DNA from: Candidatus Bathyarchaeota archaeon
Lineage (GTDB): Archaea > Thermoproteota > Bathyarchaeia > Bathyarchaeales > Bathyarchaeaceae
Reading direction: 5' to 3'
Length of the DNA stretch: 64,000 nucleotides
Assembly: GCA_004376295.1 (NCBI GenBank)
Contig: SOJZ01000012.1
Coordinates: 1-64,000, forward strand
Shown here piece by piece: positions 1 through 64,000 of this stretch. Made by a program: the position numbers and the translations under genes. Numbering within the stretch: the first letter of the stretch is position 1; every line of letters begins with the position of its first letter. The notes under the pieces are model-generated. The model did not search any database, had not been told where the DNA came from, and saw only the letters and a program-made list of their open reading frames with translations.

Positions 1-151
1 TCCAAGCATACACAATCTTATCAAAGAGCTTGTCTGGGTCAATTCTATGTTTTAGAGAAATTGTTATGAGATACTCGAGAAGCCTCGTATCACGTGGTGA
101 ATGGCCCCTGCCTCGAGGTCGTCCCCGCATTGCCCATCTTCTATTTGGCAT
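1..151 (-). CDS. Partial small basic protein, cut by window edge
   Basis: An open frame of 50 codons starts with ATG at 151 and runs off the left edge without a stop. The N-terminus is rich in arginine and glycine and is followed by a helix-like stretch containing LLEYLITISLKHRIDP. The start codon overlaps the end of the upstream broken zinc-ribbon gene in an ATG/TAG arrangement typical of coupled genes. I do not recognise the family. The evidence is only the open frame and the overlap, so it may be spurious. Confidence 0.35.
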   Translation of the reverse strand, partial: MPNRRWAMRGRPRGRGHSPRDTRLLEYLITISLKHRIDPDKLFDKIVYAW

Positions 152-382
152 TCGACCCATTCCTAGTTTTCATTCGGTTGTTACCTGTTTGCGCGTCCGC
201 ATCCATTTCTACAAGGAACACCATTCCTTTCTTCGTCTTGCTTGCATGCATGGAAGGGGGCCCTATTTGGCTGTGATATCCATGCATCTTATCGCCACAG
301 TTTTTTCGTCTTGTGAAATCCAAACGACACGGGCTGTTCCACCGCATTGTGGACACCTAGCATGGTCACCTGTCTTAATCAT
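141..382 (-). pseudogene. Zinc-ribbon protein, frameshifted
   Basis: Reading from ATG at 382, the first frame gives a zinc-ribbon start (CPQCGG, then a strand ending AIRC) and stops at 263. The continuation lies in the next frame, with GYHSQIGPP and then KKGMVFLVEMD, ending at 141. Joined at the fourth cysteine region (near 285-290) the two pieces read like one small zinc-binding protein of about 75 residues. A TGCATGCATG palindrome (243-252) lies inside the second half and encodes the odd MHA residues. Either the gene is broken or there is a sequencing error near the ATGCAT at 285-290. The family is inferred from the cysteine spacing only. Confidence 0.5.
243..252. repeat. TGCATGCATG palindrome copy
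   Basis: Copy of the window-wide TGCATGCATGC palindrome. It lies inside the broken zinc-ribbon gene, in frame with its second half. Confidence 0.7.
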
Positions 383-437
383 CTTTTGCATTCACGCCTT
401 CTCTAGAGAAGTGTAGGTTCTTAGATAAATACATGCA

Positions 438-656
438 TTATCCCAATAAGACTTCTAATATTAACTTGTGACGCAAAACCTCAGCAAGGTCTCCTCTCTC
501 TATAGCGTCTTCCAAAGCATCAAGTTCTCTTTGTATCGACTTTCTCATTTCCACGTTAATTCTTTGCTTGATTTCTCTCATTCGTCTCTGATATAATTCG
601 TCCGCCTCTCCTCTAAGTCTCCAATAACGCTCTAACAAAGATTCTCTTTCTGCCAT
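438..656 (-). CDS. Small coiled-coil protein
   Basis: About 72 residues from the ATG at 656; an upstream in-frame ATG at 671 adds five residues. The protein is almost entirely charged helix (many E, R, K and L in heptad-like spacing) and ends in a leucine-rich tail. There are no catalytic motifs. It reads away from neighbouring short genes and is flanked by palindrome variants at 433 and 769. It is probably a real small protein because of its clean composition, but the function is unknown. Confidence 0.45.
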   Translation of the reverse strand: MAERESLLERYWRLRGEADELYQRRMREIKQRINVEMRKSIQRELDALEDAIERGDLAEVLRHKLILEVLLG

Positions 657-828
657 TTCACATCTTATCATCTTAATTGGTTCTTTTTCAGTATAACTCT
701 TCCGCTATTTCTCATCTCTCTTGATGGTTTATAGCAGTCACAAAAATCCGACATTGCGGGTCAATTTTTGCATGCGTGATATGTCTCAAATAGCGCAAAC
801 GGATGGAAATGCACGCGCGTGTGCGTTT

Positions 829-1029
829 CTAGATGTAATACCGTTTGTCTTCGGTCTTCCTTATTCCACCAAGGAACATCCCAGTAAAATAGTCTAACCA
901 TTGTTGTTCTTGCAAGTCTAAATCAGCCTCTTCCACTGTCACAGCTTTCTCTTTTGAAGTGGCCCCTGCTTTTTCAAATTTAGAAATAATTCTGTAATTC
1001 ATTTTGAACTGAATCCCAGAAAGAGACAA
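829..1029 (-). CDS. Small hypothetical protein
   Basis: Up to 66 residues; a second ATG gives 57 residues starting MNYRIISKFE. The sequence has alternating hydrophobic and charged residues, a WLDYFTGMF segment and a C-terminal KTEDKRYYI strand, so it looks like a folded small domain, possibly winged-helix. No convincing ribosome site is seen for either start. I do not recognise it. Confidence 0.45.
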   Translation of the reverse strand: MSLSGIQFKMNYRIISKFEKAGATSKEKAVTVEEADLDLQEQQWLDYFTGMFLGGIRKTEDKRYYI

Positions 1030-1200
1030 ATTATAAATCCCCCCTTATGTATGCGTGCTTATTTGCTAATTTCATAGTTTTCACCTCGTGTTTTTCAGTA
1101 GGATGGTCAAGAAAAGCGACAAAATGCAGCAAAAGCCTTTGTCGATACTCTCGAAGAGAATTCTACCTGCTAATGCAATACACTTGGTCACATATTAAGA

Positions 1201-1213
1201 CATGCGTGCATGC
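1201..1213. repeat. Palindrome variant CATGCGTGCATGC
   Basis: Degenerate copy of the TGCATGCATGC element in a non-coding stretch. Related alternating purine-pyrimidine runs occur at 769-778, 806-821 and 1560-1575. Confidence 0.55.
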
Positions 1214-1332
1214 AGAAATAGAGCTCTGGTGACTCTTCGTGGGATAAGAGTAGATGTTAACTTTCATGGGATAATCTGTTTCTCGAAAAATATTTATTCA
1301 TTGATTTTCTTCTTCTGATGGGGTTTTGCATT

Positions 1333-1512
1333 ATGGTAAGTGAGGAGGTTGAGAGGTTAAGGATTCAATCCCACAGCGAATTGGAAATGTTTGTTAAAAA
1401 ATTTGCCAAGAAATACAGACCTTTGTTCAAGAACGGAACCTTTGGTTATCGCATCCATCCAAATCTAAACTTTCTCTACGAGGTTTACTTGGAAATTAAA
1501 CTCGCAGAATGA
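1333..1512 (+). CDS. Small hypothetical protein
   Basis: About 59 residues starting MVSEEVERL; an ATG five codons upstream (1318) is in frame. An A+T-rich stretch resembling an archaeal TATA box (around 1289-1297) lies about 40 bases before the start. The product is a charged helical protein with FVKKFAKKYRPLFKNG followed by a mixed strand region. The family is not recognised. Confidence 0.4.
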   Translation: MVSEEVERLRIQSHSELEMFVKKFAKKYRPLFKNGTFGYRIHPNLNFLYEVYLEIKLAE

Positions 1513-1597
1513 GTTGTAGCTACCTTCAAGCCGATTTGTATGCATAGAATACGAATAATCGTGCGCGCGTTGCGCTGTGGATGATTTAAATGTAATG

Positions 1598-1607
1598 ATA
1601 TATATAT
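1598..1607 (+). promoter_or_regulatory. TATA box
   Basis: ATATATATAT at 1598-1607 lies about 34 bases before the ATG of the zinc-finger mini-gene at 1641. This is the spacing expected for an archaeal promoter with a very short leader. Confidence 0.45.
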
Positions 1608-1640
1608 TCTAAATGCTATAGAAGATTATGAGAGATAAAG

Positions 1641-1721
1641 ATGCCAAGGTGTCCTAAGTGTCATACATTTCGTAAGAAGAGTTATTTTCAACATCATATT
1701 AAGATTTGTGTTAAATCCTAA
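1641..1721 (+). CDS. 26-residue zinc-finger mini-protein
   Basis: The ATG at 1641 opens a 26-codon frame ending in TAA at 1719-1721. Nearly the whole peptide is one zinc finger: Cys4 and Cys7 (CPKC), then His18/His19 and Cys23 (HHIKIC), i.e. CX2C-X10/11-H-X3/4-C, in a lysine-rich setting. A clear TATA box lies just upstream. Such short C2H2/C2HC peptides are known in archaea as DNA- or RNA-binding proteins. The cysteine and histidine spacing supports a real gene; the function is inference. Confidence 0.5.
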   Translation: MPRCPKCHTFRKKSYFQHHIKICVKS

Positions 1722-1825
1722 AAAGTGACTTATTTCCAGACCCACTCCAGAATATCCCCTTTAGTCTTAAGGATCCTAACTACAGGTTCTACGGAACTCT
1801 GACGGCTAAATTCGATACCATGGAA

Positions 1826-1838
1826 GCATGCATGCATG
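1826..1838. repeat. GCATGCATGCATG palindrome copy
   Basis: Thirteen-base copy in a 245-bp region (1722-1966) between the mini zinc-finger gene and the MFS gene. A long minus-strand open frame here (1730-1966) has no protein-like composition and is not called. Confidence 0.7.
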
Positions 1839-1966
1839 TTGTGGTGAACGGGTTTAAACCAAAAAATGTGTTGTCGGCTGTGAAAGGGAAAAAGGTTGGG
1901 ACAGTAATTTGCTAAGTGTTTTTTGTCCTGCTGAGTTGCGTGTGCGTTAGTCGTGCTTATCATCAT

Positions 1967-3223
1967 TTACTTTTTATTGTATTGCGGTTGTTTAATGAAT
2001 AGTGCGGTCAGAATAAAACATAGTATAATGCCAATTGATGCCATGATGAAGGATAGTTCAGGGTTGACTTGCTCATAAATGAATCCGCCTAGGAGACTTG
2101 CTGGAACGCTGAAGGCTGACCAAGCAACGCCGAAAGCAGCGAATACTCTTCCTCTTCTTTCCTCTGGGATTATGTCTGCTTCTAAAGATGAATATGTGGG
2201 GTCATAGAAGGACCATATGAAAGAACCTACAGTCCAGAGAGTTAGAACTTGTATGAACATGCCGCAACGTATGAAGAGAAGGTAAGTGAACACGTCTAAG
2301 GCTGTTGTTGCTAACAAGATTTTTCTTCGGCTGAATTTGTCTAGTAACTTGCCGACTACGAGTATCTTTGACACGATGCTGATTGCACTGCCTAAACCTA
2401 TGATGATGCCCCATTGTGTAGATGTGACACCGATTACCTTTGCAGCGTAAACTATCCAGTAAGGTTCGACCAAACCGTATTCGAATGCCCATAGAATATA
2501 GATAGCTGCTAAGGCAAGAGCCGAGCGGGGCATCCACGACCACGTTTCCAAGTGTCCTTTGAAAGCATCTTTCACGAGTTTGCCTAATTCTTTAAGGCTA
2601 TATTGCCCACCAGCTTTTCTATTCTCAGGAGAAATGGTTTCTGTAAGCATAAACAATCGTATTATTCCAGCAACTACGCCTACTATAGCCAAGCAAACGT
2701 AACTCCATTGCATTGGGGCTAGAATGCCATGAATGTCGATTAAGTAGCCACCAATGGAAGGCATTATCGCCCATGGAAGGAAACTTAGGCAACTGTAGAA
2801 TGCGAAGGCTGTTCCTCTTTTCTGTTCGTTTATGGAGTCTGCTAGTATGGCCCAGAATGCGGGTTCAAACACGAAGCATATGTTTACTATGATCATGGCG
2901 AGGGTTAGAAATTGCCAGTTGGGTGCAAATGCTACTAGGAATTGGCTTAAGCCGAGGATTATGGTCATTACGCTGATTAGTTTCTTTCTGCCATACAGGT
3001 CAGCTATGTGGCCGCCTATGATTGCAGATATGACAAAAGCGGTGCTTCCTAGGGCTGTGATTAAGCCTATGGTTATTTCTGTTCCGCCTAGTCCGAAGAC
3101 GTATAGGGAGAAGTAGGTGTTACAGATGCTTGTGGGGATTCCCCATAGAGTTGATGTGAGGGTTAGCACTAAGTAATTGCGTGTCATGAAGCCGAAACGT
3201 GGCTTGTCCTCTTTCTGGTTCAA
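1967..3223 (-). CDS. MFS transporter
   Basis: This is a 418-residue polytopic membrane protein with the usual 12 hydrophobic segments of the major facilitator superfamily. After TM2 it has the loop signature GGHIADLYGRKK (motif A, about residues 68-79), and a related loop (LLDKFSRRK) occurs in the second half after the long central cytoplasmic loop at about residues 195-230. The family moves small solutes or drugs using ion gradients across the plasma membrane; the substrate cannot be read from the sequence. The gene stands alone, divergent from the peptide cassette starting at 3686. Confidence 0.85.
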   Translation of the reverse strand: MNQKEDKPRFGFMTRNYLVLTLTSTLWGIPTSICNTYFSLYVFGLGGTEITIGLITALGSTAFVISAIIGGHIADLYGRKKLISVMTIILGLSQFLVAFAPNWQFLTLAMIIVNICFVFEPAFWAILADSINEQKRGTAFAFYSCLSFLPWAIMPSIGGYLIDIHGILAPMQWSYVCLAIVGVVAGIIRLFMLTETISPENRKAGGQYSLKELGKLVKDAFKGHLETWSWMPRSALALAAIYILWAFEYGLVEPYWIVYAAKVIGVTSTQWGIIIGLGSAISIVSKILVVGKLLDKFSRRKILLATTALDVFTYLLFIRCGMFIQVLTLWTVGSFIWSFYDPTYSSLEADIIPEERRGRVFAAFGVAWSAFSVPASLLGGFIYEQVNPELSFIMASIGIILCFILTALFIKQPQYNKK

Positions 3224-3685
3224 TATTTACACCCTCACAGGTTAGTTTCCGTTTTGTTTTCCGGAAGGTTCTATGAAACATGTGCATCCTCCTCCACGGT
3301 AGAGGTTCTCCCTTAAAAGATTAACTAATGGATCTCTCTACTCTTCATTATTTTTGCCGGGGTTTGTTATGTTGTTTGTGTTTGTGAAAGAAATTTTTGT
3401 GAAGACCCTATATAGAGCGGGTCTAGTTGTGGGTGTTGAAGGGGGTTGTGTTTAGATTTTTGTTTTTCGCAGTGGGGTTTGCGGCGAGTTATGACTGGAC
3501 TGGTGAAAATCGGAAATCTTGAATATTAGTGAGCTTGGTGTTTATGCGTTAGGCTCTATTTTCTTGTTCGGCATGTTTTGGATTTTGGTTAGGTCTAGCT
3601 ATGAGTTTTTAAACAGCTTTGTGTCAAATCAGAGTTCGGGTCAAGTATATAAAGTGGCGTCATAGTATATCCAATAGGTAAGAAT
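3224..3685. other. Intergenic region with inverted repeat and possible small ORF
   Basis: This 460-bp gap separates the MFS gene from the peptide cassette. It has a 6-bp inverted repeat (AGACCC at 3403-3408, GGGTCT at 3419-3424). A TTG-started 48-codon frame (3519-3665) would encode one hydrophobic helix (SIFLFGMFWILV), but the promoter of the next gene lies inside its 3' end, so I leave it uncalled. Confidence 0.4.
3646..3653 (+). promoter_or_regulatory. TATA box of the peptide cassette
   Basis: TATATAAA at 3646-3653 lies 33 bases before the ATG at 3686, so transcription would begin within a few bases of the peptide gene. This supports treating the 71-residue peptide as the first gene of the unit. 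Confidence 0.6.
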
Positions 3686-3901
3686 ATGGCTATTAAAAAA
3701 GAGCTAAGGCACGAGCCGTTCCTATGGATTTTCAGAGAAATTCCTTCAAATGAGGTTAAGGTGGGTTACTATGACGAAAAATCAGACCTAAACAGGATGG
3801 ATGTCGGAAATAAATCTCTTCCGGTAGTACTTGCACAGCCATTCTTAATTAAAACGCAGACGAAAACGTGTGTTCAAAAAGAGAGAGACGACACCGACTA
3901 A
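3686..3901 (+). CDS. Putative graspetide precursor peptide
   Basis: This is a 71-residue peptide with its own TATA box, lying 18 bp upstream of an MvdC/MvdD-like ATP-grasp ligase. Residues 1-50 look like a leader; then comes AQPFLIK (residues 50-56), resembling the PF-hydrophobic recognition motif of microviridin leaders. The tail TQTKTCVQKERDDTD is rich in Thr/Lys donors and Asp/Glu acceptors, as in the cores of omega-ester or omega-amide peptides. In that class the ligase links side-chain carboxylates to Thr/Ser hydroxyls or Lys amines. Precursor identity rests on position, size and tail composition, not on homology I can verify. Confidence 0.6.
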   Translation: MAIKKELRHEPFLWIFREIPSNEVKVGYYDEKSDLNRMDVGNKSLPVVLAQPFLIKTQTKTCVQKERDDTD

Positions 3902-3919
3902 TACCCGTTCGGTGGAGAT

Positions 3920-4897
3920 ATGATACTCATCGTCACGAATCGAGAAGACTATACTGCCGACTATGTAATCTTGGAGTTTCATCGTCTTGGAATACCCTAT
4001 TTTCGATTTAACACAGAGGATTTTCCAACAAAGGCCGCGCTCATTTGGCATGACTCAGCCGAAGAGGCAAGGGAACTTCGCTTCGCTTCGGGTAAAGTCT
4101 TAGATCTATCACAGGTACACAGCGTTTGGTATCGTCGTCCAGTTTCGCCTACTCCAAGCCCCGAGCTATCAAAGGAGGCGAACGATTTTGTGGAAGCTGA
4201 AGCAAAAGACGCTCTTCTAGGAATATGGCGAACGTTAGATTGTTTCTGGGTAAGCCATCCTGACCGAATTCGGGAGGCAGAAAATAAATTGAACCAGCTG
4301 AAACGGGCAAAAACGCTTGGTTTTAGGACGCCTCATACCTTAGTTACTAACAATCCCACTTCGGCCTGTGACTTCTTTGGAAAATACGGAGGGAAAATGA
4401 TAGCGAAACCTCTTCGTGAAAGTCATTTCTCTACATGCAAAGGAAGCAGCATCATTTATACTAACGTGGTTACCAAAAATATTATGCAATCAATTTCATC
4501 TGTGAAATATTCGCCTGTGATCTTTCAAGATTATATTCCAAAAAAAGTCGAAATCCGAGTCAACGTATTTGGAAGCGAAGTGTATGCAACTGAAATTCAT
4601 TCACAAAAAGCCGTGAAGGAAAAAACTCGAAATGATTGGAGAAGAGGCTTAGCCTTAGATGTTCCTCACCTGCCTCACATGTTGCCAGCAGACATTGAGG
4701 ATCGATGTAGGACAATCGTTCGCAACTACGGATTGAAATTTGCAGCCATAGACATGATTCTCACTCCATCTAATTCTTATGTATTTCTTGAAATGAATCC
4801 GAACGGGCAGTGGGCTTGGATAGAACCTCTCACAAAGCAACCTCTTCGCAAAGCATTGATTGATCTTCTTATAAAAGGAGAAGAATTGTATGCCTGA
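3920..4897 (+). CDS. MvdC/MvdD-like ATP-grasp peptide ligase
   Basis: This 325-residue protein has an N-terminal pre-ATP-grasp domain (ILIVTNREDYTADYV, then FRFNTEDFP) and a C-terminal ATP-grasp fold. Visible ATP-grasp features are the lysine in MIAKPLRES, the FQDYIPKKVEIRV segment, NDWRR, AAIDMIL and the metal-binding FLEMNPNGQW near residue 295. This combination is characteristic of graspetide synthetases rather than general RimK or glutathione-synthetase-type ligases. It follows the short precursor and overlaps the membrane-protein gene by 8 bp, so the three are probably cotranscribed. It should act in the cytoplasm on the upstream peptide. Confidence 0.75.
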   Translation: MILIVTNREDYTADYVILEFHRLGIPYFRFNTEDFPTKAALIWHDSAEEARELRFASGKVLDLSQVHSVWYRRPVSPTPSPELSKEANDFVEAEAKDALLGIWRTLDCFWVSHPDRIREAENKLNQLKRAKTLGFRTPHTLVTNNPTSACDFFGKYGGKMIAKPLRESHFSTCKGSSIIYTNVVTKNIMQSISSVKYSPVIFQDYIPKKVEIRVNVFGSEVYATEIHSQKAVKEKTRNDWRRGLALDVPHLPHMLPADIEDRCRTIVRNYGLKFAAIDMILTPSNSYVFLEMNPNGQWAWIEPLTKQPLRKALIDLLIKGEELYA

Positions 4898-5519
4898 AGA
4901 ATATCCACCCACTGAAACTGCAGAACTCCCTTCGAACACAGAGGAAGCACTCAAGAGGTTGACAAGTACCAATGAGGCGATTATTGACGGTTCTCTTTCT
5001 TATATAAAAGAACTTTTTACTAGAGAGGGGAAAAGGAGAAATATCGTAGAAGGTAAAGCAAACACACTTCTTGGGTTTTCCAGCCTTGCATCAGCTTTGG
5101 TTGTTGGGTTAGGCACCCTGTTATTGAGGTTTTACACAGAATTTCAACAATATCCACTTATCGTTTTTACCATACTCTACTTTGCTATATTGATTACGCT
5201 TGTTCGAACTATTTTACATGCCCACAAAGCCCTTCAGCTTAGAGAATATAGCGACGCTCACCCCGTAGATGTCTATGATTTCCAATCAGATAAGACCATT
5301 GAAATGAAGAAGAAATGGATTGCTAGCCTTATGGTGGCCTATGGTAGAAATATTAGAGCAACAAATGAGATGGCGACAAAACTCTTGAGTGCTCAACAAT
5401 GGTTTGGCTACGGAATTATGCTTTTACTTGTATTTGCTGGCCTTCTTGCCATCTGTTTGCATTGGCCAATACCAGCAAATATAGAAGACTGCATCCTTCC
5501 ACTCAATTCTTTAACCTAA
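4890..5519 (+). CDS. Membrane protein of the peptide cassette
   Basis: This 209-residue protein has an acidic N-terminal region and two paired hydrophobic segments (about residues 63-83 and 90-112) starting at KANTLLGFSSLAS. A helical middle and one last membrane helix (about 172-192) follow. The arrangement resembles SLATT or PycTM-type membrane effectors, whose helix after a KA-x-LLGF-like motif is typical; that resemblance is by eye. Its start overlaps the ligase gene, so it belongs to the same unit and may be the transporter, immunity protein or effector for the peptide. There is no known transporter ATPase next to it. Confidence 0.6.
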   Translation: MPEEYPPTETAELPSNTEEALKRLTSTNEAIIDGSLSYIKELFTREGKRRNIVEGKANTLLGFSSLASALVVGLGTLLLRFYTEFQQYPLIVFTILYFAILITLVRTILHAHKALQLREYSDAHPVDVYDFQSDKTIEMKKKWIASLMVAYGRNIRATNEMATKLLSAQQWFGYGIMLLLVFAGLLAICLHWPIPANIEDCILPLNSLT

Positions 5520-5616
5520 AACAATTAGCAAAACCCTAAAAGGAATCTTTATTATTCCATCTGCGCTTATCCACTAAGCAAAATCATCATCCATAGCAGA
5601 AGGGTTGATTCACCGC

Positions 5617-8067
5617 ATGAAACCGTTACCCAAAGAATTCAACGTCCTCCAGATTGAGGAGAAATGGCAGAATCGTTGGGAAGAGATGGGTATCTACCGT
5701 TTCGACTGGAAAGACCGTAAACGCCCAACCTACGTTATAGACACTCCTCCTCCATATCCTTCAGGCGACTTCCACATGGGAAACGTCCTCAACTGGACCT
5801 ACTTTGACATCGTAGCCCGCTACAAACGCATGAAAGGCTACAACGTCCTCTTCCCCCAGGGATGGGACTGCCACGGGCTTCCGACAGAAGTGGAAACAGA
5901 AAAAGAACACAACATCAAGAAACGCGAAGTCCCACCAGACCACTTCGTAAAACTCTGCGAACAACTCACCAGCAAATACATAGACATAATGAAAGACTCA
6001 ATCAAACGCCTCGCAATCTCCGTAGACTGGACAACAGAATACAAAACCATGAACCCAGACTTCTGGAGACGCACCCAACTCAGCTTCATACTCCTCCACA
6101 AAAAAGACCTAATCTATCAGGGCACGTATCCAATCAACTGGTGCCCCCGCTGCGAAACCGCTATCGCGGACGCGGAAGTAGAACATCAAACAAAACAAGG
6201 AACACTCTATTACATAAAATTCCACCTAAAAGGTGGAGACCACCTAACAATAGCCACAACAAGACCAGAACTCCTCCCAGCATGCGTCACAGTGGCAGTT
6301 AACCCACACGACGAACGCTACAAACAACACATAGGCAAATCAATCACCGTCCCAATCGCAAAACGCAAAGTCAAGATAATCACAGACGACCTCGTAGACC
6401 CCACGTTCGGAACAGGCGTAGTCATGATCTGCACCTACGGAGACAAAGCAGACGTAAAATGCACCCAGAAGCACAAACTCCCCGTTATCACGACTATTAA
6501 CGAAAAAGGAGAAATGAACAAAAACGCCGGAAAATACGCCGGACTAACCATAGAACAAGCAAAAGAAGCTATAGCGAAAGACTTGGAAAAAAGGGGCCTA
6601 ATAGAAAAAACCGAACCCATCCAACAAGAAATCGGACTCTGCTGGAGATGCGACACTCCCGTCGAAATACTGGAGCAAAAACAATGGTTCATGAAAACAC
6701 GCGTACTAACACCACTCGTAGAAAAAAACGCCCTAGAAGTCACGTGGTACCCAGACTACATGAAAAAACGTCTAATAGACTGGGCTAAATCACTCGACTG
6801 GGATTGGGTAATCTCTCGCCAAAGAATCTTTGCCACACCAATTCCAATCTGGTACTGCAAAAAATGTGGACACATAATCCTCGCGGAACCCGACTGGCTG
6901 CCAATAGACCCAAGAACAGAATCACCCAAAATTGACAAGTGCCCAAAATGTGGCTCCACCTGCTTCAAACCCGAAACAGACGTACTAGACACATGGTTCG
7001 ACTCGTCCATCTCATGCGCCGTCCACGCTGGATGGCCCGACAAAAAAGATTGGAAAAGCTTCTTCCCAGCTGACCTGCACCCGTCAGGTTACGACATCAT
7101 ACGCACATGGGCCTACTACCTCATGGTTCGTCACCTTGCACTCTTCGACCAGAAACCATACAGAAGCTGCCTAATCAACGGCATGGTCATCGGAAACGAC
7201 GGAAGAATGATGTCCAAGTCCCTAGGCAACTATGTAGCCGCCCCAGAGGTGCTAGACAAATACGGCGCTGACGCTGCACGGCAATGGTCCGCAACTGGAG
7301 GAGCAACAGGATCAGACATACCCTTCCGCTGGCCAGACGTAGAATACGCATGGAGATTTCTCATAAAACTATGGAACGCCACCCGCTTCGCCAGCATTCA
7401 CTTGCAGGACTATACTCCCACAAAGAAAGAAGTAAAGCTGGAACTGATAGACAGATGGTTGCTCAGCAAACTGGATAGAGTAACTCAGAAAGCCACAGAA
7501 GCCCTTGACGACTGCCAATTCAACATAGCAACGGAAGAAACCCGCAACTTCACGTGGCACGAACTCTGCGACCGCTACATCGAAGCAATAAAACATCGAT
7601 TGTACAAGCCCGAGACCTACGGCGAAGAAAAAAGAAAAGCTGCACAATACACCCTGTACACAGCTATTTATCGGACATTACAGCTTCTCGCGCCCGTGTC
7701 CCCACACATAACCGAGGAAATATACCAACTCATGTATGCGGAAGACAAGAAACACAAAAGCATCCACATTTCACCTTGGCCTACCCCACAAAAAATCGAC
7801 GAAGAAGCAGAAAAATACGGTGACCTACTAGTCGCAGTAATAGGAGAAATTCGAAGAGAAAAATCCGAAAAAAGACTACCATTAAACACACCAATCAAAA
7901 AACTAACCATCTACGCTGGAAGCAAAAAGAGCGCGGACATCTTAAAACAGACAGCAGAAGACATCGCTGGAACCTGTAAAACAGAAGAAATCGAAATCCT
8001 CCCAAAAAAAGGCGAAGGCAGAGAGGTACAAGGATACACAAACGTCCGATACACAGCTGATTATTAG
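5617..8067 (+). CDS. valS: Valyl-tRNA synthetase
   Basis: This class I aminoacyl-tRNA synthetase joins valine to tRNA-Val in the cytoplasm. The HIGH-type motif is seen in SGDFHMGNV (about residue 45), and the KMSKS-type loop in GRMMSKSLGN (about 530). Several CxxC knuckles (CPRC, CWRC, CKKC with CPKC) suggest bound zinc, as in archaeal ValRS. The editing domain lies between with TTRPELLPACVT. At about 816 residues it has normal length. I prefer the ATG at 5617; a TTG at 5605 is directly against the purine-rich AGAAGGG and is less likely. The gene uses many C-ending codons, unlike its neighbours. It is convergent with aRF1, the ends overlapping by 4 bp. Confidence 0.95.
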   Translation: MKPLPKEFNVLQIEEKWQNRWEEMGIYRFDWKDRKRPTYVIDTPPPYPSGDFHMGNVLNWTYFDIVARYKRMKGYNVLFPQGWDCHGLPTEVETEKEHNIKKREVPPDHFVKLCEQLTSKYIDIMKDSIKRLAISVDWTTEYKTMNPDFWRRTQLSFILLHKKDLIYQGTYPINWCPRCETAIADAEVEHQTKQGTLYYIKFHLKGGDHLTIATTRPELLPACVTVAVNPHDERYKQHIGKSITVPIAKRKVKIITDDLVDPTFGTGVVMICTYGDKADVKCTQKHKLPVITTINEKGEMNKNAGKYAGLTIEQAKEAIAKDLEKRGLIEKTEPIQQEIGLCWRCDTPVEILEQKQWFMKTRVLTPLVEKNALEVTWYPDYMKKRLIDWAKSLDWDWVISRQRIFATPIPIWYCKKCGHIILAEPDWLPIDPRTESPKIDKCPKCGSTCFKPETDVLDTWFDSSISCAVHAGWPDKKDWKSFFPADLHPSGYDIIRTWAYYLMVRHLALFDQKPYRSCLINGMVIGNDGRMMSKSLGNYVAAPEVLDKYGADAARQWSATGGATGSDIPFRWPDVEYAWRFLIKLWNATRFASIHLQDYTPTKKEVKLELIDRWLLSKLDRVTQKATEALDDCQFNIATEETRNFTWHELCDRYIEAIKHRLYKPETYGEEKRKAAQYTLYTAIYRTLQLLAPVSPHITEEIYQLMYAEDKKHKSIHISPWPTPQKIDEEAEKYGDLLVAVIGEIRREKSEKRLPLNTPIKKLTIYAGSKKSADILKQTAEDIAGTCKTEEIEILPKKGEGREVQGYTNVRYTADY

Positions 8068-9368
8068 CGTGAAGGCTTAAAGCGAAGGATAGCTGCAACA
8101 CCGCCAAAAGATTTCGTTAGCATCTCGCCCTCTTCAGTCTCAACAGATATGACCTCCACGTTTGCACCAGCTTGCTCTGCTAACTCAGCTAATTCATCGA
8201 CAAGGTCTTTACTGTCTTCTATGCTGAGATTTGGCGATTTGCATTTTGGACATGGCTGTTCAGCGAGATTCTGTTCATAGTTGAGGAGCGAACGTTCTTT
8301 TATCGTCTCTTGCTTGACGTAATCACACGCTGTACATTTCACGATAACTCGAACTAGCTTGAGAGCCTCGGACAAAAACAAGGTTTTCACGATCCCAGAC
8401 TCTAAGCATCGCCTCACCTCGCCCTCACCATATGTAGCTAAGCCAGTGTCATGCCCAACTTCATAAAGAAAACTCTGCACAACCCGTTTCTCTTCAATGT
8501 AACGAACACGCCGCATAATCTCTGGAGACCGCTCCACAACCTCCTCCACACCCTGCTCTCCCACATACGCAGTGTCGATAGTAGCGACAACCTTATCCTT
8601 CAACGTATAATGAAGGAAACCTCCTTTCTCAAAATCAAACTTTGTGAAGCCTGGGCCCCCAATAATCAACCCCTTCAAATCCTCTATGGGAAGAAAAGTG
8701 TCATTTGCGTGTTTTCCAGCACGTTTAAGATAGTCCTGCAGCTTAGCTTCCCTCTGTCGCTCAAACCTTCTCGCAGACTGACCTCCAGCTGCAAATTTTC
8801 CAGGCACACCTGAAGTGATTTCCTCAACGATTTCTAGATGCCTACCTCGAAGCGTGGCGAACGTAGCTGCACTTGCGTCAATGACCATGATTCCATAAGT
8901 TTCCCTCGCTTTCAAAAACTCCTGCAAATACTCAGTATGAAATCTAGAATCACAACGATAGAGGTTCACTTGAATGGGTTCAAGCGGAGGAATCACATAT
9001 GTCTCAATTCTTCCGCTTCCAGGACCGCCGTTTTGCGGTATAACCCCACAGAAGATGACCAAACCGTTTTCAGGCACCTTTTTGAACAGTTTCAGACGTT
9101 GAGTAACCTTAACGATGGCATCTTGAACATTTTTCCGCGTAGTGGTTGACTTAATGTTGGACGCGGTTCCATACTCCTGCTTAAGCATAGCAGCAACTTC
9201 GCTCAACTGACGACCAGGCGGCACATAGAGAGAGACAAGTTCAGTTCCTCTCCCCTCCTTTGAAGCCAGCGTATCCAGTGCCCTTTTTAACCGAAACCTT
9301 TCCAACGAAGTCCGTTTCTTCTTCAAGTTACCATTCCACGCATAAACCGTAAAGCCTACACCTAACAC
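8064..9368 (-). CDS. prf1: Peptide chain release factor aRF1
   Basis: This is the archaeal class I release factor, which recognises all three stop codons and triggers peptide release on the ribosome. Domain 1 has the NIKS stop-codon motif (about residue 93); domain 2 has the catalytic GGQ in AAGGQSARR (about 195). The C-terminal domain has a C-x2-C zinc-like pair (CTAC, then CPKC). The first 14 residues from ATG 9368 are unusual for the family; a TTG at about 9326 (LKKKRTSLERF) may be the true start. The length from there, about 420 residues, fits aRF1. Confidence 0.95.
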   Translation of the reverse strand: MLGVGFTVYAWNGNLKKKRTSLERFRLKRALDTLASKEGRGTELVSLYVPPGRQLSEVAAMLKQEYGTASNIKSTTTRKNVQDAIVKVTQRLKLFKKVPENGLVIFCGVIPQNGGPGSGRIETYVIPPLEPIQVNLYRCDSRFHTEYLQEFLKARETYGIMVIDASAATFATLRGRHLEIVEEITSGVPGKFAAGGQSARRFERQREAKLQDYLKRAGKHANDTFLPIEDLKGLIIGGPGFTKFDFEKGGFLHYTLKDKVVATIDTAYVGEQGVEEVVERSPEIMRRVRYIEEKRVVQSFLYEVGHDTGLATYGEGEVRRCLESGIVKTLFLSEALKLVRVIVKCTACDYVKQETIKERSLLNYEQNLAEQPCPKCKSPNLSIEDSKDLVDELAELAEQAGANVEVISVETEEGEMLTKSFGGVAAILRFKPSR

Positions 9369-9459
9369 AGTAGATAAGAGTTACCATTTCAGGCGTACTG
9401 GATCAAACTCTTCCTGAACCAAGCCCTAAAAGAGTTTGAATTAAAGAAAAAGGTGCAAA

Positions 9460-10560
9460 CTAGAGAGAAGTAAAGCTTTTCACAACCTCGCTGCTGAATC
9501 TCTTTACCAGTTCAATCGTCAACTTTATCGCGTTTTCAGTATCCTCAAGACTGAGCAAGCCAACGTGCGAATGAATATGTCGAGTCGGCACGCTGATCAC
9601 AGTGCTGGGGCAGCCGGCTCTACTGATGTGGATTTTGCCAGCGTCTGTGCCGCCCCTCGCCACCTGCGAAAGTTGGTATGGAATTTTCATCTCTTCAGCC
9701 GTCTTAATCACAAAGTCTTTCAATGGCTGATTCGGAATCATCGAAGCATCAAACGTCAAGATCGATGGGCCCTTTCCCATCTTGGCTGGCGCTTCAAACG
9801 TCTTAATCCCTGGCACATCTCCAGCTATATCAACCTCGATTATGATGGCCACGTCTGGATCAACCACGTGCGCAACTGTTATGGCACCTCGGGCTCCAAC
9901 TTCTTCTTGAACCGTTGCCGCACCGAAAACCGTGTTAGGATGTTTAATCTTGTTTTCTTTGAGCCTGCGGACAACTTCCATGGCAACGAATGCACCAATT
10001 CGATCGTCAAACGCTTTTCCCATTGCGATCTTTCCGTTCCTGATCAAGGAGAAAGGTGAACAGGGTATCACCGGATCGCCCATTCTGATGCCCATTTCCT
10101 CAGCTTCCTTCTTGCTCGAAGCCCCAACATCTATATACATAGACCTTTTTTCAACCACTTTTTTCAATTCTTCTGGAGAGAGTAAGTGAGGTGGTTTTGC
10201 AGCTATGACTCCTGGAACATCTCCTTTCTTAGTTCTTATAGTCACTCTTTGCGTTAGAAGCACTTGATCCCACCACCCTCCAAGCGGGTTAAATGTTAAG
10301 AATCCTGTCTTTTCATCTATCCCAGAAATGACGAAGCCGACTTCATCAATGTGACCTGCAAGCAACACTCGTGGTCGACCGGCGTCTCCACGATGCTTAA
10401 ATACAACAGAACCCAACTTGTCTGTGGTTATCTCATCTGCATAAGACTTCACATGTTCTTTAACGATTCTTGAAACCTCACGTTCGAAGCCTGTGGGTCC
10501 GAATGATTCGCAAAGTTCTTTCAACAGTTCGATTGCTTTTTTGTCAACCAAAATGATCAC
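9460..10560 (-). CDS. M42 family metallo-aminopeptidase
   Basis: This 366-residue protein belongs to the M42 family of tetrahedral aminopeptidases (TET, also annotated as endoglucanase M). The metal-site landmarks are AGHIDEVGF (His-Asp-Glu), FDDRIGA, VQEEVGARGA and the late GGTDAGKIH with VPTRHIHSHVG. The family uses two zinc or cobalt ions and forms 12-subunit tetrahedra that degrade peptides released by the proteasome. The reported start gives MIILVDKKAIELL; a TTG three codons in is an alternative. It is transcribed alone and divergent from the aldolase gene. Confidence 0.9.
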   Translation of the reverse strand: MIILVDKKAIELLKELCESFGPTGFEREVSRIVKEHVKSYADEITTDKLGSVVFKHRGDAGRPRVLLAGHIDEVGFVISGIDEKTGFLTFNPLGGWWDQVLLTQRVTIRTKKGDVPGVIAAKPPHLLSPEELKKVVEKRSMYIDVGASSKKEAEEMGIRMGDPVIPCSPFSLIRNGKIAMGKAFDDRIGAFVAMEVVRRLKENKIKHPNTVFGAATVQEEVGARGAITVAHVVDPDVAIIIEVDIAGDVPGIKTFEAPAKMGKGPSILTFDASMIPNQPLKDFVIKTAEEMKIPYQLSQVARGGTDAGKIHISRAGCPSTVISVPTRHIHSHVGLLSLEDTENAIKLTIELVKRFSSEVVKSFTSL

Positions 10561-10747
10561 CTACAACAACAGGTTGTTTTCACCTATATGATGTTAACAT
10601 TTACTCTTCTAATGAGTTTCTTTGCATCACTTATGCCTTTCGGAAATCCAGAAGCGCTAGCAGTCTGTGTTTCAGTAGTTACGTGGTCCTTGGATAACGT
10701 AAAATCCATTAATATCCTGTTAACCAAATACGTATTCAGATGGAAAC

Positions 10748-11668
10748 ATGCTCGTTACAAGCAAGAAGCTTCTATCCGCTGCTAAGGCTAAGGGTTACGC
10801 TGTCGGCGCCTTTAACATTCAAAACCTAGAAACTTTGTTAGCCATAGTTGAGGCCTCCACTGAAGAGCGGTCGCCCGTAATAGTTGCAGTAACTCCCAGC
10901 ACGATCAAGTATGCAGGCTTGGGATATTTAGCTGGAATGGTAAAGACTGCGGTGGAATCTGCTCCAGTGCCGATGTCCCTTCATCTAGACCATGGAAAAG
11001 ATATAGAAACTGTTTCAAAATGCATCGACGCCGGGTTTACTTCTGTTATGATTGACGGTTCTCACCTAAATTTTGAAGAAAATATTGCCTTAACAAAACG
11101 CGTTACACGTTTAGCTCATTCAAAAGGTATCTCTGTTGAAGGGGAGCTAGGAAGACTTGCTGGCGTAGAGGAAGCAACTGTGAAAGAAAAGGAAGCGGTA
11201 TTAACGGATCCTGAAGCAGCTAAAGAGTTTGTTGAACGAACAGGCGTGGATGCGCTTGCAGTTGCAATAGGCACATGTCACGGGGCCTACAAATTCAAAG
11301 GAGAGCCGAAACTTGACTTTGAAAGGCTGAAAGCTATAAGGAAAAAGGTTAAGGTTCTACTAGTTTTACATGGAGCATCCAGCATTCCATCATGGATAAT
11401 TGAAAAAGCCACAAAGTATGGAGCTGAATTAAGTGGGGCTAAGGGAATCCCAAACGAACATATCAAAGAGGCTATATCTTTAGGAATAACAAAGATAAAC
11501 ATCGACACCGATTTAAGGTTGGCTTTCACAGTTGCAATTCGAGAAATTTTGACCGGTTCGCCGAAAGAGTTTGATCCCAGAAAAATTTTAGGCCCGGCGA
11601 AAAAGGCTGTAAAAGAGGTTATCAAAGGTAAGATGCGTTTATTTGGAAGTTCAACTAAAGCCTTTTAG
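10748..11668 (+). CDS. fba: Class II fructose-bisphosphate aldolase
   Basis: This 306-residue protein cleaves fructose 1,6-bisphosphate to two triose phosphates or runs the reverse reaction in gluconeogenesis. The class II metal ligands are visible in SLHLDHGKD, GTCHGAYKF and LVLHGASS, together with GAFNIQN near the start. This zinc aldolase is the bacterial type; many archaea use class I or the bifunctional FBP aldolase/phosphatase instead. It ends 15 bp before a phosphofructokinase gene on the same strand, so the two form a glycolytic operon. Confidence 0.9.
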   Translation: MLVTSKKLLSAAKAKGYAVGAFNIQNLETLLAIVEASTEERSPVIVAVTPSTIKYAGLGYLAGMVKTAVESAPVPMSLHLDHGKDIETVSKCIDAGFTSVMIDGSHLNFEENIALTKRVTRLAHSKGISVEGELGRLAGVEEATVKEKEAVLTDPEAAKEFVERTGVDALAVAIGTCHGAYKFKGEPKLDFERLKAIRKKVKVLLVLHGASSIPSWIIEKATKYGAELSGAKGIPNEHIKEAISLGITKINIDTDLRLAFTVAIREILTGSPKEFDPRKILGPAKKAVKEVIKGKMRLFGSSTKAF

Positions 11669-11683
11669 AAGTGAAGAAAAAGA

Positions 11684-12712
11684 ATGAAAGTTGCAGTCTT
11701 AAGCGGAGGAGGAGATGCTCCGGGAATTAACGCCGTGATCAGGGCTGTTGTGAAGAAAGGAATTGAATCTTATGAGTATAAGATGGTCGGCGTTAGAAAC
11801 GGATGGCAAGGACTAGTCGAAAACGAATTTATCACGTTGAATCTAGACGAAATTTCGGGCATACTTCCCCGTGGAGGCTCCATCCTTGGAACTTCGAGAA
11901 CTAACCCCTTCAAGCACAAAAACGGAGCGCAGAAAATTCTAGGAAATGCTAAGGAAAATGGCCTTAGCGCAGTAGTTGTTATTGGAGGAGAAGACACCCT
12001 AGGAGTGGCTTACAAGCTTTATGAAATGGGGCTTCCATGCGTTGGAGTGCCCAAAACAATTGACAACGATCTGCTTGGCACCGATTACACTTTCGGCTTT
12101 AACACAGCAGTTTCCATAGCCACCGACACGCTTGATAGGCTTCACACCACAGCAGAGTCACATCAGAGAGTTATAATTCTTGAAGTGATGGGCAGATATA
12201 CCGGCTGGATTGCGTTAGAGGCTGGACTAGCTGGAGGAGCCGACGCTATTTTGATTCCAGAAAAACCGTTCGATCTCAACGAAGTTTGTAATCTTATTAA
12301 GCAGAGACAAAGTCGCGGCAAAAACTTCAGCGTTATCGTCGTTGCTGAAGGAGCGAAATCCAAAGAAGGCAAAGAGATACTCTACAGCGACAGCACAGAC
12401 GAGTTTGGCCATGTTAGGTTCGGCGGCGTAGGCTACTATCTTGGCAAAGAAATTGAAAAGTGCATAGACACTGAAACAAGGGTTGTGGTTCTCGGCCACC
12501 TTCAACGAGGCGGTTCTCCAACAGCCTTTGACAGGATTTTGGCCACAAGATTCGGAATCGCCGCCATAGACCTTGTCCACCAAGGCCAGTTTGGACGTAT
12601 TGTTGCCATACAAGGAAATAAGATTGTTTCTGTTCCGTTAAAAGACGTTGTCGGTAAGCGAAAGACCGTTGATTTGAAGCTTTATGAAACAGCAAGCGTC
12701 TTTTTTGGTTAG
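11684..12712 (+). CDS. pfp: 6-phosphofructokinase, PPi-type signature
   Basis: This 342-residue PfkA-family enzyme phosphorylates fructose 6-phosphate. Landmarks are GGGDAPGINAV, PKTIDNDL, TDYTFGFNTA, EVMGRYTGW and GHLQRGGSPT. At the donor-selectivity positions (E. coli Gly104 and Gly124) it has Asp in IGGEDT and Lys in VPKTIDND. In this family these residues block ATP and favour pyrophosphate, so a PPi-dependent, reversible enzyme is predicted; related group III enzymes can be ATP-dependent, so this is inference. It follows the aldolase by 15 bp and its end overlaps convergent galT by 4 bp. Confidence 0.85.
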   Translation: MKVAVLSGGGDAPGINAVIRAVVKKGIESYEYKMVGVRNGWQGLVENEFITLNLDEISGILPRGGSILGTSRTNPFKHKNGAQKILGNAKENGLSAVVVIGGEDTLGVAYKLYEMGLPCVGVPKTIDNDLLGTDYTFGFNTAVSIATDTLDRLHTTAESHQRVIILEVMGRYTGWIALEAGLAGGADAILIPEKPFDLNEVCNLIKQRQSRGKNFSVIVVAEGAKSKEGKEILYSDSTDEFGHVRFGGVGYYLGKEIEKCIDTETRVVVLGHLQRGGSPTAFDRILATRFGIAAIDLVHQGQFGRIVAIQGNKIVSVPLKDVVGKRKTVDLKLYETASVFFG

Positions 12713-13731
12713 ATGCGTGGAAGCGATTCTCTCAGACTCTGCGCAGCCACTTCCGGCGGCGTAACGTTTATGAACATACCCGTACTGTTCTCGAAACCAG
12801 CTTGAATCGACAATTTAGGGTAAACTTCAAGATGCCAGTGAAAACATTCATGTTGCCCATGAGTTGGAGCTATGTGGAATCCATAGGAGTATGGCGGGTC
12901 ATTCAGGATCGTTGTGAGACTGCTAAAACACATTCTAAGAGCACGAGAAAAGTCTCTCTTCCCTCTTTCATCCAGTTGCAACAACGTGTGCTGATGCTTT
13001 TTGGGAAGAAGCCAAAACTCAAATGGATAGACGCTTGCCCATGGAGCAAATGCGATGAAACTTTGGTTTTCAAAAATAAATCTGGGACTACCGCGCTCTG
13101 CCTCGATCATTTCACAGTAAGGACAGGCATCCTTTTTTTCCAACCAGCTCCTACAAGCAGCGAGTTCATCTAAAATTCGCTCAGGAACCATCGGAGTTGC
13201 GATTATTTGACTGTGAGCATGAGAAAGTGAAGCCCCAGCCTCTTTTCCATGATTTCTAAAAATGGAAACGTATTCCCACCTTGAAAGACTCTTCAACCTA
13301 TCCAAGTAAGCTTGCACCACCAACTCGATTTGTTCAAGTCTAGCACTGCTCGGATGCTCATCATGATCAGGCGACTCTATTAAGACTTCATGCGTTCCAA
13401 CACCGTCCCTTCTTCTATGAAGATCATCTTCAACTAAAGAAATGGAGTTACGAGGACTAAGAGCTGGATACAGATTTGGAATGCACCTTACAAGCCAATT
13501 TTTAACTCTTCTTCCGTCTGAGTCTTTCTCCCTTTTTATGCCTCCATCAGAGGGAAGGTAAAGAAGAAATGCGGGCGGTGTCTTTCTCTCATTTCCCGGA
13601 CAAAAAGGGCATGCTTTCGTCTCTGTTCCTTCAGATGGCTTGCTCGAATAATCTGTTGGGCGTTTCGCTCTTTCAGAGGCTATGATTACCCAGCGGTCTA
13701 GGATGTAGTCTTTTCGGATTTCGTTCGGCAT
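12709..13731 (-). CDS. galT: Galactose-1-phosphate uridylyltransferase
   Basis: This 340-residue HIT-superfamily enzyme exchanges UMP between UDP-glucose and galactose 1-phosphate (Leloir pathway), or it may act as an ADP-glucose or UDP-sugar transferase. The active-site triad is SHAHSQI (His-x-His-x-Gln, about residue 162). Zinc ligands are CPFC near the N-terminus and a second CPYC pair. The second half carries the FHWHLEVYP repeat of the HIT fold. It is convergent with the phosphofructokinase gene. Confidence 0.85.
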   Translation of the reverse strand: MPNEIRKDYILDRWVIIASERAKRPTDYSSKPSEGTETKACPFCPGNERKTPPAFLLYLPSDGGIKREKDSDGRRVKNWLVRCIPNLYPALSPRNSISLVEDDLHRRRDGVGTHEVLIESPDHDEHPSSARLEQIELVVQAYLDRLKSLSRWEYVSIFRNHGKEAGASLSHAHSQIIATPMVPERILDELAACRSWLEKKDACPYCEMIEAERGSPRFIFENQSFIAFAPWASVYPFEFWLLPKKHQHTLLQLDERGKRDFSRALRMCFSSLTTILNDPPYSYGFHIAPTHGQHECFHWHLEVYPKLSIQAGFENSTGMFINVTPPEVAAQSLRESLPRI

Positions 13732-13818
13732 CTTTTTCTCCGTCTAACTATATTTTAACTGTTAATATATCAAATACTCTGTATAGGAAGTTCTCAACGT
13801 AAAGTGGAGGCGTAACTC

Positions 13819-15102
13819 GTGAAGTTGATCTACGTAGTCATAGACGGTATAGGCGACTTGCCAATTGAGGAATTAGGAAACAAGACTCCGCTTGAGGCTG
13901 CTGGAACGCTTAACATGGACTTTCTTGCAAAAAAAGGAAAAACAGGAATGATGTACACCGTTGGAAAGGGAATAGCTCCTGAAAGCGACGTAGCCGTTAT
14001 CTCCATTCTAGGATACGACCCCTTCAAATACTCTACAGGTAGAGGGATTTTAGAGGCGTTTGGTGCAGACATGGTTGTGAAGGACGGCGACCTCGCCTTA
14101 AGATGCAACTTTGCAACATTAGGTAGTGAAAACAAGATTATTGATCGAAGAGTGGGAAGAGATTTAACCACCGAAGAAGCTGGGGCGCTAAGTAAAGCTA
14201 TAAATAAGAAAGTAAGGTTGGAGTCGCATCCAGTAGATTTTGAATTTAAAAATACAATAGGCCATCGAGGAGTTTTGGTCATACGAGAAAAAAAGAGAAC
14301 CCTATCAAGCAAAATTACAAACACCGACCCAGCCTACTCCAGAATGGAGAAGCTTGGCGTGGCAGAAACTACGGTTGAAATGATACTTAGAAGATGCGAA
14401 CCAATGGACAAAACCGATGAAGCTAAGATATCTGCAGAACTTGTAAATGAATTCGTCCAGAAAAGTCATGACGTTTTAGATGAACATGAGATAAACAAAA
14501 GGCGTGTTGCTGAAGGAAGGTTGAAGGCAAATGTTATACTTACGAGGGATGCAGGTCATTGTTTGCCGAATTTCTTCAACATTAATGAAAAGTATGGCGT
14601 CAATTTCGTTTCTCTTGTCGACATGCCTGTAGAAAGAGGAATATCCAAACTAACAGGTATGCACCTCGTTGACCTTCCACCCCCGTCTCACGACCTCAAA
14701 AAGGACTGCATACTAAGAGTAAAGAAACTACTTCATCTGTTACCCGCCTATGATTGCTTTTACATACACATCAAAGGCCCAGATGAACCAGGTCATGATG
14801 GAAACTTCAGGCTCAAAACTCAACTCATCGCCACGGTTGACAAATACTTTTTTGGAAATTTACTAAAAGAAATAAAACTAGAAGACCACGTTATCTGCGT
14901 TACAACGGATCATTCAACTCCATGCAAACTAAAAGCCCACAGCGACGATTCTGTTCCAATAGTCATATCAGGCAACAAAATTAAAAAGGATAACGTCTAC
15001 AAATTCTGTGAAAAAGAATGCAAAAAAGGAAACCTAGGTGTCTTAAAGCACGGCACCGAACTCATGCCAAAGCTCATTGACTTACTCAAAACGCAAATCT
15101 AA
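13819..15102 (+). CDS. apgM: 2,3-bisphosphoglycerate-independent phosphoglycerate mutase
   Basis: This 427-residue archaeal-type cofactor-independent mutase of the alkaline phosphatase superfamily interconverts 3- and 2-phosphoglycerate. It starts with GTG at 13819, with a GGAGG site about 9 bases upstream. Landmarks are the metal site in VIDGIGDLP, the nucleophile region APESDVAVIS, IKGPDEPGHDG and CVTTDHSTPCKLKAHS near the C-terminus. It stands close to the aldolase, phosphofructokinase and galT genes, giving a small carbohydrate cluster. Confidence 0.92.
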   Translation: MKLIYVVIDGIGDLPIEELGNKTPLEAAGTLNMDFLAKKGKTGMMYTVGKGIAPESDVAVISILGYDPFKYSTGRGILEAFGADMVVKDGDLALRCNFATLGSENKIIDRRVGRDLTTEEAGALSKAINKKVRLESHPVDFEFKNTIGHRGVLVIREKKRTLSSKITNTDPAYSRMEKLGVAETTVEMILRRCEPMDKTDEAKISAELVNEFVQKSHDVLDEHEINKRRVAEGRLKANVILTRDAGHCLPNFFNINEKYGVNFVSLVDMPVERGISKLTGMHLVDLPPPSHDLKKDCILRVKKLLHLLPAYDCFYIHIKGPDEPGHDGNFRLKTQLIATVDKYFFGNLLKEIKLEDHVICVTTDHSTPCKLKAHSDDSVPIVISGNKIKKDNVYKFCEKECKKGNLGVLKHGTELMPKLIDLLKTQI

Positions 15103-15155
15103 GAAGAAAATAACACACTATTCACGTTGAAAACGCTTATTCTAACTCGCTACAA

Positions 15156-15962
15156 TCATGAGAGTGATTTGTAGAGATATCTTGCTCCTAACGAAGTCAG
15201 CCAGCCGCTTATAACAAAGACTGTGGCTGGAAAAAATCCAACGTTAAAATTTATTAAAATGGTCTCGAATAACAGGAAGACGACGGCTATGGTGGTGACA
15301 GATACGAGACCAAATTTCTTTCCATATTTTTGCATGGTTTGAATGCTAAGAAGCCCTGAGAGAAATATGTCGCCTAACCCAAGCATTATATAGCCTTCAG
15401 ATGGAAAAGTTGGCACGATGATCATTACAGGTAGCTGTAACGCAATCATTCTCTCACTCGACTCCACCATAAACCCTGTGATTAGAACCTGAACTATATC
15501 CATAAGAGTTAGAAGGACAACGAAGAGGGTAGTGGTTTTCCATGAGAACAACCCTCCCATGTAGACTGAGATGCATATAGCGAAGATTATTGCGAAGACG
15601 TTTAACAGATATGCCTCCCACACGTATGTATCTCTATACAAAACGTACAGGGCGATGAACAAGGCTGGAGTTAGGACTGCCAAGTACCATTTTGGCACAA
15701 CCAAATACGTAAACAGGAACAAGATCATAGAATAGGCATACAAGAACAAAACCATTATAGCCATATCCGGAATTTGTATAATTGTCCATCCGAGAACAGT
15801 TATCATGGCGCCCATTGCTACTACTAACAGAACCGTGTGTCGGGTCGTGAATTCCTTTCCACCCAGAAGAGATTTGACTTTTCCTCCAAATTTGGTGTAG
15901 AAAAATAGTACAGCCGCCGTGATCAGAAAGAGGGCTAGCGGGAGTGAAACATCGAATCTCAT
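15156..15962 (-). CDS. Presenilin/signal-peptide-peptidase-like intramembrane aspartyl protease
   Basis: This 268-residue protein has about nine hydrophobic segments. It carries the family's two catalytic aspartates in membrane helices: LTLMDIVQV (position of the YD motif, tyrosine replaced by methionine) and LGLGDIFLS (GxGD motif), followed by the PAL-like PAT in the last helix. Archaeal presenilin homologues cleave membrane-spanning peptides inside the bilayer. It is divergent from a rhomboid protease, with about 64 bp between the starts. Confidence 0.8.
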   Translation of the reverse strand: MRFDVSLPLALFLITAAVLFFYTKFGGKVKSLLGGKEFTTRHTVLLVVAMGAMITVLGWTIIQIPDMAIMVLFLYAYSMILFLFTYLVVPKWYLAVLTPALFIALYVLYRDTYVWEAYLLNVFAIIFAICISVYMGGLFSWKTTTLFVVLLTLMDIVQVLITGFMVESSERMIALQLPVMIIVPTFPSEGYIMLGLGDIFLSGLLSIQTMQKYGKKFGLVSVTTIAVVFLLFETILINFNVGFFPATVFVISGWLTSLGARYLYKSLS

Positions 15963-16026
15963 ACCCCTGCTTAATGCCTAACTGGTTAAAATTGTTTTGC
16001 GGCGCTTTGAAGAAGTCTGACACGAT

Positions 16027-16641
16027 ATGCGTATATATGTTCGTGAGCACTCGTATGAAATAAGACTAGGTGAATGGTCCTTGTTCAAACTTACGCCTTC
16101 TAACACCTTGATTATTGCAAACGTGTTGGTTTATGCCTACACAGCAGTTGTTAGTGGCAACCCTTTTACCATAAACGAAGATGTGCTTCTGTGGTTAGGT
16201 CAAGACAATGCTTTCGTTATGAGCGGTGGTTATTGGCAGCTTTTCACGTCCATGTTTGTTCACATCAACTTGCTTCATCTTTTTGGCAACATGGTTTTCC
16301 TTCTCATCTTTGGCATCAGAGCTGAGGACCTCTTCAGGACAGAAGAGTTCTTCGCAATCTATCTTGCATCTGGACTACTTGGCAACTTGTTAACTTTGTT
16401 AATGTCTCCCTTCATAGTTTCTGCTGGTGCTTCAGGAGCGATATTCGGAATCTTCGGCGCAGTCGTGATCTACCTAAGAAAAACATTCGGTGAATCAATC
16501 ATAGGAGCATTGATCTTTTCATTCTTTCTTTTGGTGTTGAGCATGTCAGCTGGTGTCAACATAATCGCGCATTTCGGTGGACTCGTGGCAGGGTTAATTA
16601 TCGGATACACTTTAGCGAAAACTCACAAAATTACTCTATGA
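16027..16641 (+). CDS. Rhomboid intramembrane serine protease
   Basis: This 204-residue protein has six membrane segments and the rhomboid core. HINLLHLFGNM lies in the second helix, the nucleophile serine is in AGASGAIFG, and the general-base histidine is in IIAHFGGLVAG. Rhomboids cut membrane proteins near the outer face of the membrane. It starts 64 bp from the divergent presenilin-like gene, so the two intramembrane proteases could share regulation. The substrates are unknown. Confidence 0.88.
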   Translation: MRIYVREHSYEIRLGEWSLFKLTPSNTLIIANVLVYAYTAVVSGNPFTINEDVLLWLGQDNAFVMSGGYWQLFTSMFVHINLLHLFGNMVFLLIFGIRAEDLFRTEEFFAIYLASGLLGNLLTLLMSPFIVSAGASGAIFGIFGAVVIYLRKTFGESIIGALIFSFFLLVLSMSAGVNIIAHFGGLVAGLIIGYTLAKTHKITL

Positions 16642-16661
16642 AACAACAAATGAATTCCAAG

Positions 16662-17963
16662 CTATTTTTTCAGTTTCCTTAACCTCAGCTTTCTAAACTT
16701 TAGTTTTGCTGTCAAGATTTTCTCAGTGCCAAACAGCCTCGCCGCAATATAGAGCACTACGATGGTAAAGATTGATACGTAAACGATGCCTATGACAGCG
16801 GTTAGGTAATCTCCGGTGAAAGCTACCTTAGACGCCAACATCGGATGCGTGAACGGTATCGCAAGCAGAACAATCATCAGAGGAAACGGCAAGGCGTAGA
16901 CATCAGTGAACATCATAATAATCATTGGAAAGATAAGCAACATGGACAGAGGTCCCACTAATGCTTGGGCGCCTCTCACATCTTCAGCGAAAATGGATAT
17001 TGAAATTGCTAACGCTAACGCTGAAAGCAGCGACACGAAAAGCGAAACCCCGAGTAGTAAGTATGATATCGGTGTTGGCGCCAACCCTATTGTTGCAAGG
17101 TCCACACCGATTTCGGTTGGCATCATCCCCATGAAAGAACTCATATAATAATTGAAGCCTACAATGTAAGCTGCCGCACCAATAACTGCAACAACAATAG
17201 AACCCGTCAATTTTCCAGCCAGAATTGTGAACCTGTTGATAGGCAAGGTCAATAGAGTTTCTAAAGTCTTTTCCTCTTTCTCCGACGCAACAGACGTAGC
17301 TGCAAGCTGCATCGCAAAAATAAGCAACATCATTATACCAACAGGCATCCCAGTGGACTGCAACGTCATCAACCCGAAAAGAACACCTGGGTTTACATTA
17401 ACCGGTTTCCCTTTAATTATTGACTTTTCAGACATCTCTACAGGATCCAAAACAGTTTCTCGGGTTTCAGGAAATTTTTCACCAACTTTTTGAACAACCA
17501 GACTTTCTTCGAATGTCTCAAATAGAGCACTTATCATCGAGGAACTAGTAGACTCGACTATGCCCCCGCCCCTAAACACCGTGTAAACATCTAGTTCTGC
17601 CTTTAAACCCTCCGTGATGTTGTTGCTGAAACCAGAAGGTATGACTACAAGCCCTATAAGGTTTGATTGCTGAACGTAGTTAACCGCTTCAGTGAAATTC
17701 AAATCATCAACCTCAACAATTGTAACGTTCAGAGTTATCAAGAAGTTCGTGAGGTTTTCAGCAACAGGGCCTTTATCAAGGTCCATTACTGCGATTGAAA
17801 TGCTTCTCATGCTTTCTTCCGCTGTCTCCATTGAAGTTTGAATCGCGAATCCCATTAATGGAAACATTATTAGTGGGACAATTATCATGCCTAAGAGGAT
17901 TTTCGGGTCTCTAACTAACTCCTTAACTTCCTTCACAATGATGTTGAACAAACCCTTAAACAA
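16662..17963 (-). CDS. ABC-2 type transporter permease (NatB-like)
   Basis: This is a membrane permease of the NatB/YhaP type: one N-terminal helix (IIVPLIMFPLMGFAI), a large extracellular domain (about residues 50-190) and five or six helices at the C-terminus including LATTSVASEKEEKTLETLL-like sequence. It works with the ATPase encoded just upstream, exporting sodium, drugs or other solutes. The longest frame begins at 18011, deep inside the ATPase gene; I prefer a TTG at 17963 preceded by GGTGG and overlapping the ATPase stop. Confidence 0.85.
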   Translation of the reverse strand: MFKGLFNIIVKEVKELVRDPKILLGMIIVPLIMFPLMGFAIQTSMETAEESMRSISIAVMDLDKGPVAENLTNFLITLNVTIVEVDDLNFTEAVNYVQQSNLIGLVVIPSGFSNNITEGLKAELDVYTVFRGGGIVESTSSSMISALFETFEESLVVQKVGEKFPETRETVLDPVEMSEKSIIKGKPVNVNPGVLFGLMTLQSTGMPVGIMMLLIFAMQLAATSVASEKEEKTLETLLTLPINRFTILAGKLTGSIVVAVIGAAAYIVGFNYYMSSFMGMMPTEIGVDLATIGLAPTPISYLLLGVSLFVSLLSALALAISISIFAEDVRGAQALVGPLSMLLIFPMIIMMFTDVYALPFPLMIVLLAIPFTHPMLASKVAFTGDYLTAVIGIVYVSIFTIVVLYIAARLFGTEKILTAKLKFRKLRLRKLKK

Positions 17964-18687
17964 AACCAACCACCTTCGCAAACACTTCTTCAAGATTTGA
18001 TGCATTCGCACTTTTCTTAAGTTCAGCTGGAGAACCTTCTGCCGCTATCTTGCCTTTATTTATGAGAGCCACCCTGTCGCATAGATGCTCGACCTCAAGC
18101 ATGTTATGACTTGAAAGAAGCACCGTAACCCCTTGGTTTTCCACATATTGTTTTACAAGTCCTCTCACGTGAACGGAGTGAAGAACATCCAGCCCGCTAG
18201 TAGGTTCATCCAACACTGCAAGCTTAGGCTTCGTCATAAGAGCCCTTGCAACAAGAAGACGCCTTTTCATACCCTTGCTATACGTCTTCACCTTATCTTT
18301 AAGGCGTTCTTCCAACCCAGAAATCCTTGCTGCAACATCAACAGTCTTCCTAATCACTTCTTTGTCTTCTGTGGTAAACTTTGCCATAAACTGTAGGTAC
18401 TCATAACCAGAAAGGTTTTTGTAAGCTCCCGCCTCTTCAGGAAGATAGCTTATAACCCTACGAATCTCAGAAGCATCATCAACCACATCTTGACCAAAAA
18501 CTTTCACAGAACCCGAAGTAGGCAACAGCAACGTTGAGACAATCCTAAGTGCGGTTGTTTTTCCTGCGCCGTTAGGACCAATAAGACCGTAGATTTCTCC
18601 ATTCTTAACTTGAAAACTTAAGCCGTCGAGGGCTCTAACTTCGCCGAAGTCTTTCACAAGTCCGTTACATTCAACAGCAAGGCCCAT
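17956..18687 (-). CDS. ABC transporter ATP-binding protein (NatA-like)
   Basis: This 243-residue nucleotide-binding subunit has Walker A GPNGAGKTT, the signature YSKGMKRR, Walker B LAVLDEPTSGLD and an H-loop in LLSSHNM. The signature is KGMK rather than SGGQ, as in NatA-type exporters. The start is taken at the ATG giving MGLAVEC; an upstream ATG adds eight unlikely residues. It overlaps the permease gene and forms an operon with it. Confidence 0.92.
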   Translation of the reverse strand: MGLAVECNGLVKDFGEVRALDGLSFQVKNGEIYGLIGPNGAGKTTALRIVSTLLLPTSGSVKVFGQDVVDDASEIRRVISYLPEEAGAYKNLSGYEYLQFMAKFTTEDKEVIRKTVDVAARISGLEERLKDKVKTYSKGMKRRLLVARALMTKPKLAVLDEPTSGLDVLHSVHVRGLVKQYVENQGVTVLLSSHNMLEVEHLCDRVALINKGKIAAEGSPAELKKSANASNLEEVFAKVVGFV

Positions 18688-18780
18688 GTATACCACAAAA
18701 CTAGACCACACTCGATTATTTCAATTAAACCTTACGCTCGTTACTGGAGTTGCTAGTCTATACGGCATCATCGTTCTCTC

Positions 18781-19575
18781 TCAAAAAAAGTAGAAAGCGA
18801 TTGTTACTAATCCGGCTATCCAGCAGTAATACGCGAACAGGTGAAACTTCTCCTTCATAACTATCTTCTGTAACAATTTGAGAAATATGTAGCCTACGAT
18901 CATTGATGTTATTACACCGAGAAACATAGTGGCCATGTCTACGTTGCTGACCACTAAGTTTCTAGATTCTGCGATTGTTGCTCCTATCACTGCGGGTATG
19001 GAGAGTAGAAACGAATACTTGAAGGCTGTCTCTTTCTTCACTTTCCTCAACAATCCTGTGGATATGGTAACACCGCTTCTTGAAATGCCTGGAATAATTG
19101 CGACACCTTGCGCTATTCCTACCAACAAAGAGTCCATATAGCTCAGTTTTTCGTTGTCTCTTCTAAGCTGCGAAACGTACAGGAAGAAACCGTTAATTGG
19201 CAAAGCTACGCCTACTGTTAGTAAGTTGAGATAAAGAGATTCAAATTTTTCATGCAAAAGAAAATTGAAGATAAAGCCTATGATGGCTGTTGGTATGCTT
19301 CCTACGATTATGAATAAGGCTAGTTTCCCTTCATCTGTTTGGAAATCTCGTCTGATCACGGCTTTGAGGATTTTCGCAATGTCGTTTCTAAACGTTACTA
19401 AGACGACACACAAAGTTCCTATGTGTAGCATAAAATCAAAAAATATGTACGAGGGGTCCTTCGTGCTCAAACCCATGCAATTTCGTGCGATATTGAGGTG
19501 GCCAGTACTGGAGACTGGTAGCCATTCAGTTATGCCTTGGATGATAGCAAGGATTAAGGTTTGAATTAGATCTAT
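18781..19575 (-). CDS. uppP: Undecaprenyl-diphosphatase, apparent AUA start
   Basis: This is a BacA/UppP-family membrane phosphatase that recycles polyprenyl diphosphate carriers for glycan assembly. The catalytic motifs are QGITEWLPVSSTGH near the N-terminus and GISRSGVT in the second half, with eight or so helices. The first ATG (19476) lies after the first catalytic motif, so the real start must be upstream. In frame, the expected first residues M-D-L-I-Q align with an ATA codon at 19573-19575. No ATG, GTG or TTG occurs between there and the upstream stop. A GGAGG lies 13 bases before the ATA. Either AUA is used or the base is an error. Confidence 0.8.
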   Translation of the reverse strand: MDLIQTLILAIIQGITEWLPVSSTGHLNIARNCMGLSTKDPSYIFFDFMLHIGTLCVVLVTFRNDIAKILKAVIRRDFQTDEGKLALFIIVGSIPTAIIGFIFNFLLHEKFESLYLNLLTVGVALPINGFFLYVSQLRRDNEKLSYMDSLLVGIAQGVAIIPGISRSGVTISTGLLRKVKKETAFKYSFLLSIPAVIGATIAESRNLVVSNVDMATMFLGVITSMIVGYIFLKLLQKIVMKEKFHLFAYYCWIAGLVTIAFYFF

Positions 19576-20003
19576 TGTAAACTTGATGCCTCCGAAGTGT
19601 ATGGTCTTAGCTGTGGTCTGATATATTTTACTGGTGTCTGTTGAGGGTTAGTCGATAGAAAGGGAGACACAGAGACAGATGGGTATAGAGAGGTTAGTCG
19701 GATTTTTTATGGTTTTGGGCGGGTTGTGGTCTGGGTTTTGTTTTTGTTTCTACATTTGTTTTGTTTCTTTTTGTGGCCTTATCAGGTGAAGAAAGAATGT
19801 TGGATCACGCGACAGATTATGTAAATGGATAATAAGATTTGAATTATAGTGATCTTTGAGCCAAAGTGCGAGGCTCTGGCGAGATTTAAATGCCCTACCA
19901 TTATTACTCAAACTTAGTAATGTTTATCGTGTAATTATTCCTCTCTTTTTGTACTCTCTGTGTGATCAATAAGTTTATATTTTTGTAAACAAAAAAGTAA
20001 TAG
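19576..20003. other. Intergenic region between uppP and vapB
   Basis: This gap contains the uppP upstream region: AATATAT-like sequence around 19620-19628 on the minus strand and the GGAGG at 19589-19593. A T/G-rich tract follows at 19690-19780, and a TATA-like TTTATATTT near 19972 serves the vapB gene. I see no other gene in it. Confidence 0.4.
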
Positions 20004-20243
20004 TTGGTGAAAACATTGGAAAAAACGGTTGTCATAGCGGTTCGGGTTCCAAAGAAGATTAAAAGAGACATAGAGCAACTCGGTTTCAAAGTTTCCGTGT
20101 TTATTAAGGAAGCCATCAAAGAAGAACTAAAGAGAAGAATATCAGAAGAAGCAATGAAGTGGATAAGGATGAACAGAGTACTCGGCAAAGAAATAGGATT
20201 TGATAGCGTCAAGGTCATTCGTCAAATGAGGACAACCATGTGA
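20004..20243 (+). CDS. vapB: VapB-type antitoxin
   Basis: This 79-residue protein begins with a short strand (TVVIAVRVPKKIKRDIEQLG) followed by a helix, the ribbon-helix-helix pattern of VapB antitoxins, and a basic C-terminal helix that would block the toxin. The start is TTG 20004 or GTG 20007. Its stop overlaps the GTG start of vapC by 4 bp. Antitoxins of this kind bind their own promoter together with the toxin. Confidence 0.75.
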   Translation: MVKTLEKTVVIAVRVPKKIKRDIEQLGFKVSVFIKEAIKEELKRRISEEAMKWIRMNRVLGKEIGFDSVKVIRQMRTTM

Positions 20244-20662
20244 AAGTTTACATAATTGACGCATCTGTAGTCACGAAGTGCTTTATAATAGAGGATTACT
20301 CAGATGAAGCCACTGAGACCATAAATGCACATATCAAGGGCTACTTATCGCTTTCAGCTCCTTCATTAATGATCTATGAACTGGGAAACGTTTTCTGGAA
20401 GCACCCGCAAATCAGCTCTGAAAAAGCTTACACGTATATTAAAAAGTTCCTTGACCTCCAAATCAAACTTGTAGATATTTGGTTTGATACTAAACTCCTA
20501 AAAAACGTATGTCACACATCAGAGATCAGAAACGTAACCTTCTACGATGCATCGTACCTAACCTTAGCCGAAGAAAACGGAACAAAATTGATAACAGCAG
20601 ACGAAACCCTTCACAAAAAAGCGCCGAACATCACAGTGCTACTGAAAGAATTCAAAGTCTAG
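20240..20662 (+). CDS. vapC: VapC-type PIN-domain toxin
   Basis: This 140-residue PIN-domain ribonuclease starts with GTG at 20240, translationally coupled to vapB. The four acidic metal ligands are visible: IIDASVV (Asp), MIYELGN (Glu), FYDASYL (Asp) and LITADE (Asp). VapC toxins cut tRNA or rRNA when free of antitoxin. The gene faces, tail to tail at 18 bp, a second module of the same class on the other strand. Confidence 0.85.
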   Translation: MKVYIIDASVVTKCFIIEDYSDEATETINAHIKGYLSLSAPSLMIYELGNVFWKHPQISSEKAYTYIKKFLDLQIKLVDIWFDTKLLKNVCHTSEIRNVTFYDASYLTLAEENGTKLITADETLHKKAPNITVLLKEFKV

Positions 20663-20680
20663 TCCCTTTCGCTCGTATTC

Positions 20681-21118
20681 TTAACGATTTGATTTATGAA
20701 AAGCCGAAGGATCTATCCTTTTTACAAATCCTATTTTGTCAAGCTCTTCGTCGGCGGATATTATTTCATCGACTAAGTTAAGTTCCATGGATGCTACGTG
20801 AACGCAATCTATCCCGCTGACTTTGAATTCGTATTCAGAGGCCCTTCGTATAATAGCAAAATCTGGTTCGATCCATTTTATGGGAAGAGAAAGTATGGCG
20901 TCTATGTTTTTTCTTATGTTCAGTTTTTTCTCGCCTCTCTTTTCTAGAACTCTATTTAGTTTACACAAAACGTTGATTACTTCCACAAGTATCAATGTGG
21001 AAGCATAGACCTCAAGCTCAGCACTCTCCACAGCTTTCAGAATGTTTTTGCAATTTTTCCCATATTTTGGATGGTTCTCTATCGCGTAGATTATTACGTT
21101 TGCGTCGAGGTACTTCAC
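20681..21118 (-). CDS. vapC: PIN-domain toxin, second module
   Basis: This 145-residue PIN protein carries the acidic residues in YLDANVI, LVEVINV, GIDCVHVA and IISADEE. It overlaps its upstream antitoxin gene by 4 bp. It is distant in sequence from the neighbouring VapC at 20240, so the two modules were probably acquired separately rather than duplicated. Confidence 0.82.
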   Translation of the reverse strand: MKYLDANVIIYAIENHPKYGKNCKNILKAVESAELEVYASTLILVEVINVLCKLNRVLEKRGEKKLNIRKNIDAILSLPIKWIEPDFAIIRRASEYEFKVSGIDCVHVASMELNLVDEIISADEELDKIGFVKRIDPSAFHKSNR

Positions 21119-21345
21119 CCGAATTCCTCTCTAGTTTTCCTCACGAGTTTCACGGCGTCTACGCTAAGCATTGTTTGAGAGGTGAGAAACTCGACGGGTT
21201 TTTCAAGTTTTACAGGTTTTCTGAGAACCACCATGCCTTGGATTATGTACCACTCGACGTTTTCTCCAGCTTTCACTTTGAGAACGTCCCTTATGCGCTT
21301 CGGAATAGTTGTCTGATACTTTTCTGTCACTTTCGTTCGAATCAT
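21115..21345 (-). CDS. AbrB/MazE-fold antitoxin, second module
   Basis: This is a 76-residue protein from the internal ATG (MIRTKVTEKYQTTIP). The N-terminus has the SpoVT-AbrB swapped-hairpin signature (KYQTTIPKRIRDVLKVKAGE) that binds DNA. The C-terminal helix should occupy the toxin. It precedes and overlaps the PIN gene and so is its antitoxin; the module differs from the adjacent one, which uses a ribbon-helix-helix partner. Confidence 0.8.
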   Translation of the reverse strand: MIRTKVTEKYQTTIPKRIRDVLKVKAGENVEWYIIQGMVVLRKPVKLEKPVEFLTSQTMLSVDAVKLVRKTREEFG

Positions 21346-21397
21346 AAGGTAATACAAGTAATACCTAGTAGTAATAGTTTTACATTTTTGAAAAGTG

Positions 21398-21473
21398 TGG
21401 AGCCTCGGGGGGGATTCGAACCCCCGACCACCAGCTTACGAGGCTGACGCTCTACCAGCTGAGCCACCGAGGC
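21398..21473 (-). tRNA. tRNA-Thr (CGT anticodon)
   Basis: The cloverleaf is complete and intronless: acceptor GCCTCGG/CCGAGGC, D-arm GCTC/GAGC, anticodon loop CTCGTAA with CGT, and a T-arm of GGGGG-TTCGAAT-CCCCC. The discriminator is T and CCA is encoded (21398-21400 on the plus strand). Anticodon CGT reads ACG. Confidence 0.95.
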
Positions 21474-21547
21474 TTCTCCAATGAATTGAAGGAAGCGCAT
21501 ATTTTTAAGACGTTCGGACGCAACTCATTAACTGAGGAGGCTCATGT

Positions 21548-22540
21548 TTGAGCTTGGTTGAAGAACTTGGTGAACGGAAAATAATCGAAATTATTCTTGG
21601 ATGCCTAGACCAGATGCCAAATATGCCTGTTCCCTTCGGAGACGATGTTTCAGCAGTAGATATAGGAAACGAAAAACTCGCCGTCATAAAGACTGACATG
21701 CTCGTTGGAAAAACCGATGTTCCGCCAAGTATGAACCTTTGGCAAGCGGCACGCAAAGCTGTAGTCATGAACATAAGCGACCTAGCCGCTAAAGGAGTAA
21801 AGCCCATCGCCCTACTCGCATCCATCGGTATTCCAAGAGGCTTCGCAAAGAAAGACATCGAACAGATCGGCAAGGGGCTAAACGCTGGTGCTCGTGAATA
21901 CAACGCCTATGTTTTGGGCGGAGACACCAACGAGGCTTCTGACCTAGTGATGAGCTGCACCGTATTTGGAATTGTTGAAAAACGCTATTTGATGAAGCGT
22001 GGCGGTGCGAAGCCCGACGACCTAGTAGCGGTCACAGGTGTCTTCGGCAAAACATCCTCTGGCCTAAAGATTCTGCTTAAAGGCCTCACAGCTCCTGCTG
22101 AGATGAGGAAAGAGCTTGTCAATACAGTTCTTATGCCCCAAGCACGACTCAAAGAAGGTTTAGCTCTCACCCAGATCCATGCTGTAACCGCGTCTATTGA
22201 TTCCAGCGACGGACTAGCATGGAGCCTACATGAAATCTCACGAGCAAGCAACGTAGGATTCGTCATTGACAACCTTGCAGTCGCCCGTGAAGCAGAGGAA
22301 TTCGCAAAGATTCACGATTTGGACCCGGTAGAGCTGAGTTTGTATGGAGGAGAAGAATACGAGCTCGTAGTAACGATTAAGCCTAAGCTTTGGGGAAAAG
22401 CCAAGAAAGCCATTGAACAGGTCGGAGCGTCCCTAATCAAAATTGGTCATGTCACCGGGGAGAAAAGCCTCCTTCTCAGAACAGAAGAAAAGACTGTTTC
22501 TATTGAGGCTAGGGGATGGGAACACTTTAGAACGGCTTAG
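21548..22540 (+). CDS. thiL: Thiamine-monophosphate kinase
   Basis: This 330-residue enzyme phosphorylates thiamine monophosphate to the active diphosphate. The PurM-like fold is shown by PFGDDVSAVD, the long helix NLWQAARKAVVMNISDLAAKG, LGGDTNEA and SIDSSDGLAWSL. The TTG at 21548 follows GAGGAGG by seven bases; the ATG at 21544 leads to a stop after five codons, so TTG is the start. Confidence 0.9.
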   Translation: MSLVEELGERKIIEIILGCLDQMPNMPVPFGDDVSAVDIGNEKLAVIKTDMLVGKTDVPPSMNLWQAARKAVVMNISDLAAKGVKPIALLASIGIPRGFAKKDIEQIGKGLNAGAREYNAYVLGGDTNEASDLVMSCTVFGIVEKRYLMKRGGAKPDDLVAVTGVFGKTSSGLKILLKGLTAPAEMRKELVNTVLMPQARLKEGLALTQIHAVTASIDSSDGLAWSLHEISRASNVGFVIDNLAVAREAEEFAKIHDLDPVELSLYGGEEYELVVTIKPKLWGKAKKAIEQVGASLIKIGHVTGEKSLLLRTEEKTVSIEARGWEHFRTA

Positions 22541-22563
22541 ACATAACGGGCTTGTGAGTTTTT

Positions 22564-23664
22564 ATGATTAAATCGTGTGACGTAGGAAGCCTGCCTCTTA
22601 TCGGTGATGTTGAAAGATTCTTGGAAGGTGCAGAACGTTTCGAATCCTCGCCTACTGAGAAAACCGCTAAATATTTTGAAAGAATGATAGTCGAAGGTTT
22701 TTTTGATAAACTGAGAGCAGGCATTGACGTTCCAAACTATCCCCAGTTTAGAGACATGAACAAGATGTTTCTAGGAATGATCGACGGCGTGGAGAAGACG
22801 AAGGACGGTTACATGGAGACGGGGATTCTATCTCTGAGGACTGCGGGGAGTTGTATACCAGAAGTTTTGGTGATAAAAGAGAATTCTCAGCAGATTTATG
22901 AAAGGATAAGCGAGCCGTTTCAAGTCAAGGTTTGCGTCACAGGTCCCTACACGCTTTCTTCACTCTTCGTTTACAGAGACAAAGACATCTTCAGCAGAGT
23001 AGGAGAGATGATTTCGCAGATAGTAGCGAACAATCTCTTCGATGGGAAATATGGAAGCGTAAGCCTAGTTGTCATGGATGATCCAATCTTTGGGTTGCTG
23101 GACGACCCGTTAATCGACCGTGGCTCTGAAGGAAGAGAACATCTACGAAAGGCTTGGGAATCCATCTTTCACAGAGCCAGATCCAAAGGCATGCAGACAT
23201 GCATACACCTTCACAACACGGCGGATGAACTGTTTTGGGATGTAGAATCGCTGAACATAATCGAGTCACACGTAGACGACCCCATCTACCAAACTGGGAA
23301 AACCAAAGAACTCTTAGAGTCAACAGACAAATTCTTGAAAGCGAGCGTATGTATCACGGATTTTGACCATTTGATCCGAGAAAGCATAACAGTTGCTTCC
23401 CAACAGAAGATCAGTGAATTTACTGTAAACGAAGAAATCGCAAAAACTTGGAAGTATTTTAAATGTGGAAAACTCGATCCAGAAGTTTTTCTTGAAAGCG
23501 ACAGGTTGATGAAGAAACGGTTGATCAAGATGGTTAACCAGTTTGGCGTGGAGAGGATTCTGTACGCAGGACCAGAATGTGGACTTGGAGGATTCCCTAC
23601 GTACGAATGTACATTAGAATATTTGAGACGCGTTTCTAACGCTGTTAAAACGGCTAACAGATAA
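22564..23664 (+). CDS. metE: MetE C-terminal-like methionine synthase
   Basis: This 366-residue protein matches the short archaeal form of cobalamin-independent methionine synthase, containing only the catalytic half. Landmarks are DVGSLPL at the start, VTGPYTLSS, the zinc ligands in IHLHNT and the late AGPECGLGGFPTYE (Cys). These short enzymes transfer methyl groups to homocysteine, probably from a corrinoid protein rather than a folate. The gene follows thiL by 23 bp. Its TAA stop runs directly into a TGCATGCATGC palindrome (23664-23678). Confidence 0.82.
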   Translation: MIKSCDVGSLPLIGDVERFLEGAERFESSPTEKTAKYFERMIVEGFFDKLRAGIDVPNYPQFRDMNKMFLGMIDGVEKTKDGYMETGILSLRTAGSCIPEVLVIKENSQQIYERISEPFQVKVCVTGPYTLSSLFVYRDKDIFSRVGEMISQIVANNLFDGKYGSVSLVVMDDPIFGLLDDPLIDRGSEGREHLRKAWESIFHRARSKGMQTCIHLHNTADELFWDVESLNIIESHVDDPIYQTGKTKELLESTDKFLKASVCITDFDHLIRESITVASQQKISEFTVNEEIAKTWKYFKCGKLDPEVFLESDRLMKKRLIKMVNQFGVERILYAGPECGLGGFPTYECTLEYLRRVSNAVKTANR

Positions 23665-23675
23665 TGCATGCATGC
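23665..23675. repeat. TGCATGCATGC palindrome copy
   Basis: It starts at the stop codon of the metE-like gene. The 17-base context ATAATGCATGCATGCGC is identical to that at about 32978-32994. Confidence 0.8.
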
Positions 23676-23688
23676 GCAGTAGCTTTTT

Positions 23689-24681
23689 TCACTGTTTTTT
23701 GTGACGTGCTACTATTGACCTAACGGTTTCAGCCACTGCCTTTTTGAGGTCTTCCTTGGTTTTTTGAGGTCTCCAACCTAGGATTCTTTGGATTTTCTCT
23801 ATAGATTCGGGCATGCAGCTTACACGCAGCCCACTCGGAATTACTTTGATTTTGCTCTTTGAGCCAGTCAACTGAATTATGAATTGGTAAAGTTCCCGGT
23901 GAGTAATGTAGGTTGTTGGATTTGATATGTTGAAAACATGCCCATACGCTTTATCGTTCACGGTGGCCGACAAAAATGCGTCAACCACTTCATCAACATG
24001 CACGCTTGCACATCCCTCTCCATCTACCACTTCAACATCCTCGCCCCTTATCACTTTGTCAATGTATTTACTACTCAGAGCAGACAGCAATGATTCATTG
24101 TCGCTGAACACGACTTCTATTCGAAAAGAAGTGACTGGTAATCCATAATGGTGGTAATACATAAGGCAGAGTTTCTCTGTCGTAAGCTTCATTATGCCGT
24201 ATGCTGAAAGATGATGAGGAGACAATTCAGGCTTACACACTGTTTCCTCATCCATAGGCGAAGATTCTACCTCTCCATAAACAGCACAGCTACCTGCAAA
24301 CAAGAAATGCTTTACTCCATAAGATTTGGCTGCTTCTAGAAGATTAAGTGTGCCCCTAATATTACCATCAAACAAATCTGCAAGAGGATGCGTGCCTGCC
24401 CAAGTAGCTCCATCCCAATTGATTGCTAGATGATAAATCACATCCACGTCTCTTACAACCTGCTCAACAAGGTCTTTATCAACCATACCTCCACATAGTT
24501 CATTACTTCCTATACCTATAAACTCCAAATTTCGGTTAGACTCTCCCTTAAGAAGACCGTGTTGAATATCAAGAACTTTCACTGTCAATCCTTTCTGCAA
24601 TAGCGTTTTGACGAGTCTTGAACCAATAAAACCTCCTCCACCAGTAACCAACACCTTCTTTTTAACATCTTCAACTCCCAT
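23689..24681 (-). CDS. NAD-dependent sugar epimerase/dehydratase
   Basis: This is an extended short-chain dehydrogenase of about 330 residues with TGGGGFIGSRL (NAD site) and the catalytic YGIMK (Tyr-x3-Lys). It resembles UDP-glucose 4-epimerases and related nucleotide-sugar enzymes acting on surface glycans. The longest frame starts at 24756 and would translate through a palindrome copy (MHA); I prefer the ATG at 24681 (MGVEDVKKK) preceded by GGGT. The substrate is not decided by the sequence. Confidence 0.8.
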   Translation of the reverse strand: MGVEDVKKKVLVTGGGGFIGSRLVKTLLQKGLTVKVLDIQHGLLKGESNRNLEFIGIGSNELCGGMVDKDLVEQVVRDVDVIYHLAINWDGATWAGTHPLADLFDGNIRGTLNLLEAAKSYGVKHFLFAGSCAVYGEVESSPMDEETVCKPELSPHHLSAYGIMKLTTEKLCLMYYHHYGLPVTSFRIEVVFSDNESLLSALSSKYIDKVIRGEDVEVVDGEGCASVHVDEVVDAFLSATVNDKAYGHVFNISNPTTYITHRELYQFIIQLTGSKSKIKVIPSGLRVSCMPESIEKIQRILGWRPQKTKEDLKKAVAETVRSIVARHKKQ

Positions 24682-24719
24682 GTTTTCAACCCTACCCATC
24701 AAAAGATGCGGGCAAACAT

Positions 24720-24731
24720 ATGCATGCATGC
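24720..24731. repeat. ATGCATGCATGC palindrome copy
   Basis: Copy just upstream of the epimerase gene, inside its longest but unlikely N-terminal extension. Confidence 0.75.
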
Positions 24732-24770
24732 AAATTATTTGGTGATTGTTAAGCATTTCTACTGCACGAT

Positions 24771-24848
24771 ACTGTCAAGTCTGTTGACCTAAGGCTCGGG
24801 CAAGTCTTTTGACCGACCTGATGGCGATACTGTTAAGTTATTTGACCC
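24771..24848 (+). repeat. Three direct copies of a AAGTCTTTTGACC-like motif
   Basis: Copies at 24771-24790, 24798-24815 and 24829-24848 follow the pattern CTGTYAAGT(C/T)TKTTGACC. They sit in the 130-bp promoter region before the methyltransferase gene, about 30 bp apart. They may be operator sites. Confidence 0.6.
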
Positions 24849-24894
24849 ATGAACACCTATCACCTAACTAATCTAATCTCTAACCAGAGTTGAG

Positions 24895-25485
24895 ATGGAA
24901 ATGCAGTCCAAGCGAACTTTGTTTCAGCGGGTAGGGGTTGGTTCGGGAAAGAATATTCTCGATGTCGGCTTCCGTGATGTCCAAGAACTACAAGAGATCG
25001 CTTCACTGGTTGGTCCGACTGGTAGTGTCTTTGGCATAGACATCAACCCTTTGAATGTTCAGTCTGCTTCTAAAAAGCTGGCTGGCCTTTCTTCAAATAT
25101 CTATGTGAAAAAGGGTTCAGTCTTGGCAATCCCTTTTGATGATTGTTCATTCGATCTTGTGCTGTGCAAGGGAGTCCTTCATGAAGTCAAACAACTAGAA
25201 AAAGCGGTTTCGGAGATGGCTCGTGTCTGCAAGCGAGATGGCTTCCTAATCATAATTGACTTGCAACGGTTTTCGCGATTGAGGTTTAAGCTCTATAGAT
25301 TCATAGTACGTCTATTAGGACGTCATTGCGACGACGTTCATCCAGGTTTCACCCGAGAGCAACTTCTGAAATTGTTGGCGCATGAGCAATTTGAAGAACT
25401 CCAATATCAGCAACTTCCAGATAAGGGACGACTAGGATTTAATGAGGTGAACCTTTTTCTTTTAAAGGCTGAACGGACGAATTAG
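24895..25485 (+). CDS. Class I SAM-dependent methyltransferase
   Basis: This 196-residue Rossmann-fold methyltransferase has motif I ILDVGFRDV (usual GxG weakened), motif II FGIDINPLN and SFDLVLCKGVLHEV, as in the UbiE/Methyltransf_11 group. The substrate is unknown. Three direct repeats precede the gene and an inverted fourth copy follows it, which no neighbour shares. Confidence 0.75.
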   Translation: MEMQSKRTLFQRVGVGSGKNILDVGFRDVQELQEIASLVGPTGSVFGIDINPLNVQSASKKLAGLSSNIYVKKGSVLAIPFDDCSFDLVLCKGVLHEVKQLEKAVSEMARVCKRDGFLIIIDLQRFSRLRFKLYRFIVRLLGRHCDDVHPGFTREQLLKLLAHEQFEELQYQQLPDKGRLGFNEVNLFLLKAERTN

Positions 25486-25522
25486 ATATTGCCAACCAAT
25501 AAGCGAATTATATGCCCATCTC

Positions 25523-25543
25523 TAGGTCAAAAGACTTAACAGA
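25523..25543 (-). repeat. Inverted fourth copy of the TTGACC motif
   Basis: On the minus strand this reads TGTTAAGTCTTTTGACCT, matching the three copies upstream of the methyltransferase gene. It lies 38 bp after that gene's stop. Confidence 0.6.
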
Positions 25544-25582
25544 GCCCTACTGCACTGAAATCTATTATAAGCTCATTTCTAG

Positions 25583-25595
25583 GATGCATGCATGG
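25583..25595. repeat. GATGCATGCATGG palindrome copy
   Basis: Copy in the 178-bp gap between the methyltransferase and GNAT genes. Confidence 0.7.
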
Positions 25596-25663
25596 TTTGG
25601 GCTTAAATTATTAACCCCCAGACACACTAATCCCAGGACGGAAAGGTTAGCTGATGGGAGGGA

Positions 25664-26254
25664 ATGCCTTTGAGGGAAGAACGGATGAGTCTGAGAATTG
25701 CAGTTGTGTCAGCCCAGAATCTGAAAGACCTGCCAGTCTTCCGCTTGTTTCCGTATAGTTGTCAATATTGCTTATACTGGGAATCAACTGGTGACTTTGA
25801 CGAAAAAGTGGACAAGGCAAAGGCTCAGCAGCTCAAAGGTGATTGGTTCAGGAATGTCTCGAAAGAGTTTGGGAATTGCGGTGTCATTGCTTATCTAAAT
25901 AATGAGTCTGTTGGATATGCACAGTATGCATTGTCCAAGTTTTTTCCAAGGGTTCGACAATATGCATCTGGTCCACCCAGCGACGATTCTGTGTTTCTCG
26001 CATGCTTGTATGTCCCGTCCCGAGAGTTGAGAGGAAAGGGTATCGGTAAATACCTGCTTAATTTCGTGCTTTCTGACCTGCAAAAGCAAGGTCACAGCGT
26101 GGTTGAAACCTTCGCTCGGAAGGGCTCGGAAAGTAACCCTGCGGGACCTTTGGAATTCTATCTCAGGCACGGATTTTTCGTGAAAAGAGAATGTGATGGG
26201 TTTCCACTTGTGAGAAAAGAATTCCGTAAGCGCGCTAGGCTGTTTAGAAATTAA
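25664..26254 (+). CDS. GNAT family N-acetyltransferase
   Basis: This 196-residue protein has the acetyl-CoA loop in RGKGIGKYLLNFVL (about residue 130) and the typical late strand-helix FYLRHGF. The N-terminal half contains YSCQYCLYWES, seen in a distinctive group of GNAT proteins in bacteria and archaea. GGGAGGG lies just before the ATG at 25664. The acceptor substrate is unknown. Confidence 0.75.
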   Translation: MPLREERMSLRIAVVSAQNLKDLPVFRLFPYSCQYCLYWESTGDFDEKVDKAKAQQLKGDWFRNVSKEFGNCGVIAYLNNESVGYAQYALSKFFPRVRQYASGPPSDDSVFLACLYVPSRELRGKGIGKYLLNFVLSDLQKQGHSVVETFARKGSESNPAGPLEFYLRHGFFVKRECDGFPLVRKEFRKRARLFRN

Positions 26255-26316
26255 TCTTGTTTGTTTTCTTATGTTAGGAAGAAGCTTTGAGTATTAAGCG
26301 AGTGCCTGATTCTTTG

Positions 26317-26328
26317 AATGCATGCATA
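26317..26328. repeat. AATGCATGCATA palindrome copy
   Basis: This copy and the one at 26660 bracket the integrase remnant. Confidence 0.7.
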
Positions 26329-26426
26329 AAAAAAGGGGAGTTGGCGGGAGACATCTCCACTGTGGGATAGTTTGTTTAAATCTCTCTAAATTCAATGTTG
26401 TTTTCACCGAGCTATACTAAATTTGG

Positions 26427-26669
26427 TCACTTACGTTTTCTGAAGATTTTTCCACCGTCACCGTATTCGCCGGTGACATATTCAAAGCCTACTTCCACAA
26501 GGTTCAATGCTTCACCAACGTTATGTGCTACCCTAACCGTGAATCCGTCATTAGTATTGTTGAACAGTTTGCTTTCGAGGTCGATGTAGATTAGGGTGTT
26601 CTGAATGTTTTTGTGTCCTAAGAGCCTCTGCACATGTAAGATGTCTTTGGTTCTGTGGTATGCATGCAT
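26427..26669 (-). pseudogene. C-terminal remnant of a tyrosine recombinase
   Basis: The 80-codon frame encodes YHRTKDILHVQRLLGHKNIQN and TLIYIDL, the last helix and catalytic-tyrosine region of a phage/archaeal integrase, with H in LLGHKN and Y in LIYID. Everything before this, including the catalytic arginines, is missing. The break coincides with an ATGCATGCATGC palindrome (26660-26671), which supplies the first MHA residues. It is therefore a fossil of a former integrated element. Confidence 0.75.
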
Positions 26670-26673
26670 GCAA
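26660..26673. repeat. ATGCATGCATGCAA palindrome copy at a gene break
   Basis: This copy forms the junction where the integrase remnant loses its N-terminal part. Confidence 0.8.
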
Positions 26674-26728
26674 GTGAAAAACTACTTTATAAGAAGTGAC
26701 ACTGAAAAAGGAGAGAGGAAAAAATGCC

Positions 26729-27415
26729 TTGAATGTCAGAGGAGTTCTCATTGATTTTGGGTACACCCTAGCCTATCTTAATGAAGAGAATGTTGAGAGA
26801 TATAGAGAAGAGCTTGTTTCAATTCTCACGAAATATGGATACAATAAAACCTTAGACGATTTAGTTCCCATTTTAGACAGCACCTACAGGAGCTCCACCA
26901 AGGGAGAGGTGAAAGACATTCATGAATTTTGGAAGGTACTATTAAGAAATCTGGGAATACGTGAGAGACCAATACTCATTCAAGAACTCATAGAATTGAG
27001 GAAAAATCATGTACTAACAAGATTTAGACTTTATGACAATGTAATCTCAGTTTTGTCCACTTTGAGGAAAAACTATAAACTGGCTTTGGTCTCTAATTGT
27101 TTTGTAGGCTTATCTGATATTCTGAGAGCGTTAAATTTGACCCATTTCTTCGAGTGTATTATTTTGTCATATGAGGTTGGAGTGAAGAAGCCAGACAGAC
27201 GTATATATCTTGAAGCCCTTCAAAGGCTCAAGCTTAGACCTGAAGAAAGCGTTTTTGTATCTGATGCAATCAGCGATTTAGAAGGAGCCAGAGAAGTTGG
27301 GCTTAAGACGATACTGATACGTCAAGGAGAACACACAACTCATGGGGCGAAAGACCTAAACTTTAAACCAGACTTTCGGTGCAAACATATATCCGAAATC
27401 GTAGACTATCTTTGA
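26729..27415 (+). CDS. HAD-superfamily hydrolase
   Basis: This is a phosphatase-like protein of about 228 residues. Motif I is LIDFGYTLA, with the usual DxD nucleophile region altered to DFG (the second Asp replaced by Gly). Motif II is LVSNC, followed by GVKKPDRRIY (Lys) and VSDAISDLEGA (late acidic pair). It resembles the YjjG/PhnX-type HAD group. A TTG at 26729 after GGAGAGAGG is the likeliest start; a GTG at 26696 is longer but lacks support. It is flanked on both sides by palindrome copies. Confidence 0.75.
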   Translation: MNVRGVLIDFGYTLAYLNEENVERYREELVSILTKYGYNKTLDDLVPILDSTYRSSTKGEVKDIHEFWKVLLRNLGIRERPILIQELIELRKNHVLTRFRLYDNVISVLSTLRKNYKLALVSNCFVGLSDILRALNLTHFFECIILSYEVGVKKPDRRIYLEALQRLKLRPEESVFVSDAISDLEGAREVGLKTILIRQGEHTTHGAKDLNFKPDFRCKHISEIVDYL

Positions 27416-27440
27416 TAGGATTTGTTTCGGTAATTCTCTT

Positions 27441-27455
27441 TGCATGCATGCATGC
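27441..27455. repeat. TGCATGCATGCATGC palindrome copy
   Basis: One of the longest copies; it lies between the HAD gene and the tRNA-Ser fragment. Confidence 0.8.
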
Positions 27456-27533
27456 TCGATTTTGGCATTGTCTTGGGTGAAATTGAATCCGAAAACTTGC
27501 GACAACGAGACCTCATTTTAGTATATTCCACTC

Positions 27534-27594
27534 TTGCTAAGAAAGCCTGTGGTCCTTACGGGCCGCGTGGGTTCAAATCCCACCCCCGGCGCCA
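27534..27594 (+). pseudogene. 3' half of a tRNA-Ser gene
   Basis: The sequence has a GCT-compatible anticodon loop (TTGCTAA), a long variable arm (GTGGTCC/GGGCCGC with a 4-base loop), T-arm GTGGG-TTCAAAT-CCCAC, acceptor strand CCCCGGC, discriminator G and encoded CCA. Long variable arm and G73 mark serine. The matching 5' half (GCCGGGG, D-arm) is absent upstream. Such 3' fragments are the usual scar of integration into a tRNA gene, and an integrase remnant lies 0.9 kb away. A split-tRNA 3' half is the less likely alternative. Confidence 0.7.
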
Positions 27595-27639
27595 AAATAA
27601 TTTTGAAGCGATAGCTGAGGACAATTCGGTGGAAGACTT

Positions 27640-28752
27640 TTAAAACTTCAATGCGTTTTCAATTTCAATGCGAACATCTGGATTTCGTTCTCTCTTAAAA
27701 GCCCTCTCAAGTGCAAGTTTAGCGTTTTGTCCACCAATTTTTCCTAAAGCCCACGCTACATGTCCCCTAACTATGAAACTTTTGCTATGTTTCAAAACAT
27801 TGGATAGTACTGGGATAGTGCAGACGTCGCCTATATTCCCTGCGGCTACAGCCGCATTTCGCTGGATAGCGCCAAAACTTACCCACCACTTGCCTATTTG
27901 ATTCCTGTGAAAGCGTTTACGATATTCCTTTTCAGTCATTTGAAGAATCCGGGTTAATGAAAGACTTGGACCAACGTATCCATATTTTGGTTTTCTATTT
28001 TGGGGTTTCACCCGACGATTTAAAGGGCAAACATCTTGGCATGTCGTACATCCGTACAACCTGTTGGTCCAAATCTCTCGGAGAGAAATTGGCATGACTT
28101 GTTGTTTGTGTGTGATGTGTTGGAGACACTTAGGCATATCCAAAACATAGGGTTCAATTAGCGCCTTCGTAGGGCATGCTTTGATACAAGCTTGACAATT
28201 GCCACAAGATTTCTTAAGAGGCTCATCTTCTTCCAGTGCGATATTAGTAATAAGTGCTCCGAGTACAACCCAAGATCCATAATCTCTGGTTAGAATTATC
28301 CCATTTTTACCATACCAGCCTACTCCTGCACGTTGTGCCATCGGCTTCTCGGCTAATGGGCCGTTTGAGTAACATCTAAACCGAATGTTCGCTTGAGTTT
28401 TTTTCTTTAAGAAAGTAGCAACCTTTTCAAGCTTTGCCTTCACATCATAGTAATAATTTCGCCAGGTATATCGAGCAATTCTCCCATGAGGATCTCGGAC
28501 TCTACTAAGGTCCACAGGCTCTGATGTTAAATAGCATTCTGCAACTACTATGATAGATTTTGCTGACGAGAGAACACTTCTCGGATCACAATATGCATCA
28601 ATAGCTTCTACATTCCATTTGGGACGCAATCCTCGTTGTATTTGTTCTTTAATTCTCCTCGCCGCATCTGCAAAGGGCTCCGCAGACGTGACTCTCACAA
28701 CATCTAGACCTATACTTTTTGCAAAAGTCTTCATTTCATCTGTAATTGACAT
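27640..28752 (-). CDS. queG: QueG-like epoxyqueuosine reductase family protein
   Basis: This 370-residue iron-sulfur protein has an N-terminal DUF1730 region, two 4Fe-4S motifs (CGNCQACIKACP and CTTCQDVCP) and a C-terminal HEAT-type repeat domain (VRGHVAWALGKIGG). In bacteria QueG uses cobalamin to reduce epoxyqueuosine in tRNA. Archaea make archaeosine instead, so the archaeal substrate may differ. The architecture is complete and the length normal. Confidence 0.8.
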   Translation of the reverse strand: MSITDEMKTFAKSIGLDVVRVTSAEPFADAARRIKEQIQRGLRPKWNVEAIDAYCDPRSVLSSAKSIIVVAECYLTSEPVDLSRVRDPHGRIARYTWRNYYYDVKAKLEKVATFLKKKTQANIRFRCYSNGPLAEKPMAQRAGVGWYGKNGIILTRDYGSWVVLGALITNIALEEDEPLKKSCGNCQACIKACPTKALIEPYVLDMPKCLQHITHKQQVMPISLREIWTNRLYGCTTCQDVCPLNRRVKPQNRKPKYGYVGPSLSLTRILQMTEKEYRKRFHRNQIGKWWVSFGAIQRNAAVAAGNIGDVCTIPVLSNVLKHSKSFIVRGHVAWALGKIGGQNAKLALERAFKRERNPDVRIEIENALKF

Positions 28753-29080
28753 ATAAGAAAGTCTCTCAAATATCGCAACTTAAGTCTATCTAATAGTTTG
28801 GTAAGACTGTTTGCCTCAGATAATTTGATGAGGCACGAGTTTGAACAGTACCCCCACCAAATAAATGAGAGCTTGAGAAGGATCTTAACTTCCATTCATC
28901 GGTTGCTGTGTCAAACCGACACCCAGACACTTTAAACTCTAGCTACGCTCTACACAAATTTGCCGAGGATTTAAACCAAGGTTTGAATCTATTCCCCAGC
29001 GCCAAATTTTTCGGCTGGTTCAAGTTCAGATATTCAGGGCAAAAGGATGTGAATAAACATATAAATCTGTAACAAGCCGT
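28753..29080. other. Intergenic region with weak tRNA-like tail
   Basis: This is a 330-bp gap. Around 28979-29007 the sequence GGTTTGAATC, then CCCC, AGCGCCA resembles the 3' end of a tRNA (20 of 29 positions match the tRNA-Ser fragment at 27570-27598). No cloverleaf can be drawn, so it is either an old remnant or chance. Confidence 0.25.
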
Positions 29081-29453
29081 TTGCTTGGGGAAATCGCTTT
29101 GACTTCCACCGAATCTATACCCCTTTCCGCAGCTCAATTTTTGGTTTTAAAAAAGCAAGGGCTTATTTCATCAACACAAGACAAATCAAAAGAAAGCGTT
29201 GTCAACATTGTCAAAAGTTTATGCGGAATACAATATGATCCTTTGCCTGTATTGCACAAGCCCACTACATAACTTTATGGAACCGTGTTCAAGGGTTCAA
29301 AGGAAAATGACTTGACTCGCTACTCTATGAAGAAAGAAGATTAATTGAATTTATGTTAATGCGGCAAACACTTAACATTGTCCCAACAGAAGAATTACCA
29401 TACTATTACCAAGGCACACGCATCCATGTAGTAACGTATTCAAGCCACCCTTA
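29081..29453 (+). pseudogene. Broken YcaQ-like winged-helix protein
   Basis: The first frame (29081-29272) gives an N-terminal helix followed by the family's GIQYDPLPV. A second frame from about 29271 continues with TLWNRVQGFKGK, an in-frame TGA, then LLYEERRLIEF and PTEELPYYYQG, ending at 29453. These are in the order expected for the HTH_42/YcaQ family of DNA-glycosylase-like proteins, about 380 residues long when intact. There is at least one frameshift, one stop, and loss of about two thirds of the gene. A palindrome copy (29487) follows closely. Confidence 0.6.
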
Positions 29454-29486
29454 ACCTTCCGTCTTTTCTACTTATATTGCACGTGA

Positions 29487-29496
29487 GCATGCATGT
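29487..29496. repeat. GCATGCATGT palindrome copy
   Basis: Copy 33 bp after the end of the broken YcaQ-like gene. Confidence 0.6.
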
Positions 29497-29619
29497 ACAC
29501 ACTGAGTCACTAATGACAAAGATTGCCCTAAATATGGAAAGTTGATTCCTATCACAAGTAGACACACCAGAAAGTAGGCTAGCCTCCTCTTCTAGACGAG
29601 GACAACACTATCTGCAACT

Positions 29620-29850
29620 CTATATGGAAGACGCTGCTCTTTCAGCCAACAACTTCTCGATCTTTTCCAGCCGCTTTTCTATTGCACCCAGTCGATCTAA
29701 TATTTGTTTGAGTATTCTGTTGACATCTTCTGTTGGAATTATAGGCATAGGGGTTGGTGAGGGCAATGGCCGTTCCCATGGTCTCTCTGGTCGTCTCGGC
29801 CATGAAGATTGATACGCTGTTGCCTTTTCTTTTTTCTCTTCTTCGCTCAT
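29620..29850 (-). CDS. Small coiled-coil protein
   Basis: This 76-residue protein has a charged N-terminus, a proline-rich middle (RPLPSPTPMPIIP) and a regular C-terminal coiled coil (ILKQILDRLGAIEKRLEKIEK). It follows the 113-residue gene at 30003-30344 on the same strand, so the two may be cotranscribed. The function is unknown. Confidence 0.6.
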   Translation of the reverse strand: MSEEEKKEKATAYQSSWPRRPERPWERPLPSPTPMPIIPTEDVNRILKQILDRLGAIEKRLEKIEKLLAERAASSI

Positions 29851-30002
29851 CGGTTATCACTAACAAAAAAGGTTAGCTCTACTAATAAATCGTCACCCTA
29901 TTTTTCCAAAAAGGAACAGATATAAAAGAGAGTAGTAACTTTAATTTCAATCTCAGACTTCAACGTTAAATTTTGGGGCGAAAACATCTTCTTCTCTTTT
30001 AC

Positions 30003-30344
30003 TCAATAACTTTTATCAACGGCTTTTTCTCTCTTAGCCTTGCTTTTCTTTGGCTTTTCTTCCTTTTTTCTCGTGTCTTTTTCACCCACTATCTTAATTA
30101 ACGGCTTTTTCTCCAATCCCTTAATCCTAGCCCCAGGATACTGCTGCTCTATATCTCTCCGTAACTCCGTCGTGTTCACATCTCCACGAGTCTGCACTTG
30201 AACAACAGGTTTGCCACTGTTATCGTAGGTTACAGATATAGAATATCCAGATTCGCCCTTGACAAGCTCTTGCCCAAACAGAAAATCTTCTTCATCAAAG
30301 CCAAATAGGTCAAAAAATCGCCTTTTCTTTTTCCGCTCAGGCAT
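30003..30344 (-). CDS. Conserved small archaeal protein
   Basis: This 113-residue protein begins with a basic KKKRRFFDLFGFDEEDF segment, then a beta-rich core (GYSISVTYDNSGKPVVQVQ and a TTELRRDIEQQYPGARIKG segment), and ends in a lysine-rich tail. The core looks like a folded domain typical of conserved archaeal hypotheticals. It has no catalytic motif. It is probably the first gene of a two-gene unit with the coiled-coil protein. Confidence 0.65.
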   Translation of the reverse strand: MPERKKKRRFFDLFGFDEEDFLFGQELVKGESGYSISVTYDNSGKPVVQVQTRGDVNTTELRRDIEQQYPGARIKGLEKKPLIKIVGEKDTRKKEEKPKKSKAKREKAVDKSY

Positions 30345-30448
30345 TACCTAGACCCACATGAAAAACGGGAAAGACAGAATTAAAGTTTTATTTCCTTCCT
30401 ACACTAATTTGGGGGAAGTATCCCCCAAACCCCCTCTCTCTTTCTAAT

Positions 30449-30458
30449 TGCATGCATG
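30449..30458. repeat. TGCATGCATG palindrome copy
   Basis: Copy in the gap between 30344 and 30566; a weaker ATGCATGTATG follows at 30513. Confidence 0.65.
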
Positions 30459-30565
30459 AAAACAAAGCAAGAGTCAATTTCAGGTTGGCACAATGGTTCA
30501 CGGACGAAAACAATGCATGTATGAAGGACATGATTATTCCGCCCAAGAACTGTTGATTTGGTAAG

Positions 30566-31195
30566 TTAATCGGATTTTTTCAATTTCTTTCTTGCTATCA
30601 GAAAACCGATCAGCGCTACGGAACCTATTACAAAGGAAGGAATAACGAACTCTTCATGTGTACCGAACATTATGAGCAGGAGGCACACGAAAAATACAGA
30701 AAAAAGAAACTGGTAGAGATTCGACTTCATCCGATTCCATAGATCCTTAGAGCTTTCCTTAAGGCTGTGCTTGAGAGGTCTTCTTTTTCGTTTCAGCTTT
30801 TTAATCAACCAGTAGGCGAGTAACACTGGTAAGAATCCTAAGACCCAAGGTGTGCGTGTGGGATACACCGCGTAGAGTAAAACTGTTGATAAAATCGCTA
30901 GAATGGCAAAACTGAGATAAAGATAGGTTGCCGATACTTCCCGAAACATATTTGACAGGTTCTTGCCAATTATGTCTTCTGATAAGGCTAACACCATGAA
31001 AAACGCATAGAATGACCACAAAAAGAGCATGATGTCCAAGAAAATGGTAACTTCATAAGATTTTTGTTCAATGGCAATCGTTATTTCGTCGCTTTGAATC
31101 CTAATAGAGGCGATTACTGCTAATAGTCCCAGTACAAACAGTCCTCTGAGTTCTTCTCTTTTGAATAGACTTCTCTGTAGCTCTTTTTTGTTCAA
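30566..31195 (-). CDS. Hypothetical membrane protein
   Basis: This 209-residue protein has about six hydrophobic segments in pairs, separated by a basic loop (LIKKLKRKRRP). The last pair is followed by a lysine-rich end. No enzyme motif is seen. It is transcribed away from the DUF4238 gene at 31339. Confidence 0.55.
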   Translation of the reverse strand: MNKKELQRSLFKREELRGLFVLGLLAVIASIRIQSDEITIAIEQKSYEVTIFLDIMLFLWSFYAFFMVLALSEDIIGKNLSNMFREVSATYLYLSFAILAILSTVLLYAVYPTRTPWVLGFLPVLLAYWLIKKLKRKRRPLKHSLKESSKDLWNRMKSNLYQFLFSVFFVCLLLIMFGTHEEFVIPSFVIGSVALIGFLIARKKLKKSD

Positions 31196-31338
31196 ATCTT
31201 GACACTAGCAATAATTGTTTAGACATCCTTATTTAAACAATGCATTATGCTATTGGAAGGAAGAGAACTTTAATTCCTTCCTTCCCACACAAAAAATATG
31301 TAGGTTAAATTAAAACAAAGGCGTGAGATAGATGAAAG

Positions 31339-32139
31339 ATGGTTAGGGAAAAAGAAAAGCAACATTATATTCCTCAATTTTATTTGAAGTTATTTTCACC
31401 AGAAGAAAGAGGAAACTATGTATATTGTTATGATAAAGAAAACAACAAGTCATTTAGAACTAGCATAAGAAAAATATGTTATGAAATTGGCTTTTACGAG
31501 AATGAACATAAAAATAATAAACCGATAGAAGAAACTTTTTCCTTCGCTGAAAGAGAGTGCAGCATTCTATTTAATAAAGTAATAGACGCTGAAGATTTGT
31601 CTGTTTTAAACATGTCCGAATTTTCTGGATTGATTGTATGTTTACTGTTATTCAAACAAAGAACAAGGAAGCGCAGAGATATTGTGAGGTCTGCAAGAGA
31701 AATATGGATTAAAAGAATCAACGATAGATTTTCAGATTGGAGGGTTGTTCCAAAATTTGATAATTGGGAACGAAATGACCATCTATTATCTATGGTTGAA
31801 ACAACGAAAGAAGAATTGAAAATGCTGTGTAAAAATAATTGGGAATTAATTATAAATAAAACAAAAATACCTTTTTGGACTTCAGATGACCCACTTATTC
31901 GACAACTTGTGTATAATGACAAGCGATTTGGTAAACCTTACGTAAAAAACTATTTCCTATTAACACCTAGAATGCTTATGCATTCCGAACCCTTATTTTT
32001 TAGCAACAACATAAAACTTTATAAAACAGAAATAACGAGCGAGAATGTAATTAAAAATTTAAATCGATTAACATTAAAAAATGCACATAGATTTGTCATA
32101 TCAAGAAATAATGACTTTTTTACTAATATATGTAAATAA
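31339..32139 (+). CDS. DUF4238 family protein
   Basis: This 266-residue protein begins with KQHYIPQFYLKLF, the hallmark of DUF4238. It also has the conserved FWTSDDPLI and a late PLTP-like LLTPRML segment. The family is scattered in bacteria and archaea, often in mobile or defence regions, with unknown function. The gene is A+T rich with many AAA/ATA codons, unlike nadB nearby, suggesting transfer. Just past the stop, the same frame continues CGKVIAEPKE, so the stop may be a late mutation. Confidence 0.7.
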   Translation: MVREKEKQHYIPQFYLKLFSPEERGNYVYCYDKENNKSFRTSIRKICYEIGFYENEHKNNKPIEETFSFAERECSILFNKVIDAEDLSVLNMSEFSGLIVCLLLFKQRTRKRRDIVRSAREIWIKRINDRFSDWRVVPKFDNWERNDHLLSMVETTKEELKMLCKNNWELIINKTKIPFWTSDDPLIRQLVYNDKRFGKPYVKNYFLLTPRMLMHSEPLFFSNNIKLYKTEITSENVIKNLNRLTLKNAHRFVISRNNDFFTNICK

Positions 32140-32202
32140 TGCGGAAAAGTAATAGCAGAACCAAAAGAATAAACAAGATGAATAAAGAGGAAAACAAGTA
32201 AA

Positions 32203-32691
32203 ATGTCTCAAGATGAGAATGCTGAAAAAGAGATTAGAAAATTGAATGTTGAAACTCAAAGAAGACTTTCAGTTGCAGAAATGAAGTCTGCTGGTTATCT
32301 TATAGAATTAATCGAATCTAAAAGGTCTGAACTAAAACAGAAAGGTGGAATCCCCTTATTACTTAGTATAAGTATGAGGCTGACTAATTTACAGAACCAT
32401 CTTTCAACACTAAATCTCGATTACTATCAGATAGAAAACGGCAAATTGAAGTTAGGCTTTTCCGAAAACAAGAAAAAAACGCTCTTACCTATCATTGAGA
32501 AAATGATAGAGGCTTATGAAAGAATTAGATTTGACCTAGTGAATCTGCTAGAAAAAGAAGATATATCATTGAAAAACTTCCTTCAAATCGAACATGAAAT
32601 AACTGATTTTGAAAGCAAACTCATGGAATTGAGGCTTTGTGTCGGTCAACTATCAGGTTTTGTGTTAGGCAAACTTGCTGAAGCCCTTTAG
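32203..32691 (+). CDS. Hypothetical helical protein
   Basis: This 162-residue, almost wholly helical, acidic protein is downstream of the DUF4238 gene (63 bp) with similar A+T-rich composition. No motif is recognised. It may be a partner of the DUF4238 protein. Confidence 0.5.
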   Translation: MSQDENAEKEIRKLNVETQRRLSVAEMKSAGYLIELIESKRSELKQKGGIPLLLSISMRLTNLQNHLSTLNLDYYQIENGKLKLGFSENKKKTLLPIIEKMIEAYERIRFDLVNLLEKEDISLKNFLQIEHEITDFESKLMELRLCVGQLSGFVLGKLAEAL

Positions 32692-32702
32692 AAATCACAA
32701 AT

Positions 32703-32780
32703 TTTCATGAACCTATAAAATGTGAGAACTGTCAAAAGGTTATAGCAAAACCAAGAAGAAGAGAGCCTAGACAAGTCTAA
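32703..32780 (+). pseudogene. Possible orphan C-terminal fragment with CxxC
   Basis: In frame from 32703: HEPIKCENCQKVIAKP then a basic end and TAA at 32778-32780. It resembles the readthrough tail after the DUF4238 stop (ICK-stop-CGKVIAEPKE). This suggests a lost second copy of that gene, of which only the tail remains. The evidence is short. Confidence 0.3.
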
Positions 32781-32988
32781 CTTTTCCTACAGGCTCTATT
32801 TTTACCTCAAATTCATTAGCAAGTATTTTGGTTATTCTTTTTATCATCTCAAAGGCGTCTTTCTGTTTCTGTGCGTTAGATTTGCTCCTCTTAGGATGAA
32901 CATATTCGTTCCGCTTGTCATTGACTTTATGCATCTCTTCTCGAGTTTCTTTCTTGATTAAGTTCCATTCATACAATAATGCATGCAT
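32767..32988 (-). pseudogene. Truncated HEPN-like protein fragment
   Basis: A 73-codon frame starts inside the palindrome at 32979-32994 (MHA), then reads LLYEWNLIKKETREEM and NDKRNEYVHPKRS. The RNEYVH piece fits the R-x4-H signature of HEPN ribonucleases and their relatives. The start lacks the N-terminal helices expected of such domains, so it looks cut at the palindrome. It is assigned by motif only. Confidence 0.45.
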
Positions 32989-32994
32989 GCGCGC
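32979..32994. repeat. ATGCATGCATGCGCGC palindrome copy at a gene break
   Basis: This copy forms the start of the truncated HEPN-like frame; its left context repeats that of the copy after metE. Confidence 0.75.
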
Positions 32995-33049
32995 TTAACC
33001 TTTTATAGTACGACGTAAAAGCATCCCATCTGAACTCTGTGGGAATCAT

Positions 33050-34633
33050 ATGGATGTGACTGATGTTGTCTCGGATGTACTTGTGATTGGAAGCGGAATT
33101 GCAGGGCTATCCTTTGCATTAAAGATAGCTGACCATGCCCAAGTAGCAATTATTACCAAGAAAGAGAAGTCCGAGTCGAACACAAATTATGCACAAGGTG
33201 GAATTGCTGCGGTTTTTTCCCCAGTAGATTCCTTCGAAAATCACGTTAAAGACACTTTGACTTGTGGCAACGGATTAAGTAAGAGAGACGTGGTTGAAAA
33301 GGTCATACGAGAAGGCCCTGCACGTGTTCAAGAACTTGTAACGCTTGGAGTCAATTTCTCTAGAAGAGCAACAGGTGAACTCGACCTAGGAATGGAGAGT
33401 GGACACTCAAAGCGACGGATCGTCCACGCGAAAGATCTTTCAGGTCAAGAAATAGAACGCGTTCTGTTGAACGCTGTTGGCAAACATCCATCCATCAAAC
33501 TTTTTGAGAATCATATAGCAATCAACCTTGTCACAAAAAACAATCAGTGTATGGGTTGCTATGTTCTAGATAGAGAAAAATCGATAATTCGAAATTTTGT
33601 GGCAAAGATAACTGTGCTTGCAACGGGTGGAATGGGAAGAGTCTACCTCCATACAAGCAACCCAGACGTAGCCACCGGAGACGGAATTGCCATAGCTTAT
33701 CGCGCCGGAGCCACCGTTATGAACATGGAGTTCACCCAATTTCATCCGACGTGTCTGTACCATTCCTACGAAACACCTTTTCTCATCTCAGAGGCCCTCA
33801 GAGGCGAAGGAGCCATTCTTCAAGATAAGCGTGGAAGACGGTTTATGAGTGATTATCATTCGATGAAAGAGCTAGCTCCCAGAGATGTGGTTGCTCGAGC
33901 TATTGATCAAGAGCTAAAGAAAAGCGGAGATGAATATGTTCTTCTCGACATATCCGTCAAAGACCCTCAGTTTATTCGATCTCGATTTCCAGGGATTTAT
34001 GAGAAATGTCTCTCGTTCGGGATTGACATCACAAAAGACTCGATTCCAGTGGTCCCTGCAGCCCATTATTGCTGCGGGGGTGTAAGAGCCACTATCGCAG
34101 GTGAAACAGATGTGAAAAATCTGTTTGCAGTCGGCGAGACAGCATGCACGGGTCTTCATGGAGCCAACCGGTTAGCCAGCAACTCTCTACTTGAGGCTTT
34201 AGTCTGTGCCCACCATGCAGCAAAGAGGTGTATAAGATTGTTGAAGAAAGAGATTCCTTTACAGCCATTTGTTTCTTGGGAACCGGGAGAAGCTGTGGAC
34301 ATTGACGAAGCAGTGGTCATCACTCAAAATCGGGATGAGATTCGCCGTTTGATGTGGAACTATGTGGGAATCGTGCGTTCTGACAAGCGTCTAACTCGCG
34401 CGAAAAAACGCATAACCCTCTTGCAGGAGGAGATCAATCAGTATTATTGGGATTTCATCCTTACCACAGACCTTGTCGAGCTGCGAAATATGGCGTTGGT
34501 CGCAGAGCTTATCATCGACTCCGCGATGATGCGAAAAGAAAGTCGGGGGATTCACTATTTCTTGGACTATCCTGAGAAATTGCCAGTTGCTCGAGATACA
34601 TTGCTGAGGAAAAACGTTTCTAGTTCCAGATAA
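33050..34633 (+). CDS. nadB: L-aspartate oxidase
   Basis: This 527-residue flavoprotein of the succinate dehydrogenase/fumarate reductase family oxidises aspartate to iminoaspartate, the first step of NAD synthesis. Motifs are the FAD fingerprint [46 protein letters not shown] and [20 protein letters not shown]-like CTTTTATAG lies at 32999-33007. It is convergent with a GNAT gene, 4 bp apart. NadA and NadC are not in the window. Confidence 0.93.
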
Positions 34634-34636
34634 TCG

Positions 34637-35068
34637 TCATGCATCTTCGCTTTCTCGCTTGCTGAAATAAAGGATCGATTTCTCAGAGACATATCCTAGT
34701 TTTTCAAAAATTGCAATTGACTCCTGATTTCTCTCCTCAATTAGAGCACAAATAACCACTGCGCCTTTTTCCTTCAGAATTCTCTCCATGCTCGTGATCA
34801 AACGTTGACCAATACCTTGTCTCTGATATTTTGGATTCACAGCTAAGCGATTGATCCAGCCTTTTCCCCTATAATCGTAGCTTCCAATTACAACACCGAC
34901 TAGTATGTTATTTTTGAATGCTCCCAAAAAGAGACTGGAGTCTGTTTCTATTTGGCCTGCAATAACTCGCCTACTGTCTCGACCTTTAGGTTTTAAGGGG
35001 AGAGCCGATTTTATCCAGAGCTTAACCATCTCTTCATAATCGTCTATTGTTAATGTTCGCATTTCCAT
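34637..35068 (-). CDS. GNAT acetyltransferase (RimI-like)
   Basis: This 143-residue protein has the acetyl-CoA loop PKYQRQGIGQRLI and the late FEKLGYVSE. The size and layout fit RimI-type or small ribosomal-protein acetyltransferases. It ends 4 bp from the end of nadB on the other strand. The substrate is unknown. Confidence 0.82.
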   Translation of the reverse strand: MEMRTLTIDDYEEMVKLWIKSALPLKPKGRDSRRVIAGQIETDSSLFLGAFKNNILVGVVIGSYDYRGKGWINRLAVNPKYQRQGIGQRLITSMERILKEKGAVVICALIEERNQESIAIFEKLGYVSEKSILYFSKRESEDA

Positions 35069-35204
35069 TCTTCTTCACCATGCCCCGACGGATCACTGCC
35101 CAATGCCTTTGTCATCATATCTTTTCTTTGGCCAGACACTTTTATTTGTATACGTAAAATTTAAAGCTAAAGGAATATCAAGGAAATGATTGTTGGTGGT
35201 TAGA

Positions 35205-35531
35205 ATGGAAGTCTCGTTTGAGGATTTCCTGAGACTTGATATGCAGGTTGGCAAGGTTGTTGAAGCTGAACAGATACCCGGGTCGAGAAACCTGATCAAG
35301 ATGATTGTTGATTTTGGTTCTGAAAAAAGGCAGTCAGTAGCAGGTCTGCTACGATACTACAAACCAGAAGAATTGGTAGATAAAAAATACGCCTTTGTCT
35401 TGAACTTGCAAAGAAAGAAAATGATGGGCGTGGAATCTCAGTGCATGATACTTGCCGCCGAAGACACTGAAGGCAACGTTATCTTGATAAAACCTGAAAA
35501 AGACGTGGAAATAGGAAGCAAAGTCAGATAA
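35205..35531 (+). CDS. tRNA-binding domain protein (MetRS beta/EMAP-like)
   Basis: This 108-residue OB-fold protein starts at MEVSFEDFLRLDMQVGKV; GGTGG lies upstream. Landmarks are DMQVGKVVEAEQIPGSRNL, QSVAGLLRYY and MMGVESQCMILAA. The family includes the C-terminal tRNA-binding domain of methionyl-tRNA synthetase and CsaA. As a free-standing protein it may act with MetRS in trans. Confidence 0.85.
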   Translation: MEVSFEDFLRLDMQVGKVVEAEQIPGSRNLIKMIVDFGSEKRQSVAGLLRYYKPEELVDKKYAFVLNLQRKKMMGVESQCMILAAEDTEGNVILIKPEKDVEIGSKVR

Positions 35532-35537
35532 TTTTTG

Positions 35538-36377
35538 TCAGCCAATACTGCCCGCAACGAAACCTAAGAGTCCGGTAAGGAACCATATTAAAACCAAATT
35601 CTTGACTCTTCTAGCGTTGTTTCGAGAATGGTCTCGGGCAAGTGAAAAAGAAGACCAGATCAGTCCAGCGTCAGTCAAAATGACTAGCGGAAGAAACCAT
35701 GGAGAAACAAGTTCCAATAACCAAGGTAAGGGGCTCAAAGCTACAGCAAGAATAAAGAAAATGGAAGAATCAAATGCTGCGACTCTATCTCCATATACTA
35801 CTGGAATTGTCTTTATGCCCTGAGACTTGTCTCCCTCAATGTCAACTATGTCCTTTGCTACTTCTCTGCCAGTGTTTGAAAGAAACGCAATAGCCACAAA
35901 TATCATCGTGGTTAACTCGGGCGTCCCTGCAGCGAAGCCTCCGTAGATGAAAGGAATCACAACGCAGGTGCTGACTAGAAGATTTCCAGGAAGCCCGGTT
36001 CGTTTCCCCTTAGTAACATAGGTTACAGATACAATCCAAGCGATCGCCGCAACTATCAAGCAATACACATTCGTACCAAAGGCTGCCACGAAACCTATTA
36101 CACTTAAAACAAGGGCAAGGAATAACGCCTCTTTCGGACTGATCGCACCACTTGGAATTGGACGTTGCGGCTCATTTATCGCGTCGATATCTCTATCATA
36201 ATAATCGTTTATTGCCATAGAAGCTGCTGTCAGTGTGAACGATGTTATAAACCCCAAGACCAGATTTATTGAAAAGTTTAGAGGAGAAACTAGAGAAGCT
36301 CCTACAATAACAGCAACCCCCATCATCACACAGTTTATGGGTCTAATTAATCGTAGAAACGCGCTTAGTTTTCCCAT
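35538..36377 (-). CDS. UbiA prenyltransferase, probably digeranylgeranylglyceryl phosphate synthase
   Basis: This 279-residue protein has about eight helices and the two Asp-rich metal sites of the UbiA family: NDYYDRDID (about residue 57) and DIVDIEGDKSQG (about 180). In archaea the family member with this layout adds the second geranylgeranyl chain to geranylgeranylglyceryl phosphate in membrane lipid synthesis. The N-terminus FLRLIRPINCVMMG fits that group. Other UbiA roles (quinone or heme synthesis) are possible. Confidence 0.82.
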   Translation of the reverse strand: MGKLSAFLRLIRPINCVMMGVAVIVGASLVSPLNFSINLVLGFITSFTLTAASMAINDYYDRDIDAINEPQRPIPSGAISPKEALFLALVLSVIGFVAAFGTNVYCLIVAAIAWIVSVTYVTKGKRTGLPGNLLVSTCVVIPFIYGGFAAGTPELTTMIFVAIAFLSNTGREVAKDIVDIEGDKSQGIKTIPVVYGDRVAAFDSSIFFILAVALSPLPWLLELVSPWFLPLVILTDAGLIWSSFSLARDHSRNNARRVKNLVLIWFLTGLLGFVAGSIG

Positions 36378-36648
36378 TTATCTCAACCAGACATTTATAA
36401 TGACACTTTAGGTGGGCTATAGTTAATTTTGCTTTCTGTTATTCGTAATGACTAAGTCATGAGTAAGAAAACATAAAGTCAATAGCTAAACGATATAAGA
36501 GAAAGACTCGAGCCTAGTTAAGACGGAAATCTAGTTGGCTTAGTGTATCATCATTGATTTTTAGCGATTTTTGGGGTTTTCCTTTATTCTTGAGTATTAT
36601 TGGGGATGCATCGAAAATGTTTCTATCAAAATGAATCCCGTTTTTCTT

Positions 36649-36660
36649 TGCATGCATGCT
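36649..36660. repeat. TTGCATGCATGC palindrome copy
   Basis: Copy upstream of the TBP promoter. Confidence 0.75.
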
Positions 36661-36682
36661 GATTTAGCACACTTAGATCAAT

Positions 36683-36723
36683 TTAAATAACTCCACCAAG
36701 TTCATGATGTTTTATAAGGAGGA
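36683..36723 (+). promoter_or_regulatory. TBP promoter and ribosome site
   Basis: ATTTAAATA near 36682-36690 is a TATA box about 40 bases before the start codon, and AAGGAGG ends about 6 bases before ATG 36729. Confidence 0.55.
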
Positions 36724-36728
36724 TTCGG

Positions 36729-37289
36729 ATGCCCAGGGTTAAAGCTTCTATCAGAATCGAAAACGTCGTGGCATGTGGCACGTTAAATCAGAGGATTGAC
36801 CTGAACGCGGTGGCGAAGGGTTATCCCGGCGTTGAGTACCGTCCAAAACGGTTTCCGGGGCTGGTCTTCAGATTAAAGAAGCCCAAAACGACTACTCTAA
36901 TCTTTAATTCAGGGAAGATGGTTTGCACTGGAGGCAAGTCTGAGAAAGAATCGAGGAGAGCCGTGATGAAGGTTGTAAAGGAACTGAAGAAAAGCGGCAT
37001 AATCATCATCGGCAAACCAGACGTGAAAATAGTGAACATGGTTGCAACAGCGAGTTTAGGAGGAGTGATAGACCTTGAAAAATCAGCCTACTCGCTTAAG
37101 AGAACCATGTATGAACCAGAACAGTTTCCTGGTCTCATCTACCGAATGGACGAACCAAAAGTTGTAGTCCTTATCTTCGCCAGCGGGAAACTGGTTTGTA
37201 CAGGCGCTAAAAAGGAAGAAGTTATTCACGAAGTGGTTAGCAAACTTCATAAGAAACTCGAGGAAGAAGAACTGATATACTACGAGTAA
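36729..37289 (+). CDS. tbp: TATA-binding protein
   Basis: This 186-residue archaeal TBP has its two imperfect direct repeats visible: IENVVACGTLNQRIDL with GLVFRLKKPKTTTLIF and TGGKSEKES, then VNMVATASLGGVIDLEK with GLIYRMDEPKVVVLIF and TGAKKEEV. It binds TATA boxes and recruits TFB and RNA polymerase. The C-terminal acidic tail is usual. It is convergent with the remnant of a TBP-interacting TIP49/RuvBL-type gene. Confidence 0.95.
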   Translation: MPRVKASIRIENVVACGTLNQRIDLNAVAKGYPGVEYRPKRFPGLVFRLKKPKTTTLIFNSGKMVCTGGKSEKESRRAVMKVVKELKKSGIIIIGKPDVKIVNMVATASLGGVIDLEKSAYSLKRTMYEPEQFPGLIYRMDEPKVVVLIFASGKLVCTGAKKEEVIHEVVSKLHKKLEEEELIYYE

Positions 37290-37301
37290 ACGTGATCAAA
37301 A

Positions 37302-37311
37302 GCATGCATGC
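37302..37311. repeat. GCATGCATGC palindrome copy at a gene break
   Basis: It begins exactly at the codon after MIQE in the TIP49-like remnant; beyond it no further TIP49 sequence is found. Confidence 0.8.
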
Positions 37312-37491
37312 CTCTTGAATCATTTTCACAATTAAGCCAGCTGCTTCTCTAGCCTTTTCTTGCCCAACCATCCCATCTTTAATCTTAACCGCGTTCGAAT
37401 TTTCGTCGAGGCCCAGTCCTTTTATGTGGGTATGAGCCCCGATTCTCTCAAAACGACGAACTTTGCTCGGAACCTCTCTAATCGAAGCCAT
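37302..37491 (-). pseudogene. N-terminal remnant of a TIP49/RuvB-like helicase
   Basis: From ATG 37491 the frame reads IREVPSKVRRFERIGAH, THIKGLGLDENSNA and DGMVGQEKAREAAGLIV, the conserved N-terminus of archaeal/eukaryotic RuvBL (TBP-interacting protein 49) ATPases. After MIQE the family continues with the Walker A region, but here the frame runs into GCATGCATGC and is lost. About 60 of some 450 residues remain. Its position beside TBP is notable. An intact copy may exist elsewhere. Confidence 0.8.
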
Positions 37492-37635
37492 AAACAACCT
37501 TCTCCTCACGGGTGGAAATTAACCACTGCATCTCACTAAAAACGAAAATATACGATTTATTCATAGACCTCGACGAGAACACGTAGACAATAGCAATATA
37601 ATTAAATCTTTATTTCTTTTCTACTGTGAACTGAT

Positions 37636-39288
37636 ATGCAGAGACATGAAATTTGTGCCGAGAAACCGAGAAGAGACGTTCCTGAAACAGACCCTACCAG
37701 TTCAACCGAGCCAGCTACTGTAGAAAATTATCTCACAGACGAATCACGATTAATCGTAGGAAAAGCTGAAAAAGTGTTTTTTCCTCGAACCGAAGCGCAC
37801 GTTGCCAAGATTCTTAGCGACGCAAGCAAAAGGAAGATTCGCGTGACGATTTCTGGCGCAGGAACAGGTATTACTGGGTCAAGGGTTCCTCAAGGCGGAA
37901 TCGTACTCGCAACTGAGAAAATGACGAATGTTTTTGAACGCGGCTCAGAAGAAGACCTAACTGAACACTCGGACTTGGGCGTAAAATACACCCTGTACAT
38001 TCGAAAAGATGTAGAAAGAAATGAGCACTATGCAATAGTGCCTCCAAGCGTCCCCTTAGAGACTTTGAAAAAAATCTTCGAAGACAAGAATCTCTGTTAT
38101 CCACCTGATACAACGGAAATGACCGCGCTGCTAGGCGGAACCGTAGCGACGAATGCATCGGGAGCACGAACATTTCATTACGGATGCACAAGAGACTACG
38201 TCAGACGCTTAAGAGTAGTGCTACCCAACGGCGACGTTCTTGACATTAAACGTGGAAAAGTATTTGCAAGCGAAGAAAACCAGTTCGATATAATTCTGAC
38301 GTCTGGAAAACGCATAACAGTGGAATTACCCTCCTACACAATGCCAGATATAAAAAAGAACGCAGCGGGGTACTACACGAAACCTGGCATGGACCTCATA
38401 GACCTTTTCATCGGATCAGAAGGAACACTAGGCGTTATCAGCGAAGTTGAAATCAAACTTGAAAATCAACCAAAGAATGTTCTCCCCGTTTTTGCACATT
38501 TTTCCAGCGAAAGTGACGCCATAAATTTTGTCAAAAGTCTTCGCAGTTTGTCTCGAAGCAAAAAGCTCGGTAAAGATGGAATTAATGCCCTGTCTATAGA
38601 ATTTCTTGACGAAGGGTCTATAGAATTGTTGAGAAAGAAGTATCCGCCGTCGAAAATTCCGCCGAAATCAAAGTCTGCCATATTTTTTGAACAAGAAATC
38701 CCGAACGAAGAGGTTTTCAACGATTTGCTTAAGCGGTGTGTTGACCTGCTCGAGAGTTGTAACGTTCTGGACACGATGGCGTCCCTTGGAACGGACTGGC
38801 TGAAGGAAATAAAAGACATCAGACACGCGTTACCCGAGTCGATTAATACCATTGTACGTTCGAAAGGAGTTCACAAGGTGGCAACAGACATTGCGGTTCC
38901 TGAGAGAGCGTTCGATGAGATGATGAGTTATTATCACGAGGTGGGAAGGAAATCAGAAATTTTGTACGCGATTTTCGGTCACGTTGGGGATAATCATCTG
39001 CATTTTAATTTTATACCCGAATCTGAAGAGGCTTTGATACGCGCGGAAAGAGCATGCGCACTTCTTTTGAAGAAAGCGGTTGAGCTAGGAGGTACGATTA
39101 CTGCCGAGCATGGGGTCGGCAAGAAGACTTATGTGAAGAATGGTGAAAGGAAGCCTTATTTGAAGCTTATGTATGGCGTTGAAGGCTTGAAATCTGTTGC
39201 CAGAATAAAGCATGCGTTTGATCCTAATCACATTCTGAATGTAGGGAATATTATTCCAGTTTCTTATCTTGAAGATTTGAACGAATAG
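37636..39288 (+). CDS. FAD-linked oxidase, GlcD/D-lactate dehydrogenase family
   Basis: This 550-residue protein has the PCMH-type FAD-binding domain (SGAGTGITGSRVPQGG, then LGGTVATNASGARTFHYG) and the C-terminal FAD-oxidase domain (IFGHVGDNHLHFNF and ITAEHGVGKKTY). Members oxidise 2-hydroxy acids such as glycolate or D-lactate, passing electrons to an Fe-S partner or cytochrome. No partner gene is adjacent. The first 35 residues are not conserved-looking. Confidence 0.85.
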   Translation: MQRHEICAEKPRRDVPETDPTSSTEPATVENYLTDESRLIVGKAEKVFFPRTEAHVAKILSDASKRKIRVTISGAGTGITGSRVPQGGIVLATEKMTNVFERGSEEDLTEHSDLGVKYTLYIRKDVERNEHYAIVPPSVPLETLKKIFEDKNLCYPPDTTEMTALLGGTVATNASGARTFHYGCTRDYVRRLRVVLPNGDVLDIKRGKVFASEENQFDIILTSGKRITVELPSYTMPDIKKNAAGYYTKPGMDLIDLFIGSEGTLGVISEVEIKLENQPKNVLPVFAHFSSESDAINFVKSLRSLSRSKKLGKDGINALSIEFLDEGSIELLRKKYPPSKIPPKSKSAIFFEQEIPNEEVFNDLLKRCVDLLESCNVLDTMASLGTDWLKEIKDIRHALPESINTIVRSKGVHKVATDIAVPERAFDEMMSYYHEVGRKSEILYAIFGHVGDNHLHFNFIPESEEALIRAERACALLLKKAVELGGTITAEHGVGKKTYVKNGERKPYLKLMYGVEGLKSVARIKHAFDPNHILNVGNIIPVSYLEDLNE

Positions 39289-39613
39289 ATGCTTCACAGA
39301 CGTTGTACAGCGGCATGGACGGAAAAACCGAGAGACAAGTACATGTGAGCCAACTAACTCAAAGACGGCGGCACCAATAAAACCCCACAGCACACATTTT
39401 TCACGTGAATATAAATTAACACAAAAACAACAATAAGGCTTACAACACTATGTAAGGTAAGCGTAAGAATCAATTTGTTTACAATCTTTTTGACATGCCC
39501 CAGAAAAGCCCATTAATTCATGGATACAGTGAAAAAACTGATAGGTGGTATTCATACTTACGTGGCGAAGTGAAGTCTGCAGAAAAACCAACACTTAAGA
39601 CCTTATGAAGTAA
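39289..39613. other. Intergenic region
   Basis: This 325-bp gap lies between the FAD oxidase and the 430-residue gene. Composition changes to A+T-rich at about 39400. No gene, palindrome copy or clear hairpin is seen; a TATA-like ATATAAATT at 39409-39417 is the only candidate signal. Confidence 0.3.
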
Positions 39614-40906
39614 ATGGAAGCGAGGCGAAAAAGGGGGTTGCACGCGCAAGGAGCATCTACGGACATAAAAAAGGATGAAATGTTAAAAATAATTACTGAG
39701 AAATATCTTAGTTCAGAAGAATTTAATGGACAGCCTCTTCGTGGTCTGGAGAGTGAGAAACAATACATTATTACACTTATACAAGAAGGTAAAATCGAAA
39801 TTAATTTTGGAGATAAACATCCTAATCCACACATAAAAGCGTTTGAATTGGATGCCAAAGATATACAAATAGAGAAAATAAATCGTATTGGATTTAGCAA
39901 TGCTTGCGCTTATCCAACAAAAGAACACCTCAAGAATGTAGTAGATACCAATAAATTCAAAAATAAATCGTTCACTTTGAGAATTGCCTTGGGAGAACCA
40001 ACATTGAATTTCGGGGTTTTTGATTTAAGTGTATTAGAATTTTATAGAAATGATCCCCGCTATTTTTACTCTACTGACGATATAAGTGGATGGATCTCTA
40101 TTTCCGACAAATATTATAAATCCTTAAAAGTGAAACCTTCAGATAAGATCTTACTTCAAACGTTTGGCTTCTGTTATGAAAAAAAGAAAATGGACCGTGC
40201 TGTGGCTGTTTTTTATCGTTATTTGTCGAAGTTGACACCCGAACATCAACAAATATGGAATAGCAAAATGCTATTGGGAGATTATTTCTTGCACCCTGAT
40301 TATGCGAGGATGTCAGGGGGTTATTGGCCAGAAAAAGCATCGATATTTACTGCGTTTACTGAAGAACTGCATACAATTAACGAATTTTCAAAATTGATGG
40401 GGCGCCCAAATTTTTTCAACCAAAGCTATAAAGAGAATAAGCCAAAAGAATTTAGTTTTCTCATTCGGCCAACACTTAAGGAATTTAACTCATTTGTACA
40501 TTTATTGGATAAGATGATTTCTGACAACATTAACAAGGATTTTTTTCAAAACGAAATACCATATAAAACTGAGAGAAAAAAATCTGACGGTAAAATAATC
40601 GTTAAAGACAAAGGAACAATAACTTTGCTTAAAGAGTGGTTAGATATTAAGGTGAGAACACCCGATCCAAAACCTAAAGATGATATGATCAAAGTTTTTC
40701 GAAAGATAAGAAACATGAGAATGAAGCCAGCTCATAAAGTTGAACCGGACATATTTGACCAAGAATATTTCAAGAAACAAAGAGAGCTAATGATTGAAGC
40801 ATATTCTGCAGTAAGAACATTAAGGTTAATATTGGCAAATCATCCAAAAACAAAAAACTACAAAATTCCAGAATGGCTATATAAGGGAGAAATTTGGGCT
40901 TTTTAA
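39614..40906 (+). CDS. Large hypothetical protein with HEPN-like C-terminus
   Basis: This 430-residue protein is A+T rich and lysine rich, unlike the preceding oxidase, suggesting transfer. Most of it is not recognised. The C-terminal 90 residues read VFRKIRNMRMKPAHK, then a helix pair ending AVRTLRLIL; RMKPAH fits the R-x4-H signature of HEPN ribonuclease domains. It sits next to an integrase gene, an accessory setting in which HEPN proteins often serve as toxins or defence effectors. Function is inferred from motif and setting only. Confidence 0.6.
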   Translation: MEARRKRGLHAQGASTDIKKDEMLKIITEKYLSSEEFNGQPLRGLESEKQYIITLIQEGKIEINFGDKHPNPHIKAFELDAKDIQIEKINRIGFSNACAYPTKEHLKNVVDTNKFKNKSFTLRIALGEPTLNFGVFDLSVLEFYRNDPRYFYSTDDISGWISISDKYYKSLKVKPSDKILLQTFGFCYEKKKMDRAVAVFYRYLSKLTPEHQQIWNSKMLLGDYFLHPDYARMSGGYWPEKASIFTAFTEELHTINEFSKLMGRPNFFNQSYKENKPKEFSFLIRPTLKEFNSFVHLLDKMISDNINKDFFQNEIPYKTERKKSDGKIIVKDKGTITLLKEWLDIKVRTPDPKPKDDMIKVFRKIRNMRMKPAHKVEPDIFDQEYFKKQRELMIEAYSAVRTLRLILANHPKTKNYKIPEWLYKGEIWAF

Positions 40907-40933
40907 TATATAACTAGCTCCGCAAATGTTCTC

Positions 40934-41026
40934 ATGCGCAGGAAGAAGAACGTTCGGCACGGTCTATACATTGACGATTCTGGGGTTCCACGTCCTTCTT
41001 TCGTTCCTCAAATACTTGGCAAATAG
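40934..41026 (+). CDS. Possible 30-residue basic peptide
   Basis: ATG 40934 opens 30 codons beginning MRRKKNVRHGLYIDD and ending in TAG. It lies 28 bp after the HEPN-like gene. There is no ribosome site or homology I can name; it may be a coincidental frame. Confidence 0.25.
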   Translation: MRRKKNVRHGLYIDDSGVPRPSFVPQILGK

Positions 41027-41041
41027 CAAAGTTTCTTCGTG

Positions 41042-41066
41042 TATGCATGCTTTTGCATGCATGCAT
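41042..41066. repeat. Paired palindromes forming a hairpin
   Basis: ATGCATGC, TTTT, GCATGCAT form a perfect 8-bp stem with a 4-base loop directly after the integrase stop codon. It is a double copy of the window-wide palindrome and could act as a transcription stop for the integrase gene. Confidence 0.7.
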
Positions 41067-42205
41067 TAGATTTTTGATATTAGTTGTTCCGCGTTGTCAA
41101 AGGCTATTTTATCTTCCATTTTCCCGTAGTATCGTTCTAATGCTTCCGTTGTCCAACCGCCCATTTTTGCAACCTTGCTTGTATTCCAACCCATTTTGCG
41201 TAACATATGTTGGGCGAACATATGCCGCCAAAAGTGGAAGGGCATCCTAAGCTCTTTTTCGATTTCTGGGATAAGTTCCTTATAGACTTGCCGCAATGTT
41301 CGATCTAGGAACCGTTGATCAAGGTTAAATAATCGCCCTTCGGTTCGCAACTCATCTTTAAGGGCTTGCGGTATGAGTTTCTTTATTTTGCGCTTGGGCT
41401 TGCCCCGCGATGCTTTTTCAAATACATATATGAAGTTTTGATTGCCAACTTTAAAGAAGTATTTGGCATGCGCGTTCAATGTCGCCGTTAACCTTGAAGC
41501 TGTTTTGAAAGCAAACTTGGAAGCTAAATATACTTCATGGTTGCGTTGATCTAATTTGTATAGTATCATTTCAATTTTGGATTTTTCAACGTATAGATGC
41601 GCGCATTTTCCTTCTTCCGCTTCCGCCTTGCCGCTTATGTCATCATAATCTTGTATGCCCAATGACTTGAGGAAATTTCTTAAGGCGATTCTAAACCGCC
41701 TTGTATGCGTTGTTACTTTACGCAATGCAACAAGATATTTTAGGGCTTCATCAAGCGTTAGATTTCGCGGGTGTATAAGCCCCCAACCTTCAATGATTGT
41801 ATGTTCGCCCTTTTCATCTTTTGGTAAGATGCCTTGACAAACAAACTTTATGGCGTTAAGCATCCTGTTGATTGATTGAGGTTTTGCTTCTCTTGCCGTT
41901 AGTTTCCCGATCCATTTCTGTATACATGGGATTTTACGGAACGCCCCATTTTCAAATAAATCCTCTGTTATGGCGCGCCTTGATATTTCCTCTGTTACTA
42001 TTTCCGCTTGTAATATTTTTGCTTCTTTTGGATGATCTTTAAACCACATTGTTATAGATTGCGGGGTTCGTTCTACTTGTTGTCTTTTGCCCCTTGCATC
42101 GATTTGTGTTCTATGTGTTCTTATCCATTCAGCGATTTTACTCGGGCTTGCAGTTCTCAATTCCCTTGATGCTTTCGGAATATCACGGGTGGGATTATAC
42201 TTCAT
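41066..42205 (-). CDS. Tyrosine recombinase/integrase
   Basis: This 379-residue protein has a C-terminal catalytic domain showing Arg in KTASRLTATL, the HxxR box in FHFWRHMFAQHML, and the nucleophile Tyr in ALERYYGK. The N-terminal SAM-like domain is present (residues 110-190), preceded by a 90-residue charged region. It looks intact. It lies 355 bp before tRNA-Ala on the opposite strand, with an A+T-rich accessory gene beyond its end. No flanking direct repeats were found, so the limits of any element are unknown. Confidence 0.82.
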   Translation of the reverse strand: MKYNPTRDIPKASRELRTASPSKIAEWIRTHRTQIDARGKRQQVERTPQSITMWFKDHPKEAKILQAEIVTEEISRRAITEDLFENGAFRKIPCIQKWIGKLTAREAKPQSINRMLNAIKFVCQGILPKDEKGEHTIIEGWGLIHPRNLTLDEALKYLVALRKVTTHTRRFRIALRNFLKSLGIQDYDDISGKAEAEEGKCAHLYVEKSKIEMILYKLDQRNHEVYLASKFAFKTASRLTATLNAHAKYFFKVGNQNFIYVFEKASRGKPKRKIKKLIPQALKDELRTEGRLFNLDQRFLDRTLRQVYKELIPEIEKELRMPFHFWRHMFAQHMLRKMGWNTSKVAKMGGWTTEALERYYGKMEDKIAFDNAEQLISKI

Positions 42206-42560
42206 TGTTTCAAGCCCCTATTTTTTTCGCGGCGTGCCCCGCGCCCGTCGCTAACCCTATCACAAAAACGTAAGATTATATATGTATTTTCGACATTGTT
42301 GGCTTACAAATCGGATTCACGTGATCCATGTTGGAGATTCACACAATCAAAGCATAAACAGGGCTTCCACAAAGCGTAGAAACAGAACAAGACCTAAGAC
42401 AAGCCTGACAGAATCCGCGGCCCTTCTCTTTGTATAGGGGGGCTATAGGGGGGTCTTTAAGAGAGAATGAGAAACCGCAAAAAATCATAGGGGCGGGCTA
42501 ATAGAAGAGAGACACCCACCTCAAAAACCTATATATCAACTAACAAATCAAAATCAATAT
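42206..42560. other. Intergenic region before tRNA-Ala
   Basis: This 355-bp gap has a G+C-rich patch (42231-42256, CGCGGCGTGCCCCGCGCCCG) just upstream of the integrase start, and a G-run pair (GGGGGGCTATAGGGGGG, 42437-42453). No gene is visible. The second half holds the tRNA promoter region. Confidence 0.35.
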
Positions 42561-42652
42561 GGGCCGGTAGTTCAGTTTGGTATGAACGCCGCCTTCGCGT
42601 GCCAAGCCGAAAAAGGCGGAAGCCGCGGGTTCAAATCCCGCCCGGTCCACCA
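42561..42652 (+). tRNA. tRNA-Ala (CGC) with a 14-nt intron
   Basis: Acceptor GGGCCGG/CCGGTCC contains the G3-U70 pair that specifies alanine. D-arm GTTC/GAAC, anticodon stem CCGCC/GGCGG, T-arm GCGGG-TTCAAAT-CCCGC, discriminator A, encoded CCA. The anticodon CGC is at 42596-42598. A 14-nt intron (42600-42613) lies at 37/38. Its splice site forms a perfect bulge-helix-bulge: TTCG (42594-42597) pairs with CGAA (42608-42611), each followed by a three-base bulge cut after the second base. Confidence 0.92.
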
Positions 42653-42712
42653 AAAACCCCAACAAATCAAAGTTAATATATCTGTTAATTCCCCTATTTT
42701 CCTGGTCGGAAA

Positions 42713-42869
42713 CGGGCGGTAGCTCAGCTTGGTAGAGCTTCCGAGCCAGCTTGGCCAAAACCAGCTGACGGAGACGCTGTAGACGCCTACCATCTGGTAG
42801 TTGTTCACTCAGCCTACTGAGCACACAGACACCGGAGTGTCGCTGGTTCAAATCCGGCCCGCCCGACCA
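42713..42869 (+). tRNA. tRNA-Tyr (GTA) with two introns
   Basis: Acceptor CGGGCGG/CCGCCCG has the C1-G72 pair typical of archaeal tRNA-Tyr; GTA is at 42779-42781. D-arm GCTC/GAGC and T-arm GCTGG-TTCAAAT-CCGGC are standard, discriminator A, CCA encoded. A 32-nt intron (42744-42775) interrupts the anticodon stem at 30/31 and a 48-nt intron (42783-42830) lies at 37/38. Helices for the bulge-helix-bulge sites are CTTC/GGAG and CTGT/ACAG. Removing both gives a 77-nt tRNA including CCA. Confidence 0.9.
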
Positions 42870-43075
42870 ACAATATTCTAAGCATATTCAGAAGCTTACT
42901 GGGGATCTTACGCAAAACAAACACAAGTTCTCCAACTCGAACGAGAAAAACGATGACAACACTTCCATGCAGAATGTCATTGCGTCTCCAATTTTCGAAC
43001 GAATCAAAAAATGCTTAAGGTTAAAATACGCGAAAAGTTAGAAAGATAACTAGTCTATATTTCTACAATGAAGGG

Positions 43076-43783
43076 TTGTTGAACTCGTTGAGAAAAGTTG
43101 CTCGGACATTTAAGAAGGCTCGTGAAGAAGGGAGAAACTATCTACTTGAACCAGAGGCCAAGACCATATGCAAAGAGTATGGAATACCTGTAACCAAGTT
43201 TGAAGTGGCAAAAAATGTTGATGAAGCCGCAAAGTTTGCTGAAGAAATCGGTTATCCGGTGGTTCTCAAGATTGTCTCTCCCGATGTTATTCACAAGTTT
43301 GATGTAGGCGGCGTTATCCTTGATTTGAACAGCGCCCAAGAGGTTAAAGACGCTTACAAGAAAATCTTGGAAAACGTAAAGAAGCACAAGGCAGACACCA
43401 AGATCATAGGCATTCTCGTTCAAGAGATGGCCCCTCAGTCAACCGAGGTTATCGTTGGAGCAACAAAGGACCCCCAGTTTGGCCCAGCTCTGATGTTTGG
43501 ACTCGGCGGGATCTTTGTTGAGGTTCTCAAAGACGTAACATTTAGAATAGCTCCCATCACTAGACAAGACGCCCAGGAGATGGTCACTGAAGTAAAAGCA
43601 TATCCAATTCTCAAAGGCTATCGTGGTCAACCCTCCGTAGACATCGATGCCATCGTGGATATTCTGCTAAACACTTCAAGGCTAGTGATGGATCATCTGG
43701 AAATCAAAGAGCTCGATTTGAACCCCGTCATGGTCTACAAAAAAGGTGCGAAAACGGTCGATGCAAGAATCATACTGGAATAA
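43076..43783 (+). CDS. acdB: Acetyl-CoA synthetase (ADP-forming) beta subunit
   Basis: This 235-residue ATP-grasp protein is the separate beta subunit of ADP-forming acyl-CoA synthetase, which makes ATP from acetyl- or other acyl-CoA in fermentation. Landmarks are LLEPEAKTICKEYGIPV, GYPVVLKIVSPDVIHKFDVGG, VQEMAPQSTEVIVGATKDPQFGP-type sequence and KELDLNPVMV. The likely start is TTG at 43076 or 43079 after AAGGG. The alpha subunit is not nearby in the window. Confidence 0.88.
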   Translation: MLNSLRKVARTFKKAREEGRNYLLEPEAKTICKEYGIPVTKFEVAKNVDEAAKFAEEIGYPVVLKIVSPDVIHKFDVGGVILDLNSAQEVKDAYKKILENVKKHKADTKIIGILVQEMAPQSTEVIVGATKDPQFGPALMFGLGGIFVEVLKDVTFRIAPITRQDAQEMVTEVKAYPILKGYRGQPSVDIDAIVDILLNTSRLVMDHLEIKELDLNPVMVYKKGAKTVDARIILE

Positions 43784-43961
43784 AAGTTCTAACCATCCCA
43801 AGTACGAAGTATTCTCTGCCTGTATGCAAGTGCAAAACTACATGGTAACCCGTCGACGAATCAAAGAGAACTGGGACTCCCACTTTTTTCATCAACAAAA
43901 GGAAACAACTTGATTCAAGGAATCCTTGAACAGGCCAAGCCCAGCATAGGAAGAAAAAAAC

Positions 43962-44825
43962 GTGCCTGAATCCCTCAAACAGAAAATTGCGGAACTTAAT
44001 CAAGTACTCGACCCGCTTAAGAAGGAACTCGACAAACTGAACTCTGAAGCAAAAGAGTGGGCTGAAAAAAGAAACGCTATACATAGACAGATTAAAAAGC
44101 TGCGACAAGAAGCCGCGAACCTTAAACAGAGACGTGACGCATTGAACGAACAAGTTCAAGAGCTTAAAAGCCAACGTGAAAAAACAAGAGTGAAACGTAA
44201 ACAAAAGCATGTTCAAATTATGAGACTAGGGGAAAAAATAAGAGAACTCATGAGAAAGAAACCTTCTCAAAACATGGAAAACATACAGAGAGAAATCGAA
44301 AAACTTGAGTGGAAGATTCAAACTAGTTCTCTCTCACTAGAAGAGGAAAAGTTGTTGATTGATCAGGTGCGAGTGCTTGAGAACAGATTGTCAGTTTACA
44401 AAAAAATGCTGAAACTACGGGAAAAACTGACCGAGCTTCAAATTGAAGAGAAAACGCTTGAAACTAAGGCAAATATTTGCCATGAAAAGCTCTCGAAACT
44501 CGCTAAGCAAAGTCAAAATCTTCATGAAGAAATGCTCGATGCACTGAACAAAACTTGCACCCTTCAAAGTGATGCAGATGATATGCATCAAAAATTTTTG
44601 GAGATCAAACAGAAAGCGCAAAGTCCTCATCAAAAATACATAGAATTTTCGCGTCAAATCAAATCTCTTAAACAAGAACTGCATCAGATAGAAGAGAAGC
44701 TGGAAGCTAAACGCCAACTTGAACTGCGTAAAGAGGTGGAAGAAAGAGCGTTGGAAAAGTTAAATCGTGGCGAGAAGTTAACATGGCAGGAATTCAAGGT
44801 TCTCGCTGACAAGGGGATTGTATGA
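43962..44825 (+). CDS. Archaeal coiled-coil protein (COG1340-like)
   Basis: This 287-residue protein starts with GTG and is an almost continuous coiled coil broken at about residues 100-125. It ends in a short globular piece (LNRGEKLTWQEFKVLADKG) that is characteristic of the family's C-terminus. Similar archaeal proteins of about this length are widespread, without a settled function; a ribosome- or phosphoserine-related role has been suggested for some. Confidence 0.75.
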   Translation: MPESLKQKIAELNQVLDPLKKELDKLNSEAKEWAEKRNAIHRQIKKLRQEAANLKQRRDALNEQVQELKSQREKTRVKRKQKHVQIMRLGEKIRELMRKKPSQNMENIQREIEKLEWKIQTSSLSLEEEKLLIDQVRVLENRLSVYKKMLKLREKLTELQIEEKTLETKANICHEKLSKLAKQSQNLHEEMLDALNKTCTLQSDADDMHQKFLEIKQKAQSPHQKYIEFSRQIKSLKQELHQIEEKLEAKRQLELRKEVEERALEKLNRGEKLTWQEFKVLADKGIV

Positions 44826-44926
44826 TTCTTAAAATTCGGTATGTGTAAAGTTTACGGAACTTTAAAGAAGGATGGAAGACAAAAAGTTAAATGATAAACA
44901 TTTAGCAAATAAATGAGCGGAAGACG

Positions 44927-46120
44927 ATGCCAAAGCCCACAGAAAAAGAGTCGGAACGCATTCTTGTCCTTTGCGTTGACAGAGATGACGATTTGGGCGT
45001 GAAAGGAGGGATAAAGACACCAGTTCTTGGAAGAAAGGAAAACTTAGATGCGGCTGTCAGTCTTGCTCTGCGGGATCCTGAGGAGCCAGATGCCAACGCC
45101 ATGTTTGAAGCGGTTCGAATCTACGATCATCTAAAAGAAGGGAGCAAAACATCTGAGAACCATCAAATTGCAACCATAGCCGGTTCCGAACTTGGTGGAG
45201 TGGGCGCAGATAGAAAACTCGTATCTGAACTCACCGAGGTATTAGGAAGCTTTCCAGCAAGCGACGTTATCCTCGTCACTGACGGTTTCGGTGATGAGGC
45301 AATTTTACCGTTAGTCCAATCACGGGTGCCGGTGACCTCAGTTCGAAGGATCGTGGTAGCACATAGTGAATCAATCGAAGAAACAGCGGCAGTTTTTTCT
45401 CGATATTTAAAAATGATTTGGGAGAACCCACGTTATTCTCGGATTTTGCTTGGCTTACCCGGAATTTTAATGATAATCTTAGGCATTCTATACATAACTG
45501 GTTGGATAAGATACACAGGAATAGCCTTTCTCATAGTTTGTGGCGCATTCCTTCTCATAAAAGGATTCAGAATTGACAAAGCAGTACTGAAGTCCTTCAG
45601 ATTCGTTCGAGAATATTCTCCACCACCCCTTCCAATACAAATAGCAAATTATTCTACAGTCGCTGGGATTTTATTAGGTCTTGTCGGTTGCTATCTGGGG
45701 GGAGTCAATGTTGCAAATTCGATACTCCAACCTCCAGCAGATTTTGGTCAATGGATCGCTTTACTTCCCAACCTAATAGGATGGTTTGTTTCAGGATCTA
45801 TAGCTCTTATAATAGTTGGCATCTGTGTCTTGCTTTCTGGCAGGGCAATCCGCTGGTATTTCGAGCATGACCCTCGGCTGTGGCGCACCATTGTCATTGT
45901 GGTTGCGGTTGCATGGTCGTGGCCAATGTTTTACCAAGCATCACAGATTCTTATTTATCCTGAACAGGCAGAAATTTACACCGTAGGGCTTGTAGCTACT
46001 ATTATTATTGGCATACCTTTAATCGTGGCTGCTGTTTTAGCCACCTTTTTGCTGCATAGAAAATATGCTCGTTTTTTCAGGGAGAAGAAAGAAGAAATTG
46101 AAGAAGTTAGCGAAGGCTGA
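44927..46120 (+). CDS. DUF373 family membrane protein
   Basis: This 397-residue protein has a soluble N-terminal half with VLCVDRDDDLG, TIAGSELGGVGADRKL and DVILVTDGFGDE. The C-terminal half carries about seven membrane segments. This is the archaeal DUF373 family, which is conserved and of unknown function. Its 3' end overlaps the start region of the mtnP gene, and the two are probably cotranscribed. Confidence 0.85.
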   Translation: MPKPTEKESERILVLCVDRDDDLGVKGGIKTPVLGRKENLDAAVSLALRDPEEPDANAMFEAVRIYDHLKEGSKTSENHQIATIAGSELGGVGADRKLVSELTEVLGSFPASDVILVTDGFGDEAILPLVQSRVPVTSVRRIVVAHSESIEETAAVFSRYLKMIWENPRYSRILLGLPGILMIILGILYITGWIRYTGIAFLIVCGAFLLIKGFRIDKAVLKSFRFVREYSPPPLPIQIANYSTVAGILLGLVGCYLGGVNVANSILQPPADFGQWIALLPNLIGWFVSGSIALIIVGICVLLSGRAIRWYFEHDPRLWRTIVIVVAVAWSWPMFYQASQILIYPEQAEIYTVGLVATIIIGIPLIVAAVLATFLLHRKYARFFREKKEEIEEVSEG

Positions 46121-46895
46121 TGTGGCAATAATCGGCGGAACTGGTTTAGAAGATTTGTTGAAGGACGCCGAGCAGATTCGAGTTGGAACTCTCTACGGCC
46201 TCCCACCTCCCATATTCCTAGGTCAAGTTAACGGAAAACCCGTTGCGTTTCTGCCTCGCCACGGCATCCATCATTCTGTTCCTCCACACAAGGTGAATTA
46301 TCGAGCCAACGTCTTTGCTTTATACAAATTTGGTGTCAAGCAAGTAGTTGCGACAAACGCGGTTGGAGCCATAAAATCCGATTTTGAACCAGGCGACTTG
46401 GTTGTTCCACATGATTTGGTTGACTTCACCAAACTCAGACAGTTCACCTTCTACGACGACGCCCCTGTTACACATGTAGACATGTCTCAGTTGTACTGTC
46501 CGACGATTCGTGCGCTTTTGATTAAAACGGCTAGGGAACAGGGTGTGCAGGTATGGGATCGCGCTGTTCTGGTTTGCACGGAGGGCCCCCGTTACGAAAC
46601 TCCTGCAGAGATTGAAATGTTTAGACGGTTGAGCTGTGACATTGTCGGTATGACGGGCGCGCCAGAAGCTATGCTTGCGCGTGAGCTGGAAATGTGTTAC
46701 GCAACCATATGTTTTGTTTCGAACATGGCGGCGGGGATGCAGCAACAGTTAACCGCTGATGAAGTGGCTAAGGTAGCAGAAAAGAAAAATCCAGTTATTC
46801 AGCAAATTTTAAGAGAAACTATCAAGCACTTACCCTCAGAACGTCACTGTTTGTGTGCGCATGCGCTTAGGGCTGCAAGATTCGAGGTTAAATAA
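46098..46895 (+). CDS. mtnP: S-methyl-5'-thioadenosine phosphorylase family
   Basis: This member of the PNP/MTAP family splits methylthioadenosine (or a purine nucleoside) with phosphate. Landmarks are AIIGGTGLEDL, LPRHGIHHSVPPHKVNYRAN, VCTEGPRYETPAEI and MTGAPEAMLARELEMCYA. The start is not settled: the frame opens at 46065 inside the DUF373 gene; TTG 46098 and GTG 46122 are candidates. Its stop overlaps the ATG of the next gene by one base. Confidence 0.88.
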   Translation: MKKLAKADVAIIGGTGLEDLLKDAEQIRVGTLYGLPPPIFLGQVNGKPVAFLPRHGIHHSVPPHKVNYRANVFALYKFGVKQVVATNAVGAIKSDFEPGDLVVPHDLVDFTKLRQFTFYDDAPVTHVDMSQLYCPTIRALLIKTAREQGVQVWDRAVLVCTEGPRYETPAEIEMFRRLSCDIVGMTGAPEAMLARELEMCYATICFVSNMAAGMQQQLTADEVAKVAEKKNPVIQQILRETIKHLPSERHCLCAHALRAARFEVK

Positions 46896-47677
46896 TGCTG
46901 CAGACGTTGTTGTCTCTACTCGGCGTGTATAAGGCTTACGAGAAGTGGCTCTGGCAGCAGGTGAAGACTGGTATGAAGCCTGAGCACATCGCTATTATAT
47001 TAGATGGAAATCGTCGATGGGCTTCTGAGTCGTCGTTAAATCCTTTGTTTGGCCATCAGTACGGCGCCGAGAAGGTTAAAGAGCTATTAGACTGGTGCTT
47101 GGATTTGAATGTAAAATCGATTACTCTTTACGCGTTTTCAACCGAAAATTTTCAACGCTCTTTACAAGAAGTGGGTGAAATCCTGCAGCTCGCTGAGGAA
47201 AAATTGAGTGAAATTCTCACAAACAAACGTATTCATGAACAAAAGGTTCGAGTTAAGGTTATAGGTAGGATCGGTCTTTTGCCGAAGAGGCTTCAGGAGG
47301 TAATCAAACGGGTAGAGAAGGCCACGAAAGGTTATGATGAGCATTTTTTGAATATAGCTTTGGCTTATGGTGGAAGAGCTGAGATCGTGGATGCAACGAG
47401 AAAGATCGCTCAGAAAGTGAAGAAAGGAGACATGGATGCTGACGAGATTGATGAAGAGGTTTTTGAGCAGTATTTGTATACGGCTCATATGCCTAAACAG
47501 GATCCGGATCTGATTATTCGAACTTCTGGGGAGGAACGACTGAGTGGTTTTTTGCTGTGGCAGTGTGCATATAGTGAACTTTGTTTCTTAGATGTGTATT
47601 GGCCTAAGTTTCGGCGTATCGACCTTTTGCGGGCTGTCCGGACGTATCAGAGGCGGAAGAGGCGTTTTGGCCAGTAG
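46895..47677 (+). CDS. uppS: cis-Prenyltransferase (polyprenyl diphosphate synthase)
   Basis: This 260-residue Z-type prenyltransferase extends isoprenoid chains to make the polyprenyl carrier for protein glycosylation. The catalytic Asp is in IAIILDGNRRWAS, the conserved patch is LYAFSTENFQRS, and the end has DLIIRTSGEERLSGFLLWQ and CFLDVYWPKF. It is coupled to mtnP by a one-base stop/start overlap. UppP at 18781 would recycle the same carrier. Confidence 0.92.
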   Translation: MLQTLLSLLGVYKAYEKWLWQQVKTGMKPEHIAIILDGNRRWASESSLNPLFGHQYGAEKVKELLDWCLDLNVKSITLYAFSTENFQRSLQEVGEILQLAEEKLSEILTNKRIHEQKVRVKVIGRIGLLPKRLQEVIKRVEKATKGYDEHFLNIALAYGGRAEIVDATRKIAQKVKKGDMDADEIDEEVFEQYLYTAHMPKQDPDLIIRTSGEERLSGFLLWQCAYSELCFLDVYWPKFRRIDLLRAVRTYQRRKRRFGQ

Positions 47678-47722
47678 AATATGCGTGTGCGTGTAGCCTA
47701 GTCTATAGAGGGGTACGTAGGA

Positions 47723-48005
47723 GTGAAGATAGAACTTAAGCCGATAGGGTTATTCGCTTCATGTGAAACCTCTTTGGTACCAAGGCTTACGCGGCATTTT
47801 TGCCACAAGACATCCTAATAGGTCTAACCCTATAGGTTTCACTGTTGTAGAACTTTTGGAGAGAAAAGGAAACATATTGAAGGTTAGAGGAGTCGACATG
47901 GTAGACGGCACACCAGTTGTGGACATAAAGCCGTATACGTCGCGTGACCGAAAAGAAAATATTAGAACAGGCTGGCTAGAAAAAGAAGCCCGATCAAAAG
48001 CGTAA
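47723..48005 (+). pseudogene. trmO: TrmO-like protein with internal deletion and frameshift
   Basis: The 80-codon frame at 47763-48005 encodes the C-terminal part of TrmO (TsaA/YaeB), which methylates t6A37 in tRNA: RGIFATRHPNRSNPIG, VDMVDGTPVVDIKPY and GWL. The expected N-terminus, KIELKPIGLF, is seen just upstream (GTG 47723) but in another frame, and about 50-60 residues between the two are missing. So the gene is probably decayed, although the 80-residue C-terminal piece could still be made. Confidence 0.6.
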
Positions 48006-48020
48006 TGAAAGGAAGGAAAC

Positions 48021-49223
48021 TTAACCCCTTTTCTTAGCGCTTACTATTGAAACCACATCCCTGTCCTTTAACACATGGTCTTCTCCAATTCTCTTCTTTT
48101 CATGAGCCTCAACTGCATAGATGAAACTTTCCCCTAATTCTGTGTGAATTAGGTAAGCTAGTTGTCGTGCGGTGGTGCCATAGGGTACAATATATGCGTC
48201 TGGAAGCACTCGGCCCTCATGATCACTGAGATGTTCAAGGTCTTCAATTGGATAAACGACAATCATATTCAACAGTTTAAAGAACGCCATGTTAATGGCC
48301 TCTTGGACGCCGGTGGATCCAAATTTCTGCAGTACCCTTTGTTGAACTACTTTTAACGCTTTATTCTGAACTTCTGTTAGCTCCTTAGGCTTCATAACTT
48401 CAAAGTTGCAGTCTCCAGGCTTGTAGTCGACCAACTTTTTCTCTGCGGCTCTCCTCAACGCCAGCTCTGCTTCTGCACAGCATGGAACAACCATATAGTC
48501 CAGCTCTTTCAATCGTTCAGCATTTTCTTCCGCTGGTGGAAGATCGATTTTGTTTGCCGCAATCAGCATGGGTTTAGAGATTCTCCTCAAAACGTCGAGA
48601 AACTTGATGAGATCGTCGTCGCTCCAGAGGATTGGTTTTTCTGCATTAAGCTCTGTTTTTCTCAGTGCCTCCATGACATGTGTTCTCTTTATGGCGAGTC
48701 CGCTGAACCGTTCTTCGAGGAGAGTGAACAGGTCTTCTGTACCGGACTCAACTGTTCTAGCGATTTTAGACCAGTCCCTCTTCAATATCTGCGCAAGCCA
48801 CATCGTCATCTCCTTCTCCAAGAAACGTACATCTTCTGCGGGATCGTGAGAACCAAGCTTGCACAATTTTCCCTCCGAGTCCGTTGTTCCAGCGGCGTCC
48901 ACAATGTGGATGAGGGCGTCTGCCTTTCTAATTTCGTCTAGAAACTGGTTTCCTAGTCCTCTTCCTTGCCATGCGCCTGGTACGAGACCAGCGCAGTCTA
49001 TTAACTCGACTGGGATTAGTCGTATTCCGTCTATGCATGTGGAATTTTTCGGGTTGTCTTTTACGTTAAATTCTTTGCATACGCATGGGGTTCGTACGTA
49101 GCCTATTCCTCGATTCGGCTTTATGGTTGTGAATGGATAACTCGCAATCTCCACTGGAACCAGCGTTGCAGCGGAGAAGAACGTGGACTTGCCGGTGTTG
49201 GGTTTTCCAACGACGCCAACCAT
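48021..49223 (-). CDS. ychF: YchF-type P-loop GTPase/ATPase
   Basis: This is an Obg-family protein of about 400 residues. The P-loop is GVVGKPNTGKST; switch and G motifs are seen in IELIDCAGLVPGAWQGRGLG, IHIVDAAG and ANKID (an NKxD-like site). The C-terminal TGS domain contains PYGTTARQLAYLIHTELGE. YchF proteins bind ribosomes and nucleic acids. The longest frame starts at 49304; the ATG at 49223 (MVGVVGK) or a GTG a few codons earlier fits the family better. Confidence 0.88.
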   Translation of the reverse strand: MVGVVGKPNTGKSTFFSAATLVPVEIASYPFTTIKPNRGIGYVRTPCVCKEFNVKDNPKNSTCIDGIRLIPVELIDCAGLVPGAWQGRGLGNQFLDEIRKADALIHIVDAAGTTDSEGKLCKLGSHDPAEDVRFLEKEMTMWLAQILKRDWSKIARTVESGTEDLFTLLEERFSGLAIKRTHVMEALRKTELNAEKPILWSDDDLIKFLDVLRRISKPMLIAANKIDLPPAEENAERLKELDYMVVPCCAEAELALRRAAEKKLVDYKPGDCNFEVMKPKELTEVQNKALKVVQQRVLQKFGSTGVQEAINMAFFKLLNMIVVYPIEDLEHLSDHEGRVLPDAYIVPYGTTARQLAYLIHTELGESFIYAVEAHEKKRIGEDHVLKDRDVVSIVSAKKRG

Positions 49224-49401
49224 CAAGGCTTTTCCCACAGTCTGTATGGGCACATCGTATAAATGAAACTTCTGGTGAATTATTGACGCTTCAAGAAAAC
49301 CCACTTAACCTTCTCATAGTTGGTCTTCATCTCTCATTGATACATTCGCGAGACCATATTTCGTTTCAACATAATCAAGTCTTGGTCAACAAGAATAGCT
49401 G

Positions 49402-49411
49402 ACGCATGCAT
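49402..49411. repeat. ACGCATGCAT palindrome variant
   Basis: Weak copy in the 330-bp gap between ychF and the dehydrogenase gene (49224-49557). I see nothing else there except a few short inverted repeats. Confidence 0.45.
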
Positions 49412-49557
49412 TTTGAGTAGACTGAAAAAGAATCTGCACTGAAGAACGACTATCCTTTCTTTGCTGTTTCGACTGAACGGAAGGAAGTAGTTAGACAGTA
49501 GAATTTCCAAGTTTCGACGTTATACGTGGATACGATAAGTCTCCATTCATACGAGCA

Positions 49558-50598
49558 TCAATCGAACTCAATCTCTTTCCGTGGTTTTATTATCACTTTG
49601 ATGGATTCATTCGCATCTGCAACAAGCTGGAAGCCCTTACTTATTTCCGCCAAACTCAATCGATGTGTTATCATATCATGTACATTCACTTTGCGAGAAC
49701 GAATCAATTCTATCGCTCTTTCGAGATCATTAGGAGCAGCAGCATAGGTAGTCGTTAAAGTTGTCTGACTACTCCAAAACTCATTGAAGGGTAGAAAAAT
49801 ATCGACTCCAGGCTCGGTAGGCGCAAAGAAAAGAATAGTGCCTCCAGCATCTATAGATTTCAAAGCCTGTTTGATAGCTGATACGGCTCCTGTACAGACA
49901 ATAATACGATCAGCGAGTCTGCCTTCGTTAGCTTCTTTTACACGGGCGGATACATCATGCCTAGCATTGATCACAACGTCTGCTCCAGATTTCTTTGCCG
50001 CATTCATACGGTATTCGTTGATATCAGTTGCGATTACTCTTTCAACGCCTTTAGCACAGGCAAGCTTTATGTGAAGTAATCCGGAGATACCGCTGCCTAT
50101 GACGAGAACAGTATGATTTGATTTTATGTTTGCTCTTCTTTGTCCTCTTACAACACAGCCTAAAGGCTCGATAAAAGTTCCATCCTCGAAAGATATTTCA
50201 TTAGGTAACGAAAATGTTCCACATTCAACATTTATCTTTGGCACACGAACAAATTCAGAGAACCCACCGGGATCAAGGTTCGTATTGTGTAAAATTTCGC
50301 ATACAGTATGTTGACCATCTAAACAATATAGGCACTTATTACAGGGAACATGATGGGATACAAAAACTCTATCCCCAACTTTGAAATCTTTCACATTATC
50401 TCCAATTTCTCCAATTTCTCCAGTCATCTCATGTCCTAGGACTCTCGGCGCCTTCTTGATGCGATACCACTCCATCACATCGCTGCCACAGATGCCACAG
50501 GCCATAGTTTTTACCAGCAATTCATTGGGACCAATTTTCGGTTTTGGCATCTCCTCTATTCTAATGTCCTTATTGTTGTAATACATCGCTACTCGCAT
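49558..50598 (-). CDS. Zinc-dependent medium-chain dehydrogenase
   Basis: This 346-residue MDR-family enzyme has the catalytic zinc site CGICGSDVMEWY and GHEMTGEIGEIG, structural zinc CNKCLYCLDGQHTVC and the NAD fold VIGSGISGLLHI. It resembles sorbitol, threonine or sugar-alcohol dehydrogenases. It follows a DhnA-type aldolase gene (12 bp apart) in the same direction, so both should act in one sugar or polyol pathway. Confidence 0.85.
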   Translation of the reverse strand: MRVAMYYNNKDIRIEEMPKPKIGPNELLVKTMACGICGSDVMEWYRIKKAPRVLGHEMTGEIGEIGDNVKDFKVGDRVFVSHHVPCNKCLYCLDGQHTVCEILHNTNLDPGGFSEFVRVPKINVECGTFSLPNEISFEDGTFIEPLGCVVRGQRRANIKSNHTVLVIGSGISGLLHIKLACAKGVERVIATDINEYRMNAAKKSGADVVINARHDVSARVKEANEGRLADRIIVCTGAVSAIKQALKSIDAGGTILFFAPTEPGVDIFLPFNEFWSSQTTLTTTYAAAPNDLERAIELIRSRKVNVHDMITHRLSLAEISKGFQLVADANESIKVIIKPRKEIEFD

Positions 50599-50609
50599 GA
50601 TACCAGCAA

Positions 50610-51407
50610 CTACCCTGTTTCTTCTTTCTTGAGACTCTCAAACAATTCATTTGCTTCTTTTGCAGTGGCATTTTCATGAACTACTGCTCTTATAGACTTG
50701 ATCATTGCAATTGGGTAATCATTTTTCCAAACGTTTCTTCCTAAGTTTACACCTATAGCGCCTTTCTGAATACCATCATAAACAAATTCGAATACCTCAA
50801 GTTCCGTGCCTACTTTAGGTCCACCCGCCATAACGACTGGAACAGGGCAACCCTCTACAACCTTTTCAAAGTTTTCACACCAGTAAGTTTTTACTACTCT
50901 GGCACCCAGTTCAGCAGCAATTCTACAGGATAAAGCAAGATAACGGGCTTCTCTTTTTCCCAACTCCTTACCTACGGCAGTAACCGCCATTACAGGAATT
51001 CCATATTCTTCAGCCTCATCAACGAGTCTTGCAAGATTTAATAATGTCTGATGTTCATATTTGCTGCCAACAAAGATAGAAAGACCTACGGCTGACGCAT
51101 TAAGACGTATAGCTTCTTTTAGAGATGTGGTTATTCCTTCATTGGCCAGATCTTCTCCAACAATACTTGTACCACCAGATACTCTTAGAATGATGGGTGT
51201 TTTACTATTCGGATCTATACATGAACGCAATACGCCTCTCGTGACAAAAATCGCATCGCAATAAGGGAGAAGTGGTTTGACAGTTTCGCCTGGCTTTTCT
51301 AATTTTGTAGTAGGTCCTTGAAAATATCCGTGATCTATAGGCAAAAACAAGCAATGACCATCAGGTTGTATTAGCCGTGCCAAACGGTTCTTAATTCCCC
51401 AACTCAT
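50610..51407 (-). CDS. DhnA/LsrF-type class I aldolase
   Basis: This 265-residue TIM-barrel aldolase of the FbaB/LsrF group has FLPIDHGYFQGP, SVGLSIFVGS-like strands, RVVKTYW (Schiff-base Lys) and VMAGGPKVGTE, then GVNLGRNVW. Members include class I fructose-bisphosphate aldolase, LsrF thiolase and ADH synthase; the sequence does not decide among them. It is upstream of and cotranscribed with the dehydrogenase gene. Confidence 0.8.
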   Translation of the reverse strand: MSWGIKNRLARLIQPDGHCLFLPIDHGYFQGPTTKLEKPGETVKPLLPYCDAIFVTRGVLRSCIDPNSKTPIILRVSGGTSIVGEDLANEGITTSLKEAIRLNASAVGLSIFVGSKYEHQTLLNLARLVDEAEEYGIPVMAVTAVGKELGKREARYLALSCRIAAELGARVVKTYWCENFEKVVEGCPVPVVMAGGPKVGTELEVFEFVYDGIQKGAIGVNLGRNVWKNDYPIAMIKSIRAVVHENATAKEANELFESLKKEETG

Positions 51408-51586
51408 GATGACACCTCCTTTGGTTAATTGAATAGTTCTTTAACATCAAAAGGTTTTCTAATCCCTCTTCCGCTAAAGGAACCACTTGTATATTATGCG
51501 TGCGCATCTGAAGTTCGGCATCTCTGCAACCAAACTTTAAATATCGCTACAAAGTGTCAAATTAAACGGTGCCGCTGAAAAATCAA

Positions 51587-51717
51587 GCCGCCGTACACGC
51601 AACACAAACGTGGGCGAAAGCTCAGTTAGGTAGAGCAACTGACTTTGATAGAGTCTCTGTCAGAGGTTGAAGCTGTTAACCAGTTGGTCGACGGTCCGAA
51701 TCCGTCCGGCGGCGCCA
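51587..51717 (+). tRNA. tRNA-Asn (GTT) with introns at 8/9 and 30/31
   Basis: Acceptor GCCGCCG/CGGCGGC, D-arm GCTC/GAGC, anticodon loop CTGTTAA, T-arm GACGG-TCCGAAT-CCGTC, discriminator G, CCA encoded. The acceptor is separated from the D-arm by a 24-nt intron (51595-51618). It forms a full bulge-helix-bulge: helix CGCC/GGCG, bulges GTA and AAA, internal helix CACG/CGTG, outer pairs AGC/GCT. A second intron of 30 nt (51642-51671) lies at 30/31 with helix CAAC/GTTG. Removing both leaves a standard 77-nt tRNA including CCA. Confidence 0.92.
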
Positions 51718-51726
51718 AAATTATAT

Positions 51727-51930
51727 CTATTCAGCCCTTGCCAACACTAAAACAATGCCAACCACTATTAATACAAAGCCAGCGACTAAAAAGATGCCAG
51801 AGAAAGGCTTAACATATCCCGAAGGGGGACTAGTATACGTAAAATAGATGATTATCGCCCCTATGAGGATGGCTATTAACCCAGAGAGTTTCTCGGCTAT
51901 AGTTAATCCGGAACCAACCTCTTCGCTCAT
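51727..51930 (-). CDS. Small two-helix membrane protein
   Basis: This 67-residue protein has two membrane helices (LSGLIAILIGAIIIYF and a GIFLVAGFVLIVVGIVLV stretch) joined by a short loop with PPSGYV. The ends are acidic. It lies 10 bp after the tRNA-Asn gene on the other strand. Function unknown. Confidence 0.65.
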   Translation of the reverse strand: MSEEVGSGLTIAEKLSGLIAILIGAIIIYFTYTSPPSGYVKPFSGIFLVAGFVLIVVGIVLVLARAE

Positions 51931-52031
51931 GTCCTACCCTCTATTCTAGGCTTACTTTAGGTTGTGAAAGCGTTATTTTAACCTTATTAAAATACCGATA
52001 AGTAGGGCGCTTTACGGAGATTAAATCAGCT

Positions 52032-52076
52032 AGTCTCTTCCAGCTTCGCAGGCAGATATTTATCAACAATGTATGT
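52032..52076 (-). repeat. attL: displaced original 3' end of top6A
   Basis: On the minus strand it reads TYIVDKYLPAKLEETS and a stop, i.e. an alternative end of top6A. It differs from the right copy at two positions (52040, 52061). The integrase C-part ATG (52073) lies inside it. Confidence 0.88.
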
Positions 52077-52897
52077 ATAATAGATTACCTAAAGACTTTT
52101 CATTGTTTGCTATGATTGACCTGCAACTATCAAGAGGTACTGTAAGAACGTATAGAAGCTGTCTAAAGATCTTCTTCAAGACGGTCAGGAAGCCAATTAC
52201 AGAGAACGCTATCAGGAATTTTCTTTGGAACTATAGCCAAAAATACCCTAACAAATCGACTTACTCCAATATGCTGAAAGCCTTGAAATGTTACTTCAAA
52301 CGCTATCTTAGGTTGGATATAACTAACTCCTTCAAATTTCCCAAACAGACTTACACTCCTAAAAGAGTGCCTGCCAAAGAACAGCTACAAGAATTCTATG
52401 CAGCATTACCCACATTAAAGGAACGTACCCTGTTTCTTCTTTATGCTACTAGTGGTTTACGAAAGAGTGAAATTATGTCAATGAAGTTGAAAGACTTGGA
52501 TTTGGACAGTCGAATGATTATTCCAAATGTTCATGGGGGCAATACGAAAAAGTCATGGATTGGTTTCTTTAACGAAGAGGCTCAAGAGGCTCTAGAGAAA
52601 TATTTAGCGAAGTGTAAACAGAATGCACAATACTACCGTAAAGTTAGAGTTTTTAACCCCTCAAAGAATCCCACTCGATGGAAAGAAGCTAGAGAAAGAA
52701 CAGGATTAAACGTTACTCCCAGAGTGCTTCGAGACTGGTTCTGTTGCCAAATGGGGGAACTAAGTGTTCCAGACAGATACATTGATGCTTTCTGTGGTAG
52801 AGTACCCAGATCAATACTTGCTAGACACTATACCGACTATAGTCCAGAAAGACTAAAACGAATCTATGATAAAGCAAACCTCAAAGTACTCTCCTAA
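52073..52897 (+). CDS. int: Integrase, C-terminal (catalytic) part
   Basis: This 274-residue tyrosine recombinase part has a SAM-like core-binding domain (residues 15-95) and a catalytic domain. The catalytic Arg is in TSGLRKSEI; box II is TPRVLRDWF, with Arg where His is usual; the nucleophile Tyr is in ARHYTDYSP. Its ATG lies inside attL and its frame is open leftward through the repeat until a stop just outside (52031-52033). In the circular form it would join in frame with the zinc-finger gene at the right end, giving a protein of about 390 residues. Confidence 0.88.
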   Translation: MYNRLPKDFSLFAMIDLQLSRGTVRTYRSCLKIFFKTVRKPITENAIRNFLWNYSQKYPNKSTYSNMLKALKCYFKRYLRLDITNSFKFPKQTYTPKRVPAKEQLQEFYAALPTLKERTLFLLYATSGLRKSEIMSMKLKDLDLDSRMIIPNVHGGNTKKSWIGFFNEEAQEALEKYLAKCKQNAQYYRKVRVFNPSKNPTRWKEARERTGLNVTPRVLRDWFCCQMGELSVPDRYIDAFCGRVPRSILARHYTDYSPERLKRIYDKANLKVLS

Positions 52898-53311
52898 CTC
52901 CCCTTTTTTGTGTCAGAAAAAACCTTAGGATAGAGAGAGAAGAAGAACAACATAGTATCTAACCATTTTCCAGTCTCTTTAGTTTCCTTAAAGGCCTCTT
53001 TTTCCTTGTAGAATACATTTGATAGTTTACTTATTCTCTCTAACAAGCAAAAAAGAACATTTAGAGTAGATGTTTTGACTATATTCTCCTAAATTGAGAA
53101 AAGGGGACTTGTACTTAAAATGGTAAAAGAAGAGATTTAACAGACCGTAGGAGGGAGCTAAGTATGTGAGGGGAAATAGCTCCCTCCTAGGATGTATATG
53201 CCTCTCCTTTCTCTCTTAGAGATTGGCAACTTAGACAAAGACGATTGATGCCTAATGAGGTTTGTGAAAGATTCTTCTAGAAGATTTTCAGAACTTCGCT
53301 AACATTGGTAT
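52898..53311. other. Non-coding region between integrase and GNAT genes
   Basis: A T-run (CCCCTTTTTTGT) just after the integrase stop looks like a terminator. The block with AACATAGTATCTAACC at about 52949-52964 recurs after the Toprim gene near the other end (60238-60253). A long hairpin lies at 53148-53189. No gene is seen. Confidence 0.5.
53148..53189. repeat. 13-bp perfect inverted repeat
   Basis: TAGGAGGGAGCTA (53148-53160) and TAGCTCCCTCCTA (53177-53189) are separated by 16 bases. It sits between convergent genes; it could be a bidirectional terminator or a replication/transfer structure of the element. Confidence 0.7.
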
Positions 53312-54076
53312 TCAATGTTTTTTGTTAATTGCGACTATTTCTTCTTCTATTGACTTCACGATATCCTCTTCAGACGCTGGACCATATAGTTTGATTTTAC
53401 CGTTGATTAGAGGTTCTTTTGTTCCGTACTTCCTCATGTTTTCAAATGTACCCTCCATCTCAACAATCTTGACTTTGTCACCGAAGCTTTTGGCAACCTT
53501 CTTTATCCGATTGTACATGAAAGGACTTACTGGACAGAAGAAGCTTTTGAACAAAGTCACTTCCACTTTGTCTTTTGAAGGCTCATAATTCAAGCTGAGA
53601 ACTTTTACGCTGATATCGTTTTGTACAAGTGGAAAATACATGACTCTGTATGGAGAATATTCCTTTATTGTCCTGAACCCTTGTTTAGTAAAGAGTTCGT
53701 AGTGCATCCATTCTTTGAATTCAGTTGCTGGAACCATTATGCCTTTGACAGCTTGGTTCTTGAGATCTTCTTTTATGTAGTCAAACATCATTCTGCCGAA
53801 GCCTTTGTGCAGATAGTCTTGAAGCAAATAAGTGCAATAGATGCAGGCTACTCCTAGTTCAATGTCATATGGAAGGAGTGCCTTTCCTGACATTGCAAAG
53901 TAGATGTGGCCAACTACCTTCTCCCCATCAAGGAGGTGGTATCCTTCAACATGCTCATTCATGTTCGCTTCAAACCATTCCTTTGACTCGGGTAGACCTT
54001 CAGCATACGGAGATTGAGCAGGTATACAACAATAGGTTGCCCTCATATTGGTTGAGTTAACTTTCTTGACCTGCAA
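53312..54076 (-). CDS. GNAT acetyltransferase with C-terminal extension
   Basis: This 254-residue protein has an N-terminal GNAT domain (HLLDGEKVVGHIYF, then YLLQDYLHKGFGRMMFDYI as the acetyl-CoA loop) and a C-terminal alpha/beta extension (about residues 165-254). The extension contains CPVSPFMYNRIKK, resembling a thioredoxin-like CPxS site. It is cargo of the element; the substrate is unknown. Confidence 0.7.
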   Translation of the reverse strand: MQVKKVNSTNMRATYCCIPAQSPYAEGLPESKEWFEANMNEHVEGYHLLDGEKVVGHIYFAMSGKALLPYDIELGVACIYCTYLLQDYLHKGFGRMMFDYIKEDLKNQAVKGIMVPATEFKEWMHYELFTKQGFRTIKEYSPYRVMYFPLVQNDISVKVLSLNYEPSKDKVEVTLFKSFFCPVSPFMYNRIKKVAKSFGDKVKIVEMEGTFENMRKYGTKEPLINGKIKLYGPASEEDIVKSIEEEIVAINKKH

Positions 54077-54192
54077 AGCTCACCCCTATAAGCTAATTAT
54101 CTTTTAGTGAACTTATGGTTTGCTAAGAGAACACGTATACATGGTGTTTTCCCTTTGTCAGGATGCTTTGAAAAAGGGTTGATATTCTAAAA

Positions 54193-54215
54193 TTTTGTAA
54201 TACGGTGTTACAAAA
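54193..54215. promoter_or_regulatory. 8-bp inverted repeat, operator-like
   Basis: TTTTGTAA (54193-54200) and TTACAAAA (54208-54215) around a 7-base spacer, 13 bases before the small frame at 54229. The symmetry suits a dimeric repressor. Confidence 0.45.
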
Positions 54216-54228
54216 GTGTTGATGCACT

Positions 54229-54309
54229 ATGTTAGGAGAAATAATCAAAGAAGGCAAAATAGACCCAAAGGAACTTACCTTATCGAAGTATGAAAGCGTT
54301 GACATTTGA
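54229..54309 (+). CDS. Possible 26-residue peptide
   Basis: ATG 54229 to TGA 54309 encodes MLGEIIKEGKIDPKELTLSK and six more residues, a soluble amphipathic peptide with natural composition. An operator-like inverted repeat lies just upstream. It could be a true mini-gene or the remaining N-terminus of a lost one. Confidence 0.3.
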   Translation: MLGEIIKEGKIDPKELTLSKYESVDI

Positions 54310-54330
54310 TTTTAACAAACTGTAGTTTCT

Positions 54331-55344
54331 TCATTGTTCAAGTGGAGTAAATACCTGATTGAAGTAGTTTCTAATGCTCCTTACTATTTCTGGGTCTTCA
54401 GTGTAAATGGCAAATTCTCTATGAGTACCTGTGAGGCTAATAGCATTGAAGTCCATTGAACCTACTAGTGCTTTGTTATCAACAACTAGAACTCTGAAGT
54501 GACACTCTGGATTCATTGAAATATTCTCTCCACCCAATAATGACATCAGTTCTACATGAGCCCTGTCAACATCTTGTCTTCCTGGTTTACCCTTGAGTTC
54601 AGTTGATTTATGAGTCATGATTCGAATGTTAATTCCTTTCTCCTTAAGCACTCTTAGTTTTGGGAGAAGGAGTGTTCCTACCCATCCACAAACCAGTACT
54701 TCAACTGTAGCTCCATCTAGCATTGGTTCTATCTTCTTTAATATCTTGTGAGAAGTTTGATCACTAATTAAAAACTGGGTAATTGTTTGTGGAGGTTTTT
54801 TCTTCTCTTCTGAAATAAGTGTAGCAGACAATCCTGATTCAAAAATCATTTCTAGAAACCTTTTGGATTCCAAGTAGGCTCTTTGTATATCAAGTTCTTC
54901 TGTTTTGAACCCTTTGATAAATCTTAGTTGACCGCAAAGCATGGGATGACACTCTGTCTTGCATAGGCACCCCTTTTCCTCTCTATTTACTACAGAAACA
55001 TACACTTCAGCTGGTAAATCTGAACGTATAGACTGGAGGTGGGTGTAAAAAGCCTTTGAACCTTTTCTTTTATATTCTGCTAATTTCTCCTCTACTAGTT
55101 TTTTATTTTTTTCTGTTTTCAAATCCATTCCATATGTTAATTCAAATAGGAATAAGTGCTCCATAGCTATTGTGAAATGAAAACTTAGTCCATGTTCAGT
55201 TGAAAGAAACCATCTAGAATATCCAGCTATAACTTGCCATGAAGCATTAAGCTCCTTTATTATTTTGTCCTTTAGTTTAGTACTATTAACAGGTATGAAG
55301 TACTTTTGTCTAGCTATTATTTTCTCTAAATCTATTTTGGACAT
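54331..55344 (-). CDS. Phospholipase-D-like protein
   Basis: This protein has about 337 residues from the ATG giving MSKIDLEKI; an upstream ATG (55416) would begin inside a palindrome-containing leader. The C-terminal 130 residues have the PLD fold: EVLVCGWVGTLLLP, NIRIMTHKS and the active-site-like HFRVLVVDNKALVGSMDFN, i.e. H-x-R-x4-D with Arg for the usual Lys, then GS-x-DFN. The N-terminal region is not recognised; it contains CLCKTECHPMLC, a possible metal cluster. It is divergent from the OLD-like gene, with a shared promoter region of 190 bp. Confidence 0.65.
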   Translation of the reverse strand: MSKIDLEKIIARQKYFIPVNSTKLKDKIIKELNASWQVIAGYSRWFLSTEHGLSFHFTIAMEHLFLFELTYGMDLKTEKNKKLVEEKLAEYKRKGSKAFYTHLQSIRSDLPAEVYVSVVNREEKGCLCKTECHPMLCGQLRFIKGFKTEELDIQRAYLESKRFLEMIFESGLSATLISEEKKKPPQTITQFLISDQTSHKILKKIEPMLDGATVEVLVCGWVGTLLLPKLRVLKEKGINIRIMTHKSTELKGKPGRQDVDRAHVELMSLLGGENISMNPECHFRVLVVDNKALVGSMDFNAISLTGTHREFAIYTEDPEIVRSIRNYFNQVFTPLEQ

Positions 55345-55531
55345 TGTGTATCTGGAAAATGAAAGGTTTGTCTGTATTAATGTCTTTCCTACAGTATACA
55401 TGAAGTGTGCATGCATTGTTTCAACTTGTACTAAAGATTTAAGACAAATTATGTTGTATATTTGATTGTTTGCAGTAGAGAAACCAAGAAGGATTGCTTA
55501 CAGTCACAGTATGGAATGAGGTTTGAGTAAA

Positions 55532-57073
55532 ATGCGTTTCCTCAAGTATGTGAAACTGAACAACTATTTAAATCTGAAACATGCAAAATTGAACGGGTTA
55601 AGGGACCTTAACATCATAATTGGTCCAAATAACTGTGGTAAAACAAGTCTCTTGAAGGCAGTAGATCTGCTTGGTAGAATAAAACTTGGAGGAGGTCCTT
55701 ATGGCTGTACGATTTGTAGAAGCGTACCTAGAAAAATCACCAATTTCAGTTCTGGCGTAGGATGCGAAATAAATGTAAGAGAGAAATACTTGACAAAGAA
55801 AAAGGTAAGTGCCATTTTTGGATTCTACAAAAGTGAATTCGAGAAGGGCTTACCCGATTTATCTGTTCTTGATGATGGAGCGAGGGAACACTTTAGAAGT
55901 GAATTTAGAAAGAGAAAATTACTGATGAAGGAAAAAACAAATAGAATTCTAAGTTCCGAACACGTTTCTCCTGTCATTCAAAGTGAAATCCAGATGAGAA
56001 TATTTAACCATATACTCTTCTGTCCAGATGAAAGGCTGCAAACCTATAAAGGAGTAGCGATTCCTGAACACATCAAGTCAAAGAATTTTGGAACACTTGA
56101 AAACAGAAATTTGATTGATTTCTTAAGGCAAGTTGTGGATGTAAAGATTTCAGACTTGCGTCAAAGCCTAGATCTTGTGAAAGATGTGGAGAAACAACGT
56201 TTTACTACACCAATCGCAGAACAAGGTTCTGGTGTGAAATCCTTAATTTGCCTTGTGGTTGATATTATTTCTGCAACGGAAACGAAAATCTTATTGGTTG
56301 ATGAACCAGAACTGGGGTTAAATCCTTCAGGTAAACATGCATTTCTGAAGTTTCTAATTGAACAATCTAGAGACAAACAGGTATTTCTGGCTACTCATGA
56401 CCCAACCTTTGTTAACCCTATACTTTGGAATAGAGAGAATGTCTCTGTCTACATGTATTCAATGGTCAATGATGATTTTGTAAAAGTTAATCTGATGCAG
56501 AGTAAACAAGACCCAAGTACTTTTGCTGGCTTTCTTCCACACACAACAAGTCTAAAACAAGTACATATCTACGTAGAAGGAACAACTGATGTCTACATTT
56601 TCCAGATGTTTCTAGACAAATATGTAAAGGAGAAGTTCAAAGAAAACTGGTATCACATTCTCAGCAAAATAGGAATTTTCCACTTGGCAGGAGATTTCTG
56701 GAGACACTTGCTGTACACGATTCCTAAGAGACCATACACCTCAATTGTTGTTCTAGATGGTGATAAGAAGGAAATTGCCAAGGAAGTAGTCGATAAATAT
56801 GGGGTAATTGAAATGGACAGATTCCGGATATTTGACTCATTGGATGAAATCATACATGAGAAAAGGCGTAGGAAACCAATAATCCCCATGCCCTGTCCAG
56901 TATACTGCCTGAAAAATCCTGAAATAGAAGACTATTTAGAAACCAGATATGAAGCTAAACCCCTCTTCAAGGAGGATGGACCTTCTGTTGCCTACGAGAT
57001 GAAACATATTCCACCTGAAATAGAACAATTATTTGATACAATATTTCAAATGGCAAACATACGAAATGAATGA
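55532..57073 (+). CDS. OLD-family ATPase-Toprim nuclease
   Basis: This protein of about 513 residues has an SMC/ABC-like ATPase with Walker A GPNNCGKTS, signature-like EQGSGVKSL, Walker B KILLVDEPELGLNP and an H-loop in FLATHDP. It is followed by a Toprim domain with VEGTTDVYIF (Glu) and VVLDGDKKE (Asp-x-Asp). This is the OLD layout shared with GajA of the Gabija system. A TTG at 55523 is in frame, but the ATG at 55532 has better spacing to GAGG. It lies head to head with the PLD-like gene; a two-gene defence unit is plausible. Confidence 0.8.
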   Translation: MRFLKYVKLNNYLNLKHAKLNGLRDLNIIIGPNNCGKTSLLKAVDLLGRIKLGGGPYGCTICRSVPRKITNFSSGVGCEINVREKYLTKKKVSAIFGFYKSEFEKGLPDLSVLDDGAREHFRSEFRKRKLLMKEKTNRILSSEHVSPVIQSEIQMRIFNHILFCPDERLQTYKGVAIPEHIKSKNFGTLENRNLIDFLRQVVDVKISDLRQSLDLVKDVEKQRFTTPIAEQGSGVKSLICLVVDIISATETKILLVDEPELGLNPSGKHAFLKFLIEQSRDKQVFLATHDPTFVNPILWNRENVSVYMYSMVNDDFVKVNLMQSKQDPSTFAGFLPHTTSLKQVHIYVEGTTDVYIFQMFLDKYVKEKFKENWYHILSKIGIFHLAGDFWRHLLYTIPKRPYTSIVVLDGDKKEIAKEVVDKYGVIEMDRFRIFDSLDEIIHEKRRRKPIIPMPCPVYCLKNPEIEDYLETRYEAKPLFKEDGPSVAYEMKHIPPEIEQLFDTIFQMANIRNE

Positions 57074-57852
57074 CAACAGAAGAAATGCAATGCCGGAAAG
57101 AAGTCTTTGAATGGACTATCAACAAACATAAACCATTGAACTCAGAAAGGTAAAGCCAGAAAGTGATAGGGTAGTTTTCTAGTGATCTGCGTAAAGTTTA
57201 TCCAGAAGTATGAGCGTGTAGGGAGTGTTCATTGGCAGACTGGATGGAAGTTGAGACAGCAGAATAATATGCTGTCCTAGACCTCATTTTCCCTTCCCTT
57301 GTGTGTCCAGTCAAAGTCCCCAAAGCGTATACTCCCTAGATGTTGAAGTTTCGACATGTATGAACCCCAGTGAGAGTGCAAAATTCTTCTCCATAGTTAC
57401 CCCCGCACACTCTGCCCCCCAAAAAACATGTGGATTTTCAGAAAAAATAGTCATTTTTGAGCATCTGAAAACATAGTTGAACACTCAGCCTAGGGAATAT
57501 TTATAAGCTACAGGGGTACATGGGTTTATTACCCCATTTAAGTGGAGTTGAATCAAATGAGGCAGTCCATCAGCAGATTCTGGTCGAATCCCACATTCTC
57601 CCAAAAATTATGTCTTATTATATATAATTAGTATAGTTATTTGTTACTAGCTTGTTAATATCGTTATAAAGATTTTGTTTATTCCTTAATTAGCAAATAA
57701 GCAACAACCTTCTAATCATTGAAAAAGCACTTATGCAAAAATGAGCTTAAATGGTTGGTAGTTCAATCCTTTCTTGTTAACTAGAGTTGTTACTTGTATA
57801 CATCTATCCATTTAACTAAGAAGAGAGAGTCTCTTGTAACATACATAGAACA
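57074..57852. other. Non-coding region of the element
   Basis: It contains a long nested hairpin (57219-57338) and, after 57600, a very A+T-rich stretch with ATATATAATTA at 57620-57630. No convincing gene is seen. A short TGGTCGAATCCCAC near 57581 looks like a tRNA T-arm but no tRNA can be folded. The region could hold the element's replication origin. Confidence 0.4.
57219..57338. repeat. Nested inverted repeats forming a 120-nt hairpin
   Basis: Arms in nested order: TAGGGAGT (57219)/ACTCCCTA (57331), GACTGGA (57238)/TCCAGTC (57306), GGAAG (57246)/CTTCC (57293), GACAGCA (57255)/TGCTGTC (57270). Each pair is perfect. The pattern suggests a structured RNA or a replication structure, 145 bp after the OLD-like gene. 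Confidence 0.65.
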
Positions 57853-58203
57853 CTATAGTATAGTGTGTAATATTACTATCTTAAGTTGATTTGAACGTTT
57901 CTTTCTTAATAAGGAATTAATTGCTTTCTTAGTTGCATGCGTGATTACAAAGCTCATTTTGTGTTCTTTTAGCCAAAAGAAGAAAGAATCGCATGTAACA
58001 TACATAGTATTAGAGTGTAATACAGTAATAATATTCAGATAATTAGATAGAGTCCACTTCCTTCTTGCTAAGAATCTCATTATTTTCTTGACTAGTCTAT
58101 GTAGGAAAGAGAATAAACCAAAGTCATTTAGATTGCAGACTCGGACTAACAAAGGCTTCGTCCTAGAGGTTTTCTCTTTCCTATTTTTCGCCAAGAGAAT
58201 CAT
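57853..58203 (-). CDS. Possible basic hypothetical protein
   Basis: From ATG 58203 the frame encodes about 116 residues, very basic (MILLAKNRKEKTSR at the start, LLRKKRS near the end) with aromatic-rich middle. It is divergent from the gene at 58217. The composition is compatible with a nucleic-acid-binding protein, but it may only be an open frame in A+T-rich DNA. Confidence 0.3.
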   Translation of the reverse strand: MILLAKNRKEKTSRTKPLLVRVCNLNDFGLFSFLHRLVKKIMRFLARRKWTLSNYLNIITVLHSNTMYVTCDSFFFWLKEHKMSFVITHATKKAINSLLRKKRSNQLKIVILHTIL

Positions 58204-58216
58204 GAGGTAATTTTGA

Positions 58217-58738
58217 ATGAGTGAAAATAGCAGAAGGGATGTTGAAAGAGAACAGCGATTTCCCTGTGAACAATTAGAATACACTAGAACTGTTGGTTGG
58301 CTTTTGCCAACGATTCTTGGAGAAATACTAACTGAACTAGGTTTTGTAGTGATAATTAATCCACAGCAAGCCAATGGAGTGGATTTAGAAGTGTATCATG
58401 AATCAGACTTGATTTTCGTAGCTGAGGTTTTGAACTGGAGCATTGCTAGTAGACTGACAGACAAAAGAAGAGACTGCATTATTAGTAATCTAAACGAATA
58501 CACCTGTGAGAAATTGTTGATTCACACTGTTCCTCTATCCAATCTTGATGGTTTTGAGGAGAATGGGACAAGCCTTTTGCAGATAGGATACCAAGTTCTT
58601 CCGAGATTGTACTACGACTTTTTTCTTACAAGAAGGCAGGTAGAAAGAAGAAGAATGGTCTCTGCTGCAACTAAGAATGACATTAGACAAATGATTATAT
58701 CTTACTTAACAAGAACCGAGTTTCCCATACACCATTAG
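58217..58738 (+). CDS. Restriction-endonuclease-like small protein
   Basis: This 173-residue protein has the core ILTELGFVVIINPQQANGVDLEVYH followed by IFVAEVLNWS. That is a strand-helix-strand arrangement with Asp and Glu placed as in PD-(D/E)xK nucleases, though the lysine position holds Asn. The C-terminal half is helical and basic. It is cargo of the element. The nuclease reading is tentative. Confidence 0.5.
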   Translation: MSENSRRDVEREQRFPCEQLEYTRTVGWLLPTILGEILTELGFVVIINPQQANGVDLEVYHESDLIFVAEVLNWSIASRLTDKRRDCIISNLNEYTCEKLLIHTVPLSNLDGFEENGTSLLQIGYQVLPRLYYDFFLTRRQVERRRMVSAATKNDIRQMIISYLTRTEFPIHH

Positions 58739-58922
58739 TGATGATTTTCAGGGCAATCTCCATTCTAAGCTCTATTTGAGCTTCTTCTTAATTTTTTCAA
58801 TAGTTTATGGATTTCATAGTTATGAGAAAGCATGAGGAAAACAGAATTCCACTAACATAATTTCCAATTGCCAATGACTAGATTAGCTAGTCTTAGGGTT
58901 TTGGCATTTCTATGATTGCTTA

Positions 58923-60155
58923 GTGGATTCTCTCTTCCTCACTTTCCTAACAGGAGATGATCGAGGAATGACAACCGATTTTATGTGGTGTTATAAAACA
59001 ATAAAGCAGTTAGCTAAGAAACTAGGACGTTCTTTTAAAGAACTAATAGTCCTAGCACCTCAGAATGATCCATACTACATTGGTTCACAAACACAAAGGG
59101 AACATGCAGGATGGATTGCTGAAATTGTTGATCAGTTCTTAGAAGCCAGAGGAAGAGGTAAAGTCCATGATAGAGCCATACACTATTATATTTTATCAAT
59201 GAATCTCATGAGACCCATAGACAAGGATAAGCAGAGAGTTTTCAAAGGTGATTCTAATGATTTTTCTTGGGTTATGAAATCTATACAGAATGCTAGAATC
59301 TTAGACTATACTCCTTGGACTTGCATAGAAGATAAAAAGAATCCAGAACTAATCCAAAATGCTCATTATTGGACCCATAATACAATTGAGAATCTAAAGA
59401 TTACACCAGAGAAAATAGCTAAGAAAATCAGTGAAGAATTCTATCCATTCAATCCACAGTTACAACAAGCTTACCATGTTGAGATATGGACTGAGAAAAC
59501 TACCATAAATGATATTCTAGAGCCAATAAGTAAGAGATATGGTGTTAACATACAATCTTTCAGTGGACAAGCAACTTCTACAAAAGTCTTTGAGCTAGTC
59601 TATAGAATTTCAAAGATCAACAAACCAGTGAGAATCCTATACATATCAGACTACGACAAGTCAGGTCACAACATGCCTGTGGCTACTGGTAGAAAGATAC
59701 AGTGGTTCCTAGACACTATGAATCTAAAGCGTGATGTCAAACTAGACAAGATTCTACTGACAGGAGACCAAGTGAAAGAGTACAGATTGCCTTCAGCACC
59801 TGATGCTAAGAATAAAGTAGAAATTGATGCTCTTGAAGTCTATCACCCTAATGAAACAAGAAAAATAGTAGAAGCTAATGTTTCCAAATACATGGATTTA
59901 AAACTAACCCAAGAAATCATCAGAAGAAATGCTGAGATACAGAAAGCTATCTACAACGCTGTTATAAAGCAAAAAGATTTGATCAAAGAGCTGATAGAAG
60001 AACTAAATCTAAATCAACTGAAGCCTTTGTTCAACAACCCCATACCAAAAGCAAGAACAATAGATGAAGCTAATAAAGCACTATTTGACTCAAACAGAGA
60101 TTACTTAGAACAACTAAAGAAGTTCAAACAACACCTGCTGAGTAGAAAAGACTAG
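58923..60155 (+). CDS. Toprim-domain protein of the element
   Basis: This 410-residue protein starts with GTG. The middle (about residues 180-290) has EIWTEKTTINDILEP (Glu-Lys) and RILYISDYDKSGHNMP (Asp-x-Asp), the acidic residues of a Toprim domain as in Top6A, DnaG and OLD proteins. The N-terminal region has VLAPQNDPYYIGSQTQREHAG, seen in plasmid and phage proteins. The C-terminus is a helical tail. It may be a replication or topoisomerase-like protein; the family name is not known to me. Confidence 0.6.
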   Translation: MDSLFLTFLTGDDRGMTTDFMWCYKTIKQLAKKLGRSFKELIVLAPQNDPYYIGSQTQREHAGWIAEIVDQFLEARGRGKVHDRAIHYYILSMNLMRPIDKDKQRVFKGDSNDFSWVMKSIQNARILDYTPWTCIEDKKNPELIQNAHYWTHNTIENLKITPEKIAKKISEEFYPFNPQLQQAYHVEIWTEKTTINDILEPISKRYGVNIQSFSGQATSTKVFELVYRISKINKPVRILYISDYDKSGHNMPVATGRKIQWFLDTMNLKRDVKLDKILLTGDQVKEYRLPSAPDAKNKVEIDALEVYHPNETRKIVEANVSKYMDLKLTQEIIRRNAEIQKAIYNAVIKQKDLIKELIEELNLNQLKPLFNNPIPKARTIDEANKALFDSNRDYLEQLKKFKQHLLSRKD

Positions 60156-60655
60156 AGATTTCTAGAGAAAATGACATCATATATAACATCCCCTTTTTTG
60201 TAAAACAAAAAATATTTTCCATCCTTACACAAGGGAGAACATAGTATCTAACCCTAAATCTCTGTTCTTATTATCCCTATTTCATCATTTTAGTATAGTG
60301 TAAAAAATACTTATTTCACTTATCCTCCACACACGCTTAATTGAAGGAAATAACATCCTAAGTATGAACAACAATGGGAAGTGTCATTTAGTTTTTGTCT
60401 AATGGATATTTTGAATTTTATTGTGTCTAGAGACAATGTTATTTTATCATAGGGATTTATCAAAGCCTACAGATGAAACAACCTATGCATGTATTACATT
60501 TGTTTATATTCTCTTAGCTATGATAAACATGTATTGCATTCGCTTATTCACACTCTCGCATGATAAGCTCCATAACATTCTACTACACAAAATTCTTAAG
60601 TAGTTGGTTAGCCTTATTGTACTACACAAAATATAGGAGAAGAGAAAGATTGACA
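60156..60655. other. Non-coding region at the element's right end
   Basis: It starts with a T-run terminator-like CCCCTTTTTTGT (about 60191) and the AACATAGTATCTAACC block (60238-60253) shared with the left end. Two copies of CTACACAAAAT (60583, 60622) and a TATA-like AAAATATAGG (60628-60637) precede the integrase N-part. Confidence 0.5.
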
Positions 60656-60903
60656 ATGAAGCTTAAATGTCCAGTATGTGGAGAACATGGAACTCTAATG
60701 TCAAAGACAACGATAACAAAGACATCCAAAGCAACTTACAGATACCTCAAATGGTATGTATATCACAACAAGTCTAAAGGAACTAAGCAGAGATGGTGTT
60801 ACCTCTCTAAGAAGTATCTACAGCTACCAGAAATCAAAGAAGCTATTAGTAAACAACTAGCTACACAAAATAAGTCTATAACTACACAAAATACTACACA
60901 AAC
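60583..60903 (+). repeat. CTACACAAAAT repeats, possible integrase arm sites
   Basis: Perfect 11-base copies at 60583, 60622, 60861 and 60882 and a partial copy at 60894. The last three lie inside the integrase N-part gene and encode its Thr/Gln/Asn linker. They occur 60-380 bp from attR. Confidence 0.5.
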
Positions 60904-61024
60904 AAGCACCAACGCAAATAGGTTTGAATCAAGCCTTATTCAACAAAAGAAGCCAATTAACCAGTCTCTTTCAGCTTCGCAGGCAGATATTCATCAACAA
61001 TGTATGTTAATCCGTATCTGCTGA
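60656..61024 (+). CDS. int: Integrase, N-terminal zinc-finger part
   Basis: From ATG 60656 it encodes 122 residues: CPVCGEHGTLM with a later CYL, a basic domain (RYLKWYVYHNKSKGTKQRW), then a Thr/Gln/Asn-rich linker. The frame enters attR and reads SLSASQADIHQQCM, then stops within top6A antisense DNA after LIRIC. The same frame is the one open through attL into the catalytic part (SLPASQADIYQQCMYNRL). It is therefore the separated N-terminal part of the integrase. Its length and zinc finger suit DNA binding. Confidence 0.8.
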   Translation: MKLKCPVCGEHGTLMSKTTITKTSKATYRYLKWYVYHNKSKGTKQRWCYLSKKYLQLPEIKEAISKQLATQNKSITTQNTTQTSTNANRFESSLIQQKKPINQSLSASQADIHQQCMLIRIC

Positions 61025-62048
61025 AAGCTTCTTGCTCTGCCTTCTTCTTGATCTTCAAAAATTTCTTCACCTCTCTTTGCCAAAGCTTTCCTTTATAACG
61101 TGGGTCCCTCTGCAGCTCGTGGAGGCGTTTGATGTCTATGTTAGTCAACGCATCACTCGGTAGCTTATAATCCACGATATCAGTTGCCCACATACCGCTC
61201 CAAGTGGCATCGGGCGTAGTCAACTCTCTGAGATGGGCTGCGTTCGCCGATCCTGAGATAATAACCATTGCAATGTGCATTCCCCACGGGTCGCCGTCAG
61301 TGAATATGTGTACTGGGAGGTCTAACTCTTTGTTTAGTCTATGAATAAAATGTCTCGTAGCACGGGGGGCCTGACCTGCCGTAAGCACAAGGAGTGCATT
61401 GAATTTTTTGTGAACCGCCTCCTCTATGAAACGTGTGAATAAGCCTCCTTTCTCTATAGCGATGACCATGTCTGCGCCGGTTTTGACAAAATTGGCAGAA
61501 GTAAGCGCTGGGCCTATCATCATTCCGTCGGGATGCGATGTTAAATTTAGTTGTCTACCTTCATAGCCGGGAACTGTGTATTCTATGGTTAAGTCACCGA
61601 AGATTGCTGAACGTTCTTCAGGAAAAACGTTAAAGTCCTCCCGAGAGAAACCCACCACGGTTTCAAGGTCAGTTATGATATTGTTGGATTCCGGTTGGTC
61701 CTTGAACGACATGTCATACGCCTGCGCCGAATAATACACATCACGAAGAGTAGAAGTCTTCCGATGTTGCGTAAGTTCATGGACAAAGTAGGCGACCCAA
61801 ACCAGCCGCGTAAGAGGACGAATGTGACGTATATTCCGAGAACTTCTGCGTACAGTTTTGTCTCCTAAAATGTATTGCCGAACCTCTGGACTGTAAAAGA
61901 TGTTTTCGATGGATCGGCTTGGCATATTAATCCATGGGAAAACGCCTTCTTCCATCTGGTCGTAGAGTTTCGCTCCAAGTTTTCTTAAGCTTGTTAAAGT
62001 TTTCTTTCGCTTCTCTGTAACCGAACTTTCATTTTTTTTCTTCTTCAA
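60957..62048 (-). CDS. top6A: DNA topoisomerase VI subunit A
   Basis: This 363-residue Spo11-like subunit cuts and rejoins DNA. The catalytic Tyr is in TLRDVYYSAQ (about residue 104); Toprim residues are IEKGG and FTDGDPWGM. The last 15 codons lie in attR, so the end EYLPAKLKETG comes from the element. It overlaps the upstream top6B gene by 20 bp, a coupled operon. The gene remains full length despite the insertion. Confidence 0.94.
   Translation of the reverse strand: MKKKKNESSVTEKRKKTLTSLRKLGAKLYDQMEEGVFPWINMPSRSIENIFYSPEVRQYILGDKTVRRSSRNIRHIRPLTRLVWVAYFVHELTQHRKTSTLRDVYYSAQAYDMSFKDQPESNNIITDLETVVGFSREDFNVFPEERSAIFGDLTIEYTVPGYEGRQLNLTSHPDGMMIGPALTSANFVKTGADMVIAIEKGGLFTRFIEEAVHKKFNALLVLTAGQAPRATRHFIHRLNKELDLPVHIFTDGDPWGMHIAMVIISGSANAAHLRELTTPDATWSGMWATDIVDYKLPSDALTNIDIKRLHELQRDPRYKGKLWQREVKKFLKIKKKAEQEAFSRYGLTYIVDEYLPAKLKETG
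60963..61007 (-). repeat. attR: element-supplied 3' end of top6A
   Basis: Right copy of the 45-bp repeat. It encodes the current C-terminus of Top6A on the minus strand and the end of the integrase N-part on the plus strand. Confidence 0.88.
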
Positions 62049-63552
62049 GTTTTCTCACAGTCCTTAACAATTTTTTAATGTCAGGTGTTTTTTCTTTTCC
62101 AGCCAGTTCCGTGGAGAACCGAGCGATCTTGGGCAAATACTTGGAAAAGACTGATAGTCGCCTCCTTTCTTTTTCAACATGTTCCCGCTTGGTCAAAAAG
62201 CGTTGAAGTTGACGGGCCACCTCGCGGATACCGTTCAGGATTTCCCTCTTCATTTCCGGTCTGTCCGCTATAAATTCTTTGCCCACAGTTTTGTAGGGAA
62301 CCTTCGTGCTACATACATGTACCAGAATAGCAATGGGCATGTCAGGTAAAACTTTGTATCTTCGCCAGTTGATGTATCTTATGACTTTTACTGAAACGTC
62401 ACTGGCTTCATCATATAACAATGGAATTCTGTTAGCAAATCGATACACAGGAAAATCGTCCTTCGGTACATCTCCGCCATACGCTATCGCCGTCTCCACA
62501 ATGAAAGGATGACCAGAATAAGTTGAGGGTTTGCGTTGAAAAACTGCAGTGAACTCTGGTTTCAATTCTTTAAGAATCCCTGCCTTTAACAGTTCTTCAC
62601 CTAACGGAGACAAGCAACTCGCGTCTGGGGGAAGGAAGCCCTTAAACCTCTTTATCATGCGTACAAGCCTCACGATCTCATGAGGCTTCAGTTTTTTTGG
62701 GTTTTTTTTCTCGCTTATTCCAGCAAACTCTAAAAAGTGATGTGCGATGTTCTCGCCGATCCTATGGAAATGTGTTTTCATAAAGTCTAGCATGTTTCGG
62801 CACGGAGTGATTCGTATAAGGCGTTGAATAGTTTCCACATCCACTCCATATGGATGAGGTAATGTTTCTTTGGGTGGAGGTGGCATTTTCGTTGTGACGC
62901 GGGTGAACTTGTATAAGCGTCCTTTAGGGTCAATGAAAGTTATATTTGCATACGGTGTCACCAACGCTGTCTGTTTCAAATACTCCAAGATTTTTGGCAT
63001 AGCTCGGAAATAGTCGCCTTCTAGGCAAAATTCCACGATTGTTCCATGCCATTTTTCTTTGTTTATCTGGATTTTGCGGTCTAAAATGAGGGGACGATTT
63101 CTTTGGATGTCTATCATCAATTTATATTTGTAAATTTTTGATGTGCCGGTGCTTGAGGCAACGTAAACAGGTTTGTGTGTGGTAATTTGGCCGTAGAGTA
63201 TTGCCATGGTTCCTCCGAGGCCGAACGTTCCTCTTGCCTGTTTTAACTTGTATTTTGAACCGAACAAAACCTGGCCGAATGCAGAGGGTATGTGACGAGG
63301 TGGGATGCCCGAACCATTGTCTTCGATTCTTAACGTATAAACAGCGACTTCATCAAGTTCCGCCTCATCCTCTTGAGACAGTCGAATGTATATGTCTGGA
63401 GGTATACTGTATATGTCGGCGGCGTCAAGGGCGTTTTCTACAAGCTCTCTCATAGATGAGAAGACTGCCCTTGCTGGATTGGTGAAGCCAGCTATGTCTC
63501 GGTTGCGGTAGAAGAAGTCAGCGGCACTAATTTCTTCAAAAGTTTGTGCCAC
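62029..63552 (-). CDS. top6B: DNA topoisomerase VI subunit B
   Basis: This 507-residue GHKL ATPase subunit drives strand passage. The ATP site shows RELVENALDAAD (N box), RIEDNGSGIP (G1) and RGTFGLGGTMA (G2). Transducer-domain residues include AIAYGGDVP and RFANRIPLLYD. It is first in the top6B-top6A operon. Its length is normal for the family. Confidence 0.94.
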   Translation of the reverse strand: MAQTFEEISAADFFYRNRDIAGFTNPARAVFSSMRELVENALDAADIYSIPPDIYIRLSQEDEAELDEVAVYTLRIEDNGSGIPPRHIPSAFGQVLFGSKYKLKQARGTFGLGGTMAILYGQITTHKPVYVASSTGTSKIYKYKLMIDIQRNRPLILDRKIQINKEKWHGTIVEFCLEGDYFRAMPKILEYLKQTALVTPYANITFIDPKGRLYKFTRVTTKMPPPPKETLPHPYGVDVETIQRLIRITPCRNMLDFMKTHFHRIGENIAHHFLEFAGISEKKNPKKLKPHEIVRLVRMIKRFKGFLPPDASCLSPLGEELLKAGILKELKPEFTAVFQRKPSTYSGHPFIVETAIAYGGDVPKDDFPVYRFANRIPLLYDEASDVSVKVIRYINWRRYKVLPDMPIAILVHVCSTKVPYKTVGKEFIADRPEMKREILNGIREVARQLQRFLTKREHVEKERRRLSVFSKYLPKIARFSTELAGKEKTPDIKKLLRTVRKLEEEKK

Positions 63553-63782
63553 TCATCCAACCTCCTATAGCTCCTCAAGTTTTTTACGGTTACACACATC
63601 ATCCTCTTCAAAATACTATTTCCTACATTTTAATTTAACCGCACCAGAAAAAACTGGTGACTGAAGAACTGAAGCAGATTCACAAAAAACACATAAAAAA
63701 TTAGAATTTACATAATTCTTTTAGCTTTGAACTATTAAATGATAACAAATGATGTATCGAAGAGAATAGAGGCTCTTTTCAC

Positions 63783-64000
63783 TCACGGTTCTAATTTCTC
63801 ATGTGACGGCTCCCAGAGTTCCATCTTCTTTTTCTTCAGTTCTCTTCCTTTTCTGTGTAGAAATCGGTACACCGTGCGATGTTGGCTTCCCCTAAGGAAC
63901 ATCTGAATCGCCTCCCTCGCCGCTTCAGCCTGTTCCATGTCCCCAATGATAGAAATAGTGTGCCCAAACACAGAAACGCTAGCTTCAGTCAACTCTTCAA
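63783..64000 (-). CDS. KH-domain ribosome assembly factor (Dim2/Pno1-like), partial
   Basis: The frame enters from the right edge. The visible 72 residues form a KH domain with ASVSVFGHTISIIGD, AREAIQMFLRG and HRTVYRFLHRKGRE, ending in a lysine-rich tail with ELWEP. This fits the C-terminal end of archaeal Dim2/Pno1, which helps mature the small ribosomal subunit. The internal TTG at 63992 is not the start; the frame continues upstream. Confidence 0.85.
   Translation of the reverse strand, partial: EELTEASVSVFGHTISIIGDMEQAEAAREAIQMFLRGSQHRTVYRFLHRKGRELKKKKMELWEPSHEKLEP

What the first reader, a model, noticed from the sequence alone, without database searches (positions are those of the whole stretch)
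51587..51717. tRNA-Asn with a non-canonical intron between acceptor stem and D-arm, plus one at 30/31
Seen: a 24-nt intron after position 8 forms a complete bulge-helix-bulge (CGCC/GGCG helix, GTA and AAA bulges, inner CACG/CGTG, outer AGC/GCT). A second 30-nt intron sits at 30/31 (CAAC/GTTG). Removing both gives a perfect tRNA. Known: introns outside 37/38 are concentrated in some Thermoproteota and need a heteromeric splicing endonuclease. A standard tRNA finder may miss this gene.
Basis: partly seen in the sequence, partly recalled or inferred. Interest (0 to 1): 0.75.

Follow-up and report, generated by a model that had tools for sequence, protein, structure and literature searches.

The report
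Stand-in strand helps splice archaeal tRNA
A gene for an essential tRNA in an uncultured archaeon (Bathyarchaeia) is interrupted by two introns, and just upstream it carries a short copy of one tRNA strand that appears to hold the tRNA's tail out of the way so that the awkwardly placed intron can be cut out; the same arrangement occurs in several other tRNAs and relatives.

Summary
Window 51587-51717 is the only tRNA-Asn(GTT) found in a 99.8%-complete Bathyarchaeia genome. It has a 24-nt intron at 8/9 and a 30-nt intron at 30/31, both with bulge-helix-bulge (BHB) motifs, and ARAGORN and Rfam miss it. The genome has a catalytic and a His-less splicing-endonuclease subunit and RtcB.

The 8/9 BHB ties up the tRNA's own 5' acceptor strand. 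At the predicted start of transcription lies a 10-nt "stand-in" strand (51568-51577) complementary to the tRNA 3' end (acceptor, discriminator, CC). All 24 archaeal Asn genes with the 8/9 intron carry it, against 1 of 81 with neither an 8/9 nor a 63/64 intron. All 9 tRNA-Gln genes with a 10/11 intron carry it. In this genome so do iMet, Ser, Glu and Arg genes with introns near the acceptor. Its sequence co-varies with each tRNA's 3' end.

Best model: the stand-in pairs with the 3' strand, freeing the 5' strand to form the BHB; after splicing the strands exchange. Pairing is strongly supported; function is inferred. A few stand-ins occur without such introns (tRNA-Asp). I found no earlier description in the papers I could search.

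The parts
51536..51543 (+). TATA-box-like TTTAAATA
   Evidence: Sequence. Among Asn genes with the 8/9 intron and a recognisable TATA box, the stand-in starts 30-37 nt after the TATA start, mostly 30-33, i.e. at the expected transcription start. Start site predicted, not measured.
51568..51577 (+). Leader stand-in (mimic) strand GGTGCCGCTG, complementary to the tRNA 3' end 51707-51716
   Evidence: 10 consecutive pairs with positions 66-75 of the tRNA; present in 24/24 archaeal Asn genes with the 8/9 intron versus 1/81 without 8/9 or 63/64 introns; co-varies across isotypes.
51578..51586 (+). Leader linker; A at 51586 pairs with T at 51622 in the BHB outer helix
51587..51594 (+). Exon 1: acceptor 5' strand plus U8 (GCCGCCGT)
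51595..51618 (+). 24-nt intron at 8/9
   Evidence: BHB search top score; in the predicted minimum-energy fold of the precursor; 0/200,000 shuffles
51586..51622 (+). Bulge-helix-bulge of the 8/9 intron: AGC-CGCC-(GTA)-CACG ... CGTG-GGCG-(AAA)-GCT
51619..51641 (+). Exon 2: A9, D-arm, start of anticodon stem
51642..51671 (+). 30-nt intron at 30/31; BHB central helix CAAC (51636-51639) / GTTG (51666-51669)
   Evidence: present in most fetched Asn orthologues read
51672..51717 (+). Exon 3: anticodon GTT (51675-51677), T-arm, acceptor 3' strand, G73, encoded CCA
51707..51716 (+). 3' target of the stand-in: CGGCGGC-G-CC (positions 66-75)

Best explanation
The locus is a functional, single-copy tRNA-Asn(GUU) gene whose transcript is spliced twice by the heteromeric (alpha-beta) archaeal splicing endonuclease and sealed by RtcB. 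The 8/9 intron poses a special problem: its BHB uses the tRNA's own 5' acceptor strand (A-1 to C6) and the 5' side of the D-stem, so it cannot coexist with the acceptor stem. The transcript therefore starts with a stand-in strand that pairs with the 3' acceptor strand, discriminator and CC. This frees the 5' strand for the BHB and covers the 3' end. After the intron is removed the true 5' strand takes over the 3' strand, the cloverleaf forms, and RNase P removes the leader with the stand-in. Shown: the gene anatomy, the stand-in, its co-variation with the 3' end, its position at the predicted transcript start, its association with acceptor-proximal introns in several isotypes, and that predicted folding of pre-tRNA-Asn gives the BHB only with it. 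Inferred: transcription start, splicing, the freeing role, strand exchange, RNase P step.
For: Gene and BHBs. Single copy. Endonuclease alpha and beta and RtcB. Stand-in in 24/24 archaeal Asn genes with the 8/9 intron (run of 8-10 pairs) versus 1/81 with neither an 8/9 nor a 63/64 intron (Fisher p about 1e-22, not corrected for relatedness). A search for Gln 10/11 introns that did not look at leaders found 9 genes in 7 genomes; all 9 have the AGCCCGG copy in otherwise different leaders. In the own genome all 7 tRNAs with introns at 4/5, 8/9, 9/10 or 10/11 (Asn, iMet, two Gln, Ser, Glu, Arg) have one (6-10 consecutive pairs; 6 of 7 have at least 7), versus 1 of 36 other tRNAs with at least 7. 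Other lineages: Lys and Asn in one 'Thaumarchaeota' MAG, Thr and Asn in another. Covariation: 89.2% of cells paired, 60 cells with changes on both sides, score 0.627 versus 0.239 shuffled (0/500), slid structures 0.07-0.13. It includes position 73, unpaired in a mature tRNA: mostly U opposite A73, C or U opposite G73. Leaders fit their own tRNA best overall. Predicted folding of pre-tRNA-Asn: the minimum-energy structure is the exact 8/9 BHB plus stand-in/3'-end helix; mean probability of the central BHB helix 0.51 with the stand-in, 0.000 without. Where the Asn intron is absent the element appears degraded in genus g13 (L119-L122) and in L193.
Against: No RNA evidence. tRNA-Asp has a stand-in without any acceptor-proximal intron in G000, G001, G029 and, with a bulge, in G013, and one Asn copy (L150) has it with only the 30/31 intron. 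Four Asn genes have it with a 63/64 intron instead of 8/9. For Ser, Glu, iMet and Arg the calculated cost of the BHB hardly depends on the stand-in sequence, and composition-preserving shuffles of GC-rich stand-ins often do nearly as well. After splicing, the stand-in helix is still calculated 7.9 kcal/mol more stable than the true acceptor stem, so something else (tertiary contacts, RNase P, a helicase) must drive the exchange. In Asn genes of family f9 the BHB central helix has a C-A mismatch and a continuous hairpin is favoured. One own-genome Ser candidate (L220) may have an intron near 8 and has no stand-in or clear BHB.
Confidence: 0.7

Rival explanations
1. The stand-in is mainly a protective lock: by pairing with the 3' acceptor strand and CCA it blocks RNase P, 3' trimming or charging until splicing is done. 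Freeing the 5' strand for the BHB is a side effect.
For: In many genes pairing extends over the discriminator and CC, and to the trailer in L095 and L260. It occurs with 63/64 introns, which should not need the 5' strand freed, and with intronless Asp. Folding gain is clear only for Asn and the two Gln.
Against: 36 other tRNAs of the genome, many with introns in the D-loop or anticodon loop, lack it except Asp. In several genes (Gln, Thr) the pairing to 74-75 is incomplete while 66-72 is perfect.
Confidence: 0.2
2. The upstream copy is the real 5' acceptor strand of the mature tRNA, and everything from it to the D-arm is one longer intron.
For: In Gln, Ser and Arg the copy equals the acceptor strand over 7 nt.
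Against: In many Asn genes the copy lacks G7 or has U for C, and no splice choice restores U8-A9; the BHB inner helices flank the downstream copy; the copy extends complementarity to G73 and CC, which an exon would not need.
Confidence: 0.03
3. The upstream copy is a DNA-level scar, such as an integration-site or tandem duplication of the tRNA 5' end, with no RNA function.
For: tRNA genes are integration targets; tRNA 3' fragments occur in this genome (window 27566, L219) and a tyrosine-recombinase-like gene lies at 52073-52897.
Against: The sequence is complementary to the 3' end including N73 and CC; most substitutions keep pairing through G-U or compensation; it recurs in eight isotypes and two classes and sits at a fixed distance from the TATA box. 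No second copy of the tRNA 3' end in the window.
Confidence: 0.03
4. The gene is a pseudogene or an assembly error and another tRNA-Asn serves the cell.
For: Standard finders miss it.
Against: No other tRNA-Asn in a 99.8%-complete genome; the same structure in sister genomes assembled independently; perfect mature tRNA after intron removal.
Confidence: 0.02

Closest known systems
Archaeal tRNA introns at non-canonical positions with BHB motifs (reviewed in PMC4090602; surveyed in PMC8450103)
   Same: BHB motif, introns outside 37/38, several introns per gene, alpha-beta type endonuclease
   Different: Positions 4/5, 8/9, 9/10 and 10/11 are not among those named in the review (20/21 onward, plus 3/4 as an extreme; its list is not closed, 'etc.'). 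A leader strand matched to the 3' end is not described in the passages I read.
Split (trans-spliced) tRNAs of Nanoarchaeum, Caldivirga and Desulfurococcales (PMC4090602, PMC3218864)
   Same: Leader or trailer segments outside the mature tRNA that base-pair to build a splicing substrate
   Different: Here one continuous transcript; the leader pairs with the mature 3' end, not with a partner trailer, and does not itself build the BHB.
Permuted tRNAs (Thermofilum pendens iMet and Tyr, PMC3218864)
   Same: Long distance between promoter and tRNA; tRNA-like sequence between them
   Different: In permuted genes the upstream piece is the 3' half itself; here it is the complement of the 3' end and the gene order is normal.
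Heterotetrameric (alpha-beta)2 archaeal splicing endonuclease (for example 3p1z, 2zyz, 3ajv)
   Same: Two paralogues in the genome, one with Y/H/K and one without the His
   Different: Nothing unusual seen at sequence level; not assayed.

Membership tests
Archaeal BHB tRNA intron | Two 3-nt bulges separated by a 4-bp central helix, cut sites in the bulges give a correct mature tRNA | tested here: met
   (both introns)
Archaeal BHB tRNA intron | Excised by the splicing endonuclease in the cell | not testable with these tools
   No RNA data; candidate enzyme genes present
(alpha-beta)2 splicing endonuclease | Two paralogous subunits, one catalytic (Tyr, His, Lys) and one structural | tested here: met
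   L001 keeps YRDMRDRG, DHAPY and VRK; L002 has ETAKY where the His should be
(alpha-beta)2 splicing endonuclease | Assembles as a heterotetramer and cleaves relaxed motifs | not testable with these tools
   Sequence only
Split tRNA | Halves encoded at separate loci | tested here: not met
   All exons are contiguous and in order at one locus
[quoted passage not shown]
   Upstream element is the complement of the 3' end and the true 3' end is downstream
Leader stand-in strand (proposed here) | Leader sequence co-varies with the tRNA 3' end | tested here: met
   cognate test
Leader stand-in strand (proposed here) | Occurs with introns whose BHB takes the 5' acceptor strand | tested here: met
   24/24 Asn, 9/9 Gln, 7/7 in the own genome (iMet with 6 consecutive pairs)
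Leader stand-in strand (proposed here) | Absent where no such intron exists | tested here: inconclusive
   1/81 Asn and 1/36 own tRNAs have it, plus four Asn genes with a 63/64 intron, but Asp in up to four genomes is an exception

The most novel reading that the evidence does not exclude
In Bathyarchaeia and some Nitrososphaeria-like archaea, introns that invade the acceptor side of a tRNA are spliced with the help of a cis-encoded stand-in acceptor strand in the 5' leader. Maturation is then a two-state strand exchange (stand-in/3' strand to true 5'/3' strand), a pre-tRNA architecture not previously recognised, and tRNA-Asp shows it can persist or act without an intron.
Probability: 0.6. Interest if true: 0.85.

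Novelty: new variant of a known kind. Interest (0 to 1): 0.72.

Why it matters
It answers how an intron can sit where its splicing motif destroys the acceptor stem, and it shows that part of the information for splicing lies outside the tRNA gene as annotated. It gives gene finders a new signal, since several of these tRNAs score below the cut-offs of standard finders, and it is a natural strand-displacement switch that can be tested in vitro with few parts.

Tried and rejected
Exact-pattern scan of named genomes: 17 of the 53 hits were archaeal; the bacterial loci are chance and were dropped. Phylum-wide pattern searches for Asn and Thr: outside Bathyarchaeia the phylum hits were chance matches (L231, L233, L305) or the possibly mis-binned L094/L232; Nitrososphaeria-like examples came only from the named-genome scan. 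Hypothesis that the upstream copy is the exon: rejected on U8/G7 and BHB geometry. Hypothesis that intronless tRNA-Asp with a stand-in is a relic of a lost 10/11 intron: no relative with such an Asp intron found among the genomes searched, so left open. Composition-preserving shuffles of the stand-in turned out to be a weak control because GC-rich shuffles still pair. Integration-site origin: no repeat of the tRNA 3' end in the window. Literature searches for a leader that pairs with the tRNA 3' end in intron-containing archaeal pre-tRNAs gave nothing relevant; subscription papers, including the key Thermoproteales intron survey, are not in the library.

Full report
Observation. Window 51587-51717 holds a tRNA-Asn(GTT) gene with encoded CCA, a 24-nt intron between positions 8 and 9 and a 30-nt intron between 30 and 31. 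Shuffling the introns reproduces the helices in 0 and 7 of 200,000 trials, and the 77-nt product is called tRNA-Asn by ARAGORN, whereas the gene as it stands is not. ARAGORN and Rfam at gathering score miss it in the window; the whole-genome RF00005 match is 27.2 bits against a cut-off of 29. The genome is 1.89 Mb in 44 contigs, 99.79% complete; relatives among named genomes are titled Candidatus Bathyarchaeota. No other tRNA-Asn was found.

Enzymes. The genome has two splicing-endonuclease genes. L001 keeps the catalytic Tyr, His and Lys and is closest to crenarchaeal solved chains 3p1z_B, 2cv8_A and 3ajv_B; L002 lacks the His. This matches the alpha-beta type that the literature links to non-canonical introns (PMC4090602). 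RtcB is present.

Distribution of the introns. The 30/31 intron is widespread in Asn genes of the order but absent in some lineages (for example the g13 genes L119-L122). The 8/9 intron is patchy: the window's genus, families f8, f9, f18, f22 and f24, a contig binned as Wolframiiraptor (L094), and two 'Thaumarchaeota' MAGs. One sister genome (G001, L134) appears to have a third intron in the T-loop.

The leader element. Reading the flanks of these loci showed a GGYGCCGCY box about 20 nt before the tRNA, the reverse complement of its 3' end CGGCGGC-G-CC. In 24 of 24 archaeal Asn genes with the 8/9 intron the leader holds a run of 8-10 pairs; among 81 genes with neither an 8/9 nor a 63/64 intron one does. 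These 24 genes are related and the p-value ignores that; the number of independent intron gains is unknown. Four further genes with an intron at about 63/64 also have it. Among genes with a recognisable TATA box the element begins 30-37 nt after the TATA start (mostly 30-33), where transcription should start; the TATA-to-tRNA distance is longer in intron-bearing genes (median 58) than in the others (median 44). In genes without the 8/9 intron of genus g13 (L119-L122) and in L193 the long leader remains but the box looks degraded.

Other tRNAs. In the own genome a scan for second copies of the acceptor strand found them upstream of iMet, Gln-CUG, Gln-UUG, Ser-UGA, Glu and Arg. A BHB search, read together with the expected mature sequence, places introns at 4/5 in iMet, 8/9 in Ser, 9/10 in Arg and 10/11 in the Gln and Glu genes (for Glu the top-scoring BHBs were at 11/12-12/13, and 10/11 was chosen because it restores the normal tRNA-Glu sequence, with a C-A mismatch in the central helix). 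All these BHBs use the 5' acceptor strand or the nucleotides before it. By a strict run of 7 pairs, 6 of 7 such genes and 1 of 36 others score (Fisher p 8e-6); iMet has 6 consecutive pairs plus further pairs across a bulge, while its sister G003 has 10. A class-wide pattern search for Gln 10/11 introns, blind to leaders, returned 9 genes in 7 genomes and every leader carries AGCCCGG. In the two MAGs reached through L080 and L095, Lys and Thr genes with 8/9 introns have it, whereas tRNAs whose introns leave the acceptor strand alone do not.

Covariation. On 26 distinct stand-in/3'-end pairs from eight isotypes, 89.2% of cells pair, nine of ten pairs change on both sides, 60 cells carry such changes, and the covariation score is 0.627 against 0.239 in shuffles (0/500) and 0.07-0.13 for slid structures. 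Rows of one isotype are related, so cells are not independent events; the number of isotypes is the fairer count. Because the acceptor 5' strand co-varies with the 3' strand in any tRNA, a plain copy would also co-vary; the telling part is position 73, unpaired in the mature tRNA, where A73 mostly meets U and G73 meets C or U, and the trailer in L095 and L260, where the leader changed with it. Leaders fit their own 3' end better overall than those of other isotypes.

Mechanism. The predicted minimum-energy fold of the pre-tRNA from the stand-in to CCA is the exact 8/9 BHB, a hairpin for the second intron, and the stand-in paired to the 3' end (z = -4.1 against shuffles). Without the leader the acceptor stem forms and the BHB disappears; the mean probability of the central BHB helix falls from 0.51 to 0.000. 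The two Gln genes behave alike (0.77 to 0.03 and 0.09 to 0.000); Ser partly; Glu, iMet and Arg show no clear effect in this calculation. I therefore infer that the stand-in frees the 5' strand. After splicing the model still prefers the stand-in helix by 7.9 kcal/mol, so strand exchange needs help that secondary-structure energies do not contain. A protective role for the CCA end is a serious rival and could be true as well.

Exceptions. tRNA-Asp has a stand-in without an acceptor-proximal intron in G000 (L050), G001 (L260) and, perfectly, in G029 (L264), and with one bulge in G013 (L279); other relatives lack it. A second Asn copy in G055 (L150) has it without the 8/9 intron. These may be relics or signs of another role. 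In family f9 the Asn BHB has a C-A mismatch in the central helix, a competing continuous hairpin, and leaders ending in TGA that lengthen the outer helix; L148 restores a pair with U5.

Comparison and novelty. As an intron this is a member of the archaeal BHB class at positions outside those named in the review consulted (PMC4090602, whose list ends with 'etc.'). It is not a split or permuted tRNA. A leader strand dedicated to holding the 3' end of an intron-bearing pre-tRNA was not found in the searchable literature, with the limit that many subscription papers are not held. I rate it a new variant of a known kind.

Noticed in passing
L050 (G000:C44:13-87 -), L260, L264, L279: tRNA-Asp genes without an acceptor-proximal intron that still carry the leader stand-in (11 pairs in L264); G001 changes the leader together with its trailer.
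   Followed up: partly
L134 / L005 (G001): tRNA-Asn with an apparent third intron in the T-loop (ACGTGTAGCACCAAATCACCGGA or similar).
   Followed up: no
L116, L146, L148, L149: Asn genes with extra introns near the variable loop, T-arm or at 63/64, up to three or more per gene.
   Followed up: partly
L206 (G000:C31:128748 +) and L247: Initiator tRNA-Met with a 42-nt intron at 4/5, inside the acceptor stem; the BHB uses leader nucleotides -5 to -1.
   Followed up: partly
window 27500-27600 (RF00005 match 27566-27583 +): 3' part of a serine-type tRNA (anticodon loop to CCA) with no 5' half found nearby; fragment, integration-site remnant or split-tRNA half.
   Followed up: no
G000:C24 7617-7709 and 9168-9189 (L052, L219): A tRNA gene and, 1.5 kb away, a copy of its 3' half including the intron.
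   Followed up: no
window 42561-42652: tRNA with an intron in the anticodon arm that ARAGORN could not assign an anticodon.
   Followed up: no
window 52073-52897 (+): Tyrosine-recombinase-like ORF 356 bases downstream of the tRNA-Asn; no second copy of the tRNA 3' end found in the window.
   Followed up: partly
L220 (G000:C4:14143 -): Serine tRNA candidate with a large insert after position 7-8, no clear BHB and no stand-in.
   Followed up: partly

Follow-up and report, generated by a model that had tools for sequence, protein, structure and literature searches.

The 64,000-nt stretch of Candidatus Bathyarchaeota archaeon DNA analysed here (contig SOJZ01000012.1; hereafter the window) contains an 8.9-kb element, bounded by direct repeats, that sits at the 3′ end of top6A, an essential topoisomerase gene, and carries the two halves of an integrase, in phase with each other, at its ends. 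We consider it very probable that this is an integrated mobile element moved by a suicidal (SSV-like) tyrosine integrase, with attP inside the int gene and the end of top6A as its target.

Results

A direct repeat at the end of top6A

Two copies of a 53-nt direct repeat, D1, at 52024-52076 and 60955-61007, bound 8.9 kb of DNA and are identical at 48 of 53 positions (91%). A preliminary description of this DNA, made from the sequence by eye, had reported a 45-bp repeat with 43/45 identity around the same 8.9 kb; these figures hold (2 mismatches), as part of the longer repeat. It had also taken the right copy for the 3′ end of top6A, and indeed attR (60955..61007) spans the last 17 codons of that gene, which is intact (60957..62048, minus strand; 363 aa; Pfam Top6A/Spo11 TOPRIM and TP6A_N). 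attR joins element sequence on the left to host top6A on the right, and the regenerated gene ends in LKETG instead of LEETS. The left copy, attL (52024..52076), consists of the displaced host top6A end in its left half and element sequence in its right half. A top6B-like ORF, named by eye from its sequence, lies upstream of top6A (62029..63552, minus strand).

The five mismatches between the copies are informative. At repeat positions 4, 6, 8 and 17, attL has the host attB letter (seen in G003 and L004), and at position 38 attR has it (seen in G003). This is the pattern predicted for one crossover between repeat positions 18 and 37. Because all five mismatches sort into element and host types, we place the crossover in the 20-bp identical core, which must hold it (52041..52060 in attL, 60972..60991 in attR) and which corresponds to the YLPAKL codons of top6A on the minus strand. 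These codons are kept in 27 of 30 top6A ends compared. Dyad symmetry in the core was not above that of shuffled sequences (140/300 as good) or of other top6A stretches (64/149).

A 241-nt query over the left repeat copy matched only two places in the source's own 1.89-Mb assembly (E 5e-123 and 1e-14), so D1 is not a dispersed repeat there. A hidden tRNA gene was likewise ruled out: ARAGORN called none at either att site, and the lone Rfam tRNA match, to L033 at window positions 51619-51706, falls outside the element and below the gathering score.

Empty and possibly occupied sites in relatives

The preliminary description had proposed a search for an empty top6A site, and one was found in each of two congeners, G003 (Top6A 95% identical) and G001 (88%). 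In both, top6A is followed directly by a flank that corresponds to the window sequence left of attL. The next gene there encodes a homologue of the 67-aa protein, membrane-type as judged by eye, of window positions 51727..51930 (minus strand); it lies 103 bp (G003) and 97 bp (G001) from the end of the top6A match. Scored locally against the host flank of the window, the sequence after the top6A stop reached 46 in G003 and 19 in G001, and at most 15 in the other 28 of the 30 top6A loci.

Element-side flank follows top6A in two further genera (G007, z 9.2; G005, z 9.4). In a third, G023, the end of top6A is present twice (78 columns, 82%, E 1e-14) and the flank z is only 3.3; values of 5.3 (G020, locus L010) and 4.1 (L016) occur with no other sign of an element, so the z-score alone is not decisive. 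G011 has a weak flank after top6A. No second att copy was found in G007, G005 or G011. In G012, 8.4 kb separates top6A from the next gene, with an integrase that looks classical by eye and no repeated top6A end. The occupied site is complete in one genome only, whose assembly comprises 44 contigs.

Two integrase halves in phase through the repeat

The right half, int(N) (60656..61024, plus strand), comprises a zinc-ribbon-like domain (C5, C8, H37, C48) and a linker. Its frame, from the ATG at 60656, reads through attR as INQSLSASQADIHQQCM to a stop at 61022-61024. The left half, int(C) (52073..52897, plus strand; 274 aa from an in-frame ATG), encodes the core-binding and catalytic domains of a tyrosine recombinase. 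In attL its frame, read backwards, gives SLPASQADIYQQCM; it had been described as open there, and it is, though only as far as 52034, where the host-derived part of attL closes it with a TAG (52031-52033). At this codon the host copy (attL and G003) has TAG and the element copy CAG. The halves are in phase and run in the same direction through the repeat, and by coordinate arithmetic they join as 117 + 273 = 390 codons, matching the integrase of about 390 residues first put forward. No ORF joins them in the window. Since phase and direction add only a small factor to the repeat itself (E 1e-14), we place more weight on the comparative evidence.

For int(C), Pfam gives PF00589 (1.3e-14, 54.8 bits) and PF16795 (Phage_integr_3; 1.2e-8, 35.5 bits against a cut-off of 27), with weaker core-binding models (PF02899, 21.6 bits against 22.3). 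K159 and Y253 are invariant and R130 and R220 occur in at least 90% of 15 homologues; all four are present in the window. The active-site motif is R..RxxR..Y, its RVLR closing with R220; K or Q stands at the corresponding position in relatives. An AlphaFold model (pLDDT 86.9) has archaeal Xer, 4a8e, as its best Foldseek match; the entries 3vcf, 4dks and 3uxu ('Probable integrase'), which we take to be the SSV1 integrase, rank below archaeal Xer for int(C) and are absent among the Foldseek matches listed. Taken alone, int(C) resembles a whole core-binding and catalytic unit with its own ATG at 52073, which counts against our main reading.

The four ligand-type residues of int(N) are invariant in 9 sequences and no Pfam zinc model scores above its cut-off (best zf_CopZ, 14.9 bits against 28.4). 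The original label of zinc finger is thus based on these residues.

Relatives of the catalytic half

Homologues of int(C) occur at 69 loci in genome contigs and are mostly SSV-like and, by motif, tRNA-linked: a tRNA T-loop motif lies at most 260 nt upstream of 44 of the 59 distinct int(C) sequences with a start, against 117 of 3480 random stretches. Six of 14 int(C) regions have a repeat at int(C) paired with a more distant copy. All six have an N-part ORF, on the same strand as int, that overlaps this distant copy; in five a tRNA is called there. Where it is, int runs antisense to the tRNA, as it does to top6A here; reading of the att core on both strands, once considered unusual, is therefore shared with split relatives.

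Whole in-frame N-C integrases with the same core were found at L038 (383 codons), L041 (394), L047 (362) and L113 (356). The family thus includes homologues whose N and C parts are fused (356-394 codons), but none was found with this combination of N-part and top6A. Some whole-frame homologues carry a CcdA-like N-domain; CcdA is an RHH-type antitoxin. The window falls in an unresolved polytomy of the int(C) tree (42 rows). In viral contigs, profile and protein searches gave no relative, the att core gave no match, and no single frame unites the N-part, att and catalytic domain of this element. In genome contigs the fused combination was not seen by eye in the N-terminal stretches listed, and a motif scan covered only frames below 260 codons. 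By tblastn, phages and plasmids yielded only distant integrases, at no more than 28% identity among the matches listed. No circular form of the element was found.

Relatives of the N part

The int(N) family is present in 21 of 256 genomes of the class, the source genome included, and at 14 of 30 loci frame and tRNA gene overlap. The zinc-finger-like N-part with its linker, presented at first as an oddity, thus represents an int(N) type that recurs across the class. Twelve of the 14 read the tRNA in sense, entering on the 5′ side, whereas top6A here is read in antisense. In the sister species G001, an N-part that reads into tRNA-Thr matches window positions 60577-60870 at 87% over 294 nt of DNA. 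The 18 regions examined around N-parts contained no convincing int(C) partner (one fragment match, E 0.014), so that it is the window itself that pairs this N-part and this catalytic family.

Cargo genes

Between the halves lie genes for a GNAT-type acetyltransferase (53312..54076, minus strand; PF00583 1e-4, 23.0 bits against 20.7), a PLD-like domain protein (54331..55416, minus; PF13091 1e-6) and an AriA/OLD-like ATPase of defence type (55523..57073, plus; PF13304 1.7e-22, PADLOC AriA 2.4e-24). A 173-aa ORF (58217..58738, plus) matches no Pfam, PADLOC or PHROG family. The gene at 58923..60155 (plus) encodes a Top6A/Spo11-like TOPRIM protein (phrog_6247 'DNA topoisomerase', 3.5e-23), tentatively Mini-A-like, with conserved R84, Y88, D243, D245, S247 and G248 and weak fold matches to Topo VI A, none at E 0.001. 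Topo VIII is a fused B-A enzyme.

Discussion

Proposed mechanism

The empty sites, the sorting of att mismatches and the split homologues of like geometry at tRNA 3′ ends support the original proposal of an element integrated at the 3′ end of top6A, its int gene split at an internal attP. In the free circle, whose existence we infer, a single int gene of about 390 codons would encode a zinc-ribbon-like domain, a linker, and the core-binding and catalytic domains. attP would lie in the linker and closely match the final 50 bp of top6A on the opposite strand. The integrase would recombine attP with the top6A end inside the 20-bp core, regenerating top6A with last codons supplied by the element (LKETG for LEETS). 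The int gene would thereby be cut, leaving int(N) next to top6A and int(C) at the far end of the element, after the displaced host end. As the host end has a stop in the int frame, the element could not leave until a related integrase was supplied in trans; the fused protein, its activity and such excision would follow from this scheme. The int frame carries the top6A 3′ end, so a 50-bp stretch would have to encode both Top6A and the integrase linker, on opposite strands.

The starting point of int(C) allows another explanation, which we think unlikely: a classical integrase, whole from the ATG at 52073 (274 aa, Xer-sized), with an attP that merely overlaps its start. The zinc-ribbon-like ORF would then be an unrelated small gene, for example for an excision or control protein, whose frame enters the repeat by chance. 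The ATG does sit in attL, and int(C) does have a catalytic domain, a weaker core-binding match and a modelled recombinase core. This account sits poorly with the uninterrupted frames that run from an N-domain through att into the same core at L038, L041, L047 and L113, with the overlap of N-part frames and tRNA genes (a raw count, 14 of 30 loci), and with the CAG in attP where the host has an in-frame stop codon, at one site.

It is quite improbable that the element is a dead or domesticated relic, immobile, its halves now separate genes for a zinc ribbon regulator and a solo recombinase. Relatives do carry apparent decayed remnants at the same site, and the TAG closes the int(C) frame on the host side, yet both halves are open frames here. 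Nor need a split gene mean a dead element, since excision in trans is on record for SSV2 and for an element related to pTN3 (PMC8371274). Decay would also be compatible with a suicidal integrase, as a later stage. We give almost no credence to an origin without integrase, be it an assembly join or a segmental duplication in which homologous or illegitimate recombination copied the top6A end. The single complete occupied genome, in 44 contigs, leaves room for either, but neither sits well with one crossover in a 20-bp core accounting for all five mismatches, with the empty sites in two congeners, or with integrase halves exactly at both ends.

Comparison with known systems

SSV-type (type I, 'suicidal') archaeal integrases are those of SSV1/SSV2, pTN3 and pT26-2 (PMC8371274). 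The element shares with them an attP inside int, a gene split on integration, att sites of 40-50 bp, Int(N) and catalytic Int(C) at opposite ends, and PF16795, a domain named for suicidal integrase families (PMC8371274) that scores above its cut-off here. By anatomy, the recombination site lies inside the split int gene, and the tyrosine recombinase catalytic domain is present by PF00589, residues and fold. It differs in its target, the 3′ coding end of a protein gene, top6A, instead of a tRNA gene, which is usual for suicidal integrases without defining them, and in its zinc-ribbon-like N-part, its motif and its best PDB matches, to archaeal Xer. In SSV integrases the N-domain serves multimerisation. 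The SSV1-type active-site consensus is R..KxxR..Y (PMC8371274); given the R..RxxR..Y of int(C), we leave it out of the SSV1 sequence subfamily and call it suicidal-like in its working only.

Among thaumarchaeal integrated elements, 14 of 68 mapped sites are in 3′-distal regions of protein genes (PMC6563490). Insertion at a protein-gene 3′ end and empty sites in relatives are common to these and our element (PMC6563490), in which the target is regenerated at one end and its displaced 3′ end lies at the other. Their integrase is usually unsplit, whereas a split integrase and a protein-gene target occur together here; one exception is named in that set, NitEve-E3, with a split SSV1-like integrase (PMC6563490). 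ArcVen-P3 likewise has direct repeats (55 nt, around 9.5 kb) and a split int, SSV-like, whose N part was unannotated at first, but its target is tRNA-Ser and its gene content virus-like (PMC4158269). A literature search covering main texts, chiefly of open-access papers, found no published suicidal integrase in a protein gene; a self-split integrase with target repair is known so far mainly from tRNA-gene elements.

Suicidal integrases are an evolutionary puzzle, as they destroy their own gene and carry their target written into their own protein. Because the int(C) homologues are mostly tRNA-linked and an 87%-identical N-part reads into tRNA-Thr, this suicidal-integrase lineage probably switched from a tRNA to a protein gene, a move that would imply a linker tolerant of quite different sequences. 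An ancestor that targeted tRNA genes may have given rise to it through exchange of the att-coding linker. The N module shared with the int(N) at tRNA-Thr suggests that target choice moved as a linker module, the enzyme staying in frame. On balance we lean towards this fuller account, in which the lineage left tRNA genes, a linker module moved its target to top6A, and the YLPAKL codons replace tRNA conservation without the dyad symmetry usually regarded as important. A protein gene as a conserved landing site lacking a tRNA-like dyad bears on a question left open by a 2021 review (PMC8371274).

From Thermococcales comes a model in which exchanging int(N) and int(C) switches specificity (Badel et al., PMC8371274). 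A nearly identical N module (87%, 294 nt) with two targets, tRNA-Thr in G001 and top6A here, fits this model. According to the review, switching of targets stays within two tRNA gene classes (PMC8371274), whereas here the switch would reach a protein gene; G001 and this element also differ in the direction in which the frame reads its target. The two thus form a natural pair for a direct test of the specificity switch.

Results

A 53-nt direct repeat bounds the element (52024-52076 and 60955-61007, 48/53 identical), and its right copy forms the last 17 codons of top6A (60957-62048, minus strand), which is intact and has its Pfam domains. This confirms the flanking repeats of the preliminary description. 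The repeat is not a dispersed one; a 241-nt query over the left copy found only these two copies, and no third place, in the window's own genome (1.89 Mb, 44 contigs, the window lying on contig C12). Comparison with relatives of the same genus demonstrates integration. In G003 and G001, whose Top6A proteins are 95% and 88% identical to that of the window, the sequence found left of attL (the left repeat copy) directly adjoins top6A and is followed by a 67-aa gene (51727-51930 in the window), so that the empty site proposed as a check is present in both. The gap between the end of the matching top6A and this gene measures 103 bp in G003, 97 bp in G001 and 89 bp in G014, against 9.0 kb in the window. 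When the sequences downstream of the top6A stop codon at 30 loci were scored against the window's host flank, G003 reached 46 and G001 19, and no other locus exceeded 15. A tRNA-like match lies at 51619-51706 (Rfam 27.2, gathering score 29; ARAGORN calls none there) and is perhaps an intron-containing tRNA adjoining the element.

The zinc-ribbon-like frame int(N) (60656..61024, plus strand, ATG at 60656) reads on through attR, the right repeat copy, and the frame of the tyrosine recombinase half int(C) (52073..52897, plus strand, ATG at 52073) is open backwards across attL to 52034. Separate in the window, the two are in phase, as had been claimed, and fusion at the repeat would give 390 codons. 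attL and attR differ at repeat positions 4, 6, 8, 17 and 38; the empty site of G003 has the attL base at the first four and the attR base at position 38, all of which is accounted for by a single exchange between positions 18 and 37. The 20-bp core sits in the top6A codons for YLPAKL, a motif kept in 27 of 30 top6A ends and differing by one residue in the others (L011, L019, L031), unlike the last few Top6A residues, which vary. At position 8, the integrase frame has TAG in the host copy (attL, G003) and CAG in the element copy, and thus attP, the site in the free circle, holds the frame open at a point where this host's sequence puts a stop. That is consistent with a functional fused gene, while one sequence position is little proof. 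No dyad beyond chance was found in the att core, its score being reached by 140/300 shuffles and 64/149 other top6A stretches. Overall, the earlier interpretation of an integrated element with its integrase split at the end of top6A is supported, with two corrections.

The same site may be used elsewhere in the family. G007 and G005, from two other genera, resemble the element side of attR just beyond the stop codon of top6A, with scores of 22 (z 9.2) and 23 (z 9.4), the next best score being 13; these two genomes are alike over more of the region and may represent one event. Second copies of the top6A end occur in two of eight regions examined, the window and G023, from another genus, where the copy lies 1.6 kb off (78 columns, 82%, E 1e-14) and a short frame inward of it is suggestively similar to the start of int(C). 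The flank z of G023 is only 3.3, below the 5.3 of G020, which has no other sign of an element. In another genus (L070/L246, G012:C18), top6A and the 67-aa gene stand about 8.4 kb apart, with different sequence in between; it contains what looks by eye like a classical tyrosine integrase, together with a relative of the 410-aa TOPRIM protein. The top6A end was not found repeated there.

Besides sitting in top6A, the element encodes a Top6A/Spo11-like TOPRIM protein of its own (58923-60155, phrog_6247), which matches the fold of Topo VI A weakly. In L239, a distant relative is joined to a stretch that HATPase matches below threshold, and Topo VIII has such a fused layout. An AriA/OLD-like ATPase gene (55523-57073) is possibly anti-phage cargo.

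All nine aligned N-parts keep C5, C8, H37 and C48, from which we infer a zinc ribbon, no Pfam zinc model matching the N-part above cut-off. Described earlier as unusual, the N-terminal finger and linker in fact belong to a family that, within the class, a profile search detected in 21 of 256 genomes, one of them being that of the window. Its frame overlaps an ARAGORN tRNA gene in 14 of 30 fetched loci (the window being one of the 30, and several of the other 16 being interrupted by contig ends or stops); by coordinates, 12 run in the tRNA's sense direction and two antisense (L186, L200). Zinc-ribbon-like frames pass in sense through complete tRNA genes in L074, L176-L179, L182, L185 and L203. 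A search of 18 regions turned up no convincing catalytic half to go with such N-parts. In G001, the N-part together with the sequence upstream of it corresponds to window 60577-60870 (87% over 294 nt), and the frame there goes on into tRNA-Thr in sense while the top6A site of that genome is empty; the same N module therefore lies with two unrelated targets in sister species.

In Pfam, int(C) matches a catalytic domain and, less strongly, a core-binding one; all of 15 homologues keep K159 and Y253, and at least 90% keep R130 and R220. Its confidently predicted structure (pLDDT 86.9) is closest to solved archaeal Xer recombinases. Homologues occupy 69 loci across many archaeal groups in one scan of genome contigs. 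Upstream of int(C), a tRNA T-loop motif lies within 260 nt in 44 of the 59 distinct copies whose start is intact; for random stretches from the same loci the figure is 117 of 3480. The window is among the 15 without it, as are L129 and L146, which nonetheless look like tRNA by eye or ARAGORN, and L135, L140, L143 and L165, which do not. A repeat at int(C) is paired with a copy further off in 6/14 regions (G130, G098, G041, G108, G026, and G001 at 900 kb); all six have an N-part ORF, on the same strand as int, overlapping the more distant copy, and a tRNA gene antisense to int is called there in all except G026.

Fused homologues exist in part as anticipated. Whole frames with N-domain, linker and core occur in the int(C) family (L038, L041, L047 and L113 with 383, 394, 362 and 356 codons between stops; L047 is whole because a 212-bp repeat spans its N-domain), as does a whole haloarchaeal integrase without a tRNA in its linker (L140), but their N-domain is CcdA-like where matched: above cut-off in L041, L113 and L140, just below in L038, with no match in L047.

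Short pieces of int reduced to the final ~40 residues are frequent in the class. With a C-terminal profile, the listed matches reaching E 1e-9 number 75, of which 44 are without a mid-domain segment within 1 kb upstream; three of these 44 retain other int sequence, and one array fragment counted as having a mid-domain owes it to a whole int 0.8 kb upstream. Conversely, 4 of 34 mid-domain matches lack a C-terminus, one at a contig end; detection favours the C-terminal segment, which is more conserved (72% vs 64%). Of 22 fragments inspected, 12 start at profile positions 8-17 (PDRFVD codons, 11-16), and for 19 no upstream int piece was listed even at E 10. On some contigs they form tandem series after a complete int(C), spaced by single genes. 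On G075:C32 (L141/L252, 2028-6276), several follow int(C) in the same direction with genes between, and the int(C) 3' end and the first fragment share a 43-nt identical stretch, divergent on both sides; others are L157, L097/L109, L099, L253 and L256-L261. It is possible that the integrase's own 3' coding end holds a second att-like site, forming a cassette-like array with an integron-like layout. The int(C) genes of L142 and L161/L089 have no C-terminal match beyond the residues where many orphan fragments start.

Discussion

Anatomy and analogy together most likely point to the following mechanism. The free circle would encode a 390-residue integrase, and recombination by this enzyme between attP and the top6A end would repair the host gene, its last codons slightly changed, and break the integrase gene, locking the element in. 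For release, a related integrase that is still whole would have to act in trans; such release has been described for SSV2 and, with the pTN3 integrase, for TKV4 (PMC8371274). The N-part probably does the same job as the SSV N-domain, given there as multimerisation (PMC8371274).

According to this source, a review on tyrosine recombinases of archaea, suicidal integrases use tRNA targets with att sites of 40-50 bp, specificity switches stay within two classes of tRNA genes, and the question is raised whether protein-gene sites show dyad symmetry (PMC8371274). A thaumarchaeal survey places 14 of 68 mapped sites at protein-gene 3' ends and reports one with a split SSV1-like integrase (PMC6563490). 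The active-site motif of the window is R..RxxR..Y, whereas SSV1 has R..KxxR..Y, which sets our integrase outside the SSV1 sequence subfamily, though it would work like a suicidal integrase. The natural pair of tRNA-Thr in G001 and top6A in the window makes a specificity switch testable. What is new here, compared with known suicidal integrases, is the essential protein-gene target together with the zinc-ribbon-like N-part.
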